Origin: Oceanirhabdus sp. W0125-5
GTDB taxonomy: Bacteria; Bacillota; Clostridia; Clostridiales; Clostridiaceae
Assembly: GCF_027938815.1 (NCBI RefSeq)
Contig: NZ_CP115913.1
Location: 3,196,001 to 3,260,000 of the forward strand
DNA length: 64,000 nt
Direction of reading: 5' to 3'
The notes beneath the pieces are model-generated. The model was not told the origin of the DNA. It saw nothing but the letters and a program-made list of their open reading frames with translations, and ran no database searches. Positions 1 to 64,000 of this stretch are shown here, in pieces. Both the position numbers and the translations under genes were made by a program. The stretch's first letter is position 1; each line of letters starts with the position of its first letter.

Positions 1-423
1 GAAATGGGCGGGCACGATGAAAATATTTCCTTTGAAAAAGCAGTTGAACTAATAGGTTTAGAATTAGCTGAAAAAGTAAAAGCGATCTCAATTGCAGTTT
101 ACAATAAATGTGCAAGTTATGCTTTGACAAGAGGAATTATTTTGGCAGACACAAAATTTGAGTTTGGTTTGGATGAGAATGGGGAATTAGTACTTGGGGA
201 TGAAGTTTTGACACCAGATTCCAGCCGTTTTTGGCCACTTGATAAATATGAGGTGGGTAGGGAACAAGAAAGTTTTGATAAGCAATACCTTAGGGATTGG
301 TTAAAAGCAAAGGGATATGTAGATAAAGCACCTGATGTTTTACCACAGGAGGTTTTGGATATTACAAAAGAAAAATATTTAAACTGTTATGAGAAAATAA
401 CAGGTAGAAAATTTGAATATTAA
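1..423 (+). CDS. purC: SAICAR synthase, C-terminal part (truncated by window edge)
   Basis: Purine biosynthesis: ATP-dependent joining of aspartate to CAIR to give SAICAR in the cytoplasm. The frame is open from base 1, so the true start lies upstream; about 140 C-terminal residues are visible. Recognisable family features are the segment GIILADTKFEFG, followed by the catalytic-site region LTPDSSRFWP and the C-terminal QYLRDWL / LPQEVLDIT stretch typical of the longer PurC form of roughly 290-300 residues. No other pur gene follows; the next gene is an unrelated regulator after 45 bases, so this is the last gene of its unit here. The stop is TAA at 421-423. Confidence 0.9.
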   Translation, partial: EMGGHDENISFEKAVELIGLELAEKVKAISIAVYNKCASYALTRGIILADTKFEFGLDENGELVLGDEVLTPDSSRFWPLDKYEVGREQESFDKQYLRDWLKAKGYVDKAPDVLPQEVLDITKEKYLNCYEKITGRKFEY

Positions 424-467
424 ATTTTACTTTGAGAATTTGTTTTAATGTATATAGGGGGGAAACA

Positions 468-1289
468 ATGAAGGATGTTGTTGGTTCAAATATAGCACGT
501 TATCGAAAAGAACGAAACTTAACACAAGAGGAACTGGCAAAACAGCTTAGTATAACATATCAAGCTATAAGTAAATGGGAAAACGGGCAAACAAAACCAG
601 ATATATCTCTTCTTCCGGTTCTGGCATCTATACTTAATGTTAGCATAGATAGTCTTATGGGGTATTCCCATAATTTTGACCCTCGTTCTTATTATGAAGA
701 CGTCTACAATAAAGATGAATACTTTTGGGGAGTACAGCCGTCCACTATGTGCCTAAAAGTATTAGAATTGATGCCCCCTACAAAATCATTAAGTTTACTT
801 GATATAGGATGTGGGGAAGGAAAAGATTCCGTTTTTTTTGCACGTTGCGGATATAAAGTCAGTGCATTTGATATTTCAGATGCTGGTATCCAAAAAACCA
901 AAAGATTAGCTGAAAAAGCAAATGTATATGTTGATGCGTTTAAAGCTAATATATGGGATTTTAGGTTAGAAAAAAAATATGATATTCTATTTTCAAATGG
1001 TGTTTTGCACCATTTGAAATCTGAATTAAGAGAAGAAATATTTGCAAATTATAAAGAATTTACAGAAGACGGGGGATTAAATGCACTACAGTGTTTGGTT
1101 GAAAAACCATTTATCAGTCATGTACCAGGAAAATACAGTAATTCTGAACATTGGAAATCAGGGCAACTGTTCACGTTATATCATGACTGGTTCATAGAAG
1201 AATGTTCTGAATATGTATTTGATTGTAATTCATCAGGGATTCCTCATAAGCATGCTGCTAACAGAATGTATGCGAGGAAGATTATATAG
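468..1289 (+). CDS. XRE-type HTH regulator fused to SAM-dependent methyltransferase
   Basis: A 273-residue two-domain protein. Residues 1-60 form a helix-turn-helix of the XRE/Cro type (LTQEELAKQL, QAISKWENGQ). Residues about 85-273 are a class I methyltransferase; motif I is LLDIGCGEGKDS near residue 110, followed by an acidic residue in FDISDAG and a motif IV-like FSNGVLHHL, resembling the TehB/Methyltransf_11 group. The start at 468 is chosen because it sits 5-8 bases after a GGGGGGAAA ribosome site and gives a normal HTH N-terminus; a TTG at 432 in the same frame has no such site. The fusion suggests a regulator coupled to a methylation reaction; the substrate cannot be told. A mutilated copy of its 3' end lies at 3892-4010. 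Confidence 0.85.
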   Translation: MKDVVGSNIARYRKERNLTQEELAKQLSITYQAISKWENGQTKPDISLLPVLASILNVSIDSLMGYSHNFDPRSYYEDVYNKDEYFWGVQPSTMCLKVLELMPPTKSLSLLDIGCGEGKDSVFFARCGYKVSAFDISDAGIQKTKRLAEKANVYVDAFKANIWDFRLEKKYDILFSNGVLHHLKSELREEIFANYKEFTEDGGLNALQCLVEKPFISHVPGKYSNSEHWKSGQLFTLYHDWFIEECSEYVFDCNSSGIPHKHAANRMYARKII

Positions 1290-1318
1290 AACTTGGGGGT
1301 ATTAAGGAGATATAGAGT

Positions 1319-1348
1319 AAGGTAGTGGCATAGCCGCTGCCTTTTTTT
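1319..1348 (+). terminator. Rho-independent terminator after the XRE-methyltransferase gene
   Basis: GGTAGTGGC and GCCGCTGCC pair across a short ATA loop (with G-U pairs) and are followed by seven T. It lies 30 bases after the stop of the upstream gene. Confidence 0.8.
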
Positions 1349-1452
1349 GTATCTTTATATAAAAGAATGAATAATATGGATTTATATAGTAAAATAAGTA
1401 TATACATATGGCATATAAAAATAACTTTTCAATTACTTATAAAAACTAAGAC

Positions 1453-1487
1453 GAAAAAACTAATGGCAGAGTCATAGCTCCGCCATT
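1453..1487 (-). terminator. Rho-independent terminator of the minus-strand secreted-protein gene
   Basis: AATGGCGGAGC pairs with a near-complementary arm around a short loop; read on the minus strand it is followed by a T-rich run (the A-run at 1453-1460). It sits 30 bases downstream of the minus-strand gene ending at 1518. Confidence 0.7.
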
Positions 1488-1517
1488 TATAGTATAGATA
1501 AAATATAGATATTCGAA

Positions 1518-2786
1518 TTATTTTATCTTATCATTAAGGTAATCATACGTAATGATAGCTTCCTTAGTGTCGATAGTAAATACTCCACCTCCATCATACG
1601 TATAAATTCTCACTTGATAAGATACTTTTCCGTATAATTCAAGAAGTATATCATTTGCTGATGTATCCATTCTGGGTAATATTGTAAAAACAACTGGTAC
1701 TGTATAAGAATCGAAATTCATTGGATGATAAAATGTTGAGTTAATTTTAACTCTATAATGAGATGCAGCGCTAAGTTCTTTTTCCACTCCACCTTCCATG
1801 CTTTTACCAAATAAGTTATCCAAAGACCATGTAATTGGTAAGAATTTTCCTACTGTATCTAAAAAAATGTAATATAGTAATTTTTGATGGGGATCTGAAA
1901 CTTCTTCTACATCAGGTGATACTCCCACTACGGTAGTTCTTCCATCTAAGGACTTAATACCTAAAGTTATACTATCAACTCCGTTACATTCTATTGAATA
2001 ATATTGATCTTCTACATTAACATTATTTGTATATGAAAACAAGTCAAGAAGCATTTGTCTTTGTTCATTAGATTTACCTCTATAAGCTCTCATAAATACA
2101 CCTGTTTTATCAATACCACTATCAATTAGAGCGGTCTTATAACCTTCGTATGTAAATTCAGGATACGTCTCTCCTCCACCATCTTCTACTGGAATGTAAA
2201 GATTCTTTACATCTTCTCCTGTTGTTTTGATTGCTGGAATAGTATTTTTCTTTATTAATGATTGATTCAATATAGGTTGTCCAATATTGAAAAACATTCC
2301 TGAATCAAGGTTGTCATTCTGAATAGTTAATGCAAGAAAATATCTTTCCTTATCAAATAACTTTTCAAATCTAATTATTGAAGGAAATTTTTCGCCATTT
2401 ATAAATGCATCGCCCCTAATAATACCGTATAGCATCATATTTCCATCAATGTTTATTTTCTTAACTTTATCTTTAAAGTTAAGAATTACATTTTGACTAT
2501 TTAATACAAATTCCCCACTTAATGAAACTTCAAACTCATCATTTTTCTCTGTTTGCTCAATAATAGTATCATAATCAAATAGTATATTAGATTGCTTAAT
2601 CACCTCATCTTTTGATAAATTAAAGTTTTCTTTGAGTAAACTTACCGAGTTTCCTATTTCCCCCATAAATTTTAAGTTCAAAGACTTGCCTTTACCGTGA
2701 TTAACTTTTCTGGACACAGCAAAAGCAGGAACAGAAAGATTAATTAATAATAAGAAAACCATAGTAAAAATTATCTTTTTTTTCAT
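1518..2786 (-). CDS. Secreted protein of unknown function
   Basis: 422 residues with a clear Sec signal peptide: KKK at the N-terminus, a hydrophobic core (IFTMVFLLLINLSV) and an AFA cleavage-type motif near residue 24. The mature part is rich in beta-type sequence and mentions no family motif I recognise; it has no Cys after the signal so it is not a lipoprotein, and no LPXTG sorting signal or second membrane helix is seen, so it is probably released or loosely wall bound. The start is supported by an AAAGGGGTG ribosome site 8 bases upstream on the minus strand. It is monocistronic with its own terminator and is transcribed convergently to the XRE-methyltransferase gene. Function not assigned. 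Confidence 0.8.
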   Translation of the reverse strand: MKKKIIFTMVFLLLINLSVPAFAVSRKVNHGKGKSLNLKFMGEIGNSVSLLKENFNLSKDEVIKQSNILFDYDTIIEQTEKNDEFEVSLSGEFVLNSQNVILNFKDKVKKINIDGNMMLYGIIRGDAFINGEKFPSIIRFEKLFDKERYFLALTIQNDNLDSGMFFNIGQPILNQSLIKKNTIPAIKTTGEDVKNLYIPVEDGGGETYPEFTYEGYKTALIDSGIDKTGVFMRAYRGKSNEQRQMLLDLFSYTNNVNVEDQYYSIECNGVDSITLGIKSLDGRTTVVGVSPDVEEVSDPHQKLLYYIFLDTVGKFLPITWSLDNLFGKSMEGGVEKELSAASHYRVKINSTFYHPMNFDSYTVPVVFTILPRMDTSANDILLELYGKVSYQVRIYTYDGGGVFTIDTKEAIITYDYLNDKIK

Positions 2787-3096
2787 ATTTTTACACCCCT
2801 TTCTACGATATTATATAATGTTTTTAGTTATATGTAAATAAATTTTTTTATATATTTAACTTATTCTTTGAAATAAAATATTTAAGCAAGTAATTACGCA
2901 CTTTCTTATTGCATAATATTATTAATTAGTATAAAATGTAAATAATAACTATGCTTGTTTGTTGATATTTTTTTTTACTATTATAAAATTCAATTCATAT
3001 TTACTGATCTTATATAGATTTAAGTTATATAATACTGTTTTGAAAGGTAGGTGTAATTTTCTGAAGTGCAAATAATAAAACACTCAGAATAAATTT
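2787..3096. other. AT-rich divergent intergenic region
   Basis: About 310 bases between the divergent secreted-protein gene and the small anchored-protein gene. It is very AT-rich and should hold both promoters; several TATAAT-like hexamers occur but none has a convincing -35 partner. A GAAAGGTAGGTG element at 3041-3052 looks like a ribosome site but has no suitable start codon behind it. No gene, repeat or strong hairpin was seen. Confidence 0.4.
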
Positions 3097-3630
3097 ATGA
3101 ATTTCATTAGAAAAATAACAACCAAACACTTTTTCATTATTGCTATTTGTTTATTGGTTCTTTTAAGTTTTTTTAAACTCTACTCTTATTCAGCAAAATA
3201 TAAAGCAAAATTAGGAACTGTTTATATAAAGCAGCTAGAATTAATAAAATTTCACAGTTATTTTTTAGAAGAAAATATTTTAAATAATAATCTTTCAAAG
3301 GAACAATGGAATAAAGATTTTAACAGTATTCAAAATTATACTATGACATTATTTTGGAATGAGGATACAACTTTCGTATCCGATTTGTTTCAATGGAATA
3401 ACTTTTTTAATAAATATGGAAATTACGAAGAAATAATTTCAGATGAGAATAAACAAAAGGAACTTATATCTGAATTAAAACACATAAATAAATATCTTGA
3501 AAGAATCATAACAGAAGCTTATGATTATCAAAAATCAGAGCTTAGATATTCTTTTTTTTATAAAGAATATAAAAATCGATTTTTTTATGACTATTTAAAT
3601 AAAACTTCCATAGAGGATTATACTGAGTAA
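3097..3630 (+). CDS. Small membrane-anchored protein of unknown function
   Basis: 177 residues. Residues about 11-30 (HFFIIAICLLVLLSFFKLYS) form one membrane helix after a basic N-terminus, giving an N-in signal-anchor with a ~145-residue outside domain. That domain is charged, aromatic-rich and predicted mostly helical; I do not recognise the family. The ATG at 3097 is the only ATG downstream of the frame's upstream stop, but no clear ribosome site precedes it (the best GGTAGGTG lies 45 bases away), so expression or the exact start is uncertain. It stands alone: no partner gene follows before the methyltransferase ghost and IS element. Confidence 0.5.
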   Translation: MNFIRKITTKHFFIIAICLLVLLSFFKLYSYSAKYKAKLGTVYIKQLELIKFHSYFLEENILNNNLSKEQWNKDFNSIQNYTMTLFWNEDTTFVSDLFQWNNFFNKYGNYEEIISDENKQKELISELKHINKYLERIITEAYDYQKSELRYSFFYKEYKNRFFYDYLNKTSIEDYTE

Positions 3631-3891
3631 ATTTATTCCTAACACTTATTATAATGTTGAGCTCTTTGCCAAAGTATATCGAAAATACTGGTAAATAGAG
3701 AATAAAAATAATATTTACTAGGTGTTAGTTGTATTGTTGAATTGAGATACGTGATGAATCTAAATTTACTGAAAAATGAAATAATTGTGTAAACAAAAAG
3801 AGAATCTTAGTATATACTTTGATAGCTAATAGTATTACTTATGTACTTGGATTAATTATGTTTAAAATATATTAACTATAAGAGAAATGAG

Positions 3892-4010
3892 ATGGGGGAT
3901 TAAATGCACTACAGTGTTTGGTTGAAAAACCATTTATTATGTATTTGATTGTAATTCATCAGGGATTCCTCATAAGCATGCTGCTAACAGAATGTATGCG
4001 AGGAAGATTA
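3892..4010 (+). pseudogene. Ghost copy of the XRE-methyltransferase 3' end with internal deletion
   Basis: 3893-3938 is near-identical to 1071-1114 and 3939-4010 to about 1211-1284 of the methyltransferase gene; the roughly 96 bases between are missing. The shared stretches include GATTCCTCATAAGCATGC and AATGTATGCGAGGAAG. The copy has no start, HTH or motif I and cannot code for an enzyme. It lies between the small anchored-protein gene and the tnpB element, 2.8 kb downstream of the intact gene in the same orientation, which points to a tandem duplication later eroded. Confidence 0.85.
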
Positions 4011-4312
4011 ATCAGAAATCCACCATAACAAAGTGAGCAAGCCTTTCGTAAATTAGTGAATTCAAAGGATTCGAGCACTTTCGTGTGAAATTGATACGTT
4101 GTTTCATAATGCCACTATTTCATGGGTGAAACACCAACTTCTTGAGCTGATAAAATCTCTCTTGTTAGTCATCGAAAATATTTCTTTCTTTAATATAGAA
4201 AAAATTAATATTCCAATTTCAAAGAAATAAACTGTTAAGTGTAGCAGTTAATACTATTAAGAGGCTAATTCAAAATGAGTTTCAAATCATTTTGAGATTT
4301 AGTCTCTTTAAC
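4011..4312. other. Non-coding stretch with small hairpins upstream of the IS element
   Basis: No complete gene. The segment 4040-4145 contains several short hairpins (CACTTTCGTG, TTTCATGGGTGAAA) and, read on the minus strand, a coding-like but start-less and stop-interrupted frame (ESFEFTNLRKACSL). It looks like a fragment of a larger repeated sequence; I cannot name it. The rest (4146-4312) is AT-rich with CATTTTGAG/TTTGAGATT short repeats. Confidence 0.35.
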
Positions 4313-4454
4313 GTAACTAGCAAAAGTCTCCCATCTTCTATAAGTGGAGATGAATGCGTAACCTTAATACTTTTACATGGATAAAAAATCATAAATGTGA
4401 AATAATAAGAATGAATGTTCTTAAGATTCATTATGATTGTGTTGAAGAGTAAAG

Positions 4455-5564
4455 GTGTTGAAAGTAATGAAAATCAATAAAGCGTATAAATTCAGAATAT
4501 ATCCAAATGAAAATCAAATAGAGATTATTGAAAAATCTTTTGGTTGTTCAAGATATGTATATAATCATTTCTTAAACCAAAGGAATGAAATATATAAAGC
4601 AGAAAAAAGATGTATGAAATATACAGAACAACAAAATCAATTACCAAGTATGAAAAAAGAACTTGTATGGCTTAAAGAAGTTGATAGTACATCACTGCAG
4701 ATGTCAATAAGAAATCTTGATGCTGCATTCAAAAATTTCTTTGAAGGTAGAGCAGACAGACCAAAATTCAAAAGTAAAAGAGACAACTATAAAACATATA
4801 CAAGTAATTTTGTGAATAACAATATTGAAATTAAAAAAAATAAAATAAAACTGCCTAAATTGAAATATGTTAATGCAAAAATTCATAGATATTTTGAAGG
4901 TAGAGTAATAAATGCTACTGTTTCTAAAACATCAAGTGGTAAATATTTTGTATCTATATGTGTTGAAACAAAGATAGAGCCATTAAAAAAAGTATCGGGG
5001 AATGTTGGTATAGACTTAGGGTTATGTCATTTTGCAATATTATCAAATGGTGAAAAGATTGAAAATCCTAAGTATCTAAAAAAGTCATTAGATAAATTGG
5101 CAAAGGAACAAAGAAAATTAAGTAGTAAAGAAAAAGACAGTAACAATTGGAATAAGCAAAGAATAAAGGTTGCTAGACTACATGAACGTATATCTAATCA
5201 AAGATTAGACTTCATCCATAAGCTATCTAAAAGAATTATAAGCGATAATCAAGTTATAATTCTTGAAGATTTATCAGTTAAAAATATGATGAAGAATGAT
5301 AAATTAGCTCAAAGTATTTCAGATGCAAGTTGGTATAAATTTGTTACTATTCTAGATTATAAGGCAAAATGGTATGGAAGAAAAATTCATAAAATAAATA
5401 GATGGTATCCATCATCTAAAACATGCAATAATTGTGATCATGTTTTAGATGAAATGCCAATGCATATAAGAGAATGGAAATGTCCTAAATGCGATAGCAT
5501 TCATGATAGGGATATAAATGCCAGTAGGAATATCTTGAAGCAAGGGTTATTAGAAATAGCCTAA
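4455..5564 (+). CDS. tnpB: TnpB, RNA-guided RuvC-type nuclease of IS200/IS605
   Basis: 369 residues, the usual TnpB length. N-terminal KAYKFRIYPNENQ and WLKEVDST are family hallmarks; the split RuvC site is complete (D in VGIDLGL, E in IILEDLSV, D in HDRDINAS) and a four-Cys zinc ribbon is present (CNNC...CPKC) before the last Asp. Known TnpBs use a right-end-derived RNA to cut target DNA next to a TAM that equals the insertion site, promoting retention of the element. GTG at 4455 starts the longest frame; ATG at 4467, 11 bases after AAAGGTG, gives the more typical N-terminus MKINKAYKF and may be the true start. It is 60 percent-like to, but clearly diverged from, the copy at 52007 by eye. 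Confidence 0.9.
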   Translation: MLKVMKINKAYKFRIYPNENQIEIIEKSFGCSRYVYNHFLNQRNEIYKAEKRCMKYTEQQNQLPSMKKELVWLKEVDSTSLQMSIRNLDAAFKNFFEGRADRPKFKSKRDNYKTYTSNFVNNNIEIKKNKIKLPKLKYVNAKIHRYFEGRVINATVSKTSSGKYFVSICVETKIEPLKKVSGNVGIDLGLCHFAILSNGEKIENPKYLKKSLDKLAKEQRKLSSKEKDSNNWNKQRIKVARLHERISNQRLDFIHKLSKRIISDNQVIILEDLSVKNMMKNDKLAQSISDASWYKFVTILDYKAKWYGRKIHKINRWYPSSKTCNNCDHVLDEMPMHIREWKCPKCDSIHDRDINASRNILKQGLLEIA

Positions 5565-5696
5565 AAAAATAAGAACCGTAGGTCTTACGGGGATAGCCTG
5601 TGGAGAAAGTAGATTGCGAAATCTGTGAAGCAGGAAAAGTTCTTGGATACACCAAGAAGCCCCCACTTCAGCGTGAGTAAGTGGAGGGTAGTTCAC
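5450..5696 (+). ncRNA. Putative TnpB guide RNA (omega/reRNA), copy 1
   Basis: The 3' end of tnpB and the 130 bases to the right end form the position where these elements encode their guide RNA. Structured parts are visible: GAACCGTAGGTCTTACGG, ACTTTTCC-type arms, CTTGGATACACCAAG, and the end hairpin CCCCCACTTC/GTAAGTGGAGGG. If it follows known elements, the guide is the flanking DNA just after 5696 (about 5697-5716). The 5' boundary is a guess. Confidence 0.55.
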
Positions 5697-5762
5697 TTAT
5701 ATTTGTAGATAATTTATAATTTTACAAAGTCTAATTCAAGCGATTATGGTTGAATCTTCACT

Positions 5763-6165
5763 GTCTTTTTGTGTTTTGTAAATTGTATGGTTTGAAATTT
5801 GAGTTGCCTTTTTTTATCTGTTTAATATTAGCAAAAAATAAATAATCAATTCCTTTAAGTTTAATTTCTAGGAATTGATTATTTACCAAATTCTAATTTA
5901 ATCAGAAATACATTTTCTTCTATTAAAAACATTCCCTTCTTACTAATTTTACTTCTAAAAATCAAATCATCTCTAAAGATTGAGAATTAAATAAAATCTC
6001 TAAATCCTTAATTCTTTTTTCATTTCTAATTAAATATATTTTTAATAAAGCTTTAAAAGGTATTACTTTGAAAACACAGTTACTTGTAGATTAACTTTCT
6101 AATTATAACATAAATGATTTAAAAAATCTACAAGTTATCTGAATCTTCTTAACTTTCATTCTTGC
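5763..6165. repeat. 0.4-kb intergenic repeat, copy A (direct repeat with 13559-14013)
   Basis: About 400 bases roughly 90 percent identical, by eye, to 13559-14013 in the same orientation. Contains a perfect 14-base inverted repeat AATAATCAATTCCT (5839-5852) / AGGAATTGATTATT, and an 11-base pair ACTTGTAGATT / AATCTACAAGT (6081-6132). On the minus strand there is TATAAT near 6107-6102 and, 250 bases on, the 14-base hairpin followed by TTATTTTTT, i.e. promoter and terminator enclosing a transcript of about 250 nt. No intact protein frame runs through both copies: the best minus frame is broken by stops and by a one-base indel between copies. Copy B carries ~54 extra bases near 13895-13948. Confidence 0.75.
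5839..5882 (-). terminator. Terminator of the putative minus-strand transcript in repeat copy A
   Basis: Perfect 14-base stem AATAATCAATTCCT/AGGAATTGATTATT with a 15-base loop; on the minus strand it is followed by TTATTTTTTGC. The same structure ends the unit in copy B (13637-13680). Confidence 0.6.
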
Positions 6166-6221
6166 TTTTTTCTTAGGCTGTATATGTTGCTTTGCTAGTT
6201 ATTGAGTGAATTTTAGTAGCA

Positions 6222-6299
6222 ACAAGTAATTTACATTCCATTCCAATTTCTTGAAGTACCTATGGGGTGATTATAAGACTCCTATCTTCTATAAGTGGG
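6222..6299. repeat. Eroded mobile-element remnants at the 3' end of the AraC gene
   Basis: 6272-6298 carries CTATCTTCTATAAGTGGG, matching the left-end hairpin core of the two IS200/IS605 elements (4332-4349 and 51793-51809) with a degenerate outer stem. Just before it, 6222-6270 (CAAGTAATTTACATTCC, TTCCAATTTCTTGA, GGGGT) matches 30553-30600 at most positions. No transposase gene is present here. The stop codon of the AraC gene lies inside this footprint. Confidence 0.6.
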
Positions 6300-7479
6300 T
6301 TTTCCTATATTGAGTTGGTGTCATCCCATAAAATGATTTAAACTTTTTTGTGAAATAATATGTATAGTTAAAACCAGTTGCTTCAGAAATCTCAGTAACG
6401 TTCATTTGTGATCTAAGGAGTAAGTTCGCGGCCTTTTCAAGTCGTTTATTTTCCCTTACTTTAGAAAATGTTGCTCTTACTTCAGTAGAAAACTTTTTAG
6501 ATACGTACTTATAATTTAAATCTAACTTATCACATATATCATTGAGGGAAGACTTGTCTAGAATGTTGTTCTCTAAATATTCTAAAAGTAATTTAGTACT
6601 CTCAGAGTAATCAGTATTCTTTTCAAGATTTTTGATCTTTTGTTTGTAATATTTCAGTATTTTAAACTGAAATAACAATATATCATTAGGTGAATTGAGT
6701 TTTTCAACTTCTCTGATAAACATATCAGAAGCACTGAATGCTTCCTCAGAACTCATCCCCAATTTAATAGCAGACCGTGCAATAATTGTTGTACCAACAA
6801 TAACCCTGTTCTTTTGACTTCTAATAGGATTATCTGCAAGAGGCGGCAGTATAAGAGATCTAAAACTCTTCCCTAACATGGTAACAATATCAATGTCTTT
6901 AGTAAGGGCATCATTAAAGAGCTTTTCCTCTGTATATAAAGAATGATGTTTGATTCTTCTGCCAGTATCTATTTTTATTTCTTCATAGTCAGCAGATTCT
7001 TTATAGTGTAAGTCAATCTCTTTTAACTGCATTTGTCTTTGAGAATTAGATGCAATAATCATCAACTCCATGAAACTGGATAATTGACTTTGTCTGATAA
7101 GAGGTAGTCTCTCATAATACTTTATGAACTTAAGATTTTCTTGAAGCGTATTATCAGTCAAAGCAGTATTAATCTTCATAGGACCCATAAATAAAGTACC
7201 TGAATAATTTGATTTGAAATACAGGTGTACATAAAAAAGAATTTCATTACATTCGAGATAAAGTATTCCGGAAGTCATATCAGTATTATTAGAACTCTCT
7301 AAAATTTTATTACGAATATAGCCATCACATGGCTCTAACAAAGTTTGTTCAATAGCTAGTTCTCCTAACTCGTAATTCTTATCAAAATAATTGACATAAT
7401 AACCAGTAGTCATTGTTAACATAGTACAGACTTGGTCTATGTGTCTTTCAATCAACTGTCCTTTAGAATTATATAACAT
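6289..7479 (-). CDS. AraC-family transcriptional regulator
   Basis: 396 residues. The C-terminal ~95 residues carry two HTH motifs of the AraC/XylS type (SLNDICDKLDLNYKYVSKKF and MNVTEISEATGFNYTYYFTK, then FKSFYGMTPTQYRK). The N-terminal ~280 residues are a sensor part, with a middle helical region; it may be a sugar-related input like PocR-type domains but no firm assignment is possible. Start supported by a GGAGGG site 5 bases upstream on the minus strand. It is divergent from the small membrane protein/GH3 operon (104-base gap), so it most likely controls that operon. The last residues HL and the TAG stop come from an IS-end-like sequence, so the original C-terminus has probably been replaced by a few residues. 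Confidence 0.9.
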   Translation of the reverse strand: MLYNSKGQLIERHIDQVCTMLTMTTGYYVNYFDKNYELGELAIEQTLLEPCDGYIRNKILESSNNTDMTSGILYLECNEILFYVHLYFKSNYSGTLFMGPMKINTALTDNTLQENLKFIKYYERLPLIRQSQLSSFMELMIIASNSQRQMQLKEIDLHYKESADYEEIKIDTGRRIKHHSLYTEEKLFNDALTKDIDIVTMLGKSFRSLILPPLADNPIRSQKNRVIVGTTIIARSAIKLGMSSEEAFSASDMFIREVEKLNSPNDILLFQFKILKYYKQKIKNLEKNTDYSESTKLLLEYLENNILDKSSLNDICDKLDLNYKYVSKKFSTEVRATFSKVRENKRLEKAANLLLRSQMNVTEISEATGFNYTYYFTKKFKSFYGMTPTQYRKTHL

Positions 7480-7583
7480 GTTCCCTCCTAAACGAAAATG
7501 TATTATATATGACGATTATATATTATCTTTTAGATTTTATATTAGTATACAATAAAATTAATCAGAAAAGAAGGGGAGGAATT

Positions 7584-7718
7584 ATGAAGTCTAAAAAACT
7601 TTTATTTGTGTTATTAGGAGCATTTACATTGGGTATGTTAATATTTGAAACAGTACTCTATGGGGGACATAAAAGAAGCAGCAAACTAATTAAGGAGAAA
7701 CAGCAACATGTTATATAA
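7584..7718 (+). CDS. Small single-pass membrane protein (44 aa), first gene of the GH3 operon
   Basis: Starts with MKSKKLLFVLLGAF and has one membrane helix (residues ~5-26, LLFVLLGAFTLGMLIFETVL) followed by a basic tail. The ATG at 7584 is 4 bases after AAGGGGAGGA, a strong ribosome site. Its stop overlaps the start of the GH3 gene by 11 bases, so the two are translationally coupled. No family recognised; it may be a small membrane partner or simply a coupling ORF. Confidence 0.65.
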   Translation: MKSKKLLFVLLGAFTLGMLIFETVLYGGHKRSSKLIKEKQQHVI

Positions 7719-10107
7719 AGAACTAATCGAAAAAATGACATTGGAAGAAAAAGCTTCTTTGATGTCAGGCGCTAACTTTTGGAATACAAAAGCCATTCCA
7801 CGTTTGAACATACCATCAATTATGCTTACTGATGGTCCTCATGGTCTTAGAAAACAAGGGGGAAAAGCAGATCATCTAGGCCTTAACAAAAGTATTCCAG
7901 CAACATGTTTTCCAACAGCTGCTACACTTGCAAACAGTTGGGATACAGAACTCATAAAAAAAGTGGGTGAATATATAGGAAATGAAGCTTCCAATGAAAA
8001 CGTGAACGTGTTACTTGGACCAGGTCTTAACATAAAAAGAAATCCATTGTGTGGTAGAAATTTTGAGTATTTTTCAGAAGATCCCTACCTTACAGGAAAA
8101 CTATCGGCAGCAATGATTCAAGGGATACAAAAAACAGGTGTTTCTGCATGTCCCAAACATTTTGCAGTAAACAGTCAAGAAACAAGAAGAATGATTGTGG
8201 ACGAAATAGTAGATGAAAGAGCACTACACGAGCTGTATTTAGAAGGCTTCAGATATGCAGTAGAAGACGGTAAACCTAAGACAATCATGACATCTTATAA
8301 CAAAGTTAACGGTGTGTATGCTAATGAAAATACCTATTTGCTTAAAAATGTGTTAAAGGACCAATGGGGTTTTGACGGTTTAATCGTTACAGATTGGGGT
8401 GGCAACAATAACCGTGTAGAAGGTTTAAAAGCAGGTAACCAGTTGGAAATGCCATCTACAAATGGCATGACAGATCAAGAGATTGTTGAAGCAGTAAAAA
8501 ACAATGAATTAGAAGAAGCTATACTTGATGAACGTGTGGAGTCATTATTACGTATAGTATTTGATACACATAAACATACACACTGTACAAAAACTATCTC
8601 AGAAGAAACACAACACAAAATGGCAATAGAAGCTGCATGTAAATCTTTAGTACTGTTAAAGAATGAAGGAATGCTGCCACTTAAAGATAGAAACCAAAAA
8701 ATTGCTATAATCGGAGATTTTGCAGATAAACCAAGATACCAAGGTGCAGGCAGTTCACTCATTGTACCAACAAAGATAGATAGTCTACTTAATGAAATCA
8801 AAAAATCATCTTTGAATGTTATTGGTTATGAAAAAGGATTTAAAAGATTAGGTGGCCATAGCAAAACACTTCAAAATAAGGCATGTTATTTAGCAAAACA
8901 ATCTGACATAGTATTACTCTTCTTAGGATTAGACGAAGGCAGTGAAGCAGAGGGTATAGATAGAAAACATATGAGACTCTCTGATAATCAACTTCTGTTA
9001 TTGGATAAATTGCATGAAGTGAATGGAAATATTGTACTCATTCTTGCCGGTGGATCACCTATTGAGATGCCTTTTATAGAAAAAGTAAAAGCAGTGTTGC
9101 ACAGTTATTTACCAGGACAAGGTGGCGGTAGTGCTATTGTAAAAGTATTAACAGGTGATATAAATCCATCAGGTAAACTGTCAGAAAGTTATCCTATATC
9201 TTACTCAGATGTACCTTCAAGTAAAATATATCCTGGAAAATACCTGACATCAGAACATCGTGAAAGTATTTTTATTGGGTATAGATATTATGACACTGCT
9301 AAAAAAGAAATATTATTTCCATTTGGTTATGGTTTGTCTTATACATCTTATGAATATAAGAACTTAATTTTCAATGGGAAAACAGCATCCTTTAGTATAA
9401 GAAATACAGGGGAGTATGAAGGAGAAGAAATAGTTCAACTCTATGTAAAACCATTAGATAGAAAAGTATTTTCTGCAGAAAAAGAACTCAAAGGTTTTGT
9501 GAAAGTACCTTTAAAACCAAATGAAGAAAAACAAATCATTATACCACTGGATAAACATGCTTTTTCATACTACCATGTGGATCAAAAAAAATGGGTAGAA
9601 GCAAGTGGTGAGTATGAAATACTGATTGGTGCATCATCACGTGATATTAGACTGTCATCAAAACTGACAAAAACAGGAGACAGTACAGTACCATATGAAA
9701 ATATAGATGTTTTAATTTATGACTCATGTGATGTTCACAACATTAAAACAGAAGATTTCGAGAAATTGTATGGTAAAAAAATGCCAAACTCAAATTGGGA
9801 TGAAAGTAAAATTTTAGATAGAAACGATATCGTAGAACAGTCTAAATATGGGGGCATATTTGGTAAATGTTTGTATGCACTCATTCCGTTTATTAAAAAT
9901 TTGCTTTCATTCATGAAAAAACCAATCACATCTAATAATGTCATGTTTATTTTAGAAATGCCCTTCAGGAGTATCGCAAGAATGTCTGGTGGCAGAATGA
10001 ATATGGAAATGTTAGATGGTTTTATAGAAATGGTGAATGGACATTTCTTTAAAGGTTTATTCAAAATGATAAAATATAAATGGTTTATAAAGAGGGGGAG
10101 AAAATGA
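7708..10107 (+). CDS. Glycoside hydrolase family 3 beta-glucosidase (intracellular)
   Basis: 799 residues, standard GH3 order: N-terminal TIM-barrel (SIMLTDGPHGLR, CGRNFEYFSEDPYL, KHF at 150-152), alpha/beta sandwich (SLVLLKNEGMLPL, VLHSYLPGQGGG, NPSGKLSESYP, PFGYGLSYTSYEY) and a C-terminal fibronectin-III-like domain (FSIRNTGEYEGEEIVQLYV). The catalytic nucleophile is Asp229 in IVTDWGG. No signal peptide, so it should act in the cytoplasm on imported beta-glucosides or oligosaccharides. A C-terminal extension of ~100 residues beyond the Fn3-like part (LLSFMKKPITS, MLDGFIEMVNGHFFKG) is seen in some clostridial GH3 enzymes. It overlaps both neighbours (7718 and 10104), showing a tight operon controlled by the divergent AraC protein. 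Confidence 0.93.
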   Translation: MLYKELIEKMTLEEKASLMSGANFWNTKAIPRLNIPSIMLTDGPHGLRKQGGKADHLGLNKSIPATCFPTAATLANSWDTELIKKVGEYIGNEASNENVNVLLGPGLNIKRNPLCGRNFEYFSEDPYLTGKLSAAMIQGIQKTGVSACPKHFAVNSQETRRMIVDEIVDERALHELYLEGFRYAVEDGKPKTIMTSYNKVNGVYANENTYLLKNVLKDQWGFDGLIVTDWGGNNNRVEGLKAGNQLEMPSTNGMTDQEIVEAVKNNELEEAILDERVESLLRIVFDTHKHTHCTKTISEETQHKMAIEAACKSLVLLKNEGMLPLKDRNQKIAIIGDFADKPRYQGAGSSLIVPTKIDSLLNEIKKSSLNVIGYEKGFKRLGGHSKTLQNKACYLAKQSDIVLLFLGLDEGSEAEGIDRKHMRLSDNQLLLLDKLHEVNGNIVLILAGGSPIEMPFIEKVKAVLHSYLPGQGGGSAIVKVLTGDINPSGKLSESYPISYSDVPSSKIYPGKYLTSEHRESIFIGYRYYDTAKKEILFPFGYGLSYTSYEYKNLIFNGKTASFSIRNTGEYEGEEIVQLYVKPLDRKVFSAEKELKGFVKVPLKPNEEKQIIIPLDKHAFSYYHVDQKKWVEASGEYEILIGASSRDIRLSSKLTKTGDSTVPYENIDVLIYDSCDVHNIKTEDFEKLYGKKMPNSNWDESKILDRNDIVEQSKYGGIFGKCLYALIPFIKNLLSFMKKPITSNNVMFILEMPFRSIARMSGGRMNMEMLDGFIEMVNGHFFKGLFKMIKYKWFIKRGRK

Positions 10108-12842
10108 GTAATCGAAAAGAAATCAAACAAAAGGCAAAAGAAAAGTTTCTTTTAGACAAAGCGAAGCAAAAAGAAAGAAAGTTAGAAATATCAAAACTGT
10201 CTGCTGAACAAAAAAAGCTCGAAAAAAACAATGACAGACTAGAAAAAAAGAAAAATAAAAAAGAACGAAAACTTGATTTAAAGAATATGGACAAACAAGA
10301 AAGAAAGTTAAACAAACGCCATGACAAATATTATAAAAAGTTAAAACGTAGACCTATAAAATATTCTATAATAGCACTTTTGATGGTTGTGATTGTTTTT
10401 GTTGGTTATACTTTTGGACCGGTTATTGGTGACATCTCTAATTTGATGAGTATTGAACTGACAAATGATACCCCAGAAGCTATTGAAGCTTTAGAACACG
10501 GTGAAGAAGTTGCTGAAATGATATCAGATGAAGGGATTGTACTTTTAAAAAATGATGAAGACTTTTTACCATTAACAGACAAATCTTTAAATGTATTTGG
10601 TTTTTCTGCATTGAACTTCAGATTAAGTGGTGGTGGTTCTGGTGGTGCTGACCAAAGTAGAGCAGTCAGTTTGTTTGATGGTTTGTCAAACTCAAATATT
10701 TCGTACAATACTACTTTATATGACTACTATAATGATAATAGAGCATTAACAGGAAAGGAAAAATCAACAGGCCTAGGTCAAGTACTGGATATGTTTATGG
10801 GCAAGGAATTGATTAATGAACCAGATATAAAGTACTTAACAGAGGAAATGATTAAAGAGGCTCAAAGTTACTCAAGTAATGCTATGGTTGTTATTTCAAG
10901 TTCCAGTGTGGAAGCATCAGATGCAACTGTTGAAGATTTAAGACTATCCAAAAATCAAAGAGATCTATTAGAAACTGTTACTGCGAATTTTGAAAATGTT
11001 ATTGTGATCATCAATGCAGGAAACACATTAGAACTAGCATTTTTAGAAGAGTATCCAGAAATAAAAGCAGCACTTTGGGTTGGTACACCAGGTTCTAGAG
11101 GCGCGAATTCATTAGGTAAAATCTTAACAGGAGAAGTAAATCCTTCAGGGAGATTAACAGACACATATGTATACGATGTAAGCAGTCACCCTTCAGTAGT
11201 AAACTTCGGCGATTATGAATACACAAACATTGATGGTATAGGATTCATGAACTATGAAGAAGGCATTTATGTAGGTTATCGCTATTTCGAAACATACTAT
11301 CAAAAGGATGAAGCCGGTTATGAAAAAACAGTACAATATCCATTTGGATATGGTTTAAGTTACACAGACTTTGAATGGAAAGTACTCAGTGAAAATTTTG
11401 ATGATGAAACAATTAGTATAGATATTGAAGTAACAAATACAGGGGAAGTACCAGGTAAAGATGTTGTACAAGTATACTTTAAACCACCATATTATGAAGG
11501 TGGCATTGAAAAATCATCTATCGAACTTGCAGGCTATGAAAAAACTAAACTTTTAAATCAAGGAGAATCAGAAGTAGTTACCATCTCATTTGATAAAAGA
11601 GATATGTCTTCATACGATATGGAGCAAGAAGCATATGTCCTTGAAGCAGGAGATTATGAAATAAAAATCAGTAATAATGTTCACAAACATATACTAAGTC
11701 TTCCATATGAAATAAAAGAAACGATTATATACAAAGAAGATGAAGTAACAGGAACAGAACTAAAAAATTTATTTGGTTATGCAGATGGTAATTTAAGATA
11801 CTTGTCTAGAAATGACTGGGAAAACACATATCCAAATATTGAAGATACAGTATATGAAGCAGAAGTATCTTTAGTAGAAAAATTCTATGCAAGACCAGAA
11901 AAATCTGATTTAGAAGAACCTACAACAGGTGCAGAAAATAATATTCTACTAAAAGACTTAAAGGGATTAGAATATGATGATCCTAAATGGCAATTATATT
12001 TAGACCAATTCACTGTAGATGAAATGAAAGCACTGGTTACAAATGGGGCCTATAGAACTGTTGGCGTAGAGAGACTTGGTCTGCCAAGTAGTTTGCTTTT
12101 AGATGGTCCAGCAGGGATTAACTTCTTCTTTAAACAAAACACAGCAGCAGCTTATCCCACAGAAATTGTAATTGCATCCACGTGGAATGATGATTTGGCT
12201 TATAAAATGGGTGAAGCAATAGGTATGGAAGCTAACGCTTATGGTGTAGACGGTTGGTATGCTCCTGGTATGAACATTCATAGATCACCACTTGGTGGAA
12301 GAAATTTTGAATACCTATCAGAAGATCCATTACTGTCAGGAAAAATAAGTGCAAATATGGTAGCAGGTGCACAATCAAAAGACATCCTTGTCTTTATGAA
12401 ACACTTTGCTTTAAATGAACAAGAAGTTAATGCAAGATCAGGTATCATGATATGGGCAAACGAACAAGCTATAAGAGAGTTGTACTTACGACCATTTGAA
12501 ATCACAGTAAAAGAAGCAGAGGTGACTGGTGTGATGTCAAGTTTCGTTCATTTCGGGCATAAATGGGCAGGAGGAAATCCTGAGTTATTAGAAGATGTTC
12601 TTAGAGAAGAGTGGGGCTTTGTAGGTGTTGTATCCACAGATGCAGTACTAGGAGATTTTATGGACCTTAACTTAGCTATGAGATATGGAAATGACTTAAT
12701 GTTAAGTGTTGCACCGACTTTCCTTGAAAGAGATTTTGACAAGTTGTACAAAGAAGATCCTTCAGGCTTTTTAACAGGTGTAAGGGAACGTGTACACAAT
12801 ATATGTTACGCACTACTTAACTATACAAATCTAATAGAATAA
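10104..12842 (+). CDS. Membrane-anchored GH3 beta-glucosidase with swapped domain order
   Basis: 912 residues. Residues 1-84 are extremely rich in Lys/Glu and helical (coiled-coil like); residues ~86-108 (IKYSIIALLMVVIVFVGYTF) form a membrane helix; the rest is outside. The GH3 parts come in reverse order: alpha/beta sandwich first (EGIVLLKNDEDFLPL, NPSGRLTDTY, PFGYGLSYTDFEW), then Fn3-like (VTNTGEVPGKDVVQVYF), then the TIM barrel (LLLDGPAGINFF, GGRNFEYLSEDPLL, MKHFALNEQE, nucleophile Asp846 in VVSTDAVLGD). Inverted GH3 enzymes are known, e.g. in rumen bacteria. Start 10104 has AGAGGGGGAGAAA before it and overlaps the upstream stop as ATGA. Likely trims beta-glucans at the cell surface and feeds the cytoplasmic enzyme. 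Confidence 0.9.
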   Translation: MSNRKEIKQKAKEKFLLDKAKQKERKLEISKLSAEQKKLEKNNDRLEKKKNKKERKLDLKNMDKQERKLNKRHDKYYKKLKRRPIKYSIIALLMVVIVFVGYTFGPVIGDISNLMSIELTNDTPEAIEALEHGEEVAEMISDEGIVLLKNDEDFLPLTDKSLNVFGFSALNFRLSGGGSGGADQSRAVSLFDGLSNSNISYNTTLYDYYNDNRALTGKEKSTGLGQVLDMFMGKELINEPDIKYLTEEMIKEAQSYSSNAMVVISSSSVEASDATVEDLRLSKNQRDLLETVTANFENVIVIINAGNTLELAFLEEYPEIKAALWVGTPGSRGANSLGKILTGEVNPSGRLTDTYVYDVSSHPSVVNFGDYEYTNIDGIGFMNYEEGIYVGYRYFETYYQKDEAGYEKTVQYPFGYGLSYTDFEWKVLSENFDDETISIDIEVTNTGEVPGKDVVQVYFKPPYYEGGIEKSSIELAGYEKTKLLNQGESEVVTISFDKRDMSSYDMEQEAYVLEAGDYEIKISNNVHKHILSLPYEIKETIIYKEDEVTGTELKNLFGYADGNLRYLSRNDWENTYPNIEDTVYEAEVSLVEKFYARPEKSDLEEPTTGAENNILLKDLKGLEYDDPKWQLYLDQFTVDEMKALVTNGAYRTVGVERLGLPSSLLLDGPAGINFFFKQNTAAAYPTEIVIASTWNDDLAYKMGEAIGMEANAYGVDGWYAPGMNIHRSPLGGRNFEYLSEDPLLSGKISANMVAGAQSKDILVFMKHFALNEQEVNARSGIMIWANEQAIRELYLRPFEITVKEAEVTGVMSSFVHFGHKWAGGNPELLEDVLREEWGFVGVVSTDAVLGDFMDLNLAMRYGNDLMLSVAPTFLERDFDKLYKEDPSGFLTGVRERVHNICYALLNYTNLIE

Positions 12843-12964
12843 AAAGGTGCGCAGTTACACAAATATAATTAAATATATTAGCATAAAATAAATATTATAG
12901 AAAATATATCAAAAATTTCTTGGAGGTGAAAACAATTCAGGAAGGAAATAAATATACAGGTGCA

Positions 12965-13441
12965 ATGGAAACAAAGTGTCTTATTATAGCCTACTCATAT
13001 CATCATAATAATACCGCAAAAATTGCAAGTATATTTTCAGAGGTACTGAATGCAAAGGTAAAGACCCCAGAGCAGGTGATTTTGGAAGAGTTACAGGAGT
13101 ATGATCTTATAGGTTTTGGAGCAGGCATAGATAGTGGAAAACACTATAAACCTCTAATTGACCTTGCAAATAAAGTGCCAAAGGTAAATCAAAAGAATGC
13201 ATTTATATTCTCAACAAGTGCTGTACAAGGTGAAAAGAAAGTTAAAAAGGACCACTCATGTTTAAGAAAAATTCTAGAATCAAAGGGGTACACGATTTTA
13301 GATGAGTTTAGCTGTAAAGGGTTTAATACTAATAGTTTTCTTAAATTTTTTGGTGGGATGAATAAAGGAAGACCAAATAATGAAGATATACAAAATGCTA
13401 AAAAATTTGCTAAAAGCTTGCAGAATGGCACTGTTTTATAA
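12965..13441 (+). CDS. Flavodoxin-family protein
   Basis: About 158 residues. The beginning ETKCLIIAYSYHHNNTAKIA is a flavodoxin FMN-phosphate loop; further family segments are YDLIGFGAGIDSGKHY, NAFIFSTSAV and GYTILDEFSCKGFNT. It probably binds FMN and carries electrons or acts as a small oxidoreductase in the cytoplasm. Start is uncertain: ATG 12965 matches family N-termini but has only AGGTG two bases away, while a perfect GGAGGTG at 12921-12927 is 7 bases from an in-frame ATT (12935). It lies 78 bases after the GH3 gene without a terminator between and may be the last gene of that operon. Confidence 0.8.
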   Translation: METKCLIIAYSYHHNNTAKIASIFSEVLNAKVKTPEQVILEELQEYDLIGFGAGIDSGKHYKPLIDLANKVPKVNQKNAFIFSTSAVQGEKKVKKDHSCLRKILESKGYTILDEFSCKGFNTNSFLKFFGGMNKGRPNNEDIQNAKKFAKSLQNGTVL

Positions 13442-13536
13442 ATTATACTTAACTGCATAATTAATGGTGTTAAAGTAAGAGTTGGTATTTGATAGGGTAT
13501 AAGGGAATATGTTATTTATATATTAATATTAAGTAG

Positions 13537-13566
13537 AAAAAGACTATGAAACTTCATAGTCTTTTT
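13537..13566 (+). terminator. Terminator downstream of the GH3/flavodoxin module
   Basis: AAAAAGACTATGAA and TTCATAGTCTTTTT form a 13-base stem with a tiny loop followed by T's. Its 3' arm is also where repeat copy B begins. Confidence 0.8.
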
Positions 13567-14013
13567 GTGTTTTGTAAATTGAAATATTTGAAATTGAGGT
13601 TGATTATTAATGTGCCTAATATTAGCCAAAAAATAAATAATCAATTCCTTTAAGTTTAATTTCTAGGAATTGATTATTTACCAAATTCTAATTTAATCAG
13701 AAATACATTTTCTTCTATTAAAAACATTCCCTTCTTACTAATTTTACTTCAAAAAATCAAATCATCTCTAAAGATTGAGAATTAAATAAAATCTTTAAAT
13801 CCTTAATTCTTTTACATTTCTAATTAAATATATCTTTATTAAAGCTTTAAAAGGTATTACTTTGAAAACACTGTTACTTATAGATTAACTTTCTTAAGAT
13901 TGATTATAAATTAGAATTTGTAGAAAAGATTTATCTTTTCTTAAATTAATTATAACATAAATGATTTAAAAAATCTATGGAATATTCTGAATTTTCTTAA
14001 CTTCTATTCTTGC
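13559..14013. repeat. 0.4-kb intergenic repeat, copy B (direct repeat with 5763-6165)
   Basis: Shares the whole of copy A, including the 14-base inverted repeat AATAATCAATTCCT/AGGAATTGATTATT (13637-13680) and the minus-strand TATAAT near 13955. It has an additional ~54-base segment around 13895-13948 with its own hairpin (GAAAAGATTTATCTTTTC), bounded by TTTCTTAA direct repeats, so copy A may have lost it by slippage. Together the copies flank the AraC/GH3/flavodoxin module. Confidence 0.75.
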
Positions 14014-14200
14014 AAAAAGTAATAGTTGTTGTTTATTTTTTTATTAGACGAATATGGATTTGAGTATATAAAAAATAATAAAATACAAATACTAAATGTA
14101 ATCAGAAAAATAATATAAATGATATATTATTCCAAATGTCTTTTATAAAATTCTGAGTGATTATTTAGTATATGAGATAAAAAAAGAGGAGGTATGAATA
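14014..14200. other. AT-rich stretch with a short coding-like remnant
   Basis: 14043-14119 reads LLDEYGFEYIKNNKIQ... in one frame without a start codon and ends in a stop; it may be the tail of a lost gene. The remainder is AT-rich and should contain the promoter of the 41-residue ORF at 14201; TATATGAGATAA-like sequence precedes it. Confidence 0.3.
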
Positions 14201-14326
14201 ATGAAGGATTATGAATTTGCAAATTTGACTGAAGATCAAAAGTTAATATTACAAAATGCTGAAAAAACTTTGAATGAAGGAAGAAAAGAACCAATTTTGA
14301 TTATTGCTTATGATTCAAAAGAATAA
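14201..14326 (+). CDS. Small hypothetical protein (41 aa)
   Basis: Reads MKDYEFANLTEDQKL... and ends ...ILIIAYDSKE. The start is 7 bases after AAAGAGGAGGT, a near-perfect ribosome site, and the ORF is followed 80 bases on by a strong terminator, so a real small gene is likely. The sequence is amphipathic and helical with a conserved-looking C-terminal beta strand (PILIIAYD). Similar short proteins starting with an acidic LTEDQ stretch occur in clostridia as far as I recall, with no known function. Confidence 0.65.
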   Translation: MKDYEFANLTEDQKLILQNAEKTLNEGRKEPILIIAYDSKE

Positions 14327-14404
14327 GGTACTTTTATAAATTAATAGTTTATGTACTATACTTTATATAAATGATAAATTACTAACATTACAAGTTAACA
14401 ACGT

Positions 14405-14441
14405 AAAAATGCACAAGGGTACGGTTGTCTTGTGCATTTTT
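14405..14441. terminator. Bidirectional terminator between convergent genes
   Basis: AAAAATGCACAAG and CTTGTGCATTTTT form a perfect 13-base stem with an 11-base loop; A-run on one side and T-run on the other serve both the small ORF (+) and the hydrolase gene (-). Confidence 0.9.
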
Positions 14442-14452
14442 AATAAACAATA

Positions 14453-15775
14453 TTACTCTTTATGCTCAACATCTCCTGGTACATCCATCAGATGAAATTT
14501 CCCTTCACCTTTCAAATAACAATTGAAGAATTCAAGAGTAAGTTTATTGATTGTTTTTAAGCAATATTCAGTATCTGTTTCTGATTTCTTCTGATTTAAA
14601 AAATGTGTTAATAATGGACTGGTAAGTGCTAAATCGGTCAGTGATAAATGTCCAACCCCCTGGATATATGCATTAAAAGCAATTGCATCTGTATCAGAGA
14701 GAAGTGTATAATTTTCTGCATATTGACTCCATTCGGAAAGATGACTCCACGAGGAGTCCGAGTACACATTAAGTACAGGCACTGGATATATCTCATCTGT
14801 AAAAATAAACCCATCATCATCTACACCCTCAATGTCATCTAAAAACGGGGATTCTAAAGCCATTACAGCACTTACATCATCACGCCTTCTTCCAATTCCA
14901 AGTGCAGCTGAGCCACCGAGAGAATGTCCCATGACGCCTATTTTCCCTTTGTCAACAAGTTTATATACCTTATCTGCATCATTGTTATTGTCTTCTGTAA
15001 GTATATAATCTATCACAAAATTTATATCTCCTTTTCGAATTCCCATCCACTTTTGAAAATATTCATAACTTTGTTGTTTATGGGAATGGGCATCTTGAGC
15101 TTTGATCTCCTTTATATATTCCATATTAATCCAGGTTTTATTTCCCTTCACATCCGTAGTGAATAATGATTGGAATGTATGATCTATGGAAGCAACAACA
15201 TACCCATGAGAGGCAAGTTCCTTGAAAAGCGACTCATTGCTTGTTCTTATTCCAAAGCTACCATGGGAAAACACGATAAGGGGATATTTTGCATCAGTCG
15301 CTTCAGGATACCAGAACTCAACGTTTAGTTTTCTGTTTTCTCCTGTATTAGTGTAGGTTTCCACTCGATTTTTATCGGTATATGTATAAAGGTCGGTTGC
15401 AATCTTAAACTCACCGGTTGTTTCTATCATTTCATACTTAGGAAATAAAAAAATTGGAATCAACGCAATAATGATAAGTAAAACATTAGATATGGTTTTT
15501 ATAATGATTCTTCGACATTTATATTCTTTCTTATCAGACTTGTTACGTATCAAAGTCAACACACTAAATACTGCCCAAACAAACAACAGCACTGCAATAG
15601 ATTTCCATCGAAAATTCAATTTGATAATAGACATTAATGTAAATACAATGAATACAGCAAAAATGCTTATACGCATAATGCTTCTAGTCCTTTTCTGATT
15701 TGATTTAGAGCAGATACAATATACTGCAAAGGTAGTCTCGATAATAACTGCAATAAATAATATAATTATTCCCAT
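14453..15775 (-). CDS. Membrane-associated alpha/beta hydrolase (PAF-acetylhydrolase/dienelactone-hydrolase-like)
   Basis: 440 residues. Four hydrophobic helices fill residues ~1-110 (IIILFIAVIIETTFAVY, ISIFAVFIVFTLMS, AVLLFVWAVFSVLTL, VLLIIIALIPIFLF); the catalytic domain follows on the outside. It has the oxyanion-type YPLIVFSHGSFG, the nucleophile Ser285 in GHSLGGSAALG, a likely acid in LNVYSDSSW and the His in GVGHLSL. This arrangement resembles bacterial platelet-activating-factor acetylhydrolase-like esterases; the substrate is unknown. The start is the ATG at 15775: GGGGGG lies 6-8 bases upstream, and the longer TTG frame would begin inside that ribosome site. Monocistronic, with a shared terminator at 14405-14441. 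Confidence 0.85.
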   Translation of the reverse strand: MGIIILFIAVIIETTFAVYCICSKSNQKRTRSIMRISIFAVFIVFTLMSIIKLNFRWKSIAVLLFVWAVFSVLTLIRNKSDKKEYKCRRIIIKTISNVLLIIIALIPIFLFPKYEMIETTGEFKIATDLYTYTDKNRVETYTNTGENRKLNVEFWYPEATDAKYPLIVFSHGSFGIRTSNESLFKELASHGYVVASIDHTFQSLFTTDVKGNKTWINMEYIKEIKAQDAHSHKQQSYEYFQKWMGIRKGDINFVIDYILTEDNNNDADKVYKLVDKGKIGVMGHSLGGSAALGIGRRRDDVSAVMALESPFLDDIEGVDDDGFIFTDEIYPVPVLNVYSDSSWSHLSEWSQYAENYTLLSDTDAIAFNAYIQGVGHLSLTDLALTSPLLTHFLNQKKSETDTEYCLKTINKLTLEFFNCYLKGEGKFHLMDVPGDVEHKE

Positions 15776-16219
15776 AGATTTTCCCCCCAATCTATATGGT
15801 TTTCATTGATATATATTATATCTAACTTTTACAATGCTCTTGGATGATATCATGTTGTTTTTTTCTAAAGTTCTATTACGTCAGACATTAAATAGAATAT
15901 TCACTAAATAGCCATTTAATTATATCATGTATTTTACAAATTTGTAAGAATGTATAAAACTTAAGTGCATTCTAGGCTATGTAATAATGTCAATAGACAT
16001 AAGAAAAATTGGATTAATATAGTATGAAGCAAATTATAAGTATAACTTAGAATAGTTTCAAATATAATATGGTGGCAATAACACGTAAACCCTTGATATA
16101 TGCTAAGGGAGAACGTATGTAAAATAAGCAGGGGATTAATAAATACAGAAAATAAAATGCAAAAAAATTGGCATTAAATTAGCATTGAAAATTTATTATA
16201 AAACTTGGAAAAAAAACTA
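15776..16219. other. Intergenic region between the hydrolase and the ATP-grasp operon
   Basis: About 445 AT-rich bases upstream of both divergent units. No ORF with ribosome site and no strong hairpin was seen in this part; it should contain the hydrolase promoter on the minus strand. The ATP-grasp promoter lies just after it. Confidence 0.4.
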
Positions 16220-16248
16220 TTGCTTTATTAAAATTTAAAAAGTATAAT
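16220..16248 (+). promoter_or_regulatory. Sigma-A-type promoter of the ATP-grasp operon
   Basis: TTGCTT (16220-16225), 17-base spacer, TATAAT (16243-16248). Transcription would start near 16255, giving a ~190-base leader before the RimK-like gene. Confidence 0.6.
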
Positions 16249-16249
16249 T

Positions 16250-16312
16250 AATCAGATGGAAGTTTAATAATTATAAATATCATGTTTAGTAATTGTAAAT
16301 ATTCATCTGATT
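16250..16312 (+). promoter_or_regulatory. Long inverted repeat at the 5' end of the ATP-grasp transcript
   Basis: AATCAGATG (16250-16258) pairs with CATCTGATT (16304-16312); inner sequence TTATAAATAT/TAATTGTAAATATT allows further partial pairing. It starts right at the predicted transcript start and ends in TTTT, so it could be an operator, a stabilising 5' hairpin or a weak attenuator. Confidence 0.45.
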
Positions 16313-16447
16313 TTCGAGTTATTTTGCAGTGGTAAAAACAAATTTATCGCACAAACATAGTAACAATACATGGATTAAGCTGGTTAAATCATTTAATGAA
16401 TTATTTTAACAAAATCTATAATTACATATTTCAGGAGGGAAACATAT

Positions 16448-17359
16448 ATGACTATTAAAGGATGGATTTTATACAGTCCATTTAAAGAGAGAGTTAAACA
16501 AGATAGTTATGAAAATCTTAGATTTTTAGAAGTTGCAAAAGAAAATGACATTGAACTAAAGATATTGCATCCAGAGCAATTTGACTTAATTGTAACAAAA
16601 AGAGATGAAAAATCAGTATTCTTAGATGGTGAACCAGCAGATATCCCAGACTTTGTTATACCTAGATTAGGTGCGCATACTTCATATTTTTCACTTGCAA
16701 TTCTTAGACAACTTGAAAAATTAGGTGTTCATATTGTAAATGCACCGGATAATATAGAGATGGTAAAGGATAAATTATATACTCAACAAATGCTAGCAAC
16801 TAATAATCTCCCTGTTCCAAAGACTATGCTTATTAGATTTCCAGTTAATGAGGAGTTAGTTAAGAAGTATTTAGGATATCCAGTAGTAGTAAAGAGTATT
16901 AGTGGTTCTCAAGGAAGTGGAGTTTATCTAACTCATGATCAAAGTGATTTTAGAGATCTTATGCAGCTTATGACAACTACTAAGACAAGCATGAATTTTA
17001 TCTTACAAGAATTCATAAAAGATAGTTTTGGCAAAGATTTAAGGGTATTTGTAGTTGGAGGTAGAGCAGTTGCTTGTATGGAAAGATGTTCAGGAGATGG
17101 AGGTTTTAAAGCTAATTTTTCACAAGGTGGAAAGGTGAAAAATTATGAGATGAATGCAGAGATAGAATGGTTAGCTACTGAGAGTGCAAAAATATTAGGA
17201 TTAGATGTAGCTGGAATAGATTTATTATTTGATGGAGAACATTACAAAATTTGCGAAGCTAATTCGTCACCTGGATTTCAAGGATTAGAAGCAGCGACAG
17301 GAATTAATACTGCTAAAGAAATATTTGATTACTTAAAAATTAGATTAAATTTATTATAG
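16448..17359 (+). CDS. RimK-like ATP-grasp amino-acid ligase
   Basis: 303 residues, the size of RimK-family alpha-L-glutamate ligases. ATP-grasp features in order: N-terminal pre-ATP-grasp region (PDFVIPRLGAHTSYFSLAI), the lysine in YPVVVKSISGSQGSGVYL (ATP lid), FILQEFI (adenine hinge), KDLRVFVVGGRAVACM, Mg-binding Asp/Glu in VAGIDLLFDGEHYKICEANSSPGF. Such enzymes form amide or thioester-linked aminoacyl bonds through an acyl-phosphate. Ribosome site AGGAGGG lies 7 bases before ATG 16448. It is the first gene of an operon with an acyl-carrier-like protein (17432) and a second ATP-grasp (17719), so its acceptor is more likely the small protein or a peptide than ribosomal S6. Confidence 0.88.
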   Translation: MTIKGWILYSPFKERVKQDSYENLRFLEVAKENDIELKILHPEQFDLIVTKRDEKSVFLDGEPADIPDFVIPRLGAHTSYFSLAILRQLEKLGVHIVNAPDNIEMVKDKLYTQQMLATNNLPVPKTMLIRFPVNEELVKKYLGYPVVVKSISGSQGSGVYLTHDQSDFRDLMQLMTTTKTSMNFILQEFIKDSFGKDLRVFVVGGRAVACMERCSGDGGFKANFSQGGKVKNYEMNAEIEWLATESAKILGLDVAGIDLLFDGEHYKICEANSSPGFQGLEAATGINTAKEIFDYLKIRLNLL

Positions 17360-17431
17360 ATAGATTAAATAAAAGTATTTTGATTAGGAAAATGTTCAAA
17401 AAACTACATGATATTGATAAGGAGATATATT

Positions 17432-17680
17432 ATGAGAAATGAAGATATCAAAATTACCAAAGAGGAACTAAAAAAAATTTTTAGAAGAGTTGATAAAAGT
17501 AATAACATGAATTTTGAAACATTAGAAGAGCTTTTGAAAGATGAATACTTAGATAATAGTTTAGTTTTTGAAATCATAGACAATCTTGAAACAGGATATG
17601 GGTTCTCCTGTGAAGCGGACTTAGATGATATTACAGAAGATGAGATTGAAGCATTAGTAGACACTATTAATAATATTTAA
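17432..17680 (+). CDS. Small acidic acyl-carrier-like protein (82 aa)
   Basis: 82 residues, strongly acidic, all-helical by appearance. Ser43 in LDNSLVFEIIDNLE sits where acyl carrier proteins have the phosphopantetheine Ser of DSL, and the distance from Ser43 to the last helix (EIEALVDTI) equals that in E. coli AcpP (36 residues). Helix I (EELKKIFRRV) also fits. The preceding Asp is Asn, so modification is not certain. ATG 17432 follows AAGGAGA by 7 bases; the ATG at 17408 lacks a site. Its place between two ATP-grasp genes (49 bases after the first ends the leader, 38 bases before the next) suggests a carrier or a substrate for aminoacyl ligation, as in the BtrI/BtrJ pair of butirosin synthesis. 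Other reading: an unrelated acidic helper protein. Confidence 0.6.
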   Translation: MRNEDIKITKEELKKIFRRVDKSNNMNFETLEELLKDEYLDNSLVFEIIDNLETGYGFSCEADLDDITEDEIEALVDTINNI

Positions 17681-17718
17681 AAACTGATTAGCAATTATGA
17701 TTTTTAGGGGGGAGCTAA

Positions 17719-19863
17719 ATGAAGGTTGCAATTATTTACAATAAGGATTTTAATGGAGTTATTAATAGGTTTGGGCTTCAAAATAGAGAAATTTATTCAG
17801 AAGATAGTGTAAAGAGAGTTTTCAAAGCATTAGAGTCAGGGGGACATAATGTAAATATAATTGATGGTAACATGTATGTAGCCGAAAGTCTTCAAGAATT
17901 TATGCCAAAGGTTCTTGAGGGAGAAAAGATGGGAATGGTATTTAATATGGCTTATGGTATACAGGGGGAAAGTAGATATACTCATATACCCGCCTTTTTA
18001 GAAATGTTAGGAGTTCCTTATGTAGGTTCAAATCCATCAGGACACTCACTTGCACTGGATAAAGTGTTTACTAAAATTGTTTTGCAAAAATATTCTATTC
18101 CAACTCCAGAATTTTGGGTATTTAATTCACATAAAGATGAAATAAAGGATATGGAATATCCATGCATTGCTAAACCGAAAATGGAGTCAGTATCATTTGG
18201 ATTAAAGGTTGTATATAATGATGATGAGTTAAGGGAGTCAGTTGAATTTATTACTAATGAATTTAAACAACAAGTTTTGGTAGAAAGGTTTATTAGAGGA
18301 AGAGAATTTTGCGTTGGATTGTTAGGTAATGGTGAAGATTTAGAAGCATTTCCAGTATTAGAGATAGATTTGGATAATAACCCTGATGCAATTCAAACAT
18401 GTGATGATAAAAAATATGCCCCTAAAAACAAAATTTGCCCTGCAGATATTTCAGAAGAATTGGCAAATGAAATGATTGAACTTAGTAAGAAAGCTTTTAA
18501 TGTGTTACATTTAAAAGATTTTGCAAGAGTTGATATTAGGTTAGATGAGAATGGAAATATATATATATTAGAAATAAATTCTATGGCTAGCTTAGGAAGA
18601 ACTGGTTCATATGTTCATGCAGCGAGTGTAGCAGGATATAGTTTTGAGAAATTAGTCAATAAAATATTGGAAGTGGCAGGTAAAAGGTATTTTATAGAAA
18701 ATAATGAGAATGAACCAAACGAGAGTTCACAGAGTATAAATGTTAAAATACGAAGTTATTTGAGTGAAAATCAAGAAAATTTTGAAAATTTAACAAAGAA
18801 AGCAGTTGATTTGAATACTTACGTTAGGAATATTGAGGGAGTTAATACTTTTTCTGATTTAATTATAAAAAATTTAACCCCATTAGGTTTCAAGTCAACA
18901 ATTATACCCCAAATAGAAATTGGTGACTTTGTATTTTTAACAAATTGTGAAGAAGAAGAGTATGATGTGTTAATTTTAGGAAATACAGATGATAATGTGA
19001 AATTGCCCAAGCATAAAAATTTCGAAAAAAATCAAAACAAATTATATGGAACTGGAATATGGAAATACAAAGGAACTATTATCTCACAAATAGCAGCATT
19101 AAAGGCTCTTGATAAACTGAAACTTTTAAAAGAAATAAAAATTGGCATATTACTAACAAGTGATAATTCTATCCAAGGAAAATTTTCAAAGGATATAATA
19201 AAGAATATCTCACAAAAAGCTAAGATGGTTATAGGATCAAATGGAAGTAATTCAGAAGGAGGAATAATAACATCCAGATCAGGCTCTGCGATTTATGAGT
19301 GTTATATGAATCTTTTAAACAAGGAGGGAGCTTTTGATTCTTCGGAAGCAGTTGCACTATTATCTAAATGTATATCAAAGTGGTCGAGTATGAGTAAGCG
19401 AGAAGATGGTTTAATTGTGCTTCCAGAGGATATAAACATTCAATCAAGAATCATAAATTCTTATTCAAATGGATATGTAAGGTTGAATGTTAGATTTAAT
19501 AATAATGAAGATATAAAAGATTTGGATGAAAGAATTAGGAATGTAATCCCTAAGAAACTAAAGAATAAATTTCAAATCTATATCAAAGGGGGAGTTACAA
19601 GACCGGCTATGCAAAGCAATAAGATTTCTAATGAACTATTTGAGAATCTTAAAAAAATTGCAAATAAGATAGATGTTAGATTGAAGGAAGAACATGTATG
19701 GGAATCATCAAATATTTGTTATGTTAGTGATTCAATTCCTACCATTGATGGTATAGGTCCAACAGGTTGTAAAGTTAACGATAATTTAGAGTTCATTTAC
19801 AAACATAGCATTCTTGAGAAAGCATATCTTATAGCCTTAATATTATATGATGCAAAAAAATAA
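17719..19863 (+). CDS. Ddl-type ATP-grasp ligase fused to a degenerate M20 peptidase-like domain
   Basis: 714 residues. Residues 1-330 are a D-Ala-D-Ala-ligase-like ATP-grasp: MVFNMAYGIQGESR, YVGSNPSGHSLALDK, CIAKPKMESVSFGL, VLVERFIRGREFCVGLL, ARVDIRLDENG and metal-binding LEINSMASLGR. Residues ~350-714 follow the M20/ArgE-DapE layout including the lid (VRLNVRFNNNEDIKDL) and GIGPTGCK near the end, but the metal ligands are gone: GHTD is GNTD (421-424), the GxGxxDxKG Asp is Lys449, the DEE is DNS (482-484) and the late His is Asn. The domain is therefore likely non-hydrolytic, perhaps binding the product. GGGGGGAGC precedes the ATG by 6 bases. Last gene of the operon; a terminator follows at 19888. 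Confidence 0.85.
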   Translation: MKVAIIYNKDFNGVINRFGLQNREIYSEDSVKRVFKALESGGHNVNIIDGNMYVAESLQEFMPKVLEGEKMGMVFNMAYGIQGESRYTHIPAFLEMLGVPYVGSNPSGHSLALDKVFTKIVLQKYSIPTPEFWVFNSHKDEIKDMEYPCIAKPKMESVSFGLKVVYNDDELRESVEFITNEFKQQVLVERFIRGREFCVGLLGNGEDLEAFPVLEIDLDNNPDAIQTCDDKKYAPKNKICPADISEELANEMIELSKKAFNVLHLKDFARVDIRLDENGNIYILEINSMASLGRTGSYVHAASVAGYSFEKLVNKILEVAGKRYFIENNENEPNESSQSINVKIRSYLSENQENFENLTKKAVDLNTYVRNIEGVNTFSDLIIKNLTPLGFKSTIIPQIEIGDFVFLTNCEEEEYDVLILGNTDDNVKLPKHKNFEKNQNKLYGTGIWKYKGTIISQIAALKALDKLKLLKEIKIGILLTSDNSIQGKFSKDIIKNISQKAKMVIGSNGSNSEGGIITSRSGSAIYECYMNLLNKEGAFDSSEAVALLSKCISKWSSMSKREDGLIVLPEDINIQSRIINSYSNGYVRLNVRFNNNEDIKDLDERIRNVIPKKLKNKFQIYIKGGVTRPAMQSNKISNELFENLKKIANKIDVRLKEEHVWESSNICYVSDSIPTIDGIGPTGCKVNDNLEFIYKHSILEKAYLIALILYDAKK

Positions 19864-19887
19864 GATATAGAAAATTTAAGAGTTAAG

Positions 19888-19931
19888 AATAGTAGCTATC
19901 TATTTGTGTATGAATGAAGCTACTATTTTTT
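19888..19931 (+). terminator. Terminator of the ATP-grasp operon
   Basis: AATAGTAGCT and AGCTACTATT pair (10 bases, perfect) with a 20-base loop and are followed by TTTTTA. It separates the operon from katG. Confidence 0.75.
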
Positions 19932-19996
19932 ATGGTTAAAATTAATCCAAATATTATTACCAATTCACTCATAGTAATAGTTATATATTTATATAA

Positions 19997-22228
<2,232 letters not shown>

Positions 22229-22255
22229 TATTAAATAACATTGATTATTTTCAGA

Positions 22256-22311
22256 AATACCAGAGGGGTATAATAAATTTCTAAAGGAATTTATTATACC
22301 CCTCTGGTATT
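22256..22311. terminator. Perfect 24-base-pair stem after katG
   Basis: 22256-22279 and 22288-22311 are exact reverse complements (cores CCAGAGGGGTATAATAAA and its complement) with an 8-base loop. There is no long T-run, so it may stabilise the mRNA 3' end as much as terminate. Confidence 0.7.
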
Positions 22312-22672
22312 TATTAGTATTAACTCTTATATTTTTTACGAGAAAGAGACAAACCTATATACCACTTATTAATGCTATATATAGTCCTTAATCATACTTA
22401 CTTTGCTAAATATACTTTGCATCGTTATCCAGTTATCTTTTTTTATTTGTAATATACATAAAAGTATTTAGGGAAAATTATTAAACTATTTTTATCTAAA
22501 TAAAAAGAAGATACAATAAATAATCTTACAAAATTTTAATAATCTTACAAAAGCTTAAGTTATAAATAGGTTAGTGAACATGATAAATTTCATACATAAT
22601 CCATATAATGTATAAATATCTAATAGTGTATGATTAAAATAATTTATAAGTTATAAAAGGGGGAAAGGAATT
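22312..22672. other. Regulatory intergenic region with two 15-base direct repeats
   Basis: The 361 bases before the export operon. AATAATCTTACAAAA occurs exactly twice, at 22519-22533 and 22538-22552, 19 bases apart (about two helical turns), the usual geometry of a response-regulator operator. Further down, CATATAATG (22609-22617) is a plausible -10. No gene is present. Confidence 0.5.
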
Positions 22673-23644
22673 GTGAAAGAAAGTAAAAGGGGTTTATTAG
22701 GATGTATACTTTTTTTGATATTAATAACTTTTACTTCTTGTGGGGACATAATTGCTAAACAAGAGAAAGCGCCCATATTGTTAGCTGATAGAAAAATTGA
22801 TTTCATGACAGAGGTGGCGATTAAGAAAGATATTGAGGATAAGTTTGAAGTTGATGGGAGAGTATATAGTAGCAAAATTCAAAAGCTATCTTTTAAGAAA
22901 GCAGGAAAATTATTATATTATGATGTTTATGTAGGTAAAGAAGTTAAGAAAGGAGAACTTCTGGCAGCTATTGATATTAGTGAAATTGAACATAAAATAA
23001 AAATTTCTAAGCTTAAAGTTGAACAAGAAGAAATAAAATTAGTTTTAGCAAAAAGAACTGGGGATCAGCATAAAATTAAAGAGGCAGAAATAGCTTTAAA
23101 AATTGCAAACATGGAATTAAAAAAATTAAACCAATATCTTGATAATAGTACTCTAGTAGCTGAAGTAGATGGAATAATATCTTCTGTTAGTAAAAAAGAT
23201 ATAGGGTCTATAGTTAATCCTAATATTACCATGATAAGTATTATGGATACCAATGAATTAGGGGTTAAATTTAATCTTAATAAAACACAATTAGAACAAA
23301 TTAAAGTTGGAGATTCTATTGAAATTGTTATAGATGATAATGATTATAAAACAGAGATAGTTAATATAAAGAAGAATCAAGTTATTGCAGAAATGCCTAA
23401 GGAATTAGAAGGAAGATTGAAAATTGCTTATAAAATTAAAGTGAAAAAATCTTTAAAGACAATAAAAGATGCTATTTTAGTTCCCAAAATAGCAATATAT
23501 AAAGATTCAACAGGAGCTAGTAAAGTTCAAGTTTTAGAAGATGAAAAAATAATTACTAAGAGTGTTAAATTAGGGGTTGAACTGGATGATTATTTTCAGA
23601 TATTAGAAGGGGTTAAAGAAGGTCAGGAAATTATTGTTAAATAG
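22673..23644 (+). CDS. Lipoprotein membrane-fusion adaptor of an ABC efflux system (first)
   Basis: 323 residues. The N-terminus has a basic start, hydrophobic core (GCILFLILITFT) and lipobox FTSC, so it is anchored on the outer face of the membrane. The body follows the HlyD/MacA adaptor plan: a lipoyl-like half (DVYVGKEVKKGELLAAID), a helical hairpin (residues ~105-150), the second lipoyl half (STLVAEVDGIISSV), beta-barrel and a C-terminal membrane-proximal part (ILEGVKEGQEIIV). GTG start at 22673 after GGGGGAAAGG. It would couple the FtsX-type permease at 23656 to its substrate, as MacA does with MacB. A second, diverged adaptor lies at 26621. Confidence 0.88.
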   Translation: MKESKRGLLGCILFLILITFTSCGDIIAKQEKAPILLADRKIDFMTEVAIKKDIEDKFEVDGRVYSSKIQKLSFKKAGKLLYYDVYVGKEVKKGELLAAIDISEIEHKIKISKLKVEQEEIKLVLAKRTGDQHKIKEAEIALKIANMELKKLNQYLDNSTLVAEVDGIISSVSKKDIGSIVNPNITMISIMDTNELGVKFNLNKTQLEQIKVGDSIEIVIDDNDYKTEIVNIKKNQVIAEMPKELEGRLKIAYKIKVKKSLKTIKDAILVPKIAIYKDSTGASKVQVLEDEKIITKSVKLGVELDDYFQILEGVKEGQEIIVK

Positions 23645-23655
23645 GAGGTGAAAAA

Positions 23656-26532
23656 ATGCTATTCAGGTTATTAAAAAAAATCAGTAAGAATTATGGTGTT
23701 TTTTTATCGTTATTCTTTGGGATTATTTTATCTTTAGTAATAATTAACTGTACTGTAATATATGGAAATTCATTAAAAGATTCCTTATTTCAAAAAATAT
23801 TAACGAATTATGAAAGGAAGCATGGTGAAACTGCTGGTACTGTTCTTATTCACAATAACAATATGGACTTACATGAGGGATTTTCTAAAGAGGTAGAGAA
23901 TTATAATAAATTAGTTTTAGATAGATTTAATATGAATATAAATACAGGACGAAGTATGGCAATTGCAGAGTATAGTGTTTTTTGGGATGAAGATACAGAT
24001 ATAACTAAACGAGGTTTTTATAATCGAGATTATCAACTAATAAGTATAAAGGATTTTAAAGATCATATTGATATAATTCAAGGGAGAATTTTCAATAATT
24101 CTTTTGTACAAGGGAATAAAAATGTTGTAGAAGTTGTAGTTGATAAAAAGACTATGATAGATTTAAGGTTAGAAATAGATAAGCTATATAGAATGGAGTT
24201 AGTTGACAAAATTAAGCACGAAAGTATATTAAATCTGCTTGATCAAAAACTTAGTTTAAAACAAAGAACGAATTATTTCAAAATCGTTGGAGTTTATGAA
24301 TTAAAAGAGAATGATGTATTTTGGAGAAAAGGTATATGGAAGAATATTGATAATAGTTTTGTGGTCCATGAAAATGTTTTGAGCCAATTATGTAGAAATG
24401 AAAAAGGGAAAATTAAACTTAGTAGTGAATATTTTATTGATTTTTCTAAGTTTAAATATTCAGACAGAAATGAATTTCTCAATGAACTCTACAAGGCTGA
24501 AGATGAATATAGTATTATAAATTCTCAGTTCGTTCTTAATATAAAAAGTTTAATTAATGATGATAATAAAAACTTTAGATTAGTTAATAATATGCTTTGG
24601 ATTATACAAATACCAGTGCTTGCAATTTTATTTTTGTATATTTTAATGATAACTGGAGTAATTGTTGAGAGAGATAAAGATGAGATTGCACTTTTAAAAA
24701 GTAGGGGGGCAACAAGTTTTAATATATTAAGTAATTATTTATTTGATGGGGTTGTTATATTAGCTGTTGGATTATTAGTTGCGCCAGTTTTTTCTTTATT
24801 TGCTGCAAAATATATGAGTACTACTAGTGGTTTTTTAGAGTTTAATGGAGAGTATTCAAGAAATATATATTTCACTAAAAATAATATATATTTTTCAATA
24901 GTTACAAGTATAGTTTTTTTATGTGCCTTATTTATTCCTGTAATTAAAGCAACTAGAGTAGGGATAGTTAATAGAAGACAATCTAAGGTTAGAATAAAAT
25001 TTTCAACTTGGAAGAAAACTTTTATTGATTTTATTTTAATTGGTGTTGGTTTCTATGGATTTAATTTATTTATGAATTCTCGAAATGTGGCAAATGATAT
25101 TAAGCTTGATATAAACTTTATATCATTAGATCCATTAATTTTTATATCAGCTACAGCTTTTTCATTTGGATTGAGTTTATTTTTTCTTAGAATATATCCA
25201 TATTTGATTAAGTTCATACTTAAAACATTTAAAAAGATTATGCCAGCCCATTTGTTTGTTTTATTTTCTAACTTAGGTAGAAAAGGGGATAAAAGAGAGT
25301 ATACTATGTTATTTATAATGATAATGATTAGCTCATCTATATTTAATTTAAAAATTGCACGTACTATTAATACAAATGTTCTAGATAACGTAAAATATAT
25401 GTCTGGTTCTGAAATCAAAATGGTTGGACATTGGGTAAAAGATAGAGGGCATGATTTTAAAGGGAGTCAAGAAATTGAAGGAGATTCACATGAAGCATTC
25501 GAATCAATGGATGCAATATTTGACGTTACTCATTATACAGAACTTATTGAACCAGATTATTCACAATTTGAAAGTTTACAGTCCTTAGAAACAATAGCAA
25601 AAGTAATGAAAATTCAAAATATAAACCTTAAATATTCAGGTTTAACTATTGATAGGGTAAACATTATTGCAATTGAGCCAAAACAGTTCGGCGAAGTCGC
25701 GTATATGAGAGAAGACTTGACACCAGTACATTGGTATAATTATTTGAATATTCTAGCTAAACAGCCAGAAGCAATATTTTTGAGTTCAAATATGAAAGAC
25801 TTGAAAAAACGTGAAATAAAGCCAGGTGACTTAATTGAAGTTGAAATTCATGGATTAAAAGAAAATCTTATTTTTGGTGGTTATATTGATTATTGGCCAG
25901 AATATCAGAATAAAAATGAGTACATTCTTGTGGGTAATTTTAACTACATTTATTCAAGGTTAGCTAGATGGCCATATGAAATTTGGGGAAAGTTAAAAGA
26001 AGGTAAAAAAGAAAGTGACCTTCTCAAGGAACTAGAAGAAAAATCTATAACTATAGCAGAATTTTCAAGTATCAGTGAATTTACCAAGGAAAATATTTTT
26101 ATAAAAGCTGTTAACGCTTCTATAACTATTTCTTTTATATTATCAATGATAGTAACCCTTTTAGGCTTCATGATTTATTGGTGTATTTGCATAAAAGAAA
26201 GAGAATTACAATTTGGAATATTAAGGTCATTAGGTTTAAAGATACGAAAAATATATACCATGATATTTGTAGAGCAAATACTAGTTACTGGAACATCATT
26301 AATAGTTGGTATTGGTATAGGTCAATTCATCAGTAGTAAGTTTTTACCGGTAGTTACTGAAATAGTATTTGGTAATAGTTTAGTATTGCCAATAGTTGAT
26401 TATATAGCAAATAGTGATTATTTACTTATTGTTGCTATATTCATTATATCTGTTATTTTCGTTTTAGTTATTATTCTAAAATATATCTCTACTATTAAAA
26501 TTAGCCAAGCAATTAAAATAGGAGAGGATTAA
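23656..26532 (+). CDS. MacB/FtsX-type ABC transporter permease, large
   Basis: 958 residues. One N-terminal membrane helix (VFLSLFFGIILSLVIINCT), a ~280-residue outside domain, a block of helices at ~310-430 (LAILFLYILMITGVIV, VVILAVGLLVAPVFSLF), two more around 455-515, another outside domain (~550-820) and three C-terminal helices (ISFILSMIVTLLGFMIYW, ILVTGTSLIVGIGIG, LIVAIFIISVIFVLVII). This is the doubled FtsX-domain plan (about 10 helices) of export permeases such as LolC/YtrF relatives, with ERDKDEIALLKSRGAT and ERELQFGILRSLGLK coupling loops for the ATPases. It starts 11 bases after the first adaptor with AGGAGGTG before the ATG. Confidence 0.88.
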   Translation: MLFRLLKKISKNYGVFLSLFFGIILSLVIINCTVIYGNSLKDSLFQKILTNYERKHGETAGTVLIHNNNMDLHEGFSKEVENYNKLVLDRFNMNINTGRSMAIAEYSVFWDEDTDITKRGFYNRDYQLISIKDFKDHIDIIQGRIFNNSFVQGNKNVVEVVVDKKTMIDLRLEIDKLYRMELVDKIKHESILNLLDQKLSLKQRTNYFKIVGVYELKENDVFWRKGIWKNIDNSFVVHENVLSQLCRNEKGKIKLSSEYFIDFSKFKYSDRNEFLNELYKAEDEYSIINSQFVLNIKSLINDDNKNFRLVNNMLWIIQIPVLAILFLYILMITGVIVERDKDEIALLKSRGATSFNILSNYLFDGVVILAVGLLVAPVFSLFAAKYMSTTSGFLEFNGEYSRNIYFTKNNIYFSIVTSIVFLCALFIPVIKATRVGIVNRRQSKVRIKFSTWKKTFIDFILIGVGFYGFNLFMNSRNVANDIKLDINFISLDPLIFISATAFSFGLSLFFLRIYPYLIKFILKTFKKIMPAHLFVLFSNLGRKGDKREYTMLFIMIMISSSIFNLKIARTINTNVLDNVKYMSGSEIKMVGHWVKDRGHDFKGSQEIEGDSHEAFESMDAIFDVTHYTELIEPDYSQFESLQSLETIAKVMKIQNINLKYSGLTIDRVNIIAIEPKQFGEVAYMREDLTPVHWYNYLNILAKQPEAIFLSSNMKDLKKREIKPGDLIEVEIHGLKENLIFGGYIDYWPEYQNKNEYILVGNFNYIYSRLARWPYEIWGKLKEGKKESDLLKELEEKSITIAEFSSISEFTKENIFIKAVNASITISFILSMIVTLLGFMIYWCICIKERELQFGILRSLGLKIRKIYTMIFVEQILVTGTSLIVGIGIGQFISSKFLPVVTEIVFGNSLVLPIVDYIANSDYLLIVAIFIISVIFVLVIILKYISTIKISQAIKIGED

Positions 26533-26620
26533 GTTCTAGGTGATTATTAAGAATATAAGAAGATAATTGAGAATTTGATAATTTTGAGATAGTGGACAAT
26601 AACTGAAGGAGGATATAGTT

Positions 26621-27652
26621 GTGAGAAAAAGGATATATTTAGCCTTATGTGTTAGTATATTTTTTATGTTTACCTCATGTAAAAAAAATGAACAACCATC
26701 AAATTTAGCTGATTTGAAGTGTTTAAGTAATGTAACAGTAAAACATGAAACAGTAAAAGTAACAAGAGGTGATTTAAAGGAAATCATTGAAGAAAAATCA
26801 ATAGTTGTTTTACCGAGAGTGAATATAGATGTTAGATTTGAATATGATGTTATTTTGAAAAAAGTTCATGTTAAATATGATCAGATCATTAAGAAGGGAG
26901 AGTTAATTGCTGAATTAGATACACAAAAAATTGAGGAAGATATTGAATTTCAAGAATTTCGAGTTGAACAAGAGAAAGTACTTTATAATAAGATGAAAAG
27001 TTCTGGAAACAGTAAAGAGGAAATAAAGATTCAAGAGTTAGAGATAAAAATATTAGAAGAGAAATTAAAAAAATTAATACAAGATAAGGATAAGTTTAAA
27101 ATTTATGCACAAACCGATTGTTATATTATTAAAGGTGATCTTATTACTGGGCGAGAAGTTGAAGCTGGAGATAGTTTATTTGTTATTGCAGATGCATCAA
27201 AATTTATAATAAAAAATCGTAATAAGATAGATATGTCCAAGTTTACTAATGTTAAAATTGGTGATTATGCAAAACTTACTCATGAAAACCAAACGTTTAC
27301 TGGTGAGGTTTGTTTTATATCTTTTGATGAACAGAATTTGGGGGAAATACACTTTAGAGTAAATGATGGTATTTCATTTGGCAGAAAAAAATTTGATGCT
27401 GTACGACTAATTGCTAATTTCGATTCTGTAATATTAAAAGATGTATTAACCGTACCTAGATCAGCTGTCAAAGGTTTTCCAAAAAAATATGTAGAAACAA
27501 TTAAAGATGGAATAAGACGATTAAGATATATTAAGTGTGGTGTTTTAGGATATAATGATGAAAATCAAATAACTATCCAAGTGATTGGTGGATTAAGGGA
27601 AGGTGAAGATGTAATTCTTAAAACAGAGAGTACTTTGAATGGGGAACTATGA
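26621..27652 (+). CDS. Lipoprotein membrane-fusion adaptor of an ABC efflux system (second)
   Basis: 343 residues; basic N-terminus, hydrophobic core (YLALCVSIFFMF) and lipobox FTSC show a lipoprotein. The adaptor plan is visible: VHVKYDQIIKKGELIAELD (first lipoyl half), helical hairpin (VEQEKVLYNKMKSSGNS to KLIQDK), FKIYAQTDCYIIKG (second half), barrel, and VIGGLREGEDVIL at the end. It shares the plan but little sequence with the adaptor at 22673, so the two may form a mixed ring or serve alternative substrates. GTG start 26621 follows GAAGGAGGA. It is separated from the permease by 88 bases and from the ATPases by 100 bases that contain an inverted repeat. Confidence 0.85.
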   Translation: MRKRIYLALCVSIFFMFTSCKKNEQPSNLADLKCLSNVTVKHETVKVTRGDLKEIIEEKSIVVLPRVNIDVRFEYDVILKKVHVKYDQIIKKGELIAELDTQKIEEDIEFQEFRVEQEKVLYNKMKSSGNSKEEIKIQELEIKILEEKLKKLIQDKDKFKIYAQTDCYIIKGDLITGREVEAGDSLFVIADASKFIIKNRNKIDMSKFTNVKIGDYAKLTHENQTFTGEVCFISFDEQNLGEIHFRVNDGISFGRKKFDAVRLIANFDSVILKDVLTVPRSAVKGFPKKYVETIKDGIRRLRYIKCGVLGYNDENQITIQVIGGLREGEDVILKTESTLNGEL

Positions 27653-27661
27653 TATTAATAC

Positions 27662-27729
27662 GGTAGTGTCAAAAGTATTGAAAATCAAGGGGTTACGTCG
27701 AAAGTACCATTAAAACTTTTGACAATACC
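27662..27729. repeat. Inverted repeat inside the efflux operon
   Basis: GGTAGTGTCAAAAGT (27662-27676) and ACTTTTGACAATACC (27715-27729) are complementary except one base. The 38 bases between include GTCGAAAGTACC. It could be a miniature insertion, an IS terminal footprint or an internal attenuator/operator before the ATPase genes. Confidence 0.55.
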
Positions 27730-27752
27730 ATTAATACTTGGGGAGGAAGAAT

Positions 27753-28433
27753 ATGAAAGAAATCATTATTGAGACAAGATCCGTTACTAAGCAATTTAAA
27801 AATGGAAATATAATTGTTAATGCACTACAAGATGTTTCAATAAAAACTTATAAAGGTAAATTAACTATATTAAAGGGACGGTCTGGAGCAGGAAAAACTA
27901 CTTTAATGAATATTATGGCAACTATGGACAAACCAACAACAGGAGAAGTTATTTTTAAAGGAACTAAAATTAGTGATTTAAGTAATGATAAAAAAGATGA
28001 TTTAAGAAGAACAAATATGGGAATTGTGTTTCAATCAGGAGCGTTAATATCAACTTTAACTGCAAGGGAAAATGTAGAACTAGGATATAAAATTTCAGGA
28101 AAAAAAATAAGAAATATTTCTAAAAGAATTGATGTGGTATTAGATTTAGTAGGGATGAAAAAAAGAGCACAACATTTTCCATATGAGTTATCAGGGGGAG
28201 AGGCTCAAAGAATTGCGATTGCAAGAGGAATAATTCATAAACCAGAAGTATTATTTGTTGATGAACCTACTTCAGCACTAGACTCAAAAACTGCAATAAG
28301 AGTTGTTAGAGTATTTAAAAAGCTTGTTGAAGAAGATGGAGTAAGTATTATAATGAGCACTCATGACCCAGAAATGATTGAAATAGCTGATGAGGTATAC
28401 ACTTTAAGTGATGGGGTGATTGTTGATGAGTAA
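27753..28433 (+). CDS. ABC transporter ATPase (MacB/LolD-type), first
   Basis: 226 residues. Walker A is GRSGAGKTTLMN, Q-loop in MGIVFQSGALISTL, signature LSGGEAQRIAIARG, Walker B VLFVDEPTSALDS and the H-loop His in MSTHDPEMI. This is the LolD/MacB cytoplasmic subtype that drives FtsX-type permeases. ATG 27753 follows GGGGAGGAAG by 5 bases; an upstream in-frame TTG would overlap that site. It overlaps the next ATPase gene by 8 bases, so the two are probably made in equal amounts and form a heterodimer on the single permease. Confidence 0.92.
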   Translation: MKEIIIETRSVTKQFKNGNIIVNALQDVSIKTYKGKLTILKGRSGAGKTTLMNIMATMDKPTTGEVIFKGTKISDLSNDKKDDLRRTNMGIVFQSGALISTLTARENVELGYKISGKKIRNISKRIDVVLDLVGMKKRAQHFPYELSGGEAQRIAIARGIIHKPEVLFVDEPTSALDSKTAIRVVRVFKKLVEEDGVSIIMSTHDPEMIEIADEVYTLSDGVIVDE

Positions 28434-29313
28434 TGAGAATTTAATTTATTGTGAGAATTTAATAAAAATATATAAAACTGACGAAACAGAAGTTGTTGCT
28501 CTACAGGGATTAGATTTAACGGTTAAAAAGGGCGAGATGATGGCTATTATAGGAAACAGTGGTAGTGGAAAATCAACCTTGATGAATATGATTGGTGGGC
28601 TTGATAGAGCTAGTGCTGGGAAATTAATTGTTGATGGTAAAGATTTATTTAAAATAAAGGATAATGAATTAATAGAATATAAAAGAGATACTGTAGGATT
28701 TGTTTGGCAAAATAATGCTAGGAATCTTATGCCGTATTTATCAGCTGAAGAAAACATAGAATATATTATGAGTATGAAGAAGGGTAATAATAAAAAAGAA
28801 AAAGCTCATGAATTATTAAAAATGGTAAATATGTATCATAGAAGAAAAAATAATTTAAGTCAACTTTCTGGTGGAGAGCAACAGAGGGTTGCAATTGCAA
28901 TTGCATTATGTAATTCGCCAAAACTTTTACTTGCTGACGAACCAACTGGCTCAGTAGATACTAAAACAAGTGAAAGTATCATAGATGTTTTTAGGAAAGT
29001 CAATAAAGAACTAGGTGTAACAGTAGTTCTTGTATCACATGATAGGAATATTTCTAAAATGGTTGATAGAGTTGTAGCTATCAGTGACGGAAGGACAAGT
29101 AAGGAATTTATTAAGAGAGTTAATATTAAGGAAAGATTTGCAGATATTGATAAGGAATTAGAAAGCAATACACATGATGAAGTAGCTGTTATTGATAAAA
29201 GGGGAAGAATTCATATTCCGGATGATTATATTCAAGAATTAAATATAAAAGGCAAAGTAAAGATGGAAATTCAGGATAAAAAGATAACAATAGCTCCTTA
29301 TATAGAAGGATAG
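28426..29313 (+). CDS. ABC transporter ATPase (second) with C-terminal AbrB-like domain
   Basis: 295 residues. Residues 1-~230: Walker A GNSGSGKSTLMN, Q-loop VGFVWQN, signature LSGGEQQRVAIAIAL, Walker B LLLADEPTGSVDT, H-loop VSHDRNIS. Residues ~247-295 (AVIDKRGRIHIPDDYIQELNIKG...KITIAPY) match the SpoVT/AbrB swapped-hairpin pattern of small DNA-binding or dimerisation domains (RGRxxIPxxxxxxLxIxG...K). The tail may dimerise the ATPase or bind DNA to sense transporter state. Its ATG overlaps the upstream ATPase. Last gene of the five-gene operon. Confidence 0.88.
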   Translation: MSNENLIYCENLIKIYKTDETEVVALQGLDLTVKKGEMMAIIGNSGSGKSTLMNMIGGLDRASAGKLIVDGKDLFKIKDNELIEYKRDTVGFVWQNNARNLMPYLSAEENIEYIMSMKKGNNKKEKAHELLKMVNMYHRRKNNLSQLSGGEQQRVAIAIALCNSPKLLLADEPTGSVDTKTSESIIDVFRKVNKELGVTVVLVSHDRNISKMVDRVVAISDGRTSKEFIKRVNIKERFADIDKELESNTHDEVAVIDKRGRIHIPDDYIQELNIKGKVKMEIQDKKITIAPYIEG

Positions 29314-29724
29314 AGGTAAGTGGAAATTTATTGATGTTGATATATTTAATTATAAATATCCCATAGATATAACTGATTCAACTGATATTTTAAATATTAA
29401 TGTATGACAAAGAAATCACTGATTTTATTTATTTAGGACTGTACTCAGCATGGCCTAAATTTTAAATCAAACTCTACAAGAAGGTAGTGAGCTAATTATT
29501 AAAGAACGTAGTTATTGGACGTTCTTTTTTTGTGCAATTAAGAGGGCACGGTGACAATTACCAAGACAGGTGCGTATTAAAAAGAATATATATACATAGA
29601 CAATGCCATGTAGAGGTAATCGTGTTATAATTTTGTAGTAAGCATAATAAGGATAACTTAATTATATCCCGTTTTTACAATGTAATTATGCTTAATCTAT
29701 TAAAATCCATGGAGGAGGAGTATT
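29314..29724. other. Intergenic region with coding-like remnants and a terminator
   Basis: 29317-29407 (KWKFIDVDIFNYKYPIDI...) and 29398-29463 (MYDKEITDFIYLG...AWPKF) read as short open pieces without ribosome sites, probably tails of lost genes. A terminator is at 29501-29531. TTATAAT at 29632-29638 is a candidate -10 for the flavodoxin/ferredoxin pseudogene. Confidence 0.35.
29501..29531 (+). terminator. Terminator downstream of the efflux operon
   Basis: AAAGAACGT and ACGTTCTTT form a 9-base stem with a 9-base loop followed by TTTTTT. Confidence 0.8.
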
Positions 29725-30507
29725 ATGAAATCATTACATACCTTATATTTCAGCCCAACAGGAACGACTAAAAGGACTGTATCAGCTATAGCAGAGGCAA
29801 TTGGTGAGGTGTTAAATAGTTATGATATAACACTACCTCAAAATAGAGTAACAACACCTGTTTTTGGAAAAGATGATTTAATTATAATTGGTATGCCAGT
29901 TTATGCATGACGACTTCCAATTTTGATTGATGAATATATAAAAAAGATAAAGGGAGAAAATACTCTAGTTGTTTTAGTAGTAGTATATGGTAATCGTGAG
30001 TATGATGATTCCTTGATAGAGATGAAAGACATATTTAGTAGTAATGGTTTCATTCCTATTGCTGGAGGTTCTTTTATTGGGGAGCATTCATACACTAAAG
30101 AGGTAGGTACAAAGCGTCCTGACTAAAAAGATATTTCAAGGGCAAAAGCCTTTGGCATTGAGATAAAAAAAATTCTTGAATCTGATGTGAATTTTCAGGA
30201 AAGAGATTTAAAAGTGAAAGGGAAGGTTCCTTTTAGAAAGAGAAATCAATCATTACCTTTGGGGCCAACTGTATGTGAGAACTGCACCAAGTGTGGTATT
30301 TGTGTAGATCATTGCCCCGCTGGTGCCTTGGCTATTAATGATAGTGTTCAAGTTAATCATGAGCTTTGTATTCGTTGTAACAGTTGTGTAAAAAGATGCA
30401 GCAAAAAGGCAATTGATTTCGACGAGAGGTTACATCATGTTAGACAATGGCTCGAAGACAATTGCAGAATTGAAAGGAAAGAGCCAGAGACATTTTTTAT
30501 TTTTTAG
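29725..30507 (+). pseudogene. EFR1-type flavodoxin/ferredoxin protein, broken by two in-frame stops
   Basis: One continuous frame of 260 codons contains a flavodoxin-like N-terminal half (LYFSPTGTTKRTV, DLIIIGMPVYA, NTLVVLVVVYGNR, GGSFIGEHSY) and a two-[4Fe-4S] ferredoxin half (CENCTKCGICVDHCP and CIRCNSCVKRCSKKAI). It is interrupted by TGA at 29908-29910 and TAA at 30124-30126. By family sequence these codons should be Gly (MPVYAGR, GGA) and Glu (RPDEKD, GAA), so each is a single G-to-T change. The ribosome site GGAGGAGG before ATG 29725 is intact. No frameshift is present, which suggests recent loss of function. Confidence 0.85.
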
Positions 30508-30825
30508 TTAAATATAAAATTGACCTATATATTTTAATGAAAAGTTAGCTTCAAGTAATTTGCATTACGTTCCAATTTCTTGAGCAGTTCTGGGGTACTT
30601 ACTTTTAAATATTAAGTAAAGTCTAGGGTATGTTACGGTTAAATGTTCAATTTAAGCAATATCTATTGAGTTAAATATACAATTTGCACTTAGGAGTTGC
30701 AGAATAGAACTTCTAGGTTGGTAGTGTAAATTATATAATCAAATTAGCCAAAAATTATAATCTCAAACTACACAAATTTGTACATTTTTTAGTATAATAT
30801 TTCAAAAAAAGTTAGGAGAAATATT

Positions 30826-32043
30826 ATGAGAAAAGATGTGTCAAATCAAATAAATTTAATAAGAGAGGAGATAGATTTATTGAATAAAAGCGAATTAGCT
30901 AGACGATTTAATTGCGATAGAAGAACAATCGATAAGTACTTAACAGAATCAAATAGTTCTACAAGAAAACCTAGAGTTATTAATGGGAAACTTGATGATT
31001 ATAAAGAAATAGTTAAAGATAAAGCTGATAACTATGGATCTACTTCAATGGCTATATTCAAATTTATACAGAAAAAAGGCTATACAGGAGGATACCAAAC
31101 AGTAAATAGTTTTGTGAAAAAACATAGAAAATCACAGGTGAAAAAAGCAACAATAAGGTTTGATACAAGTCCAGGACTTCAAGCTCAAGTAGATTGGAAA
31201 GAAAGTATAAAAATGATTAATAAGGAAGGTGAAGTATTTGAAGTAAATATATTTTTGATGGTTCTAGGATATTCAAGACTAAAATATTTGAAATTAACAA
31301 TGGATAGAACTCAAAAAACTCTGTTTGAATGTTTATTTGAAGCTTTTAGATATTATCAAGGGATACCTAAAGAAATACTTTTCGATAATATGTCCACGGT
31401 AGTGGATAGGAATACTACTTCTTTTAAAAATGTATCCATAAATAAAAATTTCAAATACTTCTCTATGGATGCTGGGTTTGATGTAATCACATGTAGACCA
31501 TATAGGCCTCAAACTAAAGGTAAAGTAGAAACTCTAGCGAAGCTAGTGGACAGGCTAACGCCTTTTAATGAAGAATTCAATACATTTGAAGATTTAGAGA
31601 AGATAGTAGAATCATTTAATCATGATATTAATAGTGAAATTTCACAAGCAACGAACGAGGTACCATTTATAAGATTTGAAAAAGAAAAAGAGTATTTAAA
31701 CCCGTTACCTACAATGGATATCCTTCTATCATATTTCCACCACGAAAAAGAATATAAGGTATCTAATGAATCCATGATTAGATATAAAGGTAAAAAATAC
31801 TCCGTTCCAACCTGTTATATAGGTTGTTATTTAACCGTTTCAGAAATAGAATCTGAACTTTATATTTATTATACTAAAGATTTAGTTGCTTGTCATAAGA
31901 TATCCGATAAAACTTTTCACTATAAAAAAGATCATGCAAAAGAAATACTACTTTCAAATGCTCTGAGCCATTATGCAGAAGATGATGTAGAACTTTTTAT
32001 TGAAGAAAACTTAAAGAATATGGATATTTTTTTAGAGGAGTGA
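30826..32043 (+). CDS. istA: IS21 transposase IstA
   Basis: 405 residues. N-terminal HTH (NKSELARRFNCDRRTIDKYL), then a DDE integrase core: first Asp in LQAQVDWKES, second Asp in KEILFDNMSTVV, Glu in YRPQTKGKVETLAKLV, and the C-terminal beta-barrel (YKGKKYSVPTCYIG). It cuts and joins IS21 ends and needs IstB. RBS GTTAGGAGA is 7 bases before ATG. The catalytic residues look intact, consistent with a recent insertion. Confidence 0.93.
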   Translation: MRKDVSNQINLIREEIDLLNKSELARRFNCDRRTIDKYLTESNSSTRKPRVINGKLDDYKEIVKDKADNYGSTSMAIFKFIQKKGYTGGYQTVNSFVKKHRKSQVKKATIRFDTSPGLQAQVDWKESIKMINKEGEVFEVNIFLMVLGYSRLKYLKLTMDRTQKTLFECLFEAFRYYQGIPKEILFDNMSTVVDRNTTSFKNVSINKNFKYFSMDAGFDVITCRPYRPQTKGKVETLAKLVDRLTPFNEEFNTFEDLEKIVESFNHDINSEISQATNEVPFIRFEKEKEYLNPLPTMDILLSYFHHEKEYKVSNESMIRYKGKKYSVPTCYIGCYLTVSEIESELYIYYTKDLVACHKISDKTFHYKKDHAKEILLSNALSHYAEDDVELFIEENLKNMDIFLEE

Positions 32044-32047
32044 TTAA

Positions 32048-32815
32048 ATGAGTAATTATAACAAACTACTTAATAACCTTGAAACACTGAAATTAGAGAA
32101 ATTTAGAAGTTTTCTGCCAAACTTCTTAGATGAAATAACTAATAAGGATCTTACATTTATTGATGCTTTATTAGCATTGACAGAGAAAGAATTAGAATTT
32201 AGAAATGAGAGAGCTTCAAGGATTCAGATAGCTGTATCTGCATTTCCTTTTGAAAAAACTTTGTCAGATTTTGATTTCGATTTTCAACCTTCAATAAACA
32301 AAACTCAAATATTAGATTTAGAGAGTTTAAGGTTCATTGAAAATAAAGAAAACATACTATTCTTTGGTTCTTCAGGGGTTGGAAAAACTCACTTAGCTGT
32401 AGCACTTGGTGTTGCTGCAGCTAAGAAAAGACATTTAACTTATTTTATATCATGTCATGATTTAATTATGCAGCTCAACAAAGCTCATGCGGAGAATAGA
32501 TTAGAAACAAAATTAAAACACTATGCAAAGTACAAGTTATTAATTATTGATGAAATAGGTTATCTACCAATTGATAAACAAGGTGCTAACCTATTGTTTC
32601 AATTAATAAATAAGAGATACGAGAAAAATTCAACTATTATAACTACCAATCAACCTTTTAGTAAATGGGGTGAAGTTTTTTCAGATATTACACTTGCTAA
32701 CGCAATATTGGATAGACTGATTCATCATTCAAGTATTGTTAAAATCACTGGACCATCCTATAGATTAAAAGGAAAGATAGAGGTAATGGAAAGTAAGAAA
32801 ATCAAAAATCAATAA
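32048..32815 (+). CDS. istB: IS21 helper ATPase IstB
   Basis: 255 residues, AAA+ ATPase of the DnaC/IstB type: Walker A FGSSGVGKTHLAVAL, Walker B LLIIDEIGYLP, sensor-I region IITTNQPFSKWGEVF. It selects the target and activates IstA. It begins 4 bases after istA, with GAGGAGTG overlapping the istA end as ribosome site. Confidence 0.93.
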   Translation: MSNYNKLLNNLETLKLEKFRSFLPNFLDEITNKDLTFIDALLALTEKELEFRNERASRIQIAVSAFPFEKTLSDFDFDFQPSINKTQILDLESLRFIENKENILFFGSSGVGKTHLAVALGVAAAKKRHLTYFISCHDLIMQLNKAHAENRLETKLKHYAKYKLLIIDEIGYLPIDKQGANLLFQLINKRYEKNSTIITTNQPFSKWGEVFSDITLANAILDRLIHHSSIVKITGPSYRLKGKIEVMESKKIKNQ

Positions 32816-32904
32816 TTATAATAATTGTACATTTTGAGATTATAATTTTTGTGCATTTTGGGATTGACATTTACAGGTAGTATATATGGTGTTACTATGA
32901 TAAT

Positions 32905-32920
32905 CTATTACTACTAATAG
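32905..32920. promoter_or_regulatory. 16-base palindrome upstream of the XRE gene
   Basis: CTATTACTACTAATAG: arms CTATTA/TAATAG around CTAC, directly before the AAGGGGG ribosome site of the XRE gene and after TATGATAAT (a likely -10). A probable autorepressor site for the XRE protein. Confidence 0.45.
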
Positions 32921-32936
32921 AAGGGGGCGTAGTTGG

Positions 32937-33551
32937 ATGAAGTTATCTGAAAAAATTAAATACCTAAGAAATGTGAAAAATATGTCACAAGAAGATCTTG
33001 CAGAAAAATGCTCTGTGAGTAGACAATCAATTTCGAAGTGGGAATTGGACATCGCTTTGCCAGAAACAGAGAAGCTTTTAGATTTGAGTTATATTTTTGG
33101 AGTATCACTTGATGTCTTGCTAAAAGAGGAACTTTTAGTTGATGGTATTGTTAATAATGAGTTTTGTGGTCTATCACTGGAGAATGAAAATACTGGTATC
33201 TATGAAGGAATTCTTATAAAAGAGGGAATCGATGATGAAAGCATATTGGACTTTCTTGATGTGAACAAAGTGGAATTGTGGAAAACAAATAATTATCCTC
33301 GTTACTGGACTGTTATTACATTTTCATCAAATACTTTAGATTTACCTGAGAGATTATCAAAAGTACTCATTAATGACGAAAGAAAAGGAGGCAATTGGTT
33401 CGTCGATTTCAAAAGAAACAATATTAAATATGTAGTGTTTAGGAACAAAGTCTTAAAGTATTCTATAGGAAATAAGGAAGAAAAAAATGATGTTGTTGAG
33501 GAGTGTAGAAAGCAGGGGATTCCAGATAATCAAATGAATTGGGCAGAGTAA
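32937..33551 (+). CDS. XRE-family transcriptional regulator
   Basis: 204 residues. Residues 1-65 are an XRE HTH ([37 protein letters not shown]). The remaining ~140 residues, with [23 protein letters not shown] near the end, are a domain I do not recognise, perhaps a ligand or partner sensor. AAGGGGG lies 10 bases before ATG 32937. The IS21 element has inserted about 60 bases upstream, so its native promoter may be altered. It is followed by a nucleotidyltransferase gene 136 bases away; a functional link is possible but not shown. Confidence 0.85.
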
Positions 33552-33687
33552 TACTTTGCTGAAATTACGCAGAAGAGATATCTGAGAAAGTACCAACTAA
33601 CTAAAAACCGCAGTATAATCAAGTGTGGTAAACCGTATCAGAAGTAAGTGATATTTATAAACTACTACAATAAGTGAGGAGATTAAC

Positions 33688-34392
33688 GTGAAATCAAAGT
33701 TTGATGAAGTACTAAATAAAGTAATTATTAGTTTTAATTCTGACAATAATGTAATTGGGGCTGTGCTCTACGGCTCTTTTGCAAAAGGGATTTACCATAG
33801 CCACAGCGATATTGATTTAATAGTGATTGCCACAGAAACAGAGCATAAAATGACATGTAAAATAATTGACAAAATTCCTGTTCAGATGCTATGGCTAACG
33901 GCTGAGATGTTCAAAGAAAAGGCAGCAAAAGAGGTTAGAACGAAACCAATAGCTAAAGATTTTAAAGTATTAATAGACAAGAAAAACTGGATTGAAGAGT
34001 ATATTAAATCAGATCAAGTGTATAATACTTGGAAAGCACCAATTAAGATTCACGATAAGTTAAGATTGAAAAAGTCAATAGATTTTCAGTTAAGCATATC
34101 TCAGTTAAAGGGATTTAAAGAACTTGGAAAAAATGTTGAAATTGAAATGTTTATCAGCGAGTATACCTTTCTAGGCTTAGATTTGTTTTATGACAAGAAC
34201 GGTTGGTTCATTGAATCAAAAAAACACATTTTGGATGATGTAAAAAACAGAAGTCCCAAATTAGCAAAGTTAATTTTCGATACATATAATTCTAATGAGT
34301 TAGAGGACAAGATGTCATGCTATGAGGAGTTTTACGATTTCATAATGTCATGTATAGATGAACCACCAAGAGAATATAGTATTACATTATAA
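33688..34392 (+). CDS. Nucleotidyltransferase-domain protein (aminoglycoside-NTase-like)
   Basis: 234 residues. The polymerase-beta-type NTase core is at residues ~25-60: GAVLYGSFAKGIYHSHSDIDLIVI, giving the GSx(10)DxD metal site (Asp in SDIDLIV). A helical C-terminal ~130 residues follows (FQLSISQLKGFKELGK), as in kanamycin/lincosamide nucleotidyltransferases and HEPN-linked NTases. It may adenylylate a small molecule or act as a toxin-antitoxin partner; no HEPN gene is adjacent, so the drug-modifying or unknown-substrate reading is preferred. GTG start at 33688 after GTGAGGAG. A GGTACGG/CCGTACC hairpin follows. Confidence 0.8.
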   Translation: MKSKFDEVLNKVIISFNSDNNVIGAVLYGSFAKGIYHSHSDIDLIVIATETEHKMTCKIIDKIPVQMLWLTAEMFKEKAAKEVRTKPIAKDFKVLIDKKNWIEEYIKSDQVYNTWKAPIKIHDKLRLKKSIDFQLSISQLKGFKELGKNVEIEMFISEYTFLGLDLFYDKNGWFIESKKHILDDVKNRSPKLAKLIFDTYNSNELEDKMSCYEEFYDFIMSCIDEPPREYSITL

Positions 34393-34408
34393 AACCGTTG
34401 TTTAGAAT

Positions 34409-34426
34409 GGTACGGTGAACCGTACC
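34409..34426 (+). terminator. Short palindrome after the nucleotidyltransferase gene
   Basis: GGTACGG TGAA CCGTACC forms a perfect 7-base stem with a tetraloop 17 bases after the stop. No T-run follows, so termination efficiency is doubtful. Confidence 0.45.
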
Positions 34427-34430
34427 TTAA

Positions 34431-34559
34431 ATAGGTTCGGTTCTCAATGTATCAAGTCATAAAAATTTGATTAATAAAAACTATAAGGTTCTAGAAAAAA
34501 TCAATCCAAGATTTGCTGAAAAATTTAACCTTATAAAGGAAAGTGAATTGAAGAGTTAG
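34431..34559 (+). pseudogene. C-terminal gene fragment, family unknown
   Basis: An open frame of 42 codons without start codon or ribosome site reads ...NKNYKVLEKINPRF AEKFNLIKESELKS and ends in TAG at 34557. Composition and codon use look coding. It is probably the tail of a gene whose front part was lost; the family cannot be named. Confidence 0.4.
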
Positions 34560-34609
34560 AAATGTTAGATTGACTTACAGAAATTACTGAATAAATTTAG
34601 GAGGATTAG

Positions 34610-36022
34610 ATGACCAACTATTATTACAAAGAAAATGACAATTTTAGTGAACTTCAATTAAAAGGATTTATCAAAGATGCCTTTGATGATAAAAATATTA
34701 ATATAAAAACTTTCTCAATTCTTAATAAAGACTGTGTATTAAGCAAGTTTTCAATTTCTCCATACACATTTGACGAAAATAATCTTATGTTTTCACTGAC
34801 AAAGTCAATTACATCTCTTGGAATTGGCATTGCAGTGGATAAGGGATATTTAGAACTTGATTCTAAAGTAGTAGATTTTTTTTCAGATAAATTACCTAAA
34901 ACAGTTAGTGAAAATCTATCTCTGATGACTGTTGAAGATTTACTTACTATGTCATCAGGTATACATGAAAATACATACGCCGACTTATTTTATAAAGAGG
35001 ATTGGGTAGAAGCGTTTCTTGCACAGGATTTTCCGCATACCCCTGGAACATACTACAGATATAGCACCCACGGTTCACATATGCTTTCCGCAATAATTGA
35101 AAAGGCTACAGGTCAGAAATTGGATGATTTTATGGACAAGTATTTCTTTACAAAGATGGATATACCAAAACCTCAATGGGAGTATTGTCTACAAGGTATC
35201 ACATGTGGAGGTATGGGATTAAGTATGTCTGCAAATTCACTTCGTAAAATTGGATTTTTGCTTCTTAATGAGGGGGTGTACCAAGGTGAACAGGTAATAT
35301 CTAAAGAGTATTTGGAAAAGGCAACATGTAAAAAAATATTCAAAGTAACAGAAAAGGATCCAGAAACAAAAATTTATTCAGGAATCCATTATGGATATCA
35401 GTTACACATAAATAAATTCAATCATTACAGAATGGATGGTGGTTTTGGTCAAATATGTCTTATAATGCCTGAAAAAGAACTGGCTTTTATTGTAACATCT
35501 CAGAATTCAAAAATTGAACCATTAATGGAATGCATATACAAACACTTTTATTTTACACCATCAGCTTCATATGAAGATAGGAGTTTACCTAAACTAAGCT
35601 ATAATTATGATCAGTATTCTAATAAAATTGAGTCTTTAGAATCACTTGGGAATATGTCCATTAAACTTGAAAAGAATCCATTAAATATTGATAATGTTTT
35701 TATAAAAAGTCATAAGGAAAAACTTAATATTGAGCTGCGAGTTAAAGACTCAAGTATTAAGCTTGATTTTAGTGCAGATGGACCATATAAGGGAAAGTCT
35801 TACTTTATCAAGGATGTTATGTGGCATAATCAGAATTATTTGTCATATATGAATTGGGATAATGGTACTCTGGATTTGTTGGTTGTTTATCTAGAGACAC
35901 CGTATGTTGTTAATTACATTTTTAAATTTTCTGATGATTGTGTGATTATGGATTTCAAAATTAATAAATCATTGACACTTAATGACTTTACTGCAAAAGG
36001 AAAAGTTTGTAACTCCTTATAG
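34610..36022 (+). CDS. Serine beta-lactamase-like hydrolase (class C / PBP4* fold)
   Basis: 470 residues. The catalytic SxxK is Ser62-Leu-Thr-Lys65 (FSLTKSITSLGIG), the second motif is YST in YYRYSTHGSHML, and a GGF/HAG-like third motif occurs in RMDGGFGQICLI. This is the AmpC/EstB/PBP4* group, which contains esterases and D-amino-peptidases more often than true lactamases. No signal peptide is visible, so cytoplasmic action on a small ester or amide is likely. The last ~130 residues form a beta-rich C-terminal extension. TAGGAGG is 6 bases before ATG. An alpha/beta hydrolase follows 32 bases on, suggesting a shared operon. Confidence 0.88.
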   Translation: MTNYYYKENDNFSELQLKGFIKDAFDDKNINIKTFSILNKDCVLSKFSISPYTFDENNLMFSLTKSITSLGIGIAVDKGYLELDSKVVDFFSDKLPKTVSENLSLMTVEDLLTMSSGIHENTYADLFYKEDWVEAFLAQDFPHTPGTYYRYSTHGSHMLSAIIEKATGQKLDDFMDKYFFTKMDIPKPQWEYCLQGITCGGMGLSMSANSLRKIGFLLLNEGVYQGEQVISKEYLEKATCKKIFKVTEKDPETKIYSGIHYGYQLHINKFNHYRMDGGFGQICLIMPEKELAFIVTSQNSKIEPLMECIYKHFYFTPSASYEDRSLPKLSYNYDQYSNKIESLESLGNMSIKLEKNPLNIDNVFIKSHKEKLNIELRVKDSSIKLDFSADGPYKGKSYFIKDVMWHNQNYLSYMNWDNGTLDLLVVYLETPYVVNYIFKFSDDCVIMDFKINKSLTLNDFTAKGKVCNSL

Positions 36023-36054
36023 AAAATATAGATTTTAATATTGGAGATGATGAA

Positions 36055-36942
36055 ATGAAAAATAATGTATCAAGTATAGAATATGAAATCTATGGAGATA
36101 AAGGCCCATTGATAGTTATTGAGAACGGTCTTGGAAACTCCATTTATCTTTGGTATAAGGTAGTGGAGTCTTTAAAAAATGAAGTACGTATTCTTTTATA
36201 TCATAGAAAGGGATATGGAAATAGTGAAGATTATAAAAGCGAAAGAACAGTGGCAAATATTTCTAATGAGTTGAATGAGCTATTAGATAATATAGGTATT
36301 GATGAAGAATTTATATTACTAGGTTTTTCTTTTGGAGGAATGATAGCACAGTATTATGCCATGAATAATCAAGAAAGACTTAATGGTCTTATTTTATTGG
36401 ATTCTACGTCCAAAGATTATGAGAAACTAATAGAGGATAGAACACCAACATTAAATAGTATGTTTTCAGTAAAAGCATTGACAGATAATTGGATGTCAAC
36501 TTATAGATTAAGTCCCGAGGAATTTTCAAAGAGCATGGGAGAACGAGAAAATAAAGATGAACACTTACCTGATGACTTGCACGAGAAGATGATGAGTTTC
36601 ATGAAAAATCAAAGACTTTATAAAACTATTTCAGATGAAATGCTGTGTTACAAAAAATCTAGCAAGGGAATAGAAGCAAAGTATAAACAACTTAATATTG
36701 AATTAATAGTCCTTTCAAGAGATCCTGAAGAATCCATTAAAAATTATGTAAACTATGAGCTACCAGAAAAAGAAGCAATAGTTTTTGAAGAAATATCATC
36801 TGCTCTTCAAAGAGACCTTTTATCTTTGTCATGTAAATCTAAACAAATAATAGCTAAAGGGAGTGATCATTGCATCATGGATGAAAAACCCACTTATGTT
36901 ATCGATAGTATTAGGGAAATGGTTAGAAAATCCAAATCTTAA
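36055..36942 (+). CDS. Alpha/beta hydrolase
   Basis: 295 residues. Family features: IVIENGLGNS oxyanion region, LLYHRKGYGNSE, nucleophile elbow GFSFGGMIAQYYA (Ser of GFSFGG), Asp in IVLSRDPEE or nearby and His in GSDHCIMDEKP. Sequence resembles 2-hydroxy-6-oxo-hydrolase/proline-iminopeptidase-like soluble hydrolases; the substrate is not known. Ribosome site TTGGAGATG is 5 bases before the ATG. It probably shares a transcript with the serine hydrolase upstream and the NTF2-like gene downstream. Confidence 0.85.
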   Translation: MKNNVSSIEYEIYGDKGPLIVIENGLGNSIYLWYKVVESLKNEVRILLYHRKGYGNSEDYKSERTVANISNELNELLDNIGIDEEFILLGFSFGGMIAQYYAMNNQERLNGLILLDSTSKDYEKLIEDRTPTLNSMFSVKALTDNWMSTYRLSPEEFSKSMGERENKDEHLPDDLHEKMMSFMKNQRLYKTISDEMLCYKKSSKGIEAKYKQLNIELIVLSRDPEESIKNYVNYELPEKEAIVFEEISSALQRDLLSLSCKSKQIIAKGSDHCIMDEKPTYVIDSIREMVRKSKS

Positions 36943-37011
36943 TTCATGGGGCGTGGGTGATTGGTGGCTCCATGGTGACAGCGAAATTCATTTTGAAAGG
37001 GAGAATGAAAA

Positions 37012-37566
37012 TTGAAGGTAAATGAAAAAAAACTTATAGATACTTTATTGAAATTTCAAGAAGGATATAGTAACAGAGATATTACGAAGATAGATGAGTT
37101 TATTTCGGAGCTATTTATTGATTCGGAAGAAGTTCTGATAATTGGTACAGCTTATGATGAATGGTGCAAAGGGTTAAAACAGTTAAAAGAACTCCTATAT
37201 ATTGATTGGTTCTACTGGGGTAATTTTAAATTAGATATTGATAATGCACATATATATTGTACCGATAAATTTGCTACAGTTTCTACAACTGGAATTTTGC
37301 AAAAAGAATTTCAGGAGGAAAAAGTTATAAAACATACATTAGGGAAAATTGAAGATGTTTTAAAATCAGAATGTAATGAGAAAGAAAAACTTTTAAAATC
37401 TTTGAAGTCAATTTCGTACTATCTACATGAAGAGAATATTGGTGATGATGTAAAGAGAAGAGTTAGGTTTTCAGCTGTTCTAAATAAAGAAGAAGATGCA
37501 TGGAAATTTGTTAGTATTCATTTTTCATATCCAGTTGCACCACCTACTGATGTGAAATTAATATAA
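37012..37566 (+). CDS. SnoaL/NTF2-like protein
   Basis: 184 residues. The N-terminal stretch FQEGYSNRDITKIDEFISELF, followed by VLIIGTAYDEWCKGLKQLKELL and NAHIYCTDKFATVSTTG, follows the cone-shaped NTF2-like fold typical of DUF4440/SnoaL_3 proteins; the C-terminal FVSIHFSYPV closes the sheet. Such proteins often bind small hydrophobic ligands or act as stress-related isomerases or hydrolases. The start is TTG at 37012, 8 bases after AAAGGGAG; a nearby ATG is out of frame. Function not known. Confidence 0.75.
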   Translation: MKVNEKKLIDTLLKFQEGYSNRDITKIDEFISELFIDSEEVLIIGTAYDEWCKGLKQLKELLYIDWFYWGNFKLDIDNAHIYCTDKFATVSTTGILQKEFQEEKVIKHTLGKIEDVLKSECNEKEKLLKSLKSISYYLHEENIGDDVKRRVRFSAVLNKEEDAWKFVSIHFSYPVAPPTDVKLI

Positions 37567-37675
37567 ACACAAGTCAATCTTGTAAAACCTGACTATATGT
37601 AAAGTGAATAATATACTTAAATGCAAATATATGGTACAATATTTATAACATATATATTAAATAAGGGGTAACAAG

Positions 37676-39019
37676 ATGAAGAAATTGATATTTTTATTAA
37701 TGAGTCTTTTATTAGCGTTTTCAAGAATGAGTTCAATTGATGTAGAAACTGGGAGTAATGAAATAATAATTGACACTAATGAAATAGTAACTGAGACTAT
37801 TGAAGATGAAACTGGGCTTTATAATGTTAACATCAAAATATTTGATATTAACAATAGTAAATTAAGCCTTAATAAAGCAACTTTTCATGTAGAAACTAGA
37901 GATATTTCAATCAATATTGATGGTAATAGTATTTATGGATATGGATTTTCTGATTTATTAAATGCGAATATTAATAGTGAATATCTTAATATATCAACTT
38001 CTATCGAAGATGATATTACATTTATAGTTAATTGTGATATGGGAGACTACCATTATTATATTGAAGAAACTATTCCATATGAAGACTTAATTATCAATGG
38101 AACCCTCAATCTAACGTATAATCTATCAGACATGAATGAAATAACTTTAAGTACTGATTTTGATGGTAAAAAAGATGGGCAGTTTAAATACTTTTTATAT
38201 AAAGTTGATGAAAATAAAATAGCTAAATCAGATGAAATTTCTGGTGGATGGGGAGTATTTGATGACCCAACATCTAAGAAGGTATATATATCTGATGGAA
38301 CATATAATGTTACTTTTATTAATGAATTTCAAACAACTCATAGAGTGTATAAAAAGAATAACATTATTGCAGCAGACAAGTTGAAAATTAAAGTAAATCC
38401 TAGGGGTAAAGACTTTAATCATCATATTTTGAATATATCTGAGATTTATGATCATTATCCTTATTACGGTATTGAATGCTTTCTATCATACAATGAAAAT
38501 ATAGATATTTGGAATTCTAGAAATGCTTCTAATAAATTGGAACTATATATGCATAAAGATATTGCTCAAAGTAATATGTCGGTATATTTATCTAATAAAA
38601 GCGAAAATAGGTACAATAAGAGTGTTACTATTGGACTTTATGATGAAATTACATTAGCTACTAAATATCATTATTCAGAAATATTGAGCTCACTGCATAA
38701 GGATGGAAAATATGGTATTAATATTAGAATGACTGATGATAATGGTAATAAATTAAGGTTTATTCAGATTAACAGAACAGATGACGTATATATTAAAATT
38801 TATAATAAAGAAACAGATGAACTGGTTTTTGAAGACGGATTTAGTAGTTATTGGGATAATCTAGAGTATAATCTTGATGAAAGTAAATCCTATACAGCTA
38901 AAGTATTTTCAAAAACAGATCCAAATGTTAATGGAATCTCTTATTTTGATTTAACATTTAATAAAGCTGGGAGACCACTTTTTAAATTGAAGGAGATTGA
39001 TTATAATAATGAATTATAA
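37676..39019 (+). CDS. Secreted protein of unknown function
   Basis: 447 residues. Signal peptide KKLIFLLMSLLLAF with likely cleavage after residue ~20; no lipobox Cys and no wall-sorting motif. The mature chain looks like several beta-sandwich repeats (LSLNKATFHVETRD, ITLSTDFDGKKDGQFKYF, KLRFIQINRTDDVYIKI, YTAKVFSKTDPNVNG), as in extracellular Ig-like adhesion or carbohydrate-binding modules. No catalytic motif is recognised. AAGGGGTAAC is 5 bases before ATG. Monocistronic with terminator at 39033. Confidence 0.8.
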   Translation: MKKLIFLLMSLLLAFSRMSSIDVETGSNEIIIDTNEIVTETIEDETGLYNVNIKIFDINNSKLSLNKATFHVETRDISINIDGNSIYGYGFSDLLNANINSEYLNISTSIEDDITFIVNCDMGDYHYYIEETIPYEDLIINGTLNLTYNLSDMNEITLSTDFDGKKDGQFKYFLYKVDENKIAKSDEISGGWGVFDDPTSKKVYISDGTYNVTFINEFQTTHRVYKKNNIIAADKLKIKVNPRGKDFNHHILNISEIYDHYPYYGIECFLSYNENIDIWNSRNASNKLELYMHKDIAQSNMSVYLSNKSENRYNKSVTIGLYDEITLATKYHYSEILSSLHKDGKYGINIRMTDDNGNKLRFIQINRTDDVYIKIYNKETDELVFEDGFSSYWDNLEYNLDESKSYTAKVFSKTDPNVNGISYFDLTFNKAGRPLFKLKEIDYNNEL

Positions 39020-39032
39020 GATATATATGATA

Positions 39033-39069
39033 GAAAGGTAGCACTGATTAAATTCAATGCTACCTTTTA
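39033..39069 (+). terminator. Terminator after the secreted protein
   Basis: AAAGGTAGCA and TGCTACCTTT pair across a 15-base loop and are followed by TTAT. Confidence 0.75.
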
Positions 39070-39112
39070 TAAATATAGTTATTAATCTTACTTAACTTAT
39101 AGTACGTCTTGG

Positions 39113-39334
39113 TTATAAGTTATCCTTACCATAATACTTTAACAGCTGTTCAATTTTATGTGAACATCTTTTTCCTTTGCAGCCGCATGAGCCAGAACCG
39201 GTTACTTTATTAATCTCCTCAACAGTGCTGGCACCTTCTTTTATAGCATTTTTTATTTTAGATCTTGATATAGCGTTACATATACATACCTTTGTCAATT
39301 TATCTAAAATTTCTTGGTTTACTTTTTTATCCAT
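39113..39334 (-). CDS. BFD-like [2Fe-2S] protein
   Basis: 73 residues. The helix-turn-helix BFD domain binds one [2Fe-2S] cluster: Cys pair in VCICNAIS, then IKEGASTVEEINKVTGSGSCGC. The second pair is CGC followed by KGKRC, a small variant of the usual CxxC. Such proteins pass electrons or release iron from stores. It lies 2 bases downstream of the PNPOx gene and must be cotranscribed with it. Two further BFD domains occur nearby in the protein at 43178. Confidence 0.85.
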   Translation of the reverse strand: MDKKVNQEILDKLTKVCICNAISRSKIKNAIKEGASTVEEINKVTGSGSCGCKGKRCSHKIEQLLKYYGKDNL

Positions 39335-39336
39335 GA

Positions 39337-39741
39337 TTAAGAGGTATATTCTGCTGGAGGATTACCAGAAAAATCAGCAATAACAGCTTTTGCATCCTCA
39401 AGATAGAAAATTTCAAAAGTTGGATTTTCTGCTGTTTGGTAAATTGATTTTACAAGTTCACTGTGTTCAATGATAGCTTTCTTGATTTCAATATCATTTG
39501 AAAAAACAGCTTTCCCACTTAATCTAATCCATGCAAATGTAGGACTAGAAACAGAGAGTTCAACATAGGGACATTCTTTTATTTCCGCATAAACATCCTT
39601 CTGATTACTTGTACAGAAATATAGTTTGCCTTTTTGTTCAAGCATAAATTGGAAAGGACGTACCTTCGGTTTACCATCTAATCCAATTGTTGCGAAATAC
39701 TGTACAGGGTTTTTAATCAAAAATTTTACTACTTCATTCAT
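39337..39741 (-). CDS. Pyridoxamine-5'-phosphate-oxidase-family flavoprotein
   Basis: 134 residues, the single split-barrel size. Typical features are YFATIGLDGKPKVRPFQFM, KLYFCTSNQKDVYAEI and WIRLSGKAVFSND. These proteins bind FMN or F420 and reduce small molecules. GGAGGTATAT precedes the start on the minus strand. It forms a two-gene unit with the BFD-like protein and is divergent from the HxlR regulator at 39967, which probably controls it. Confidence 0.88.
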   Translation of the reverse strand: MNEVVKFLIKNPVQYFATIGLDGKPKVRPFQFMLEQKGKLYFCTSNQKDVYAEIKECPYVELSVSSPTFAWIRLSGKAVFSNDIEIKKAIIEHSELVKSIYQTAENPTFEIFYLEDAKAVIADFSGNPPAEYTS

Positions 39742-39894
39742 TGCATATACCTCCTGAATTTATATTTTTTCATATTAAAAATTGATCATTAATAATTAGA
39801 ATTTACGATTTTTGATTTTCTAGTAGTAATAAATAACATTCTATTAAATTGTATTTCTTTGATTTTTCGTGTTCACAGTTATATAATAAATCCA

Positions 39895-39953
39895 AAGGTA
39901 AATAACAGCAAGTAGGCACCTTTAAGTGCTATAGGTACCCAGAGGTAACTAAT
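39895..39953. promoter_or_regulatory. Likely HxlR operator region
   Basis: Between the divergent PNPOx and HxlR genes, AGGTAA, AGTAGGCACCT, ATAGGTACCC and GAGGTAACT repeat the AGGTA/AGGCA core at 39896, 39911, 39931 and 39942, with the partial palindrome GGCACCTTTAAGTGCT. This overlaps the leader of the HxlR gene and fits autoregulation and control of the divergent pair. Confidence 0.45.
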
Positions 39954-39966
39954 AGGAGGAATTCAA

Positions 39967-40290
39967 ATGAAAAAAGATTTGCCTAAATGTCCTGTAGAAA
40001 TAACACTTGCATTGATAGGTGAAAAGTGGAAGGTATTAATATTACGAGATCTTATAAATGGAACAAAGCGATTTGGAGAATTAAAAGCCTCAATTGGCTC
40101 TATTAGCCAAAAAGTTCTCACTCAACAATTGAGATCTATGGAAGAACATGGGTTGGTAACAAGAAAAGTCTATGCTGAGGTTCCTCCTAAGGTGGAATAT
40201 TCATTAACAAAACTTGGGACAAGTCTTAAACCCATACTTGATTCTATGTGGAATTGGGGAGAGAAGTACAAAAAACAAATAGATGAGTAA
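39967..40290 (+). CDS. HxlR-family redox/aldehyde-type regulator
   Basis: 107 residues, full winged-helix HxlR protein: CPVEITLALIGEKWKVLILRDL, FGELKASIGSISQKVLTQQLRSMEEHGL, RKVYAEVPPKVEYSLT, GTSLKPILDSMWNWG. The single Cys near residue 9 (LPKCPVE) is at the position that senses thiol or electrophile stress in YodB/HypR. ATAGGAGG is 7 bases before ATG. It probably controls the divergent PNPOx-BFD pair. Confidence 0.93.
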   Translation: MKKDLPKCPVEITLALIGEKWKVLILRDLINGTKRFGELKASIGSISQKVLTQQLRSMEEHGLVTRKVYAEVPPKVEYSLTKLGTSLKPILDSMWNWGEKYKKQIDE

Positions 40291-40310
40291 AATTTCTGTC
40301 GTTTATTGCC

Positions 40311-40345
40311 CCTAAAGGTGACTAAAACACTTTTAGGAGTTTTTC
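40311..40345 (+). terminator. Terminator of the HxlR gene
   Basis: CCTAAAGGTG and CACTTTTAGG pair with a 7-base loop, followed by AGTTTTTC. Confidence 0.75.
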
Positions 40346-40462
40346 TATTTATAATAGTTTTGAATTGTTTCATTATGATAGTTTTTGGTCGTAGAATAAC
40401 ATTACAAAAATGAAGAAAGAATTATATAATGAGGGTAGTTTTTAGTGAAGAGAGGTAATCTT

Positions 40463-41611
40463 ATGAATAAGGTAGAACGAATAAAGTTTAGAAATAAGAA
40501 AAAAAATAAAGGTTTCGAAATTATTTCTTTGAAAAGTTTTTTTGAAGCTGCCAATACTTCCTTCATTAGAAAACATTTTCGTACTGATTTTTACAATTTG
40601 ATTTTCGTTACAGAAGGTAAAATCGTTCATGAAATTGATTTTATAGAATATACAGTTAGAGCAGGAGAAATTTTAATTATTTCAAAGGATCGTGTTCATA
40701 GATATAGTGAGTTTGAGAATATAGATGGTTATCTAATCATGTTTACAGAGGGATTTCTATGTGAATTTCTAAGTAATGATACTACAGAAGTAAAAGAGTT
40801 GTTTAGGGAAAGTTATTTGAATCCACTTGTAAATTTTATAGTTTTATATACTTCAACTTTAACAAAGCTTTTAGATGTTATTCATGATATGTACAGAAAT
40901 GTTGATGAGGTTGTGAATTATAAGGTAATTGCTTCAGCTTTCAAAACACTTGTATCCATAATATTGAATAGCAGCTTGAGAGAAGATACTTCAAGACAAA
41001 TAAAAAATGAAATTTTTATACAGTTTACTAAATTAGTAGAAGAAAATATTCATAAAGAGAAAAGGGTAGAAGGTTATGCTAATATGATGCATGTGTCTAA
41101 AAAGACAGTTAATTTAATGACACGAAAAGCTATTGATATGTCTGCAAAGCAATATATTATTAATCAGCTTATTTTGAAAATTAAACTTAAACTATGTTTT
41201 GAACAAAAAAGTATTAATGAAATTGCATATGAATTAGGTTTTACTGAGGCAGCTAATATGACTAGGTTTTTTAAAAAATACACAGGGCTTAGTCCTAGAA
41301 GATTTAGAAGTATCACTCGGAAAGAAAATAGCTGGATAAAGAATAAAAGCATGGATTTGAATTTAATTGAAGAATCTATTGAGAAACATGTATTTCATAT
41401 AACCTCTATGGCACAAGTTTCTCCACATATACATGAAGGGCTTGATGAAATATTTTATTGTATAAAGGGTTCCGGTTTCGCAGTATTAGAGGATAGGGAA
41501 GTAGAGTTGAATGTAGGAGACTTATTCATTGCTCCAGCTGGAACAATGCATTCCCTTAGGAGCGATGGGGATCTCTATGTAACTGCGTTTCTTATTCCTG
41601 TAGTGGATTAA
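40463..41611 (+). CDS. AraC-family regulator fused to a C-terminal cupin
   Basis: 382 residues. Residues ~1-95 form an N-terminal cupin-like sensor (FRTDFYNLIFVTEGKIVHEIDF), ~180-290 an AraC DNA-binding domain (VEGYANMMHVSKKTVNLMTRK, SINEIAYELGFTEAANMTRFF, GLSPRRFRS), and ~305-382 a second cupin with a full metal site: HIHEGLDEIFYCIKG (HxH-x4-E-x6-G) and APAGTMHSLR. The last domain is nearly the same as the N-terminus of the protein at 43178, including its MDLNLIEE start, so it looks like a fusion of an AraC gene to a neighbouring cupin gene. ATG 40463 has AGAGAGG 8 bases upstream. Confidence 0.88.
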   Translation: MNKVERIKFRNKKKNKGFEIISLKSFFEAANTSFIRKHFRTDFYNLIFVTEGKIVHEIDFIEYTVRAGEILIISKDRVHRYSEFENIDGYLIMFTEGFLCEFLSNDTTEVKELFRESYLNPLVNFIVLYTSTLTKLLDVIHDMYRNVDEVVNYKVIASAFKTLVSIILNSSLREDTSRQIKNEIFIQFTKLVEENIHKEKRVEGYANMMHVSKKTVNLMTRKAIDMSAKQYIINQLILKIKLKLCFEQKSINEIAYELGFTEAANMTRFFKKYTGLSPRRFRSITRKENSWIKNKSMDLNLIEESIEKHVFHITSMAQVSPHIHEGLDEIFYCIKGSGFAVLEDREVELNVGDLFIAPAGTMHSLRSDGDLYVTAFLIPVVD

Positions 41612-41698
41612 GATGAGAATATTTATATAATAAAAGAAGGTTGGCGTAGAGTAGTATTTGTCGGGCCTGACGGAGAATTGATAGAATTTAGAGGGTAA
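41612..41698 (+). pseudogene. C-terminal remnant of a glyoxalase/VOC-family protein
   Basis: Directly in frame after the AraC-cupin stop, 28 codons read DENIYIIKEGWRRVV...FVGPDGELIEFRG and end in TAA. The closing pattern VxFxGPDGELIEF is the typical last strand of VOC proteins. No start or ribosome site; the front of the gene is lost. Confidence 0.6.
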
Positions 41699-41765
41699 TA
41701 GTTACTAAATATGAACCTATCTGTGTAAATTTTGTATAAGATGTATCAATGAATGTAACTATGCA

Positions 41766-41806
41766 GACTTGAAGTCAATTTTGATTTCAAGTCTTTAGTT
41801 TTTTTA
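41766..41806 (+). terminator. Terminator after the AraC-cupin gene
   Basis: GACTTGAA and TTCAAGTC pair (core also AAGTCAA/TTGATTT), followed by TTTAGTTTTTTT. Confidence 0.75.
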
Positions 41807-41810
41807 AGTA

Positions 41811-41975
41811 ATGGTAATAAATATAGTTGGTTCAGTAGCAATCTTAATACCTACTTTATTTATAGGTTCAAAAATAAATGGATATATAGAAATGTTACTT
41901 GGTCTTGGTATTGAACAAATTATAATAGGTGCAATAGCTGTGAGTATTGGTGAAAATCAGTTGAAAGTGGATTAG
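41811..41975 (+). pseudogene. Remnant of a membrane-protein gene (54 aa)
   Basis: ATG 41811 opens 54 hydrophobic codons (VGSVAILIPTLFIG, IEMLLGLGIEQIIIGAIAVSIG) with two membrane helices and a charged tail. There is no ribosome site; it begins right after the terminator T-run. It is more likely the tail of a lost permease than a real small protein. Confidence 0.4.
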
Positions 41976-42036
41976 AATTAAACTAACTACTATAGAATTT
42001 GCTCTCTGTTATAAATAATTGAAGGGAGGGGGTATT

Positions 42037-42909
42037 ATGACATCTATTAAACGCATCAAATATAGAAATAGTATGAAAGAGGATTCTGATTTCGAGATTG
42101 TAGATCTACAACTATTTTTTGCTACTAGACCCCACTGGCATTTGAAGCGAGATAATCGGATTGATTTTTGGGTGATTATCTATATTACAGATGGAGAAGG
42201 ATACCATGTTGTAGATTTTGACAGATATGCATATAAAGCTGGTGATGTGATTATTGTTCAGAAGAATCAGGTTCAGAATTTTGAGATTAATAATCTTGCT
42301 AAAGGTTATGTGATACATATTAATGAGCCTTTCTTTTTTGAAGGTGAAGGCATAAGTAGTAAAACATTTCTTGAATTTTTTGACCGACCCTATAAATCAC
42401 CAATTTTATCCATAGATAATTCTGTTGAGACAATGAATAGAGCAATAATCGAGTTGATTTATAAAGAGTATATGAAAATCAATGAGGAGAGTAATGAAGA
42501 TTTGATCAGGTCTTTGTTTCAAAGTTTTATATTATCTTTAAATGAATTTTATTATAAAAGTAAACAGTCGGCAGAAACAGCTGTATTTCGAACATACAAC
42601 CAGTTTCGTCAGTTGGTTGAGGCTAATTATACTGAGAAAAAGACAGTTGAAGATTATGCTCAGATGATGCTTGTATCTAAGAAGACAATAAACTATGCGA
42701 CTAGGACTATTGTAGGTTTATCTGCTAAACAATATATAATTAATAGGATTATTCTTGAAATCAAAAGATATCTGAGTCAGGGCGAGTTACTAATTTATGA
42801 AATATCAGATTTGCTAGGTTTTGATGAGCCGGCAAATATGACTAAGTTTTTTAAAAGATTTGAAGGAGTATCCCCTAAGGCATTTCGGAAAGAGCATAGT
42901 GTAAGATAA
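42037..42909 (+). CDS. AraC-family regulator, paralogue of the AraC-cupin
   Basis: 290 residues. Cupin-like sensor at ~25-105 (RIDFWVIIYITDGEGYHVVDFDRY, KAGDVIIVQKNQVQNF) and two AraC HTHs at ~190-290 (TVEDYAQMMLVSKKTINYATR, EISDLLGFDEPANMTKFFKRF, GVSPKAFRKE). It shares the start SIKRIKYRN/VERIKFRN and the domain order with the protein at 40463 but lacks the fused cupin. GGGAGGGGG is 5 bases before ATG 42037. The cupin-BFD gene lies 268 bases downstream and is a probable target or partner. Confidence 0.9.
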   Translation: MTSIKRIKYRNSMKEDSDFEIVDLQLFFATRPHWHLKRDNRIDFWVIIYITDGEGYHVVDFDRYAYKAGDVIIVQKNQVQNFEINNLAKGYVIHINEPFFFEGEGISSKTFLEFFDRPYKSPILSIDNSVETMNRAIIELIYKEYMKINEESNEDLIRSLFQSFILSLNEFYYKSKQSAETAVFRTYNQFRQLVEANYTEKKTVEDYAQMMLVSKKTINYATRTIVGLSAKQYIINRIILEIKRYLSQGELLIYEISDLLGFDEPANMTKFFKRFEGVSPKAFRKEHSVR

Positions 42910-42980
42910 CTAAGGTGTTATTTTTATAAGTTTTGTTATCATTGTATCAAAGACTTTCTAATTTTGGATTTATAAGCTAA

Positions 42981-43014
42981 GTAGCGTCAATCATTTGATT
43001 GACGCTACTTTTAT
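42981..43014 (+). terminator. Terminator after the second AraC gene
   Basis: GTAGCGTCAAT and ATTGACGCTAC form a perfect 11-base stem with a 6-base loop, followed by TTTTAT. Confidence 0.85.
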
Positions 43015-43177
43015 ACGTTCTATACCTTTAAATTTTATAATAGTTCATTAGATGACTTGGCTCATAAAAGGTTTCATTATAACAGCTTTTGGTTTCAGAA
43101 TAATATTACAAAGAAGAGTAAAGATTGATAAAATAATAACAAATAAAGTGTAAATAAAGATCAAAAGGAGAGAAAGT

Positions 43178-43741
43178 ATGGATATAAATTTAATAAAAGA
43201 AGCTATTGAGACAAAGGTATATCATATACCTTCTGATTTGATAGTTCCACATCATAGACATGAAGATAGAGATGAAATATTTTATTGCATAAAAGGGTCA
43301 GGGTTTGGCATATCTGAAGATGGAGAAGTAGAACTGAATGTAGGAGATTCATTTGTCGCCCCTGCTGGAACAATACATTCTATGAGAAGTGATGGAGAGA
43401 TGTATGTAGTAGCGGTTCTTATACCTGTAAATAGAATTATTTGTCACTGTAAACAAGTGAGTTATGTTGATATTAGGAAAGCAATGGTTGGCGGTGCTCG
43501 TACTTTAGAGGAAATTCAAGAACTTACAGGCGCAGGGACAGGTTGCGGTGGATGTATTGGAGAGGTAGAAAGAATATTATCAATAGCATGCGGATGTAAA
43601 GGTGTTTCTATGGAAACCGTTGTCAATGCAGTTAAAGATGGAGCAGACACCATTGAAAAAGTTGGTGAAGCAACAGGCGCAGGTACTGATTGTGGAAGAT
43701 GTAAACTTCTTTTACAAAACATAATTGATACTAAAAAGTAA
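43178..43741 (+). CDS. Cupin fused to two BFD-like [2Fe-2S] domains
   Basis: 187 residues. Residues 1-84: cupin with complete metal site (His26, His28, Glu33 in HHRHEDRDEIFYCIKG; His67 in APAGTIHS). Residues 87-134: BFD domain with Cys89/Cys91 (IICHCK) and Cys123/Cys126 (GTGCGGC). Residues 136-184: a second BFD domain with Cys138/Cys140 (ACGCK) and Cys172/Cys175 (TDCGRC). It could therefore hold one metal plus two [2Fe-2S] clusters. An electron-transfer or iron/redox-sensing role is inferred; no enzyme activity is assigned. AAAAGGAGAG is 8 bases before ATG. It follows two related AraC genes. Confidence 0.85.
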   Translation: MDINLIKEAIETKVYHIPSDLIVPHHRHEDRDEIFYCIKGSGFGISEDGEVELNVGDSFVAPAGTIHSMRSDGEMYVVAVLIPVNRIICHCKQVSYVDIRKAMVGGARTLEEIQELTGAGTGCGGCIGEVERILSIACGCKGVSMETVVNAVKDGADTIEKVGEATGAGTDCGRCKLLLQNIIDTKK

Positions 43742-43787
43742 TTATTGAAAGTAATAATGAAGTAATAAGATTAAATAGTGTAACTAT

Positions 43788-43830
43788 AAAGGCTTGAAAT
43801 AAATTACGATTTCAAGCCTTTAGTTATTTT
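43788..43830 (+). terminator. Terminator after the cupin-BFD gene
   Basis: AAAGGCTTGAAAT and ATTTCAAGCCTTT pair perfectly with an 8-base loop, then TAGTTATTTT. Confidence 0.85.
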
Positions 43831-43949
43831 AAATGTGAGATTAGTTAATATTACTGGTTCTTTATATATGTCTATATTGTTGTATATAAAATTTTATGGT
43901 GATAAAATAGTAATAATGGAAATAAAAGGATTCATAAGGGAGTGAGTTT

Positions 43950-44561
43950 ATGTATAAGGCGGTACTATTTGACTTAGATGGCGTATTAACTGTTGATGCA
44001 ACAGGTACTACTTCGATTATAAAGTATTTTGTTAACGAAATAAAAATAAATGAGGAAACATTTACAAAAGCATATAGAAAATATAATAGGGATTTGTTAT
44101 ATGGAAGGGTAAAGCATACTGACGTATGGGATAGTATATGTTCAGAAATAGGAAAAGAGCTTGATATACAAGTGCTATATGATTCATTTATTGCAACGCC
44201 AATGGACTTTGAAATTCTTGATATAGCAAAAAGTTTAAAAGCAAAGGGATATGTCGTAGGAATCGTAACAGATAATAAAAGCGACAGAGTGGAATACATC
44301 TCCAGGGAACATAGTTTCAATGAAATTTTTGATGTCATAGTAATTTCAGATACAATAGGATCTGGGAAAAAGGAAAGTAAAATATTTGAAGAAACATTGT
44401 GTCAAATTGAACTAGACTATGAAAACTGTATACTTATAGATAACAATACAGATAATCTTGTTGTTCCAGCAGCTGAGGGAATGCACACAATATATTTTGA
44501 TCATAATAAAAGAGATATAAAACAATTAAAAGAGCAGTTATATACGCTTGGATGTAAGTAG
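43950..44561 (+). CDS. HAD-superfamily hydrolase
   Basis: 203 residues. Motif I is LFDLDGVLTVD, motif II VGIVTDN (Thr), motif III Lys in IGSGKKESK and motif IV LIDNNTDNL. A helical cap follows motif I, so it belongs to the subfamily I beta-phosphoglucomutase/phosphatase group. It should be a Mg-dependent cytoplasmic phosphatase of a small metabolite. GGGAGTGAG is 6 bases before ATG; the gene stands alone with its own terminator. Confidence 0.92.
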   Translation: MYKAVLFDLDGVLTVDATGTTSIIKYFVNEIKINEETFTKAYRKYNRDLLYGRVKHTDVWDSICSEIGKELDIQVLYDSFIATPMDFEILDIAKSLKAKGYVVGIVTDNKSDRVEYISREHSFNEIFDVIVISDTIGSGKKESKIFEETLCQIELDYENCILIDNNTDNLVVPAAEGMHTIYFDHNKRDIKQLKEQLYTLGCK

Positions 44562-44571
44562 AGAAGAATGA

Positions 44572-44614
44572 AAAGGATACTGTATTATCAGATTATGATA
44601 ATACAGTATCCTTT
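44572..44614 (+). terminator. Terminator after the HAD gene
   Basis: AAAGGATACTGTATTATCA and its complement form a 19-base perfect stem with a 5-base loop, followed by TTTAATTTTA. Confidence 0.9.
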
Positions 44615-44795
44615 AATTTTAAATATTATTACATACATTAAATACTCAAGTTTAGTTATGTATTATTCGTGAGGTTTTAATCAAAAAAAGTGTATGTTAC
44701 TATTGATTGTAAGCTAGTAGTGTGAAAGAAATAGTAGATATGATGCATTTTAAAATAAATATTTTCAACATGACTTTATTAAGGAGGTTTAAATA

Positions 44796-46571
44796 ATGGT
44801 AGATTTAGATAGGAAAAATATATCAGTTTTTAGTATTGTTAAAATATGCGCTAGATATTCACCTATGCTGTTTGTAATGTGTCTCGCTTTAACAGTGATG
44901 GATGGTTTACTAGTGCCTATGATGCTTCTGGTTGTTGCAAATTTCATTGATTCTGCAATAACATTAGCTTCAAATGAACCACAAACTTATATAATGATGA
45001 AAAATGCCATATTTATGGGGGTGGGCTATTTCTATATGCAGCTTAGTCAAGAATTAAAATTGTACTTCTATGACTTATTTGAAGATACACTTAGAAACAA
45101 ATTAAAGCCAGAGATCATAAAAAAACAATTCTCTATGGATTATTTACTATTCGAGTCAACTCATACACAGGATTTACTATTAAGAGTAACTAAGAATATA
45201 GAAATGAGATTTATTAAAATTCTTAAATCAAGTAATTCGATTGTCACCTTAGCCATACAAGTAATTGGTATCTTATTTACCTTGTACAAATATAATTGGT
45301 GGATAGTAATCATATTTGTTTTCATTATAATTCCAATAATTTTATTAACTTTTAAGGGTGGTAAAGTGATCTATGAGTCAGAGAAAAAGGTTGGTTTCAT
45401 AACAAGACAGATGAATTACCTATCTGATGTATTGTCAAATAGAGAAGCTAGTGCTGAAAGAACACTATTTAACTATTCGCATACAATTAATAAAAGATTC
45501 AAAGATGCCCATCTTTATAGATCGAATTTTAACACAAAGACATTAGCACGTGAAACTTTAAGAATCAAATTATGTAATATAGTGATAAATATATTTACCA
45601 TTATATTAATTGTTACATTATCTCGACAAGTATACAATAACCTATTAAGTGTTGGTTTTTTTACATCAATAGTAGGTTGTATGATAAATTTAACAAAGGT
45701 TATTTCAGTTCAATTATCAGAGCTTATCTTGGACTTTTCCTCACATAATGAATATGTAAAGGATTTCAAAGAGTTTATCCAGCTGGAAGAAAACAAAGAA
45801 GTATTTGATAATAACCGTGAAGAATTGAAGTTTGAAAGTTTACATATTAAAAATTTATTCTTTAAATATAAAGACTCCAAAGATTATATAATCAAAGGAT
45901 TAAATTTATACTTGGAAAAAGGTAAATCATACTCTCTAGTGGGTTTAAATGGAGCAGGAAAAACAACTTTAATTAAAATACTAGTGGGCTTATATAGGGA
46001 TTTTGAAGGTGAAATTTTGATAAATGGTAAGGATATAAAAAGTTACACCTTTGCTGAGCTGCGAAGCATGTTTTCACTTGTTTCTCAAGACTATGCAAAA
46101 TATTATGTTTCTCTCAAAGATAATATTGCTTTTAATAAACCTGAAGCAGATATTAATTCAGTAATAGAAAAGCTAGAATTAGGTGATCTCATTCGTGATT
46201 TACCAGATGGGGAAAATAGCTATTTAGGTAAAATGTATGATAATGGAATAGATATCTCAGGGGGACAGTGGCAAAGAATAGCCATAGCTCGTGCTCTATA
46301 TAAAAATTCACCATTTGTCATTTTAGATGAACCAACATCCAGTTTGAGCCCCACTGCTGAGAGTAGAGTTTACAGTAATTTTTCAAAAATAGCTAAGGAT
46401 AAAACTTTATTGATGATTAGCCACAGGTTAGGTTCAACAAAAATATCAGATGAGATAATAGTACTTGATAGTGGTAGAATCGCTGAGCTGGGTTCTCATG
46501 AAGAATTGATGAACAATGATAATATATATGCCAAATTGTTTAACAAGCAAAAGGAGATGTATTATGAGTAA
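44796..46571 (+). CDS. ABC exporter half-transporter (membrane plus ATPase), subunit 1
   Basis: 591 residues: six-helix membrane domain (LFVMCLALTVMDGLLV, IVTLAIQVIGILFTLY, WWIVIIFVFIIIPIIL) and C-terminal ATPase with Walker A GLNGAGKTTLIK, Q-loop SLVSQDYAKYYVSL, signature DISGGQWQRIAIARAL, Walker B FVILDEPTSSLSP and H-loop ISHRLGSTK. The D-loop is SSLSP rather than SALD. The GGQWQRIAIARA form is common in peptide and lantibiotic exporters, but no precursor peptide or maturation gene is beside it. AAGGAGG precedes the ATG. It overlaps subunit 2 by 8 bases, so a heterodimer is expected. Confidence 0.9.
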   Translation: MVDLDRKNISVFSIVKICARYSPMLFVMCLALTVMDGLLVPMMLLVVANFIDSAITLASNEPQTYIMMKNAIFMGVGYFYMQLSQELKLYFYDLFEDTLRNKLKPEIIKKQFSMDYLLFESTHTQDLLLRVTKNIEMRFIKILKSSNSIVTLAIQVIGILFTLYKYNWWIVIIFVFIIIPIILLTFKGGKVIYESEKKVGFITRQMNYLSDVLSNREASAERTLFNYSHTINKRFKDAHLYRSNFNTKTLARETLRIKLCNIVINIFTIILIVTLSRQVYNNLLSVGFFTSIVGCMINLTKVISVQLSELILDFSSHNEYVKDFKEFIQLEENKEVFDNNREELKFESLHIKNLFFKYKDSKDYIIKGLNLYLEKGKSYSLVGLNGAGKTTLIKILVGLYRDFEGEILINGKDIKSYTFAELRSMFSLVSQDYAKYYVSLKDNIAFNKPEADINSVIEKLELGDLIRDLPDGENSYLGKMYDNGIDISGGQWQRIAIARALYKNSPFVILDEPTSSLSPTAESRVYSNFSKIAKDKTLLMISHRLGSTKISDEIIVLDSGRIAELGSHEELMNNDNIYAKLFNKQKEMYYE

Positions 46572-48327
46572 AAGAAAAAGAATGTCTAATAGTAATATCT
46601 TTATCAAATTAATCAAATACACATGGCGTGCAAGTCCCCTTACTTTTTCTGCGCTTGTGGTTGCATCATTGCTGTTTAGCGTTTTACGTTACGGGGAGAT
46701 AGTAGTATTACAATCACTGTTTTCAAATATACTGGAGGTTGTTAAGGGAGCACCATTTGATATCATGATAAAGCCAATATTAGCTATATTAGTTATCTTA
46801 ATCCTTAATCCAGTTGCTGAATGGTTAGAGTTTCTAGCACAAGGCTACTTTTGGAGACGGGGCAATGGGTACATGCAATCACTATATCATGATCGAATCA
46901 ATAGAATGGATTTAATTGATTATGAAGATGTAGAAAATTATGATGACTTTAAGAAGGCAAGCATAGGAAATCAAGAAGCACCAAATGGAATCCGTGTTAT
47001 AGTACAAATATTGTTTTTATACGTGCCTTTTATATTGATAACATCAATATATCTGATTAACATAAAACCTATGTTGGTACTTGCCATAGTATTGATATTT
47101 ATTCCAGTTTTTATTTCCGAATTAATTAGAATGAGTAATAATTATGATTTTGAAGATAAAATTGCAAATAGAAGAAGAAGGACTGAATACTTTGAGAATT
47201 GTATTGTATCAAAGGAAAATTTTAAAGAAACATTAATCAATGGGTCCTTTAACTACTTCTATAACCAATTTTTAAATTCTAACAAAAAATTCAGTAAAGC
47301 CTTTGTTGAGGTTAAAAACAAGCTTCTAAAAATTGCTGTAGTAATGCGTATTATTAATACATTAGGCTACATCTGTGTACTAGCTTTATTAGTTTATTAT
47401 TTATATAATGGTTCTATTTCAGTAGGGCAATTTGCAGCTATTTATTATTCTATAGAGAAAATTACTTCTATGTTAAAGAAGCTTATTGAAAATATTGGTG
47501 AAGCTTTGGTGGGGATTTCAAGTACATCTTTTCTTATTAGATTTTTAAATGAAGAAAAAGAGAGTGAAAGAGAAGGGGAACTCTCTAAGGAAGATGATAT
47601 TGTATTGAAAGACGTGTCTTTTAGATATCCAAATGCCAAGGAAAAGGCATTGTCAAATATAAACCTAACCATAAAAGCAGGCACATCATTAGCGATTGTT
47701 GGAGAAAATGGTTCAGGAAAAAGTACATTAACAAAAATAATCATGGGATTATATAATCCATCACAAGGAGTGGTGGAGTATGGTAAAGAGAACATTGCAA
47801 AATACTCAAACTCATCAAAATTTAGTAATATTAGTGCAGTATTTCAAAATTTCATAAAGTATAAATTACCTGCTGAAGATAATATAAGAATTAGCCATAT
47901 CTCCTCACAAGAGGAAATTGAAAATGCTTCCTCAAAAATCAATCTAAGTTTTGAGGATTATAAAATCAATAATGATACTATTTTATCAAGAGAGTTTGGT
48001 GGACAAGAACTTTCAGGCGGTCAATGGCAGCGTATTGCTATAGCACGTGGCTTATATCGTCCACATGATTTAATTGTTTTAGATGAACCAACTGCAGCTA
48101 TCGATCCTATTGAAGAGGCAAATGTTTTTAGTACTTTTAAGAATCTGAGTGATGATAAGACATGTATTTTCGTTACTCATAGATTGGGGTCAACTCAAAT
48201 CGCTGATAAAATTGTTGTATTGGAGAATGGGAAGATAGTGGAAGAAGGAACAAACCAAGAGTTAATTGATCTAAAAGGTAAGTATTTTGATTTATTAGAA
48301 TCTCAAGCTAAGTGGTATGTACGATGA
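46564..48327 (+). CDS. ABC exporter half-transporter, subunit 2
   Basis: 587 residues: membrane domain with about six helices (LVVASLLFSVLRYGEIV, IMIKPILAILVILIL, ILITSIYLINIKPMLVLAIVLIFIPVF) and ATPase with Walker A GENGSGKSTLTK, signature ELSGGQWQRIAIARGL, Walker B LIVLDEPTAAIDP and H-loop VTHRLGSTQ. Start 46564 follows AAGGAGATG; the longer frame begins in the end of subunit 1 without a site. It lacks a peptidase domain, so if the substrate is a peptide its leader must be removed elsewhere. Confidence 0.9.
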   Translation: MSKRKRMSNSNIFIKLIKYTWRASPLTFSALVVASLLFSVLRYGEIVVLQSLFSNILEVVKGAPFDIMIKPILAILVILILNPVAEWLEFLAQGYFWRRGNGYMQSLYHDRINRMDLIDYEDVENYDDFKKASIGNQEAPNGIRVIVQILFLYVPFILITSIYLINIKPMLVLAIVLIFIPVFISELIRMSNNYDFEDKIANRRRRTEYFENCIVSKENFKETLINGSFNYFYNQFLNSNKKFSKAFVEVKNKLLKIAVVMRIINTLGYICVLALLVYYLYNGSISVGQFAAIYYSIEKITSMLKKLIENIGEALVGISSTSFLIRFLNEEKESEREGELSKEDDIVLKDVSFRYPNAKEKALSNINLTIKAGTSLAIVGENGSGKSTLTKIIMGLYNPSQGVVEYGKENIAKYSNSSKFSNISAVFQNFIKYKLPAEDNIRISHISSQEEIENASSKINLSFEDYKINNDTILSREFGGQELSGGQWQRIAIARGLYRPHDLIVLDEPTAAIDPIEEANVFSTFKNLSDDKTCIFVTHRLGSTQIADKIVVLENGKIVEEGTNQELIDLKGKYFDLLESQAKWYVR

Positions 48328-48575
48328 TATGTTTTCTACTATCCCATTAGTTTTTTAATGATTTTCAGGTAAAATATCTATGATGGGAATGGTTTAAAGA
48401 GATTTATCAACAAAAAACTCAAATAATTTCGTATTAAGGGATGTATATTTATGGTAGTATATAGAAGAAGGAGCTTAGTTTCTTCGTAAATCCAAGAAAA
48501 ATGGATTTTAAGTCACATTAAGGCAGAATTTAGGTGATACATTATAAGCAAGACAAGTACTTATGAGGTGTAAAC

Positions 48576-50015
48576 ATGATAATAAACTGGAAACCCAATA
48601 GAGATTCAGATAAATCTCTATATAATCAAATATACAACTACATAATAAATCAGATATCAAATGGTGACTGGTACATTGATTCAAGACTCCCTTCAGAAAG
48701 AAAACTTGCTGAAGCTATGGAAGTAAATCGTAGCACAATAAGTAACGTATTGGATGAATTAAAATCTGAAGGAGTACTTATATCTAGAGGAAGCAAGGGG
48801 ACTTTTGTAGCAAACAATACTTGGTCAATCTTAGCTTCAATATCACAGCCTAACTGGAAAAAGTATCTTGATCAGGGTATTCATAAACCAAATCAAACTA
48901 CAATCCAAATGATAAATAAATACGAGTTTGAAGATGGCATGATCAGACTTGGTACAGGAGAAATATCTTCAGAATTGTTTCCTTCTGAATATGTAAATGA
49001 AATAATGTCAAATTTACCCTTAAACTCCCTTAATTACGAAGAACCCCTTGGTTACAAGCCACTAAGGGAAGCAATATGTAAGTATTTGAGCAAGTTTGAT
49101 ATCCAGTTAAAACCTGAGCAGGTCCTGATAGTATCTGGTTCATTACAGGCTCTGAGTCTAATTTCAATTGGTTTACTGCAGCCAGGTTCCACAGTATTTG
49201 TAGAAAAACCTTCCTATCTGAAATCACTCCATATCTTTCAGTCTGCAGGCATGAAATTGAAGGAAATCTTGATGGATGAAGATGGTATTGACTTAAATGA
49301 TTTAAGAAAGAAACTAAATAAATCCGGGACCAATATGTTATATACAATCCCTACTTTTCACAATCCTACAGGAATTGTTATGAATGAATCAAAACGCAAA
49401 CAATTGATGGAAATAATTAAAGAATTTCAGTTACCTGTTATAGAAGATGATGCATATGCAGACTTGTGGTTTTCAAAGGCTCCACCAAAACCACTTAAAT
49501 CAATGGATGATTCTGGGAGTGTCTTATACACAGGAACTCTATCAAAATCATTTTCTCCCGGTCTTAGAATTGGTTGGATAGCAGGTTCAGAGTCTGTCAT
49601 TGAGAGGCTTGCTGATATAAAAATGCAAACTGATTATGGTTCGAGCTCTATATCTCAATTGATTGCATATGAATGGTTTGACAAAGGATACCATGAGAGA
49701 TATCAGATTGATTTGAAATCATCATTGAAATCCAAATGTAACCTAGTTTTGGAGCTGTTGTCAACTTATTTTAGTGACATCGCCAAATGGGAGAAACCCA
49801 ATGGGGGATTTTATATATGGGTCACACTAAAGAAAGATATTAATATGTTTAAGCTTTTTGAAGATGCTCTAAAATCAAAACTTCTTATAAACCCAGGATA
49901 TATCTACGACTTCAACGAAAACAACTCCATAAGACTCTCTATAGCATACGCAACTAAATCAGAGCTTGAATATGGAATAAAAAAATTATCTGAAATAATA
50001 AGAAAATATTACTGA
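48576..50015 (+). CDS. MocR-type regulator: GntR HTH plus PLP-dependent aminotransferase domain
   Basis: 479 residues. Residues 1-75: GntR winged helix (SLYNQIYNYIINQI, LPSERKLAEAMEVNRSTISNVLDELKSEGVL). Residues ~110-479: fold type I aminotransferase domain with the PLP lysine in GTLSKSFSPGLRIGWI and IPTFHNPTGIV. MocR proteins sense PLP or amino acids and switch neighbouring genes. The LysE exporter gene starts 100 bases downstream on the same strand and is the likely target. TGAGGTG is 8 bases before ATG. Confidence 0.93.
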   Translation: MIINWKPNRDSDKSLYNQIYNYIINQISNGDWYIDSRLPSERKLAEAMEVNRSTISNVLDELKSEGVLISRGSKGTFVANNTWSILASISQPNWKKYLDQGIHKPNQTTIQMINKYEFEDGMIRLGTGEISSELFPSEYVNEIMSNLPLNSLNYEEPLGYKPLREAICKYLSKFDIQLKPEQVLIVSGSLQALSLISIGLLQPGSTVFVEKPSYLKSLHIFQSAGMKLKEILMDEDGIDLNDLRKKLNKSGTNMLYTIPTFHNPTGIVMNESKRKQLMEIIKEFQLPVIEDDAYADLWFSKAPPKPLKSMDDSGSVLYTGTLSKSFSPGLRIGWIAGSESVIERLADIKMQTDYGSSSISQLIAYEWFDKGYHERYQIDLKSSLKSKCNLVLELLSTYFSDIAKWEKPNGGFYIWVTLKKDINMFKLFEDALKSKLLINPGYIYDFNENNSIRLSIAYATKSELEYGIKKLSEIIRKYY

Positions 50016-50057
50016 TCCATCTTTAAGAAGTTAAATCTTGGATGGGTCAGATTTTTT
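50012..50057 (+). terminator. Terminator after the MocR gene
   Basis: CTGATCCATC pairs with GATGGGTCAG, with further pairing AAG/CTT inside, followed by ATTTTTTA. Confidence 0.75.
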
Positions 50058-50114
50058 ATGCTTGGATGGTTTCTAGACTGCTCAATAATGTTATATTAAA
50101 TAAGAGGTGATTAA

Positions 50115-50726
50115 ATGAGTACATTTATACAAGGGTGGCTTCTAGGAATAGCATATGTGGCACCTATAGGAATGCAAAATATGTATCTAATAAATACATC
50201 CATAGAAAAAAGTAGATCAAGAGCACTGCAAGTAGCACTTGTAATGATTTTTTTTGATATTACATTAGCTTTAGCATGTTTTATGGGTATAGGTTTAGTC
50301 CTAGAACATGTTAAAATTTTAAGAGTCATAGTTATGGGAATCGGTAGTATAGCCGTCATGTATATTGGCTATTCACTGATTGTTGCTAAACCCAGCATGG
50401 AATCAAACAATGATTTTGAAAAACCTATTATGAAAATAATAGTATCTTGTTTTATGGTTACTTGGTTGAATCCACAAGCTATAATAGACGGAACACTTTT
50501 ACTGGGTGGTTTTAGAGCAACACTTGAAAATACCAATGCTTCACTTTTTATATTTGGAGTTGCGGTAGCTTCCACAATGTGGTTTTTAAGTATATCTACT
50601 CTTGTTTCGAAGTTCAAAAATGTATTTAATATTAAAATACTGAAAACTATAAATGTATTATGTGGTTCCATACTGGTTTTCTTCGGACTAAAACTTGGCA
50701 TATCATTTATCGGGACTTTCTTTTGA
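50115..50726 (+). CDS. LysE/RhtB-family amino-acid exporter
   Basis: 203 residues, about six membrane helices (FIQGWLLGIAYVAPIGMQN at the start is the LysE signature; FDITLALACFMGIGLVL; VMGIGSIAVMYIGYSLIV; INVLCGSILVFFGLKLGI at the end). NPQAIIDGTLLLGG is also typical. Exports basic amino acids or relatives using the proton motive force. TAAGAGGTG precedes ATG. The MocR regulator is upstream and an EamA transporter follows 36 bases later. Confidence 0.9.
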   Translation: MSTFIQGWLLGIAYVAPIGMQNMYLINTSIEKSRSRALQVALVMIFFDITLALACFMGIGLVLEHVKILRVIVMGIGSIAVMYIGYSLIVAKPSMESNNDFEKPIMKIIVSCFMVTWLNPQAIIDGTLLLGGFRATLENTNASLFIFGVAVASTMWFLSISTLVSKFKNVFNIKILKTINVLCGSILVFFGLKLGISFIGTFF

Positions 50727-50762
50727 TATTGTACATCATATACTAGTGAAAGGGTGATACGG

Positions 50763-51677
50763 ATGCGTTTAAATGATAGTAAAAAGCAATATTTAGCAGA
50801 CATAAGTCTTGTTGTGTTTGCAATTTTACAAGGTGCTGCTTTTGTTGCAGGTAAAGATGCGTTGGATTCAATAACGCCAATGTTTCTGTTGGCTTTTCGA
50901 TTTGGGATTGCAGCACTTTTCTTGTATGGATTCCTCTTTAAGTGGATTGGAAAATTAACCAAGGAAGATATTGTTAAAGGAGTGATTGTTGGAACTGTAC
51001 TTTTTTTTGCTTTTACTGCACAAACATATGGTTTATTATTTACAACCGCTTCGAAGCAAGGATTTTTATTAGCTACATATGTTGTGATGGTACCGTTCCT
51101 ATACTGGCTTGTTCATAGGAAACGTCCTCAATTAAAAGTTTTTGTAGGAAGTGTAATCACTATTATTGCAATTTATTTAATCTCTTTGCAAGGCTCATTA
51201 TCCTTAGAGTTGGGTGATGCTCTATCACTTCTCAGTGCTTTTTTATTCGGTGCACATATTTTATCCATTGAGTATTTTACGAAACATATGAATGTGTTCA
51301 AATTAGCCTTTATTCAGATTATGGTAGCATTTGTATGGTCGCTGCTTACTGCTTTTATAACGGAGCCAATTCCAGTTATAATGAGCGGTAGAGTCTGGTA
51401 TTCGCTATTGTTCTTGGGAATATTCTCAACCTTTGTTTGTTTTACAATTCAGACTGTTGCTCAAAAATACACATCATCTACTCATGCGTCTATTATCATG
51501 TCCATGGAATCTGTGTTTGCTGCAATTCTTGGCGTAATGTTACTAGGAGAGAGTATGACGATAAATATAATAATAGGATGCTGTTTGATATTCGTTGCTG
51601 TTCTCTTTATTGAATTGGATATTAAACCTTTTGGAATAGGAAAATCTGAAGATGCATCTATAAAGGGCGTTGATTAG
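50763..51677 (+). CDS. EamA-family (DMT) permease
   Basis: 304 residues with ten hydrophobic helices as two EamA repeats: first VVFAILQGAAFVAGK, LLAFRFGIAALFLYGFLF, TVLFFAFTAQTYGLL; second ALSLLSAFLFGAHIL, IQIMVAFVWSLLTAFI, FLGIFSTFVCFTIQTVAQKY, IIMSMESVFAAILGVMLLGE. Members export metabolites. Start 50763 follows GAAAGGGTG by 6 bases; the GTG at 50754 would lie in that site. It probably belongs to the same MocR-controlled unit as the LysE exporter. Confidence 0.9.
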   Translation: MRLNDSKKQYLADISLVVFAILQGAAFVAGKDALDSITPMFLLAFRFGIAALFLYGFLFKWIGKLTKEDIVKGVIVGTVLFFAFTAQTYGLLFTTASKQGFLLATYVVMVPFLYWLVHRKRPQLKVFVGSVITIIAIYLISLQGSLSLELGDALSLLSAFLFGAHILSIEYFTKHMNVFKLAFIQIMVAFVWSLLTAFITEPIPVIMSGRVWYSLLFLGIFSTFVCFTIQTVAQKYTSSTHASIIMSMESVFAAILGVMLLGESMTINIIIGCCLIFVAVLFIELDIKPFGIGKSEDASIKGVD

Positions 51678-51879
51678 TAGATTTAAAGGACTTTAAGATT
51701 GATATTCGTTCACAGCAAATGCGATTTCTATAATGTGAGTATGTAAAGTTTATTTATAATTATTTAACGTAACTAGCATTCATCTCCCATCTTCTATAAG
51801 TGGGAGATGAATGCGTAAAAATAACTTGCTTCTATTATTTTTGCATTAAAATATAATCAGTAGTTAATAATAGAAATGG

Positions 51880-52005
51880 GTGATAATAATCAAATTAGAT
51901 ACAAATAATCATTCAGTGTTCTTGTTGCAGTATCATCTTGTATTAGTTATAAAGTATAGAAGAGAAGTAATAAAGAAATATATTCAAAATCAAGGTAAAA
52001 AGTGA
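51880..52005 (+). pseudogene. tnpA: Truncated IS200-type Y1 transposase TnpA (41 codons)
   Basis: GTG 51880 opens KLDTNNHSVFLLQYHLVLVIKYRR in two family-typical pieces (LDTNNHSVF, YHLVLVIKYRREVI), the N-terminus of IS200/IS605 transposases, then ends at TGA 52003. The HUH metal motif and the catalytic Tyr, normally further on in a 130-150-residue protein, are deleted; tnpB begins one base later. Confidence 0.85.
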
Positions 52006-52006
52006 G

Positions 52007-53104
52007 GTGAGGGAGTTGTTAAAAGCTTATAAATATAGAATCTATCCTAATTCAGAGCAAAGATTATATTTTGCTAAAACATTTGGTTGTACTAGATTCA
52101 TATACAATAAAATGTTAGCTGATAGGATAAAATCTTATGAAGAAAACAAAGATTTAGACATAAAAAAAGTGAAATATCCAACTCCTGCACAATATAAAAA
52201 AGAATTCCCTTGGTTAAAAGAAGTTGATAGTTTAGCTTTAGCCAATGCCCAATTAAACTTGAATAAAGCTTATAAAAATTTCTTTAGGGATAAATCCGTA
52301 GGATTTACTAAGTTCAAAAGTAAGAAAAGTAATTATCGCAGTTACACAACTAATAATCAAAACGGAACTGTATGTATTGAAAATGAATATATTAAGATTC
52401 CTAAATTGAAATCTATGATTAAAATAAAATTGCATCGACAATTCACTGGATTAATTAAGAGTTGTACTATAACAAAAACACCAAGTAATAAATACTATGT
52501 TTCAATATTGGTTGATACTGAAAATATAAAGTTGCCAAAAGTAGAAAATAAAATAGGGGTTGATGTTGGTTTGAAAGAGTTTGCTATATGCTCCAATGGT
52601 GATAGATATGACAATCCTAAATGGTTAAGAAAATCAGAAAAAAGGCTTAAAAAACTACAAAAGGACTTATCAAGAAAGAAAAAAGGAAGTAATAACAGAT
52701 ATAAAGCTAGATTAAAAGTCGCAAGACTCCATGAGAAGATTACCAATCAAAGAAAAGATTTTTTACACAAGTTATCTACTAAACTAATCTGTGAAAACCA
52801 AACAATAGTTATAGAAAACTTAAAAGTAAAGAATATGATGAAGAATGATAAGCTATCAAAGGCAATAGGTGAGGTATCATGGTTTGAGTTTAGAAGAATG
52901 TTAGAATATAAGGCAGAATGGAATGACAAAAAGATAGTTATAGCACCATCGAATTATGCTAGTAGTCAATTATGTTCTGAATGTGGTTATAAAAACAAAG
53001 AAGTGAAAAAATTAGGGCTCAGAGAGTGGATTTGTCCTAACTGTAATGCGAAACATGATAGAGATATAAATGCAAGTAAAAATCTACTGAAACTAGCTAT
53101 ATAG
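52007..53104 (+). CDS. tnpB: TnpB, RNA-guided RuvC-type nuclease of IS200/IS605
   Basis: 365 residues. KAYKYRIYPNSEQRLYF and FPWLKEVDSL at the start; RuvC residues D in IGVDVGLKEFAI, E in IVIENLKVKNMMKND and D in HDRDINASKN; zinc ribbon CSEC...CPNC. All catalytic residues look intact. The start is GTG 52007 or TTG 52016 (AGTGAGGTGAGGGAG serves either). It lies directly behind the tnpA stump in copy 2 and is related to, but distinct from, the tnpB at 4455, so the two elements were separate arrivals or have diverged long. Confidence 0.9.
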   Translation: MRELLKAYKYRIYPNSEQRLYFAKTFGCTRFIYNKMLADRIKSYEENKDLDIKKVKYPTPAQYKKEFPWLKEVDSLALANAQLNLNKAYKNFFRDKSVGFTKFKSKKSNYRSYTTNNQNGTVCIENEYIKIPKLKSMIKIKLHRQFTGLIKSCTITKTPSNKYYVSILVDTENIKLPKVENKIGVDVGLKEFAICSNGDRYDNPKWLRKSEKRLKKLQKDLSRKKKGSNNRYKARLKVARLHEKITNQRKDFLHKLSTKLICENQTIVIENLKVKNMMKNDKLSKAIGEVSWFEFRRMLEYKAEWNDKKIVIAPSNYASSQLCSECGYKNKEVKKLGLREWICPNCNAKHDRDINASKNLLKLAI

Positions 53105-53216
53105 TTTTGGTAATAACTAAGGTCGGTGCGACCTTGTAAGCTTGGGTAAACTTGCTCTATTGGGAGTATTGACCAAGAAGCCCCCACTTCAATGAAGTAA
53201 GTGGAGGGTAGTTCAC
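52990..53216 (+). ncRNA. Putative TnpB guide RNA, copy 2
   Basis: tnpB 3' end plus 112 bases to the right end. Structured pieces: AAGGTCGGTGCGACCTT, AGCTTGGGTAAACTTGCT and the terminal CCCCCACTTC hairpin. The guide would come from the flank after 53216. The 5' limit is not determined. Confidence 0.5.
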
Positions 53217-53287
53217 TACCTTTAGATTATTAATTAGATATGTAATAATTTTAGTTACAATTATTATTGTTTAAAGGAGATTGATAT

Positions 53288-54208
53288 ATGAATAATAACA
53301 GACCTGAATGCGAAGTAGTAAAAACAGTTGCTGAAAAGTATTTAGCTCACATTATCAGTGTAGAACCTGTTCGTAAAGGTACTTCCACATATGTGTACCG
53401 TGTGACAACAAACTCAGGAACATATTATCTGCGTTTTTTACCAGAGGATGCCAGTTTTGCAACTGAAGTGTTAGCACATAATGCTCTGTTCGATGCCGGT
53501 GTTAATGTACCACGAGTCATTGGATTCGAGGATAAAAATGAAGAAACGGGGCTCTCTTTTATGCTAGTTGATGAGATTCCTGGTATTTGTATAGAAGATA
53601 GTGGTCCACAAGCAGATTATTCAGATATACTACGAGAAGCTGGAAGACAGCTAGCACGCATACACAGTATACCTGTGGATGGTTTTGGTTGGATTAATAA
53701 AGGTTCTTATGATGCACTTAAAGGTGAAAAGCATAGCTTTGATGAATATTTTAGCGAACACATGGAAAATGATTTAGAGGCTCTTCACCAATATCCTTTC
53801 TCAGATGAAGAGAGAACACAAATAAGAGAGCTTATGATGACAGCAAGGAAAATGCTTAACGTAGAAAAGGCTGTTCTTGTACATGGTGATTTTGATATAT
53901 CACACATTTTCCATACAGAGGGTAGTTACAGTGGTATCATAGACTTTGGAGATATACGAGGGAATAATCGTCTCTATGATCTAGCCACATTTGTTGGTTT
54001 CTATCAGGCTAGAAGGTTATACTCCTATTTGTTAGAAGGATATTGTGAGATAGCTCATCTAACTGACGAGGACTTATATGCCACAGAACTTATGGCTTTA
54101 TTTATTATACTTAGATTTTTAGGTAGAAAGGTAAACTCTAATTTCCGTGAGCATTGGTACAGATTGGCAAGGAAACAACTAGAGCACATAAATATCATTT
54201 CAAATTAG
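53288..54208 (+). CDS. Aminoglycoside-phosphotransferase-fold (APH) kinase
   Basis: 306 residues. N-lobe: VRKGTSTYVYRVTTNSGTYYLRFLP with the ATP-site Arg/Lys; catalytic loop VLVHGDFDISHIFHTE in place of HGDxxxxN (His replaces Asn, a variant seen in some APH proteins), and the DFG-like IIDFGDIRGNNRLYDLATF. It should phosphorylate a small molecule, possibly an antibiotic or choline-like substrate; which one cannot be said. AAAGGAGA is 7 bases before ATG. A truncated Nudix frame overlaps its end. Confidence 0.88.
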   Translation: MNNNRPECEVVKTVAEKYLAHIISVEPVRKGTSTYVYRVTTNSGTYYLRFLPEDASFATEVLAHNALFDAGVNVPRVIGFEDKNEETGLSFMLVDEIPGICIEDSGPQADYSDILREAGRQLARIHSIPVDGFGWINKGSYDALKGEKHSFDEYFSEHMENDLEALHQYPFSDEERTQIRELMMTARKMLNVEKAVLVHGDFDISHIFHTEGSYSGIIDFGDIRGNNRLYDLATFVGFYQARRLYSYLLEGYCEIAHLTDEDLYATELMALFIILRFLGRKVNSNFREHWYRLARKQLEHINIISN

Positions 54209-54480
54209 GTTCTGTTGATTATAAAGTGAACATAATAGAACACAGTTATACTTTCTGGGTTGATATAGGCGACCAGATTCCAATTTTGGGAGAAGATCCT
54301 GAAATAAAAGAAAATCCCATTTTGTTTGGTATTGATTGGCTTTCTTTAAATGAGATTTGTGAACGTGATAGAGCATATATATGGGCTGCAGGACTACTGT
54401 CTATTAAAGAATTTGCAGATGAATTAATAACTTGGGATGATGATATTAGTTATCCATCTTATAAAACTTATAAAAAATAG
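54187..54480 (+). pseudogene. Nudix-hydrolase C-terminal remnant
   Basis: In a frame different from the APH gene, codons from ~54202 read GSVDYKVNIIEHSYTFW, ILGEDPEIKENPILFG, WLSLNEICERDRAYIW and AAGLLSIKEFADEL. These are C-terminal pieces typical of a Nudix family protein; the Nudix box and start are missing. The APH stop lies within the first codons, so a deletion has joined the two genes. A terminator follows directly. Confidence 0.6.
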
Positions 54481-54519
54481 TATTGTGAAAAATTAGGTAT
54501 TTACAAATTTTTCACAATA
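54481..54519 (+). terminator. Terminator after the Nudix remnant
   Basis: TATTGTGAAAAATT and AATTTTTCACAATA pair perfectly (14 bases) with an 11-base loop. The T-rich 3' arm serves as the T-run. Confidence 0.75.
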
Positions 54520-54528
54520 CTATATAAT
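54500..54528 (+). promoter_or_regulatory. Promoter of the T-box/ileS transcript
   Basis: TTTACA (54500-54505), 17-base spacer, TATAAT (54523-54528). It overlaps the preceding terminator; transcription would start near 54535. Confidence 0.5.
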
Positions 54529-54534
54529 ATTACA

Positions 54535-54827
54535 TATCGTAAATAACATAATATTCTAAAAACTGTGATGGAGACAGTAGGTATTTTCTGAAGGTTACAG
54601 CGAGTTGGGTATGGTGTAAGCCAACACTATTAGGGAAATATTGAACATCACTCCAGAGTTTCAGGCTGAAATCATTAACATAGATATTAGAGCAGTTAAA
54701 CTGTATATCTATGAGAGTAGGTTCTGACGGTATTCTACCGTTAAAAGGAACGCATATGTTGGTATGTCGTATCAGGTGGTACAGCGGAATTATACTTTCG
54801 CCCTGTTATAGGGGTGGAAGTTTTTTT
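54535..54827 (+). promoter_or_regulatory. T-box riboswitch, isoleucine-specific
   Basis: A classical T-box leader before ileS: stem I with CAGCGAGTTGGG and GGTGTAAGCC, the specifier loop TTGAACATCACTCC with codon ATC at 54647-54649 (Ile), the T-box AGGTGGTACAGCGG at 54774-54787 for tRNA 3'-end pairing, and a terminator (ACTTTCGCCCT / AGGGGTGGAAGT, 54794-54820) followed by seven T. Uncharged tRNA-Ile would favour antitermination and turn on ileS when isoleucine charging falls, including under synthetase inhibition. Confidence 0.9.
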
Positions 54828-54886
54828 ATTTTAAAATACTCCCTAAACACCTCGACATTCCTAAAAATTGGATAGGAGGTGAGAGT

Positions 54887-54964
54887 ATGAGTGAAGGTGA
54901 AATTAGTGGTGACATTCATATTAGAGAATTTTGGATTATAAATAAGGGAGGAAGATTTAAATGA
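54887..54964 (+). CDS. 25-aa leader peptide translationally coupled to ileS
   Basis: ATG 54887 follows ATAGGAGGTGAG, a near-perfect ribosome site. The peptide MSEGEISGDIHIREFW... has five Ile among 25 residues and its TGA stop overlaps the ileS ATG as ATGA (54961-54964). Its own ribosome site is stronger than the GGGAGGAAG of ileS. This suggests coupling, and perhaps Ile-codon-dependent pausing, in addition to the T-box. Confidence 0.6.
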   Translation: MSEGEISGDIHIREFWIINKGGRFK

Positions 54965-57900
54965 GTAAATACAGTACAAAACCTGATTTTGTAAATATGG
55001 AACATGAAATGATAAACTTTTGGAAAGATCATAACTGCTTTGAGAAATTAAAAGATAAAAATAAGGATAATAAACCTTTTAGATTCCTTGATGGACCTAT
55101 AACTGCAAATAATCCAATGGGTATACATCATGCCTGGGGAAGAACAATAAAGGATGTTTTCTTAAGATATAAAGCTTTAAATGGGTATTCATGTCATTAT
55201 AGAAATGGATTTGATGCACAAGGCTTATGGGTCGAGGTGGAAGTTGAAAAGGAACTAGGATTTAAAGATAAAAGAGATATAGAAAAGTATGGAATGGAGA
55301 ACTTTACTAATAAATGTGTTGAGAGAGTTACAAAGTTCTCAGGGGTAATAACTGAGCAGTCTAAACGTCTTGGTCAGTGGATGGATTGGGAGAATTCATA
55401 TTACACTCATACTGATGAGAATATAGAGGGAATATGGACATTTCTACAAAAGTGTCACCAAAATGGATGGATAAAACAGGCATATCGCCCTATGCCATGG
55501 TGTCCTAGATGTGGAACTTCATTATCAGCTCATGAGATGTCTGGTTCATACCATGAAGTTGAGCATACTGCAGTATATGTAAAACTGCCATTAAAGGAAA
55601 AGCCTTGGGATATGTTAGTGTGGACGACTACACCATGGACTTTATCTTCCAATGTTGCCTTAGCTGTAAATGCTGAAATAGAGTATGCTGTAGTTAACTA
55701 TGGTGGAGAGAGACCTTTAGTTTTAGCTAAAAATGCACTAAAGCTTCTTAAAAGAAAAGTAACAGTAGTAGAGACATTTATGGGTAGTGAGCTTGAGGGA
55801 ATGCACTATGAAACATGTTTTCCATCACTTCCAGTTCAAAAGGAATTAGATCATAAAATAGTTTTATGGGATATGGTTTCAGCTGAAGAAGGCTGTGGAG
55901 TTGTCCATATAGCACCAGGTTGTGGAGCAGAGGACTTTGAACTTGGTCAGAATTTAGACTTAGAGGCTATATGTCCAATAGATGAATCAGGAACTTTTAT
56001 GGAAGGCTATGATTGGTTAACTGGAATGAAAGCTTCAGAAGCTGCGCAGCTTGTATTTGATAAGCTAGAGGAGCAAGGAAAACTCTTTGAAACTCATAAA
56101 TATACACATAGTTATCCAGTGTGCTGGAGATGTAAAACAGAGGTTTTATTCAGACTGGTACAGGAATGGTATATAAAGACTGATGAGATAAAACCAAGGC
56201 TTTTAAAGGCTGCTAGTGAGGTTAAATGGGAACCGGAATATATAGGTAAAAGAATGCAGAACTGGCTTATGAACATGGGGGACTGGAATATATCTCGTAA
56301 GCGTTTTTATGGGTTACCACTTCCATTCTATCAATGTAAAAAATGCGGAAAGCTTACTGTTGTAGGATCAAAAGAAGAATTAAGAAACTTAGGAGGAAGT
56401 AAGGTTGACGAGCTTCCAGAACTTCATAGACCTTGGATAGATAGTGTAAAGATAAAGTGTCCTCATTGTGAAGCAGAGGTTTCAAGAGTTAGTGCAGTAG
56501 GAGACGTTTGGCTTGATGCTGGAATAGTACCATTTACAACATTAGGTTACTTTAAAGATAGAGAAAAGTGGAAGAGTTATTTCCCAGCAGAGTGGGTAAC
56601 AGAAATGAGAGAACAGGTAAGACTATGGTTCTACTCATTGCTATTTATGAGTGTTACCCTGGTAGACAAAGCTCCTTATGAGAAAGTTCTTGCCTATAAT
56701 AGTGTAGTTGCAGAGGATGGAACAAGATTTTCAAAAACAGGCTTTATGATAAAGTTTGATGAAGCAGCTGAAAAAATAGGAGCAGATACAGTGAGATATC
56801 TCTTTGCAGGTGCTAATGTATCTAGCGATGTTAGATTCGGTTATAACCTTGGTGAGGAAGCAAAAAGAAAACTATTAGGCTTCTGGAATGTGTATGTTTT
56901 CTTTATGACATATGCAGAGCTTGAAAAGCCTGATATAGAAAACTTTGATTTTGCTGCATGTACTGATGTAACTGATAAATGGCTTCTTGTAAGAACTAAT
57001 AAATTTATACAAAATTCTACTGCCTCTTTAGAAAATTATAAAACAGCTGAAGTAATAGATGAATTTGAAGCTTATGTTGATGATATATCAAACTGGTATG
57101 TGAGATGCAACAGACGTAGGTTCTGGAAGCAGGAGAAATCTAAAGATAAGTTAGCTGCTTATGGATGCTTATATAAAGCATTAAAAACAGCAGTTCAAGT
57201 AATGGCTCCAATAATACCTTTTATGACAGAATATATGTGGCAGAACATGGTGAGAAAATTTGAAAGGAACTCAGAAGAATCAATACATTTAAGCAGTTGG
57301 CCCGTACCAATACCTAATGTAGAAGATAATGATTTGCTAAAGGAAACTGAGACAGTAAGAAAAGTAATAGGATTATCACTTAAGGTGAGAAATGAGAATC
57401 AACTTAAGGTTAAGCAGCCACTTTCTGTTATGTATGTTAATTCAAGCTCAGAGAATAAAACTGCTGTAAGTAAAATGCTTCATATAGTAAAGGATGAGCT
57501 AAATATAAAGGAAGTAGAGTTCTTAAATGATTTCAGTACTCTTAATACAAGATATCTTACACTAAACTTTAAAAATGCAGGAGCTGTCTTTAAAGAAAGA
57601 GTTCAAGAATTAAAGAAAGCACTTGATAATATAACTTATGAAGAAATGATGTATATAATATCAAAATTTGATGTAGGAGAAAAGGCTAATTTACCTAGCT
57701 TTGGAGATGATGAGCTAGAGAAGGACTTATTTATAGAGAAAACAAAGTACAAGGAAAATATATCAGCTGCTTCTGATAATGATATATGTGTAGCACTTAA
57801 AACAGATCTCACTGAAGAACTTATACTTGAAGGATTATACAGAGAGCTTTTACGTCAGTGTCAGGTTCTACGAAAAGAAGCTAATTTGCGTATAGAGCAG

Positions 57901-58080
57901 AGAATAGTTCTTGGAATAAAATGTAGCAGTGAAAGAATGAAAGTAGTAGTTGAAAAGTACAGAGAAAATATAGCTGAGGAAACATTGGCTCTTAAACTTA
58001 TGGAAGATATAGATAATCCATTAATGGTTAAAGGGGTAACGATAGGGGAATATGAAGTTAATTTACAGATAGGATTATAG
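54961..58080 (+). CDS. ileS: Isoleucyl-tRNA synthetase, divergent type with GXHH signature
   Basis: 1039 residues. ATP-site signature HxGH is replaced by Gly54-Ile-His-His57 (NNPMGIHHAWGRTIKD), a swap of the conserved Gly and first His. The second motif is Arg589-Phe-Ser-Lys-Thr (KMSKS-like). The editing domain, WTTTPWTLSSNVAL, Cys zinc sites (CPRCG, CWRC, CKKCG, CPHC) and a long C-terminal anticodon region are present. IleRS2 enzymes with a GXHH motif have been reported to be hyper-resistant to mupirocin; this is established for that group, not tested here. Controlled by the T-box and coupled leader peptide. Whether it is the only ileS of the genome cannot be seen. Confidence 0.93.
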   Translation: MSKYSTKPDFVNMEHEMINFWKDHNCFEKLKDKNKDNKPFRFLDGPITANNPMGIHHAWGRTIKDVFLRYKALNGYSCHYRNGFDAQGLWVEVEVEKELGFKDKRDIEKYGMENFTNKCVERVTKFSGVITEQSKRLGQWMDWENSYYTHTDENIEGIWTFLQKCHQNGWIKQAYRPMPWCPRCGTSLSAHEMSGSYHEVEHTAVYVKLPLKEKPWDMLVWTTTPWTLSSNVALAVNAEIEYAVVNYGGERPLVLAKNALKLLKRKVTVVETFMGSELEGMHYETCFPSLPVQKELDHKIVLWDMVSAEEGCGVVHIAPGCGAEDFELGQNLDLEAICPIDESGTFMEGYDWLTGMKASEAAQLVFDKLEEQGKLFETHKYTHSYPVCWRCKTEVLFRLVQEWYIKTDEIKPRLLKAASEVKWEPEYIGKRMQNWLMNMGDWNISRKRFYGLPLPFYQCKKCGKLTVVGSKEELRNLGGSKVDELPELHRPWIDSVKIKCPHCEAEVSRVSAVGDVWLDAGIVPFTTLGYFKDREKWKSYFPAEWVTEMREQVRLWFYSLLFMSVTLVDKAPYEKVLAYNSVVAEDGTRFSKTGFMIKFDEAAEKIGADTVRYLFAGANVSSDVRFGYNLGEEAKRKLLGFWNVYVFFMTYAELEKPDIENFDFAACTDVTDKWLLVRTNKFIQNSTASLENYKTAEVIDEFEAYVDDISNWYVRCNRRRFWKQEKSKDKLAAYGCLYKALKTAVQVMAPIIPFMTEYMWQNMVRKFERNSEESIHLSSWPVPIPNVEDNDLLKETETVRKVIGLSLKVRNENQLKVKQPLSVMYVNSSSENKTAVSKMLHIVKDELNIKEVEFLNDFSTLNTRYLTLNFKNAGAVFKERVQELKKALDNITYEEMMYIISKFDVGEKANLPSFGDDELEKDLFIEKTKYKENISAASDNDICVALKTDLTEELILEGLYRELLRQCQVLRKEANLRIEQRIVLGIKCSSERMKVVVEKYRENIAEETLALKLMEDIDNPLMVKGVTIGEYEVNLQIGL

Positions 58081-58134
58081 AGAAATAGACTTAGTTATAA
58101 ACAAATAAGAAAAGAGTAAAAGGGGAGAGTTGAT

Positions 58135-58950
58135 ATGCTAACACCATTTGTAAAAGAAGATAATTTTTTTAATGAGAAGCCATTTTTAAATGACGAGGTT
58201 CAATTTAATTTGATGCACAGAATCGCTGATGATTCAAATGCGTTATTATTAAGAGCAGAAGACAATAGAGCAATAGCTGCTCGTTCAACTAGTAAACATC
58301 CAATGTGGTTATGGACAGAGCCAAAGCTTAGCACTACTGAGGTGCAAGATGTTATTAAGGAAGTCAATATGCTTTTAGCGAATGAAGAATCCTTTGAACT
58401 TGTTGCAACTCATGAAATCATAGAGCTATTCTCAAAGGAGTTTGGTGGGCATTCTGAAGAAGTTATGGAGATGGAATCCTATCATTGTCCAGAAGTTTTG
58501 ATGCCTGATTCAATTTCTGGAGTGATGAAAAAATCATCTATGGAGGATGTGGAAATAATTGCTGAATATTGCAAAGGCTTTATTTATTGGGGATTCGGTA
58601 AAGAGGTAACAAGAGAGAGTCAGCTAAAAGGAGCTGAAAGCTTAATAAAATCAGGCAATTTATATGTGCTTAAAGTTAATGGTAGTATTGTTTCTATGGC
58701 ATATATAGCACACAGAGCACCAAGACATGCTCGTATCAACTATGTGTATACACCGCCAAAACATCGTAAAAATGGATATGCCAGTGAATTAGTAGCTTAC
58801 CTAAGTAAAGTAATACTAGATGAAGGACTTACACCAAACCTTTATACTGATCTTTCTAATAGTACCTCTAACAAGGTGTACAAATCAGTTGGATATATAG
58901 AGTGTGGAAAGGTTAGGCATTATAGATTTAGTAGAACTAAAGCAGAATAA
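58135..58950 (+). CDS. GNAT-family acetyltransferase
   Basis: 271 residues. The C-terminal half is a GNAT fold: LYVLKVNGSIVSMAYIAHR, then RINYVYTPPKHRKNGYASELVAYLSKV with the acetyl-CoA pyrophosphate loop (RKNGYA) and NLYTDLSNSTSNKVYKSVGY. The N-terminal ~130 residues are a helical extension with no clear family. Substrate unknown. The start follows AGGGGAGAG. It lies 54 bases after ileS with no terminator, and may be read through from it. Confidence 0.87.
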   Translation: MLTPFVKEDNFFNEKPFLNDEVQFNLMHRIADDSNALLLRAEDNRAIAARSTSKHPMWLWTEPKLSTTEVQDVIKEVNMLLANEESFELVATHEIIELFSKEFGGHSEEVMEMESYHCPEVLMPDSISGVMKKSSMEDVEIIAEYCKGFIYWGFGKEVTRESQLKGAESLIKSGNLYVLKVNGSIVSMAYIAHRAPRHARINYVYTPPKHRKNGYASELVAYLSKVILDEGLTPNLYTDLSNSTSNKVYKSVGYIECGKVRHYRFSRTKAE

Positions 58951-58967
58951 ATTTAAAATGAGTTCAT

Positions 58968-59041
58968 AGCAATGACTCCTTTCTTTATATTTGTGTGGTC
59001 AGAGACTCAATTATAACAGAAAACAGGGGTCATTGTTTTTT
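58968..59041 (+). terminator. Long-loop terminator after the GNAT gene
   Basis: CAATGACTCCT pairs with AGGGGTCATTG across about 45 bases, followed by TTTTTTATAT. Confidence 0.6.
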
Positions 59042-59199
59042 ATATAAAAAACTATCAAAATTCCTAGAAATTAAGGATATAGAAACAAATAAAGGTGTGT
59101 AAACTTTATTATAATGATAATGTATTTATGTATTGCATATGAATGAAATATAACAAGGAAAAATTTATAATTATTAAAGGGTTTGAAGGAGTGATGAAA

Positions 59200-60411
59200 A
59201 TGAAAACTTTGTTCGATCTAAGAAAGAAAGAAGATGGTGGAATGTTAGAGGACATCCAAAATCTTTATGATGAACCTTTAGAGATTGTCAGATTAGGAGA
59301 TAAATCCATATCTTCATGCATTGGCTGTTGGAACTGTTGGGTCAAGACCCCTGGTAGATGTGTAATGAAAGATGAAATGGCTGAATTCTATCCAAATTAT
59401 ATAAACAGTGATACTGTCATCTTACTAATTGATACAGTACAAGGATTTATCAGCCATCAAGCTAAAGCTTTTTTTGACAGGACAATTCCACACTACCATC
59501 CATATATAGAACTTGTAGATGGAGAATGTCATCATGTTGCTAGATATAATAACTATCCTGATATGGTATTTTATTATGATACTGAAGATTTAACAAATCA
59601 AGAAGAACAGGTTATTGAAGATTATTTGTATCGTACTGCTTACCATTTTCAATCTAAAGCCTATCGAATTGTAAAAGATGGCAGTCTTCAATTACGATCC
59701 TTAGAAGCAAGGAAGGCTAAGAGACATGTTGTGGATTTTGCATCAATTGAACCCATGGAAAAACTAGTGATTTACAATGGTTCTCCTAGAATGAGTGGCA
59801 GCAATTCTGCACTTATACTAAAAAAAGCTATTGAAGCCCTTTGCGATAGAGTTGATATTCGAGATTTAAAGGAATGTGATAAATGGGATGAATGGGCAGA
59901 GAATTTTAAAAGTGAGAAACATGTTATGTTCTTCATGCCTTTATATGTCCACGCTATGCCTTCTCACGTAATGGGATTTATTGAGAAACTTCAAGTTTCC
60001 AACGGAAGTATTAGTTTTTTTGTACAATCTGGTTTTCCTGAAAGTAGTCAATCTCACTATCTTGAGGCATACTTTGAACAATTAGCTCTAAGGTTGGGAA
60101 GAACATATTTAGGTACAGCCATTAAGGGAGGGGTGGAAGGTTTACAGATTAGGCCGGCTAAGGATCAGGATAGAATAATGGAACCAATGATAAAGGCCAT
60201 TGAGAATTTAGTGTACAAAGGAAATTTCAACAGAACAAGTATTGATAAATTAGCCATGCCAATTCGATTGGGAATGGGCAGGAAAATCCTCTTTAAGTTA
60301 CTTAGCAAGATTGGACTAATTAATTTTTTCTGGAATAAACAGCTTAAAGAAAATCAAGCATATGAAAAACGTTTTAATTGCCCTTACTTATCTTTACCTA
60401 AAGAGAGCTAA
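59200..60411 (+). CDS. NADPH-dependent FMN reductase-family protein with two flavodoxin-like halves
   Basis: 403 residues. First half: SISSCIGCWNCWVKTPGRCVMKDEM (two Cys in CIGCWNCW typical of the FMN-reductase/iron-sulfur flavoprotein group) and FFDRTIPHYHPYI. Second half: KLVIYNGSPRMSGSNSALILKKAI, an FMN phosphate loop, then MPLYVHAMPSHVMGFIEKL. Two such domains in one chain are less usual. It should reduce a small molecule or flavin with NAD(P)H. ATG 59200 lies 9 bases after GGAG (59194 only 3); upstream codons to 59143 have no site. Confidence 0.82.
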   Translation: MKTLFDLRKKEDGGMLEDIQNLYDEPLEIVRLGDKSISSCIGCWNCWVKTPGRCVMKDEMAEFYPNYINSDTVILLIDTVQGFISHQAKAFFDRTIPHYHPYIELVDGECHHVARYNNYPDMVFYYDTEDLTNQEEQVIEDYLYRTAYHFQSKAYRIVKDGSLQLRSLEARKAKRHVVDFASIEPMEKLVIYNGSPRMSGSNSALILKKAIEALCDRVDIRDLKECDKWDEWAENFKSEKHVMFFMPLYVHAMPSHVMGFIEKLQVSNGSISFFVQSGFPESSQSHYLEAYFEQLALRLGRTYLGTAIKGGVEGLQIRPAKDQDRIMEPMIKAIENLVYKGNFNRTSIDKLAMPIRLGMGRKILFKLLSKIGLINFFWNKQLKENQAYEKRFNCPYLSLPKES

Positions 60412-60486
60412 CGCATATTGATTGCTGTAATTCAAATACATTTAGTAAGGATAAATTGGAATATTGTTTCCTTATAGACAGTATAT

Positions 60487-60517
60487 TAGACACCACCATA
60501 CAGGTAGTGTCTTTTTA
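60487..60517 (+). terminator. Terminator after the FMN-reductase gene
   Basis: AGACACCACC and GGTAGTGTCT pair with a 5-base loop, followed by TTTTTAT. Confidence 0.75.
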
Positions 60518-60575
60518 TGTTCCACTGCAAAAGTATTCTTTAATTACTTAACTCACTCTAGCCTTAACTAACTCT

Positions 60576-60900
60576 CTAATATTTGTACTGATAAACTTTT
60601 TCATCCCCATCAAATTTTCCAGTATCCTTGAATTCTAATGATTTATATAAATTAATTGAAGGTTCATTATTTCTTTCTAATGAAAGGTTTATATACTTTG
60701 CTCCAATTTTCTCATAGATACTCATTGCTATTTTACAAGCTATTTTTCCATAACCTTTTCCTTGATGCTCCTTATCAATCATAATTCTCCAAGTATAATT
60801 ATCAGGCTCATTTAACCATAAATCATTACGAAGCATAATAAATCCTACTGGACAATCATCCGAATAAATTAAATATGGTAAATTTTTAGTGGGATTAACA
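60576..60900 (-). pseudogene. GNAT acetyltransferase, 5'-truncated
   Basis: Read on the minus strand from ~60900: VNPTKNLPYLIYSDDC, PVGFIMLRNDLW, then YTWRIMIDKEHQGKGYG with the acetyl-CoA loop and NLSLERNNEPSINLYKSLEF. About 107 codons are open, but no start or ribosome site exists; an ATG at 60836 lies inside the fold. A full GNAT protein needs another 40-60 N-terminal residues, lost at the junction with the next gene. Confidence 0.7.
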
Positions 60901-60901
60901 T

Positions 60902-61717
60902 ATGCTTGTTTTCTCTATGGAGATAGTAGAGAAGCTTGGTGACGTTTATAAGATAAGAATAGAGCATAAACAGGATGAAAATATACAAGGATATGCCCAA
61001 TCAAATATTGGGATAAATCACAAAAAAGCTTACGTGGAGTTTTCTCCTAAGAGTAAAGAACTTAGCTTTCTAGAGGATAATACTTTAACAGATTATTTAA
61101 AGGAAAACGAATATCAGTTTAGAAAGTTACTACATAATAAAAGACCTAGAAGCTACTATGTTGGATTTAAATTGATCTTTTCTTTTAGGGATAAAAAGGA
61201 TGTAGCTGGCTTTAATGATAGGAAAAAGATAGTGGTTTTAGATAAAAGTGGGTATGAGGTAGATAGCTATGTTATGGATAAGGGAGATGATAGGATTCAT
61301 AAAATATATACTGATGGTAGCTTTTTAGAGAAACAGAATAAAGGAGCCTTTGCTCTTATAATTGAGGATTTAGAAGGAAATTATAAAACTCACTCTGAGA
61401 AAGTTTTTGAAAGTGGCAGCAGTCAAACAGAGCTTATGGCCGCTATGAAGGGATTAGAGATTCTCAAAGATGTTGAAAAGATTAGAATAGTTACTGATAG
61501 TCAATATGTAAGAAAAGGGTTAACAGAGTGGATATTTTGCTGGAAGATAAATGGATGGCTTACTGCTAATGGTGAAAAGGTTAAGGACATAGATAACTGG
61601 GTTAAATTCGATAAACTTACAGAAGGAAAATACATTGAGTTTCAATGGGTAAAAGGACATTCAGATCATTTTGAAAATACACTTTGTGATCTTTATGCGA
61701 AGGAAGCTACAAAATAG
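60902..61717 (+). CDS. RNase HI-like protein
   Basis: Up to 271 residues. The C-terminal ~150 residues are a complete RNase HI domain: Asp in IYTDGSFLEKQNKGAF, Glu in SSQTELMAAMKGLEIL, Asp in RIVTDSQYVRKGLTEW, and Asp in VKGHSDHFENTLCDLYAKE. The N-terminal ~120 residues (NIQGYAQSNIG, KKAYVEFSPKSKELS) look like an extension seen in some clostridial RNase H-like proteins. ATG 60902 has no ribosome site, nor does ATG 60917, and it abuts the truncated GNAT gene, so the original start may be lost. Would degrade RNA in RNA-DNA hybrids. Confidence 0.8.
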   Translation: MLVFSMEIVEKLGDVYKIRIEHKQDENIQGYAQSNIGINHKKAYVEFSPKSKELSFLEDNTLTDYLKENEYQFRKLLHNKRPRSYYVGFKLIFSFRDKKDVAGFNDRKKIVVLDKSGYEVDSYVMDKGDDRIHKIYTDGSFLEKQNKGAFALIIEDLEGNYKTHSEKVFESGSSQTELMAAMKGLEILKDVEKIRIVTDSQYVRKGLTEWIFCWKINGWLTANGEKVKDIDNWVKFDKLTEGKYIEFQWVKGHSDHFENTLCDLYAKEATK

Positions 61718-61835
61718 ATAAATATATTTTTCAGTTAAATAATTTAAAATTAACAAATGAATTTTAAAACTGAACCCTAGTTTTTAAAAAACAACTAGGA
61801 TTAGAACTACAGTTCACTAAAATTGAAGAATTTTT

Positions 61836-61870
61836 AAGTTCCCTCAGGCTAATGTCGTGAGGGAACTTTT
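61836..61870 (+). terminator. Terminator after the RNase H-like gene
   Basis: AAGTTCCCTCA and TGAGGGAACTT form a perfect 11-base stem with an 11-base loop, followed by TT and TTTG. Confidence 0.8.
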
Positions 61871-61973
61871 GTTTAGGTACAGTTTATATTCCTTTAGTTT
61901 TGTGAGTTCTTTTTTAATTTATGCTACTAAAAAATTTGTATTTAAATATTTTATTTCAAAAAACCACTTGCAG

Positions 61974-61995
61974 TTGACGTTACGTCATCTGGTAT
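61974..61995. promoter_or_regulatory. MerR-type operator/promoter
   Basis: TTGACGTTACGTCA includes a -35 TTGACG and a TGACG/CGTCA palindrome; TATTAT or TATTTA follows 13-18 bases later. TGAC-N-ACGTCA-type dyads in the spacer are typical of MerR/TipA-like regulators. The downstream GyrI-like protein is the usual effector-binding domain of such systems. Confidence 0.4.
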
Positions 61996-62113
61996 TATTT
62001 AAACATGAATTATGTGAAGAAAGAAGTAAGTTACCCATAATTTTCATGTGATGTTCATTTTGTATGGAGAACAACTTACTTCGAAATATAAAGATTGTTT
62101 GGAGGGATATATT

Positions 62114-62596
62114 ATGAAGATAAACTCAATGTTCGCTGAAGAATTAAGAATCATAACTATACCTGAAATGAGGGTTGCAGTTTGTAATATTGTAAGTGAA
62201 GCACCAGAGGAAGATGCATTAAACATAGTTTTGGAATGGGCAGAAAGTGAAAAAATAATGGGAACTGCTCGTATCTTTGGATTTAATACTAGTCCATATT
62301 CTAAAGAGAGTAATGAGTATGGTTGGGCAGCTTGTGTAACTATTCCAGAAGATATTGATTTACCAGAATATCTTGAAGAGAAAAGGATGTCAGGGGGTCT
62401 CTATGCCTCACTTAGTTGTGTAAATGAAATATATGATTCATGGCAGAAAGTGATGAAGTTGTTAAAAGAAAATACTGAGTATGTATTTGATGAAACTCGT
62501 TTAGGTCTTGAGGAACATATAAGTAAAGGCGGGATAAAAGGGAATAGAGAATTTTACATAAATCTTTTAGAGCCAGTAAAAGAAATAGGCAATTAG
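62114..62596 (+). CDS. GyrI-like effector-binding-domain protein
   Basis: 160 residues. Typical features: PEMRVAVCNIVSEAPEEDAL, ARIFGFNTSPYSKESNEYGWAACVTIPED, LPEYLEEKRMSGGLYASLSCV, WQKVMKLLKENTEYVFDETRLGLEEH. This is the SOUL/GyrI fold that binds hydrophobic cations or drugs and often follows a MerR HTH. Here it is free-standing: no MerR domain is fused or adjacent. TGGAGGGATAT is 5 bases before ATG 62114. Confidence 0.85.
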   Translation: MKINSMFAEELRIITIPEMRVAVCNIVSEAPEEDALNIVLEWAESEKIMGTARIFGFNTSPYSKESNEYGWAACVTIPEDIDLPEYLEEKRMSGGLYASLSCVNEIYDSWQKVMKLLKENTEYVFDETRLGLEEHISKGGIKGNREFYINLLEPVKEIGN

Positions 62597-62621
62597 AAGT
62601 GATTAATAAGGGGGTGCTAGT

Positions 62622-63533
62622 ATGAGTAATGAAATTAGAAAAATGTATGAAGAAGCTCTTGATTCTATTATGAATCAAATGAAAAAGGATAAATATGTTA
62701 TTGGTGTGCTACTTGGGGGAAGCTTATCCTATGATGTTGTATGGGAAAAATCAGATATTGATTTGATAGTAATTGTTGAAGATACAAAGAAACCATATAA
62801 ATTCCATAGTTTTACTGAGAACAATATAATTATAAATGCTTCCATTTATAATCGAAATAAATTCATGAGGCTATTTGAATCACAACTAAGCAGCAGTCGT
62901 TTCCATTCATTTATATCGAAGTCTACTCTTTTGTTTTCAAAAGATGAGTCATTAACAGAATACTATAACAATATGATTAATGTTGGTGAGAATGACAACA
63001 ACATGATTCTTGTATTATATGGTGCAATGGCTGTGGCACATTTAGCTAAGGCACAAAAATGGTTACTAATAAAAGATGACTATATGTACAGCTACTATGA
63101 AATAACACATTTGATAAGAATACTTGCAGATATTGAAGTTGTTCTTAACAATGAAATACCTACAAGAGAGGCCATACATAGAGCTTTAAAATATAATGAT
63201 AACTTTTTTAGGAAGTTATATATAGATTTAGCGCAAGAAGAAAAAAATCCAAAGAATATTTGTAAGGCTATTGAGTTAATACAAAAATATCTTGAAGAAA
63301 GAACTTGTAAGTTATTCAATCCCATATTGGAATTATTATCGGATTATGGGGACTTAATTGGCGCTACAGAATTACATGAGCGATTATCTAAAAAAATGGA
63401 TATCGATAAGGCTTTATTAATTGAAGCTTTTGAATGGCTGGTAGAAAAAGAAAAGATACAAAAATCTTCTTTACCTGTGAGAATAACAACAAAAAGTAGA
63501 ATTCAAGTTGAAGAAGTAGCATATTGCATATAA
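62622..63533 (+). CDS. Nucleotidyltransferase-domain protein
   Basis: 303 residues. NTase core at ~28-55: GVLLGGSLSYDVVWEKSDIDLIVIVED (GGS-x-SDIDLIV metal site). A long helical C-terminal part follows, with a possible HTH near the end (ELHERLSKKMDIDKALLIEAFEWLVEKEKIQ). Similar proteins modify drugs or act in stress systems; which applies here is unknown. AGGGGGTG is 7 bases before ATG. A UvrA-family gene starts 12 bases after its stop, so they share an operon, which suggests a joint role in response to a DNA-active or other drug. Confidence 0.8.
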   Translation: MSNEIRKMYEEALDSIMNQMKKDKYVIGVLLGGSLSYDVVWEKSDIDLIVIVEDTKKPYKFHSFTENNIIINASIYNRNKFMRLFESQLSSSRFHSFISKSTLLFSKDESLTEYYNNMINVGENDNNMILVLYGAMAVAHLAKAQKWLLIKDDYMYSYYEITHLIRILADIEVVLNNEIPTREAIHRALKYNDNFFRKLYIDLAQEEKNPKNICKAIELIQKYLEERTCKLFNPILELLSDYGDLIGATELHERLSKKMDIDKALLIEAFEWLVEKEKIQKSSLPVRITTKSRIQVEEVAYCI

Positions 63534-63545
63534 GGAGATGTTAGT

Positions 63546-64000
63546 ATGATTAAAAACTTAGAAATTAAAGGTGCACGAGTGAATAATCTAAAGGATATAA
63601 GTGTTAATATACCTAAAAATGCTCTTACTGTGGTTACTGGTGTTAGTGGCTCGGGAAAATCCTCCCTTGTATTTGATGTAATATTTAGTGAAGGGCAAAG
63701 AAGATTCTTATCATCTTTGAATACATACGCAAGAAGGTTTGCTCCACTATTAAAAAAGCCTGATGTTGATTTTGTTTTTGGATTATCTCCAGTATTAGCT
63801 ATATCACAGAAGAAAGGGATAAACAATCCAAGATCAACGGTTGGGACTATGACAGATATTTCTGACTATCTAAGAGTTCTTTTCTCATCTCTAGGAACTA
63901 TTAATTGTCCATATTGTTCACATGAATTTGAATCAAAAACTACAAATCAGATTGTTGAACACATTTTAACTTTACCAGAGGGAACAACTGTAGAAATATA
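63546..64000 (+). CDS. UvrA-family ABC ATPase, N-terminal part (runs off window)
   Basis: 151 residues visible. MIKNLEIKGARVNNLKDISVNIPKN, Walker A VVTGVSGSGKSSLVFDVIF, FLSSLNTYARRFAPLLKKPDVDFVFGLSPVLAI, RSTVGTMTDISDYLRVLFSSLG and the first zinc Cys pair CPYC are UvrA hallmarks. It may be the excision-repair UvrA or a UvrA2/drug-resistance paralogue; RRF in place of the usual ARQF and the small-operon context favour a paralogue. AGGAGATG lies 6 bases before ATG. Confidence 0.88.
   Translation, partial: MIKNLEIKGARVNNLKDISVNIPKNALTVVTGVSGSGKSSLVFDVIFSEGQRRFLSSLNTYARRFAPLLKKPDVDFVFGLSPVLAISQKKGINNPRSTVGTMTDISDYLRVLFSSLGTINCPYCSHEFESKTTNQIVEHILTLPEGTTVEI

Follow-up and report, generated by a model that had tools for sequence, protein, structure and literature searches.

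The gene at positions 43178..43741 (+) of the window, i.e., the whole 64,000-nucleotide stretch of Oceanirhabdus sp. W0125-5 DNA analyzed here, encodes a protein of 187 aa that is composed of three domains: a cupin (residues 1–84), BFD1 (85–135) and BFD2 (136–187). The ORF boundaries are exact, and the ATG start codon is preceded by a good ribosome-binding site (aaaaggagag). Cupin_2 (PF07883) was found at residues 22–80 (E 7.8e-12, 45.2 bits against a cut-off of 27.2) and Fer2_BFD (PF04324) in two stretches (E 3.7e-28, 98 bits against 26, the best at residues 87–134), which singly score 59.7 and 50.4 bits, so both matches exceed the curated Pfam cut-offs. Each BFD domain has the four cysteines that mark Fer2_BFD membership (C89/91/123/126 and C138/140/172/175), arranged as two complete CxC-x31-CxxC motifs starting at residues 89 and 138; when the protein was shuffled 20,000 times, no such pair arose. 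The 3-His/1-Glu (HxH/E/H) metal ligands of the cupin, H26, H28, E33, and H67, are intact and invariant in a 22-row alignment, as is a ninth cysteine, C37, that lies inside the cupin. The earlier note had described a cupin-BFD-BFD architecture with eight cluster cysteines and a complete cupin metal site, and the ORF, the Pfam matches, the motifs, the full-length relatives and the structural model bear out both descriptions.

The AlphaFold model built from the 22-row alignment (mean pLDDT 79.6) consists of a β-barrel cupin (residues 1–85) and two helix-pair BFD units. Fold comparison with Foldseek and VIA recovered the cupin part alone, the first 85 residues matching cupins (VIA match to 1v70, Z 11.4, 79 residues, rmsd 2.1), and the assignment of the BFD part comes from profile and sequence matches, with residues 137–183 matching the Bfd structures 6e6r/4e6k and further homology to the central domains of NifU/NirB. 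A match of the BFD region to a TALE protein (Hax3) was rejected as a sum of weak repeats, none of which passes singly. The protein resembles Bfd in its CxC-x31-CxxC motif, present twice, and in its sequence match to the solved Bfd structures; however, it scores only 29.3 bits against the NCBIfam Bfd equivalog PRK10509 (cut-off 75), its BFD domains form a tandem pair C-terminal to a cupin, and no bacterioferritin gene was recognized nearby. From their cysteine motifs the tandem BFD domains are predicted to carry [2Fe-2S] clusters, and the cupin would presumably bind a metal or a ligand. One intact BFD may be sufficient for function, since cysteines are lost from BFD2 in the L063 copy and from BFD1 in the L076 copy, and the L026 protein has one BFD.

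The homology to Bfd and to the NifU/NirB domains also brings in the management of iron or Fe-S clusters, in which, by analogy with the role of Bfd for bacterioferritin, the BFD pair would hold, hand over or repair clusters or mobilize iron, with the cupin serving as an iron site. A stand-alone single BFD protein encoded within the same cluster of the window (39113..39334 (-), 73 aa, Fer2_BFD E 6e-12) fits with such a role. Yet the listed neighbors of the cupin-BFD loci included no recognizable ferritin, isc, nif or suf gene, and the link to an AraC-family regulator and the redox-stress neighbors described below would be left unexplained. This explanation is considered unlikely, and less likely than the two that are discussed further on.

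Thirteen cupin-BFD proteins were counted in 11 genomes, the window included, and the full architecture is present in Bacillota, Fusobacteriota and Bacteroidota. Short peptide patterns, run against 84,980 species genomes, located it in Ancylomarina, Labilibaculum and Marinifilum (Bacteroidota), in Propionigenium maris (Fusobacteriota), in a Bacillota MAG and in two uncultured Clostridium MAGs, one of the latter with a single BFD; whole-genome searches added a second P. maris copy and, in three other Fusobacteriota genomes, four more. Cupin-BFD proteins occur in 3/225 genomes of the window's order and in 4/98 Fusobacteriota, in the organism's own genome only among 398 genomes sampled across the phylum, and in the center genome only among 295 genomes of a Bacteroidota order. 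The architecture is thus rare but not unique. The relatives that share the whole architecture are 66–78% identical, and the pairwise dN/dS of about 0.08–0.24 over the full coding sequence indicates a protein maintained by purifying selection. A chance ORF, a frameshift or an assembly artefact was rejected in view of the full-length relatives in three phyla, the low dN/dS and the conserved ligands, and a mobile-element or phage origin was rejected because the gene had no match in the plasmids or viral contigs searched.

The two halves are far commoner as separate proteins, i.e., an 86-aa cupin and a tandem BFD of about 106 aa. The latter is common in the window's family, so the statement that BFD domains normally occur alone or on nitrite reductase/NifU-like proteins was incomplete. 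In the BFD tree the domains of the fusion proteins are separated, with modest support (89/84), from most of the tandem BFDs that stand alone, which is consistent with one fusion followed by spread but is not proof of it; the cupin tree is poorly resolved, and the order of the fusion events cannot be read from the trees. One subclade of stand-alone tandem BFDs (L005, L049–L052, L074, L092, L095) lacks the second cysteine of the first CxC, having K, T, E or Q there, and has an additional cysteine immediately before the CxxC pair, which suggests an altered cluster site. In another locus (L007, 466–1761) HxlR, PNPOx and stand-alone 86-aa cupin genes stand in a row; these neighbors are those of the window, but there is no BFD.

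Upstream of the cupin-BFD-BFD gene is that of an AraC-family regulator (40463..41611 (+), Pfam HTH_18 and Cupin_2), the C-terminus of which is formed by another copy of this cupin. This AraC-cupin protein is 382 aa long when counted from the ATG at 40463 (the ORF caller begins at the GTG at 40445), and its membership among AraC regulators is given by the two-helix AraC HTH (HTH_18) at ORF residues 211–288 (E 2.5e-16). It follows the general plan of AraC regulators with a cupin-type sensor, from which it differs by the extra cupin located after the HTH, and this cupin is 68% identical to that of the cupin-BFD-BFD protein. The two genes are adjacent in L022, L023, L097, L098, and L099; in the window they are 1.6 kb apart, with a second AraC-family gene between them (42019..42909 (+)) that has neither the extra cupin nor the promoter box described below. 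In L099 the AraC-cupin gene (4653–5831) is broken by an in-frame stop within the HTH, and the cupin-BFD-BFD gene that follows is intact. Among 323 sampled genomes, full-length AraC-cupin and cupin-BFD proteins were found in the same seven (3/225 of the order and 4/98 Fusobacteriota, related within each group).

In two Clostridium MAGs of one genus both proteins are united on a natural single chain, i.e., AraC-cupin-BFD-BFD of 487 aa in L025 (HTH_18 E 3.4e-15) and AraC-cupin-BFD of 438 aa, with one BFD, in L026. By sequence, these chains have BFD domains of the [2Fe-2S] type at the C-terminus of a DNA-binding protein, an addition to the usual AraC plan; the window encodes two separate proteins. 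For L025, the structural model of the fused chain (pLDDT 60.8, pTM 0.32) is too poor for domain contacts to be read from it. Cupin-BFD-BFD genes without an adjacent AraC-cupin gene were found in the three Bacteroidota genomes, in L096 and as one copy in L098, and the Bacteroidota genomes with cupin-BFD-BFD contain no full-length AraC-cupin protein at the threshold used. These copies imply that the protein can function by itself or together with some other partner.

Both window genes are preceded by a 64-nt repeat (D3), whose core is a 41-bp box located at 40368..40408 (+), 5′ of the AraC-cupin gene, and at 43072..43112 (+), 5′ of the cupin-BFD-BFD gene. None is expected by chance, as judged from shuffles of the window, and the box is conserved in relatives. 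All eight loci with the box have it, in ungapped comparison, in front of the AraC-cupin gene (window, L022, L023, L097, L098, L099) or the fused gene (L025, L026), and further copies are found in L022 before the cupin-BFD gene and before a VOC-PNPOx pair. By the same comparison it was undetected before the HxlR, PNPOx and second AraC genes of the window, before the Bacteroidota genes and before the two cupin-BFD copies without an adjacent AraC gene. A strict pattern found two boxes in the organism's own 5.78-Mb genome and a single one in each of six other genomes, there at the AraC gene, with no hit for a reversed-pattern control; this pattern missed all the weaker L022 copies before three genes, and degenerate sites may have been missed elsewhere. 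A larger regulon was rejected, since the strict-pattern whole-genome scans revealed no further sites, and the switch therefore looks local. This confinement within whole genomes implies that the box is probably the AraC-cupin protein's own candidate operator. Just upstream of the two fusobacterial cupin-BFD copies without an adjacent AraC gene lies a palindrome, TATATCTAATTAGATATA (L096 at about 5936, L098 at about 6226); a MarR gene runs divergently from the L096 copy, and in L098 a further MarR-like gene is nearby.

An HxlR-family regulator (39967..40290 (+)), for which the nearest NCBIfam family is RrpB although its 142 bits are below the cut-off of 175, has an N-terminal cysteine (in KCPV) that is also conserved in the HxlR neighbors of the Bacteroidota genes. 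Divergent from it is the gene of a PNPOx-like protein with an FMN/F420-type split barrel (39337..39741 (-), Pfam PNPOx_N), and the stand-alone BFD gene lies directly 3′ of the latter; PNPOx also adjoins the system in L022, and HxlR with the stand-alone cupin in L007. Right after the AraC-cupin gene, a frame translation compared with the VOC proteins of L022/L023 revealed the C-terminal remnant of a VOC/glyoxalase gene (41640..41697 (+), 20 residues, EGWRRVVFVGPDGELIEFRG*). Since an intact VOC gene comes after cupin-BFD in Fusobacteriota, the remnant indicates that an ancestral operon, from which the window arrangement is apparently derived, suffered a deletion. Terminator-like hairpins follow the VOC remnant (41745-41807) and the cupin-BFD-BFD gene (43770-43832) and are 79% identical over 63 nt, as if the whole unit, promoter box and terminator included, had been copied. 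An open stretch at 41822-41976 (+) resembles the end of a membrane transporter (VGSVAILIPTLFIGSKINGYIEMLLGLGIEQIIIGAIAVSIGENQLKVD*), has no proper start and is possibly another gene remnant.

Across the loci the recurrent neighbors are RrpB-like HxlR regulators with the conserved cysteine, PNPOx flavoproteins, VOC, NmrA, Msr, OYE, and MATE, which point, by association only, to redox or electrophile stress. In Campylobacter jejuni, RrpA and RrpB are described as cysteine-based redox switches over quinone and flavin reductases (RrpA/MdaB and RrpB/NfrA; PMC8765430). The likeness lies in a cysteine-switch redox regulator, since both the window and the Bacteroidota loci encode a similar one near cupin-BFD; however, the abstract of that paper describes no cupin-BFD protein, and the window HxlR scores below the RrpB cut-off.

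Such neighbors resemble a detoxification set (VOC, PNPOx, NmrA, OYE, MATE, Msr), and this brings in the possibility of an enzyme for electron transfer or detoxification. In that case the cupin would work as a small metal oxygenase or reductase, with an aromatic compound, a quinone or an electrophile as its substrate, the BFD pair would shuttle electrons to or from the cupin or to flavoproteins (PNPOx, OYE, nitroreductase), and AraC-cupin would sense the same compound by its own cupin and induce the cupin-BFD-BFD gene. Among solved structures the cupin is closest in sequence to quercetin dioxygenase YxaG (to its C-terminal cupin, E 8.5e-10), which has the same metal-site pattern; in the window protein, though, a single small cupin carries a BFD tail, and the likeness is a sequence match at the level of the cupin only. 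Genes of cupin-BFD-BFD without AraC-cupin occur next to HxlR or MarR-type regulators, and some stand-alone tandem BFDs are found near nitroreductase-like and MarR genes. On the other hand, the presence of the same cupin inside a regulator and as an 86-aa stand-alone protein speaks for a binding module rather than a dedicated active site, the BFD is joined to a DNA-binding protein in the natural fusions, and substrate-specific residues cannot be argued. Because cupin-BFD-BFD also exists without AraC-cupin, an electron-transfer or detoxification role, though less likely than not, ranks close behind that of a redox co-sensor.

The role that is favored, held tentatively and at nearly an even chance, is that of a [2Fe-2S]/metal redox co-sensor in a small self-regulating AraC switch. 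In this concept AraC-cupin would control its own promoter and that of the cupin-BFD-BFD gene via the 41-bp box, and the two BFD [2Fe-2S] clusters would change their state, or be lost, under oxidant, electrophile or iron stress. As the domain common to both proteins, the cupin would provide a metal/ligand site and a dimerization surface, and the state of the clusters could be transmitted through it to the DNA-binding part of AraC; the AraC-cupin-BFD-BFD fusion would unite the same parts on a single chain. The cupin–cupin pairing, the binding of AraC to the box, the direction of regulation and the signal are what we infer here. The co-sensor is preferred because regulation is what the fusion, the co-occurrence and the dedicated box specifically point to, and because the cupin present in both proteins is a plausible contact surface; the conserved metal ligands and cluster cysteines and the redox-stress neighbors also speak for it. 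Against it count the cupin-BFD-BFD copies without an adjacent AraC-cupin gene, the fact that linkage and a common promoter equally suit an enzyme under AraC control, and the origin of the fusions from two MAGs of one genus.

The earlier note had offered a new Fe-S/metal redox sensor or an electron hub; the context favors the sensor, and the hub gained no specific support. That context, i.e., the AraC-cupin gene, the natural fusions, the shared promoter box and the redox-stress neighbors, was absent from the note. The most novel formulation, i.e., an AraC switch with a BFD-type [2Fe-2S] redox input, supplied either by a separate cupin-BFD-BFD protein docked via paired cupins or in-chain, is put forward as a possibility at rather less than an even chance. 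SoxR is a [2Fe-2S] redox-sensing regulator of the MerR family, in which the oxidation state of the cluster controls a transcription factor. The proposed switch would run likewise; however, it belongs to an unrelated family, and its cluster would reside on a separate cupin-BFD subunit or on the BFD tail of the AraC protein.

The cupin and BFD domains, and Fe-S regulators as an idea, are already known, and it is likely that such proteins are annotated elsewhere under generic names. In the open-access literature searched no description was found of cupin + BFD, AraC + BFD or tandem BFD proteins, nor of the AraC-cupin partner and AraC-cupin-BFD chains, nor any earlier case of an AraC regulator with a BFD-type Fe-S sensor, which is weak evidence of absence. 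Taken with its AraC partner, the cupin-BFD-BFD protein suggests a new kind of iron-sulphur-based bacterial redox switch. If true, an iron-sulphur redox input would be added to the large AraC family, in the form of a self-contained and portable redox switch that consists of one or two genes and has a 41-bp candidate operator. It would also suggest a role for a small cupin and a tandem-BFD protein, both recurrent in anaerobes, for which no assigned function was found.
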